The notes under the pieces are model-generated. The model saw nothing but the letters and a program-made list of their open reading frames with translations. It did not search any database and had not been told where the DNA came from. 8,139 nucleotides of DNA. It comes from Actinomycetes bacterium (GTDB taxonomy: Bacteria > Actinomycetota > Acidimicrobiia > Acidimicrobiales > Acidimicrobiaceae). Numbering within the stretch: position 1 is the first letter of the stretch; the number at the start of each line of letters is the position of its first letter. Where the stretch lies: contig JAKAOC010000088.1 of assembly GCA_021823385.1 (NCBI GenBank), forward strand, positions 1 through 8,139, in the 5' to 3' direction. Shown piece after piece: positions 1 through 8,139 of this stretch. The translations under genes were made by a program, and so were the position numbers.

Positions 1-7
1 AAAGACA

Positions 8-1699
8 GTGCAAGAGCGGCCCAAGGGGCCACGTCATGATCCGGACCGGGTGATACACGCGCCAAAGGGCACGGAGCTCTCCTGTGCCAACTGGCAGATC
101 GAGGCCGCTTACCGCATGATCCAGAACAACCTCGATCCCCAGGTTGCCGAACATCCCTCCGATCTGGTCGTCTACGGCGGCATTGGGAGGGCGGCCCGCA
201 CATGGGAGTGTTACGACGAGATACTCGCCTCGCTCCGGCGCCTCCAGCCCGATCAGACCCTGTTGGTGCAAAGCGGCAAGCCGGTTGGCATCTTCCGCAC
301 CCATGCGGACGCGCCGCGAGTGCTCATCGCCAATTCCAACATCGTCGCTCACTGGTCCAACTGGGACTACTTTGCGGAACTCGACCGCAAGGGGTTGATG
401 ATGTACGGCCAGATGACCGCCGGGAGCTGGATCTACATCGGCAGCCAGGGAATCGTTCAGGGCACTTACGAGACCTTCTACGCCATGGCCAACCAGCACT
501 TCGGGGGGGACGCCTCCGGAAGGTGGATCCTCACCGCCGGGCTAGGAGGCATGGGTGGTGCCCAGCCTCTGGCGGCCACCATGGCGGGCTTCTCGATGCT
601 CGCCATCGAGTGCGACCCCTCCCGTATCGAGATGCGTCTGCAGAGCGGATACCTTGACACCGAGGCCCACAGCCTGGAGGAGGCGCTGGCGGTCATCAAC
701 CGCGCCCACGAGCAGGGCAGGGCGGTCTCGGTGGCGGTGCTCGGCAACGCGGCGGACGTGATCAAGGAAATCTACGAAGCAGGGATACGCCCCGACGCAG
801 TGACCGACCAAACCAGTGCGCACGACCAGCTGCACGGCTACCTTCCCCAGGGATGGGACCTGGCCAAGTGGCGCAACATGCAGGCCGAGGACCCGCAAGC
901 CGTCATTGCGGCGGCCAGGCGGTCCATCGCCGAGCACGTCGAGTACATGGTCCGATTCGCCGACGAAGGTATCCCCACCGTCGACTACGGCAACAACATC
1001 CGCCAGGTCGCCTTCGAGATGGGCGTGCAGCGGGCTTTCTCGTTCCCCGGCTTCGTGCCCGCATACATCCGTCCCCTCTTCTGCCAGGGATACGGCCCGT
1101 TCCGCTGGGTCGCCCTCTCCGGCGATCCCGAGGACATCTACCGGACGGACGAAAAGGTGAAGGAGCTCATCCCGGACGATCCGCACCTGCACCACTGGCT
1201 GGACATGGCCCGCGATCGCATTCACTTCCAGGGGCTTCCCGCCCGAATCTGCTGGGTGGGGGTGAAGGATCGCTACCGCCTGGGACTTGCCTTCAACGAG
1301 ATGGTGCGCCGAGGCGAGTTGAAGGCACCGATCGTGATAGGACGAGACCACCTCGACACCGGCTCGGTCGCGAGCCCGAACCGCGAGACCGAGGCGATGG
1401 CAGACGGCTCCGACGCCGTAGCCGACTGGCCACTCCTGAACGCGATGCTGAACGTCGCGGGTGGAGCCACTTGGGTCTCCATGCATCACGGAGGAGGCGT
1501 CGGCATTGGATTCAGCCAGCACTCCGGGGTGGTCATAGTCTGCGACGGCAGCGAGGCAGCCGACAGGCGCCTGGAGCGTGTGCTCTTCAACGACCCCGCC
1601 ACCGGGGTTATGCGCCACGCCGATGCGGGCTATGACCTCGCGATCCAGACCGCCCAGCAGGCCGGCATCGACCTGCCAATGCTCCGGGGAAGGCAGTGA
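8..1699 (+). CDS. hutU: Urocanate hydratase (urocanase)
   Basis: Second enzyme of histidine breakdown: it hydrates urocanate to 4-imidazolone-5-propionate in the cytoplasm, using tightly bound NAD+ as an electrophile. The 563-residue product has the full length usual for the family. Visible landmarks are the N-terminal [10 protein letters not shown] block (21-30), [17 protein letters not shown] (54-70), the glycine-rich NAD+ segment [17 protein letters not shown] (178-194), [10 protein letters not shown] (409-418) with Cys415 at the position of the family's conserved active-site cysteine, [18 protein letters not shown] (447-464) and [15 protein letters not shown] (493-507). The start is uncertain. 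GTG at 8 is the first start codon in view, the frame is open to the left edge and too little upstream sequence is present to see a ribosome site, but family proteins usually begin only about 20 residues before the GTELSC block, so little can be missing. It overlaps hutI by four bases (GTGA), which indicates one operon and translational coupling. Confidence 0.97.
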
Positions 1700-2946
1700 C
1701 CGGACCATCGCTGCTCCTTCGGCACGCCGCCATAGGTGACACCACGCCCGATTCGACCTTCGTCCATCGTCGCGGCCAGGCGATCCACATCCGAGACGGG
1801 CTCATCGCCTGGTACGGCCCGGAGGCGGAGCTCCCCGCCGGCCTGGTTTCGGACGAAGAAATCGACCTGGAGGGGCGGCTCGTCACCCCGGGGTTGATCG
1901 ACTGCCACACACACCTTGTCTACGCGGGCAAGCGCGTAGCCGACTTCGTCGAACGCCTGGGCGGCACGCGCTACGAGGAGATCGCAGGCGGAGGCGGTGG
2001 GATCGCCTCGACCGTTGCCGCGACACGGGCAGCCGACGAGGAGGCCCTCTTCGAGGGAGCCAGGGCGCGCCTGGAGAGAATGTCAGGCCACGGCGCGACC
2101 ACAGTCGAGGTCAAGTCCGGCTACGGCCTGGACGCCGACAGTGAAGAGAAGATCCTACGAGTCGCCCGGCGCCTCGGGGCCACCGGCATCGCCGAGGTAC
2201 GCACCACGTTCCTGGGGGCACATGCCATACCGCCCGGCTACCAGCGGTCCAAGCAGGACTACCTCCGGGAGATGGCTGAGGAGGTGCTCCCCCGCCTTGC
2301 CTCCGAGGGGTTGGTGGACGCGGTCGACGCCTTCTGCGAGGAAATCGCCTTCAGCGCCGAGGAGCTGGAGAGCTACTACATGGCCGCCAAAAGGCTAGGG
2401 CTGCCAGTAAAGGCGCACCTTGACCAGCTTACGGAAACCGGAGGCGGCGCCCTTCTCGCCCGTATGGGAGCGGCAAGCGCCGATCACCTCGAATACTCTG
2501 GCACCGAGACCATCGCTGAGCTGGCCGGCGCGGGCACGGTGGCGGTGCTCCTGCCTGGCGCCTACTACTTCCTTCGCGAGGGCCGAGCCCCCGACGTCGC
2601 CGCCCTGAGAGCCGCGCGGGTGCCGATAGCCGTGGCCACCGACCACAATCCCGGCACCTCGCCGCTGGAAAGCCTCCCCCTGGCAATGAACATGGCCTGC
2701 CTGCTTTTCGCACTCACTCCAGCCGAGGCGCTTAGAGGAACCACAGCCAATGCCGCGCGCGCCCTCGGGCTCGACGACCGCGGCAGCATCACCGACGGAC
2801 TCAGGGCGGACATGGCGGTGTGGGACGTGGACAGCCCTGCGGAGCTCTGTTACAACATTGGCTTCAGCCCCCTGCACTCGACCTACGTGAAAGGAGTCAT
2901 GCGCCGTGAGGATTCCCGCCGCACAGACCCGAATGAGCGGACGTGA
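1696..2946 (+). CDS. hutI: Imidazolonepropionase
   Basis: Third step of histidine catabolism: it hydrolyses 4-imidazolone-5-propionate to N-formimino-L-glutamate. It is a cytoplasmic metal-dependent enzyme of the amidohydrolase superfamily. The 416 residues match family length. A small N-terminal beta domain leads into [17 protein letters not shown] (64-80), where His71 and His73 are the metal pair. [10 protein letters not shown] (138-147), [13 protein letters not shown] (170-182), VKAHLDQ (238-244, ligand His241), SADHLEYSG (261-269) and [11 protein letters not shown] (313-323, ligand Asp316) complete the active site, all intact by comparison with characterised HutI proteins. The GTG start lies inside the hutU stop (GTGA), preceded by a purine-rich GGGGAAGG at 1686-1693. 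The 3' end overlaps hutG by 41 bases. Confidence 0.97.
2890..2896 (+). promoter_or_regulatory. Ribosome binding site of hutG, inside hutI
   Basis: AAAGGAG, nine bases before the GTG at 2906 and lying within the hutI coding sequence. It is what decides the hutG start: the only nearby alternative, ATG at 2933, has no purine-rich sequence in front of it. The ATG at 2899 is in the hutI frame, not the hutG frame. Confidence 0.6.
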
Positions 2947-3856
2947 CGACTCGGCCGAAGGGCCTGACGCCGTTCGGCTTCATCAGCGATCAATCCCCAC
3001 CGACGATGGAGCGGAGCTTGCACCGGGCAGCGCCTTGATCGGCTTCGCCTGCGACGCTGGGGTGGTGCGCAACCACGGCCGACCAGGCGCCGCAGGTGGA
3101 CCCGCCGCTTTGCGGGCCCAACTTGGCGGGTTAGCCGCGCACCTTTCCCACCCTCTCTATGATGCCGGGGACGTCGCCTGCGTCGGGGACGGGCTCGAGC
3201 AGGCCCAAGGGGAACTGTCCGCTGCAGTCGCGACCCTCATCGGGAACGGCCACCGGCCGGTGGTGCTGGGAGGGGGTCACGAGATGGCCTGGGGATCATA
3301 TCTCGGCATCCGTTCCGCCTTGCAGGCCAAGGGGGAGCCCATGGACAGGTTGGCGGTGGTTAACATCGACGCGCATTTCGACCTGCGCTCCTCGGACCGG
3401 CCCACCTCCGGCACCCCATTCCGCCAGATGGCCGACTTGTCCCTGTCAGACAGTGCGCCCTTCCACTACTTTTGCCTAGGCGTCTCCGAAGCGGCCAACA
3501 CCGACGCCCTTTTCCGCACCGCACACGAGATCGGCGCCACCTACCTCACCGACCTGCAGATGCAGGAACTGCCACGCGAGCTGCTCGAGGAGATCGCCGA
3601 ACGCTTCGAACACATCTACTTGACGGTCGACCTGGATGCCTTACCCTCCTCGGCAATGCCGGCGGTTTCGGCTCCGGCCGCCCTGGGAGTGCCGGTGGCA
3701 GTGGTACTGGAGTGCATCCGCATGTTGCGCCACTCGCGACGGCTAATACTGTCGGAGATCGCAGAATTGAACCCGTCCTTCGACGTCACAAATAACGCCG
3801 CCAAGCTCGCCGCACGAGTCGCCTACGAGATGATCGGCGATGGCACGGCTCGTTAG
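2906..3856 (+). CDS. hutG: Formimidoylglutamase, arginase/ureohydrolase family
   Basis: Last step of the short histidine pathway: it hydrolyses N-formimino-L-glutamate to L-glutamate and formamide with a two-manganese centre. At 316 residues it is the usual size for the ureohydrolase family. All six metal ligands are visible: His125 in LGGGHEMAWGSY (121-132), Asp155, His157 and Asp159 in NIDAHFDLR (153-161), and Asp242 and Asp244 in LTVDLDALPSS (239-249). SGTPFRQM (168-175) and the PAVSAPAALGVP stretch (252-263) resemble HutG rather than arginase or agmatinase, and the operon position after hutU-hutI supports this. The GTG start at 2906 is chosen from the AAAGGAG upstream; the first 40 residues are poorly conserved. 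It overlaps hutI by 41 bases in another frame. Agmatinase or another guanidino hydrolase is less likely. The pathway ends in formamide rather than in formylglutamate through HutF and the HutG deacylase. Confidence 0.93.
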   Translation: MRIPAAQTRMSGRDDSAEGPDAVRLHQRSIPTDDGAELAPGSALIGFACDAGVVRNHGRPGAAGGPAALRAQLGGLAAHLSHPLYDAGDVACVGDGLEQAQGELSAAVATLIGNGHRPVVLGGGHEMAWGSYLGIRSALQAKGEPMDRLAVVNIDAHFDLRSSDRPTSGTPFRQMADLSLSDSAPFHYFCLGVSEAANTDALFRTAHEIGATYLTDLQMQELPRELLEEIAERFEHIYLTVDLDALPSSAMPAVSAPAALGVPVAVVLECIRMLRHSRRLILSEIAELNPSFDVTNNAAKLAARVAYEMIGDGTAR

Positions 3857-4335
3857 ACCGGGCTAGCCGCATCCCCCCACGCTACGATCCTCCGGTTTCG
3901 ACCGTCTCGATTTCTGGTCGCCCGTGGCTCTCTATCGAACAGCCCTTGACGCCAGTCGTCGGGACAGGACCCCGGCATAATCCCTCTGGTAAATGAACGA
4001 AGGTCCCCCGCCCTTCATAGTTCCGGAGTGCCTCCCAGCACGCCTCGATAGATCCACCCCTCTGAAAAAGTGTTGTCCTATATCGATCAACCAGATGCCC
4101 CCTTTACGGGGCCCCGAAAAGAAGAAAACTGAGCACATTTATCCAGACGTAGGGGATGAACGATCACCCTAAACCGGCTTACACCGACTACCACCCAAAT
4201 CGAAGACCGCGCCCAAACGCCGCGCATACCCGGGTCCGGCTCAAAACATTTGTACCCGTCCCGGCTGCATGACGCCGTAACCGCGGGGAGGTGCTCCGAG
4301 CGCCGAATACTTCCGTCACATGGCGAGAACCCGTG
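3857..4335. other. Intergenic region between convergent hutG and the macro-domain gene; no gene recognised
   Basis: No convincing gene, tRNA or known RNA was found on either strand; the short open frames look random. It must hold the ends of two converging transcripts, but no classic hairpin plus T-tract terminator is visible. Small inverted repeats seen are CGGT/ACCG around TTCG at 3893-3904, GCCCC/GGGGC at 4097-4112 overlapping the palindrome CGGGGCCCCG at 4107-4116, TAGGG/CCCTA with an inner GAT/ATC at 4150-4171, and an imperfect GGTGCT/AGCGCC stem at 4290-4304. None is followed by a run of T on the relevant strand. Parts of 4050-4150 look more AT-rich than the flanking genes. Confidence 0.5.
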
Positions 4336-4923
4336 CTACAGCTTCGCGCGCTCAAGCTCAGCTCTGAAGATCTCAGCAAGCTCTTCCCTGTACAAAACAA
4401 AATGCACGTCCGCTATTTCTTCCACTTTTCTAAGTCCAGAAATAGCACCTTGTATTGCCGCGCGGCAGGCGGTAGCCGCTGGCCAGCCGTAGGCACCTGC
4501 GCCAATCAGAGGGAACGCAATGGATTGCACGCCCAGCCCATCGGCCAGGAGCAGGGAACGCTGGTAACACATGGTAAGCACGCCGAATTGGTCGTCGGCG
4601 TGGTAGACAGGACCAACAGTGTGGATCACCCAGCGGCACCGCAGATTGCCGCCCGTGGTGGCCACTGCATAACCGGCTGGGAGGCCGTCCGGGTACTCGG
4701 TGCGCCGTTTCTCTATGCACTCTGAAAGGATTGAGGGACCGCCATGGCCGTGGATAGCGCCGTCCACCCCTCCCCCGCCCATCAGGGAGCTGTTCGCCGC
4801 GTTGACAATCACGTCGGTGCGCTGCTGCACGATGTCACCAACTTCTATGACGAAAGAGGGCGTGCTCATGTCCAACCCCGGGGCCACCGTAGCTTCTCGC
4901 TCATAGATCCTTGCCTCGCACAT
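4336..4923 (-). CDS. Macro-domain protein, probable ADP-ribose-adduct hydrolase (MacroD-like)
   Basis: A single macro domain filling almost the whole 195-residue product. The family binds ADP-ribose, and MacroD-type members remove ADP-ribose from proteins or deacetylate O-acetyl-ADP-ribose in the cytoplasm. Visible motifs are EVGDIVQQRTDVIVNAANSS (27-46), where Asp30 of GDI is the expected adenine contact, then LMGGGGVDGAIH (47-58), the catalytic-loop signature of hydrolytic MacroD proteins, then CRWVIHTVGPV (96-106) and AFPLIGAGAYGWP (136-148), the diphosphate-binding loop. The latter reads IGAGAYGWP where many relatives have ISTGVYGFP. Two starts are possible: ATG at 4923, only 22 bases after the glnD stop, or ATG at 4869 (Met19, MSTPSF), which fits the typical N-terminus better and has GGGG upstream. 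The first 18 residues match no part of the domain. Same strand and short spacing suggest co-transcription with glnD. The true substrate cannot be read from sequence. Confidence 0.9.
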   Translation of the reverse strand: MCEARIYEREATVAPGLDMSTPSFVIEVGDIVQQRTDVIVNAANSSLMGGGGVDGAIHGHGGPSILSECIEKRRTEYPDGLPAGYAVATTGGNLRCRWVIHTVGPVYHADDQFGVLTMCYQRSLLLADGLGVQSIAFPLIGAGAYGWPAATACRAAIQGAISGLRKVEEIADVHFVLYREELAEIFRAELERAKL

Positions 4924-4945
4924 CCACCGCGGCGGGCGGCCCGCC

Positions 4946-7297
4946 TCAGCACACGCCTCCCGACTCCTCCCCGAGCGCCCTCTCCAGCTCAGCCTTGACG
5001 TCGAGCACGGCTAGGGGCTCGACGATAGCGTCTCCGTCCGAGCCAGTCACATAAAAGGTGTCGACTACGTCGTCTCCTAGAGTCAGCACTTTGGCATGCA
5101 CAATATCCAGGCCGTACCTGGCAAAGATGCACGTCAACCTATGAAGGAGACCCACTGAATCCGGAGCGCACACCTCAAAGACGGTGGCGCGCACGGACGC
5201 GTCTTCGTGTATCGTCACCCGAGGTGTAATCGCGGCCGAAGCGGCCACCTTTCGCCTCCGCGAGTTGGACAATGCACGCTCAGCCAGCCTCTGCTCTAGC
5301 TGCACTCCGTCAGCGAGACTATTACGCAGCTCAGCCTCGAAGCGCTGCCACCGAATCTCCTTGCCGTAGGGCGCAATAACCCGGAAACGCTCAATCGCCA
5401 CTCCGGACTCGGAGAACGCGTCCGCCTCCACGATGCTCAAGCCCAGCAAAGATAGAGTCCCAGTCACGCGAGCGAACAATCCGAGGCGGTCAGGGGCCAC
5501 CACCCACCCCAAGTCGCCGTTGGCCTCTACCAACAGGTCGCCGTCAAATTCGCCGATGAGCGTGCGCTCGAACTCCCCCGGGAATTCGGGTTCTGCGGGA
5601 ACGCCCTCTCCTTGCAGGTAGGCAAGCGTCAGTTCGCAGAGCCGGTCTATCAGGCTCTCCTTCCAGGTCGACCAAGCCGCCGGGCCGGTCGCACGACCGT
5701 CCGCCTCGGCCAGCACTTGGAGTAGCTCCAAAGTTGTGGCGTCCACCACTCGTTCGGCAACCATCTGGATGGTCTTGCGATCGGCGATGTCCCGCCTCGT
5801 CGCTGTGTCAGGGAGCAGAAGATGGTGCCGAACCAGACGCACGACCACCTCCACGTCCGCCTTTCCAAGTCCCATCCGATCAGCTATCGCCCGTGCAAGT
5901 TCCGCACCGGACTCGGAATGGTCGCCGCTCGCCCCTTTCCCTATGTCGTGCAACAATGCCCCCACGACGAGCAGGTCCGGCCGCTTCACCTCGCGCCTAA
6001 GCTCGCCTGCCTCGACCGCCGCCTCGATCAGGTGGCGGTCCACCGTGTAGGTGTGGTAGGCGTTGCGTTGAGGACGATACCTGACAAGCCTCCACTCGGG
6101 TATCACCTTGTCCAAGAGGCCGTAGTGATCCAGCCGTTCCATCATCTCAATCGAATCGCGCCCGTGCGAGAGAAGCGAAACCAGGGCGGCGAAAGTTCCC
6201 GGCGCCCAAGACTCTTCGAGCGCAGGCAATCGATCAGCCAGCATCTCCAGCGTGCCGGAAGAAAGCCTCGCCCCAACCGATAGAGAAAGCGCAGCAAGAG
6301 TAATAACCGCTTGGGCGTCTAAGGCAGGCAGTGCCCACGCAGCGAGGCTAAGCTGCCCCGCCTGCACGTGGAGGGAACCCGGGGGCCAATCCCGTCGATC
6401 GATCGCGCGCGGACGTGAGCGGGCGCGATTTGTAGGCGCGAGCATCTCCTCCAACGCTCTCGAGACGAACCGCCCCGTCTCCGAGACCCTCGCCATCAAG
6501 TCGTCCGCGTCGGCGTAGCCCGCCGCCTCAGCCACCCAGTCCTGGTCCTGAAGCAGGAGGCGATTCTGCGCCCGGTTCGCGCGAGCTTGGACCAGGTTCC
6601 TAATACGAAGGAGGAATTCCTTGTGATCGGAAAGCACTTCCAGGCCGGCGGTACGCTCACGGTCGAAGCGCTGAAGATGTGAAAGGTTCAGAACATCACG
6701 CAAGCCCCCGTGAGCCTCCTTGAGATCCGGCTCAAGCAGGAACGCGAGTTCTCCAGACTCGAGCCGGCGCTGTTCGGACTGTGTCCGAAAAATGCTGCGG
6801 TAGTGTTCAAGGCGCGACTTGAAGGTTCCTTCCACCCGCTCCCGGAGCGCGTCCAGGAGAGAGGCGGAGCCAAAGGCCAACCTGGCATCCAGCATCCCGA
6901 TCAGCACACGGGGATCCGCCGAGGCAGTTTGCATCGCCTGCGAGATCGTCCTGACCGAATAGTCAAGCGCGACCCCGGAGTCCCAAACCGGATACCAAAT
7001 AGTTTCGGTTATGCGGCTGACGTCCAGGCGCGGCCGATGCAAGAGAAGGACGTCCATGTCCGAGTAGGGGCCCATCTCCCTACGCCCGTAACCTCCTAGC
7101 GCCAGCAGGGCGACTCCGTTCTCGCCATCAGCCAATTCGGCAAGGAAGTCGTCACACACCGACGCCATCGCCACCATCAGCTCGGTGCGCGACCAGTCTT
7201 GGGCAAGCAATGCACCTCGTAGCGCGAGGAAGCGCTCCACCCGCGCATCGGGTTTCTTCGACATCCCACCTCCCATATCTATCCCCCGCGTCGCCAT
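4946..7297 (-). CDS. glnD: [Protein-PII] nucleotidylyltransferase / nucleotidyl-removing enzyme GlnD
   Basis: Senses glutamine and attaches or removes a nucleotide on PII proteins (GlnB/GlnK), thereby setting glutamine synthetase activity and nitrogen gene expression. Enterobacteria use UMP; characterised actinobacterial GlnD enzymes adenylylate GlnK, so AMP is possible here. Domain order over 783 residues: nucleotidyltransferase with GGYGRREMGPYSDMDVLLL (68-86; Asp80 and Asp82 as metal ligands) and LKEAHGGLRD (192-201); HD phosphohydrolase with NAYHTYTVDRH (412-422), LLHDIGKG (448-455), DHSE (459-462) and HH (491-492); then two ACT domains, about 598-665 (APDRLGLFARVTG) and 706-775 (APDSVGLLHRLTC), which bind glutamine. 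All four parts look complete; E. coli GlnD is about 890 residues. The start is ambiguous. ATG 7297 has no ribosome site, ATG 7276 (Met8) follows GGGGG, and ATG 7264 (Met12) follows GGGAGGTGGG, the best match. No glnB/glnK or amt is adjacent. Confidence 0.95.
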   Translation of the reverse strand: MATRGIDMGGGMSKKPDARVERFLALRGALLAQDWSRTELMVAMASVCDDFLAELADGENGVALLALGGYGRREMGPYSDMDVLLLHRPRLDVSRITETIWYPVWDSGVALDYSVRTISQAMQTASADPRVLIGMLDARLAFGSASLLDALRERVEGTFKSRLEHYRSIFRTQSEQRRLESGELAFLLEPDLKEAHGGLRDVLNLSHLQRFDRERTAGLEVLSDHKEFLLRIRNLVQARANRAQNRLLLQDQDWVAEAAGYADADDLMARVSETGRFVSRALEEMLAPTNRARSRPRAIDRRDWPPGSLHVQAGQLSLAAWALPALDAQAVITLAALSLSVGARLSSGTLEMLADRLPALEESWAPGTFAALVSLLSHGRDSIEMMERLDHYGLLDKVIPEWRLVRYRPQRNAYHTYTVDRHLIEAAVEAGELRREVKRPDLLVVGALLHDIGKGASGDHSESGAELARAIADRMGLGKADVEVVVRLVRHHLLLPDTATRRDIADRKTIQMVAERVVDATTLELLQVLAEADGRATGPAAWSTWKESLIDRLCELTLAYLQGEGVPAEPEFPGEFERTLIGEFDGDLLVEANGDLGWVVAPDRLGLFARVTGTLSLLGLSIVEADAFSESGVAIERFRVIAPYGKEIRWQRFEAELRNSLADGVQLEQRLAERALSNSRRRKVAASAAITPRVTIHEDASVRATVFEVCAPDSVGLLHRLTCIFARYGLDIVHAKVLTLGDDVVDTFYVTGSDGDAIVEPLAVLDVKAELERALGEESGGVC

Positions 7298-7419
7298 ATT
7301 GCGTCGGTAGTGCGCGCACGCGGGGTCCCGACCCGCACGGCTTCGTCCGACTCCACTAAGCGCACCCAGCCATCCCCGATACTCTCGATTCTTGCATCAT
7401 CGACCAACTCGGCTGTCAT
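7279..7419 (-). CDS. Possible small ORF just upstream of glnD (46 residues, unrecognised)
   Basis: An ATG-started frame whose TAG stop (7279-7281) sits two bases before the glnD Met8 codon at 7276, a spacing that would allow translational coupling if glnD starts there. The product begins MTAELVDDARIESIGDGWVR and is acidic at first and arginine-rich at the end. About two thirds of its third codon positions are G or C by hand count. There is no good ribosome site: the nearest GGAG is about 16 bases from the ATG. I recognise no family. In the same frame, upstream of a single TAG at 7441-7443, lies another open stretch back to about 7602, so this could be the tail of a broken gene or simply chance. 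Confidence 0.2.
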   Translation of the reverse strand: MTAELVDDARIESIGDGWVRLVESDEAVRVGTPRARTTDAIWRRGG

Positions 7420-7764
7420 CGAGTCTTTGCTCGATCTCCGCTACTTAACCTCGGACCTGCAGCCACAGTACGGGGCTTCCAGCACATACGAGACCGAAAT
7501 CCTGTCCACCGCATCGGTTGCGAGAGTGCTGCGAACGTCCTCCGCGATGACGCGCCCTCTGATCGCGCCTACCGGCTTCCATCTTCCCCCTTCATTCCCC
7601 AAGGATCACCGACAACAATGCCGACCGACCTCCAGCCCTGTGCAGCTTCACGCCCCCGAACGATCGCAGAAGCGACCCGCAGAGGGTCGCAGGCCAACTC
7701 GGGAATGCGGCGCCGCATCCATACTCTCCAGCTCCTCCCTGCTCCTGATGCGCAAGCGGACCAC
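7298..7764. other. Region between glnD and the TnpB 3' end; no firm gene
   Basis: No confident gene, tRNA or promoter was found. The plus strand has an open frame of 171 residues (7310-7825), rich in Ser, Thr, Arg and Pro and with no family likeness; I take it as non-coding. The minus strand has two short open pieces in one frame (about 7602-7441 and 7419-7279) split by a TAG. The region should contain the glnD promoter, but I see no good -35/-10 pair on the minus strand. Wherever the TnpB-linked element ends, the bases just beyond that end on the minus strand would be the position of a TnpB guide segment. Confidence 0.4.
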
Positions 7765-7792
7765 CTTGTCGGAATTTTGGCGATCGGACAAG
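7765..7792. repeat. Inverted repeat, 6-pair stem, beyond the TnpB stop
   Basis: CTTGTC at 7765-7770 and GACAAG at 7787-7792 form a perfect six-pair stem around a 16-base loop. It lies about 50 bases past the TnpB stop in the direction of its transcription. It may be part of the element's end or a weak terminator-like hairpin, but no T-tract follows on either strand. Confidence 0.4.
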
Positions 7793-7812
7793 CGGCACCA
7801 AAGGCATACCGT

Positions 7813-7849
7813 TGCAGCCGAGTGAGCAATAGTGAGCACTCACGCTGCA
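7813..7849. repeat. Hairpin spanning the TnpB stop codon
   Basis: The outer arms TGCAGC (7813-7818) and GCTGCA (7844-7849) pair over six bases and the inner arms GAGTG (7820-7824) and CACTC (7837-7841) over five. A 1-by-2 internal mismatch separates them and a 12-base loop closes the structure. The TGA stop of TnpB (7842-7840) lies in the right arm. Subterminal hairpins after tnpB are known right-end recognition structures in IS200/IS605 elements, so this may mark the right end of the element; that reading is inference. Confidence 0.5.
7821..7840. repeat. Two tandem 10-base units, AGTGAGCAAT and AGTGAGCACT
   Basis: The two adjacent units differ at one base and share AGTGAGCA. They sit inside the stop-codon hairpin, so the stem has two possible registers: the left GAGTG can pair with the CACTC at 7837-7841, while the second unit alone also forms the small palindrome GTGAGCACTCAC at 7832-7843. 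Confidence 0.55.
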
Positions 7850-8139
7850 CCCCTTCTCGGGGTTCCGCCCCTGTTCCCAGGATTGGCTCCGGCCTCACCG
7901 GGAACGGCCTTGCTGAACTGCAAAGGTCTAAGGTCCCCTCCTCCGGTGCCGGATAGTCCGGCGTCGGAGCCGAGTCCCCCGCCGCTGCCGGCGGGACTGC
8001 CGGGCTTCGGGGCCGTGGCTCCAACTGAGCCACAAGTGGCATGACCCGGCCAGTCGCGGAGGTTCAATGCTGCGTTGACGTCCCGGTCTACCAACTCGCC
8101 GGTTGTGGCACAGAGGAGTTGTATGGCCAGCTTCCTCGG
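7840..8139 (-). CDS. tnpB: TnpB/OrfB-type RNA-guided nuclease, C-terminal part only (runs off the right edge)
   Basis: The last 99 residues of an IS200/IS605 or IS607 associated TnpB, an RNA-guided DNA nuclease related to Cas12. The frame is open to the right edge, so the start, the bulk of the RuvC domain and the first zinc-ribbon cysteines are outside the window. ELVDRDVNAALNLRDWPGH (residues 15-33 of this piece) contains the DRDxNAAxN motif that carries the third RuvC aspartate. Just before it stands LCATTGE, where relatives usually have C-x-x-C-G; the second cysteine is replaced by threonine, which suggests a damaged or divergent zinc ribbon. ATCGSVGATAP (34-44) resembles tails common in actinobacterial copies, from memory of the family. 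Residues 46-69 are mostly Gly, Ser and Ala and probably unstructured. No tnpA is in view. Whether the whole gene is intact cannot be judged. Confidence 0.85.
   Translation of the reverse strand, partial: PRKLAIQLLCATTGELVDRDVNAALNLRDWPGHATCGSVGATAPKPGSPAGSGGGLGSDAGLSGTGGGDLRPLQFSKAVPGEAGANPGNRGGTPRRGAA
7941..7969. repeat. 29-base near-perfect palindrome within the TnpB tail
   Basis: CTCCG (7941-7945) pairs with CGGAG (7965-7969), and GCCGGA (7948-7953) with TCCGGC (7957-7962), around the three-base loop TAG. The two-base steps between blocks (GT on each side) form G-T wobbles if read as plus-strand RNA, and a 2-by-2 A/C mismatch if read as minus-strand RNA. Confidence 0.65.
7973..7998. repeat. 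Hairpin with 9-pair stem and a 2-base bulge within the TnpB tail
   Basis: AGTCCCCCGCC (7973-7983) pairs with GGCGGGACT (7990-7998) around the loop GCTGCC, with two extra C on the left arm bulged out. Only three bases separate it from the 29-base palindrome at 7941-7969. Confidence 0.6.
8015..8033. repeat. Perfect 7-pair hairpin within the TnpB tail
   Basis: GTGGCTC (8015-8021) and GAGCCAC (8027-8033) are exact inverted repeats around the five-base loop CAACT. It is the stem nearest the conserved TnpB domain in the chain of stems. Confidence 0.6.

Follow-up and report, generated by a model that had tools for sequence, protein, structure and literature searches.

What are the inverted repeats at the far end of this stretch of DNA for? 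The window, meaning the whole stretch of 8,139 nucleotides analysed here, ends within a minus-strand gene, and a reading made from the sequence alone had proposed that a chain of stems at 7765..8033, over the 3' end of that gene, is the guide-RNA scaffold of a TnpB system. In such systems, as excerpts of PMC8612924 describe, the RNA directs a cut at the donor site once the element has left it, and the element could thereby be restored. We hold with high confidence that the stems form the scaffold of a right-end guide RNA (reRNA) belonging to a TnpB element of the IS607 family, lying on the tnpB strand over the last ~64 codons of the gene. From covariation we infer that the scaffold is an RNA; it would presumably be transcribed, processed, and used as a guide for cutting. 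The sequence-only reading needs correcting in that the element belongs to the IS607 family and the proteins of this copy are decayed.

The element and its decayed proteins

Sequence comparison identified the window as the minus strand of contig C26 of genome G000, with differences at 2 positions (8036 and 7767) over the 2887 bases compared; the placement is stated as 2614-10752, and the contig is listed with 10295 bases. The closest relatives with names (L010-L019) are MAG contigs labeled Actinomycetes bacterium or Acidimicrobiaceae bacterium. On C26, the tnpB frame (L006 1411-2913) encodes 500 amino acids from the first listed start, and its last 300 bases lie in the window. The gene had been called tnpB from its letters, and database models agree: the whole C26 frame matches NCBIfam NF038280 (IS607_TnpB) at 373.1 bits, above the cut-off of 350 despite a 63-residue gap, and is also matched by Pfam PF07282 and PF01385.

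Alignment to relatives L012, L014, and L091 places the 63-residue gap after VKAGLDAK; from TnpB structures, we take the lost residues to be part of the REC region. The first 55 residues of the C26 protein align with the IS607 transposase model (187 positions) over 131-187 at 44.4 bits, below the cut-off of 110, so that a C-terminal remnant is all that this copy retains of a serine-recombinase TnpA; residues 2-59 match the solved IS607 transposase of IS1535 (6dgb). In L012 and L091, a separate tnpA-like frame is followed by a full tnpB, and the intact L012 proteins score 205.3 bits as IS607 TnpA (cut-off, 110) and 543.3 bits as IS607 TnpB (cut-off, 350). The L012 TnpB matches the solved structures 8h1j and 8bf8, the former over residues 51-428, while the C26 protein matches 8h1j only from residue 149. 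Since it carries a TnpA remnant and a TnpB short of 63 residues, we read the window element as a relic in which most of tnpA has gone, the remnant has been fused in frame to tnpB, and part of tnpB has been lost. With those 63 residues missing from the nuclease, loss of function is the likelier outcome, and this copy probably no longer cuts by itself.

Nuclease-dead TnpB-like repressors have lost the RuvC catalytic residues; this identity was considered for the C26 protein and rejected, as the aligned D, E, and D columns, which we take to be the RuvC catalytic triad, are all kept. At residue 249, RuvC-I reads GVDPG in the C26 protein versus GVDLG in L012, L014, and L091. DPG versus D-Phi-G serves as a signature in PMC10711439; GVDPG here may be simple decay.

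The histidine degradation genes hutU, hutI, and hutG are consecutive with overlapping ends at window positions 2-3856, and glnD followed by a Macro-domain gene occupies 4336-7297 on the minus strand. On contig C26, the relic is flanked by glnD on one side and on the other by L006 193-666, presumably a P-II-like gene. The interval from glnD to the relic contains a pair of oppositely oriented open frames (7310-7822 and 7569-8042), which gave no Pfam match and are possibly decayed sequence.

A conserved fold over the tnpB tail

The crowding of inverted repeats at the 3' end is readily seen. Repeats at 8015-8021/8027-8033 and 7978-7984/7989-7995 pair at 7 of 7 positions each, that at 7941-7953/7957-7969 pairs at 85% of 13, and that at 7765-7773/7784-7792 pairs at 89% of 9; the first three (8015-8033, 7978-7995, and 7941-7969) are the ones that stand nearly back to back. 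The hairpin at 7765-7792 falls beyond the element and needs base 7767, at which contig C26 differs; it was dropped from further consideration. Folding no better than shuffled controls would have spoken against the proposal, but the minus-strand RNA of 7765-8033 reaches −132.9 kcal/mol where dinucleotide shuffles average −114.8 (z, −3.10; none of 200 as good), and the scaffold trimmed to 7809-8035 is also more stable than its controls (z, −3.42; 1 of 200 as good).

A consensus fold was derived from an alignment of 11 loci (A4), leaving aside three distant sequences of alignment A3 in which the middle has no alignment (L092, L093, and L111), the 94 bases of contig C313, which are cut by the contig end, and the near-identical C26. 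The fold comprises 59 pairs in 10 helices (Table 1). Both sides have changed with pairing kept in 24 of these pairs, or 60 of 643 cells, which bears out the expectation that relatives would conserve the stems through compensatory changes. Pairing is found in 93.9% of the 643 cells, compared with 84.4% in shuffled alignments and 31-45% with partners slid, a control that favors the structure in that the structure was derived from the same alignment on which it was counted. The covariation score is 0.320 versus 0.129 for shuffled alignments, and none of 500 shuffles reached any of five covariation measures. A covariance model built from these data, R1, matches 7809-8035 at 220.6 bits, the window being among the sequences from which it was built.

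The clearest compensation of all helices is in helix 1, while in helix 2, three of four pairs are invariant and the remaining one is compensated in one locus. The stems first noticed are thus real, but what the relatives support is a multibranched fold more than a chain of hairpins. A candidate 3-pair pseudoknot between the scaffold end and the helix 1 loop has 90.5% of its cells paired, where a slide of +3 gives 2 pairs at 100%; it shows no covariation, and one of its three pairs is broken in 4 of 14 sequences.

Table 1. Features at the right end of the element, in window positions
Feature	Positions	Strand	Remarks
3' end of the tnpB frame, with DRDVNAALNLRDWPG and a Gly/Ser/Ala-rich tail	7840..8139	-	Enters from beyond the window
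Putative reRNA (omega RNA) scaffold	7809..8033	-	Consensus of 59 pairs, of which the window copy keeps 57; ~225 nt
Helix 1, hairpin GTGGCTC-AGTTG-GAGCCAC	8015..8033	-	Both sides altered in 5 of 7 pairs; 100% of cells paired; 11 loci
Helix 2, GGCC 8014-8011 with GGCC 7894-7891	7891..8014	-	Closes the multibranch loop around helices 3-8
Helices 3-5, 8010-8007/7973-7970, 8004-8003/7980-7979, 7992-7989/7984-7981	7970..8010	-	
Helix 6, 7969-7957/7953-7941	7941..7969	-	Both sides altered in 5 of 12 pairs
Helices 7 and 8 with the conserved TAAGACC motif (window, TTAGACC, 7931-7925)	7900..7938	-	
Helix 9, hairpin ACCCCGAGAAGGGGT	7849..7863	-	0 pairs changed on both sides
Helix 10, GCAGCGTGAG/CTCGGCTGC	7814..7848	-	Includes the tnpB stop codon
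Element right end, CAACGG	7809..7814	-	Last conserved block; empty site of a relative
Position of a 20-nt guide, should the RNA be made; sequence of the flanking chromosome, TATGCCTTTGGTGCCGCTTG	7789..7808	-	Right end and published IS607 reRNAs

Given the decay of the proteins, the scaffold of this copy may itself be a former one, dead and drifting. This is compatible with the reRNA reading, and we consider it somewhat the better bet for the window copy. It accords with the TnpA remnant and the shortened TnpB, as well as with four RNA changes private to the window: one of them hits TAAGACC, a motif that all 10 other rows of A4 and all 7 rows of alignment A5 preserve (L093, among the three distant A3 rows, reads TAAGCCC), and another, at 7947, unpairs one pair of helix 6. 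Pair 7932/7906 is broken in the window and in L091. Pulling the other way, 57 of the 59 pairs remain, a number exceeded only by L011 with 59 among the 11 loci (L014 and L017 have 3 gap cells each in consensus pairs). Four private changes are also a small excess over the 0-3 found in eight closer loci, counts lowered for L014 and L017 by their near-identity over the RNA, and the two distant loci have 10 and 14; the columns taken for the RuvC triad are intact.

Energy alone does not permit a choice of strand, because the plus strand of 7809-8035 folds well too (z, −4.82; 0 of 200 shuffles as good). The strand assignment rests on the orientation of the gene, the location of the stems where the element ends on the right, and more frequent G-U than A-C cells (29 versus 18), a count that leans to the strand used for structure prediction. 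The equally good folding of the plus strand, together with the position of the stems at the right end of a mobile element, would suit transposon-end DNA signals, that is, cruciforms or binding sites for TnpA. IS607 elements use a serine recombinase and not the hairpin-binding Y1 transposase, which counts against such signals, as does the G-U excess. The geometry also fits them poorly: the helices are nested, helix 2 covers 124 bases, and helix 1 starts ~225 bases short of the end. Excerpts of the literature point both ways, IS200/IS605 and IS607 elements being described as typically having subterminal palindromic ends (PMC8612924) and IS607 TnpA as assembling on element ends (PMC6188088), but IS607 elements also as lacking terminal inverted repeats (PMC6188088). 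On balance, we regard DNA signals as highly improbable and retain the reRNA scaffold.

Changes by codon position were compared between the tail and the sequence before it in 7 of the 11 loci (L014, L017, L091, and L015 have another tail and were left out; L018 has a shorter core). From the RuvC part, taken as up to 106 codons before the tail, to the tail itself, differences per codon drop from 0.296 to 0.163 at third positions and alter little at first positions (0.169 to 0.147), in pairwise counts whose pairs of loci are nonindependent. L014 and L017 keep the RNA, with a different reading frame at the end of the tail (EPREGVQHE for GTPRRGAA). The slower third positions would fit selection on the RNA, as had been suggested for this Gly/Ser/Ala-rich filler. 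The tail peptide appears to be likewise constrained and not freely drifting, because its amino-acid identity (0.793) is close to that of the RuvC part (0.780). That similar identity, and a Gly/Ser/Ala-rich tail open to the same stop region in all 11 loci, could suggest that a GC-rich, repetitive coding sequence gives rise to the stems incidentally, a reading we consider barely credible in the face of folding that beats dinucleotide shuffles, the 24 compensated pairs, third positions slower than in the RuvC part, and a frame shifted over a kept RNA.

Right end, probable guide position, and known systems

Several lines of evidence place the right end of the element at CAACGG. In an alignment of 13 rows, of which two (the window and C26) are nearly identical, the final G of CAACGG, at window position 7809, is the last column without variation; past it, no column is invariant and one is nearly so. 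Among the 11 relatives that reach this region in a pairwise profile search, 7 stop at query positions 332-335, two stop at 342-345, and two continue. A natural empty site, L147, was found for the ~2.27-kb element of L091: the sequences of L091 1-368 and 2645-4050 adjoin there with 2 bases between. The junction carries GG, and the aligned GG with the next bases sets the end of the L091 element at CAACGG; in a second locus, L164, the two flanks are likewise present and the element is missing. The GG at CAACGG is the probable IS607 crossover dinucleotide, and insertion at GG without target duplication agrees for the one relative with a natural empty site. Crossover between GG dinucleotides is described for IS607 in PMC10711439. 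The left end of the window copy was not found on contig C26, where homology to relatives starts inside tnpA.

With the right end at 7809, the guide of the window copy would begin at 7808 and run downward, and 7765-7808 is flank outside the element. The original proposal of a scaffold at 7765..8033 therefore holds for 7809..8033, and its first 44 positions fall away. Its placement of the RNA, on the strand and in the location where TnpB guide RNAs are made, stands: a conserved structure lies over the 3' end of tnpB, in sense to the gene, and extends as far as the boundary of the element. In 6 of 9 loci for which the left region was printed (L014 has another flank, and no left end was placed in L092 or L093), a G-rich sequence such as GGGGG, GAGGG, or TGGGG precedes the left end as placed by eye. 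These sequences appear to resemble the published IS607 target motifs, which are given as AGGAG or GAGGG in excerpts of PMC11061315 and as GGG in those of PMC10711439.

For intact relatives, these elements suggest the following sequence of events. The tnpB transcript, or a shorter right-end RNA, would fold into the multibranched scaffold, and TnpB would bind it. The 16-20 nt of flank past CAACGG would then act as the guide, and TnpB would cut the emptied donor site beside the G-rich motif, with the result that the element is retained.

IS607 reRNAs are already published, and the finding is one to be expected from published TnpB biology. As far as the excerpts of the respective papers go, ISXfa1 (PMC10711439) and ISFba1/RAGATH-18 (PMC11061315) share with the window element an IS607 TnpB, a right-end RNA extending into the flank, and a G-rich motif, and ISXfa1 additionally has a GG crossover at the element end. 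The scaffolds are of similar size (187 nt in ISFba1 versus ~225 nt in the window), but the window scaffold overlaps tnpB, whereas the ISFba1 RNA is said there to begin 13 nt downstream of it (PMC11061315). Of the pseudoknots described in those excerpts of PMC10711439 and PMC11061315, the window has as counterpart only the candidate without covariation. In the ISDra2 system (IS200/IS605; PMC8612924), the RNA likewise corresponds to the 3' end of tnpB plus the right end, and ~16 nt of flank serve as its guide; that system uses a Y1 transposase and a TTGAT target motif, in contrast to the serine recombinase and GG of the window element. The protein, too, is homologous to solved TnpB structures (8h1j and 8bf8). 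An excerpt of PMC10278001 describes omega RNA as processed from tnpB mRNA, which gives the scaffold the strand and transcript unit of tnpB, as in the window.

An Rfam search assigned no family: the window contains 0 matches at gathering scores, and RAGATH-18 is absent from the 3 matches at E ≤ 5 in 7600-8139, the best of which (E, 0.32) reaches 19.1 bits against a gathering score of 94.9. By sequence, then, the window scaffold appears to differ from the published IS607 scaffolds with which it was compared, in that it has no RAGATH-18 match. A terminator or promoter as the source of the stems was also considered and rejected, with 0 of each type found in 7700-8139. The analysis thus provides a covariation-supported fold for an reRNA family of Actinomycetota IS607 elements in a stretch without an Rfam match, and, as the natural empty site fixes the 3' boundary of the reRNA, this branch becomes directly testable in its scaffold, guide start, and target motif.

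Relatives of the scaffold and elements without tnpB

Across 396 genomes of the phylum, R1 found 11 matches in 9 genomes (E up to 0.01, stricter filters), while a protein search found TnpB relatives in 53 genomes; the scaffold thus covers only part of TnpB diversity. Six of the 11 matches fall at the 3' end of a TnpB relative, and the model includes two of these six (the genome of the window and L091). In the stretch read, four others, L145 among them, show no TnpB match, and one shows a weak match. No scaffold relative was matched on plasmids. A DNA search of the 396 genomes with the window sequence matched 10, and beyond its own genome only pieces of 27-56 bases were found.

The genome of the window holds traces of a second copy. 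Contig C208 carries at its end (6-260; L141) the N-terminal part of a second, related IS607-type TnpB, and contig C313 (1-94; L009) begins with a right end 73% identical to that of the window. The two may be the ends of one second element split by assembly.

Short elements that share an RNA end were also observed. At L145 740-1210 (minus strand), an insert of ~400 bp interrupts a gene that we assume to be aminotransferase-like, and pieces of this insert match 26 places in its own genome and at least 40 in a relative (40 of 47 candidates scored). Seven short elements (L145 and L196-L201) have both ends in common, with 302-428 bases between the shared end motifs and longest open stretches of at most 112 codons, too short for tnpB; a TnpA-like fragment is present in at least two of them. 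Two 1.9-kb TnpB elements (L202 and L203) share the RNA end with the short ones. When the RNA core is aligned across these nine elements, compensation is seen in 6 of 12 pairs, and 97.2% of cells are paired versus 42-54% when slid; two of the five shuffle measures are less clear (17 of 500 for both-sided changes and 392 of 500 for pair types). Several of the short elements are scored by R1, weakly, at 5.8-32.3 bits. From these sequence features, the seven short elements are possible guide-RNA-carrying mini-elements. Among the literature matches listed, which cover few subscription journals, we recognized no description of guide-carrying mini-elements without TnpB.

Because the relic keeps its pairs after the loss to TnpB, and because ~400-bp elements without tnpB carry such an RNA, one may ask whether guides are shared in trans. 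The IS607 guide RNA could be a unit of its own, kept and spreading without its nuclease, with another copy supplying the TnpB that loads it in trans, an idea that we put forward as a long shot. For the RNA of the window, that TnpB would perhaps be encoded by the element with ends on C208 and C313. If true, trans loading would add guides, such that one nuclease protects many insertions.

Two further loci show the RNA away from a recognizable tnpB. At L143 1347-1461 (minus strand), a shortened right-end RNA ending in CAACGG is divergent to a tnpA-like gene (1498-1897, plus strand), with no tnpB match within the 3 kb read. At L142 1006-1127 (minus strand), a 122-nt R1 match stands in a stretch without a TnpB match; by eye, its 3' part is similar to L111 of the same genome.
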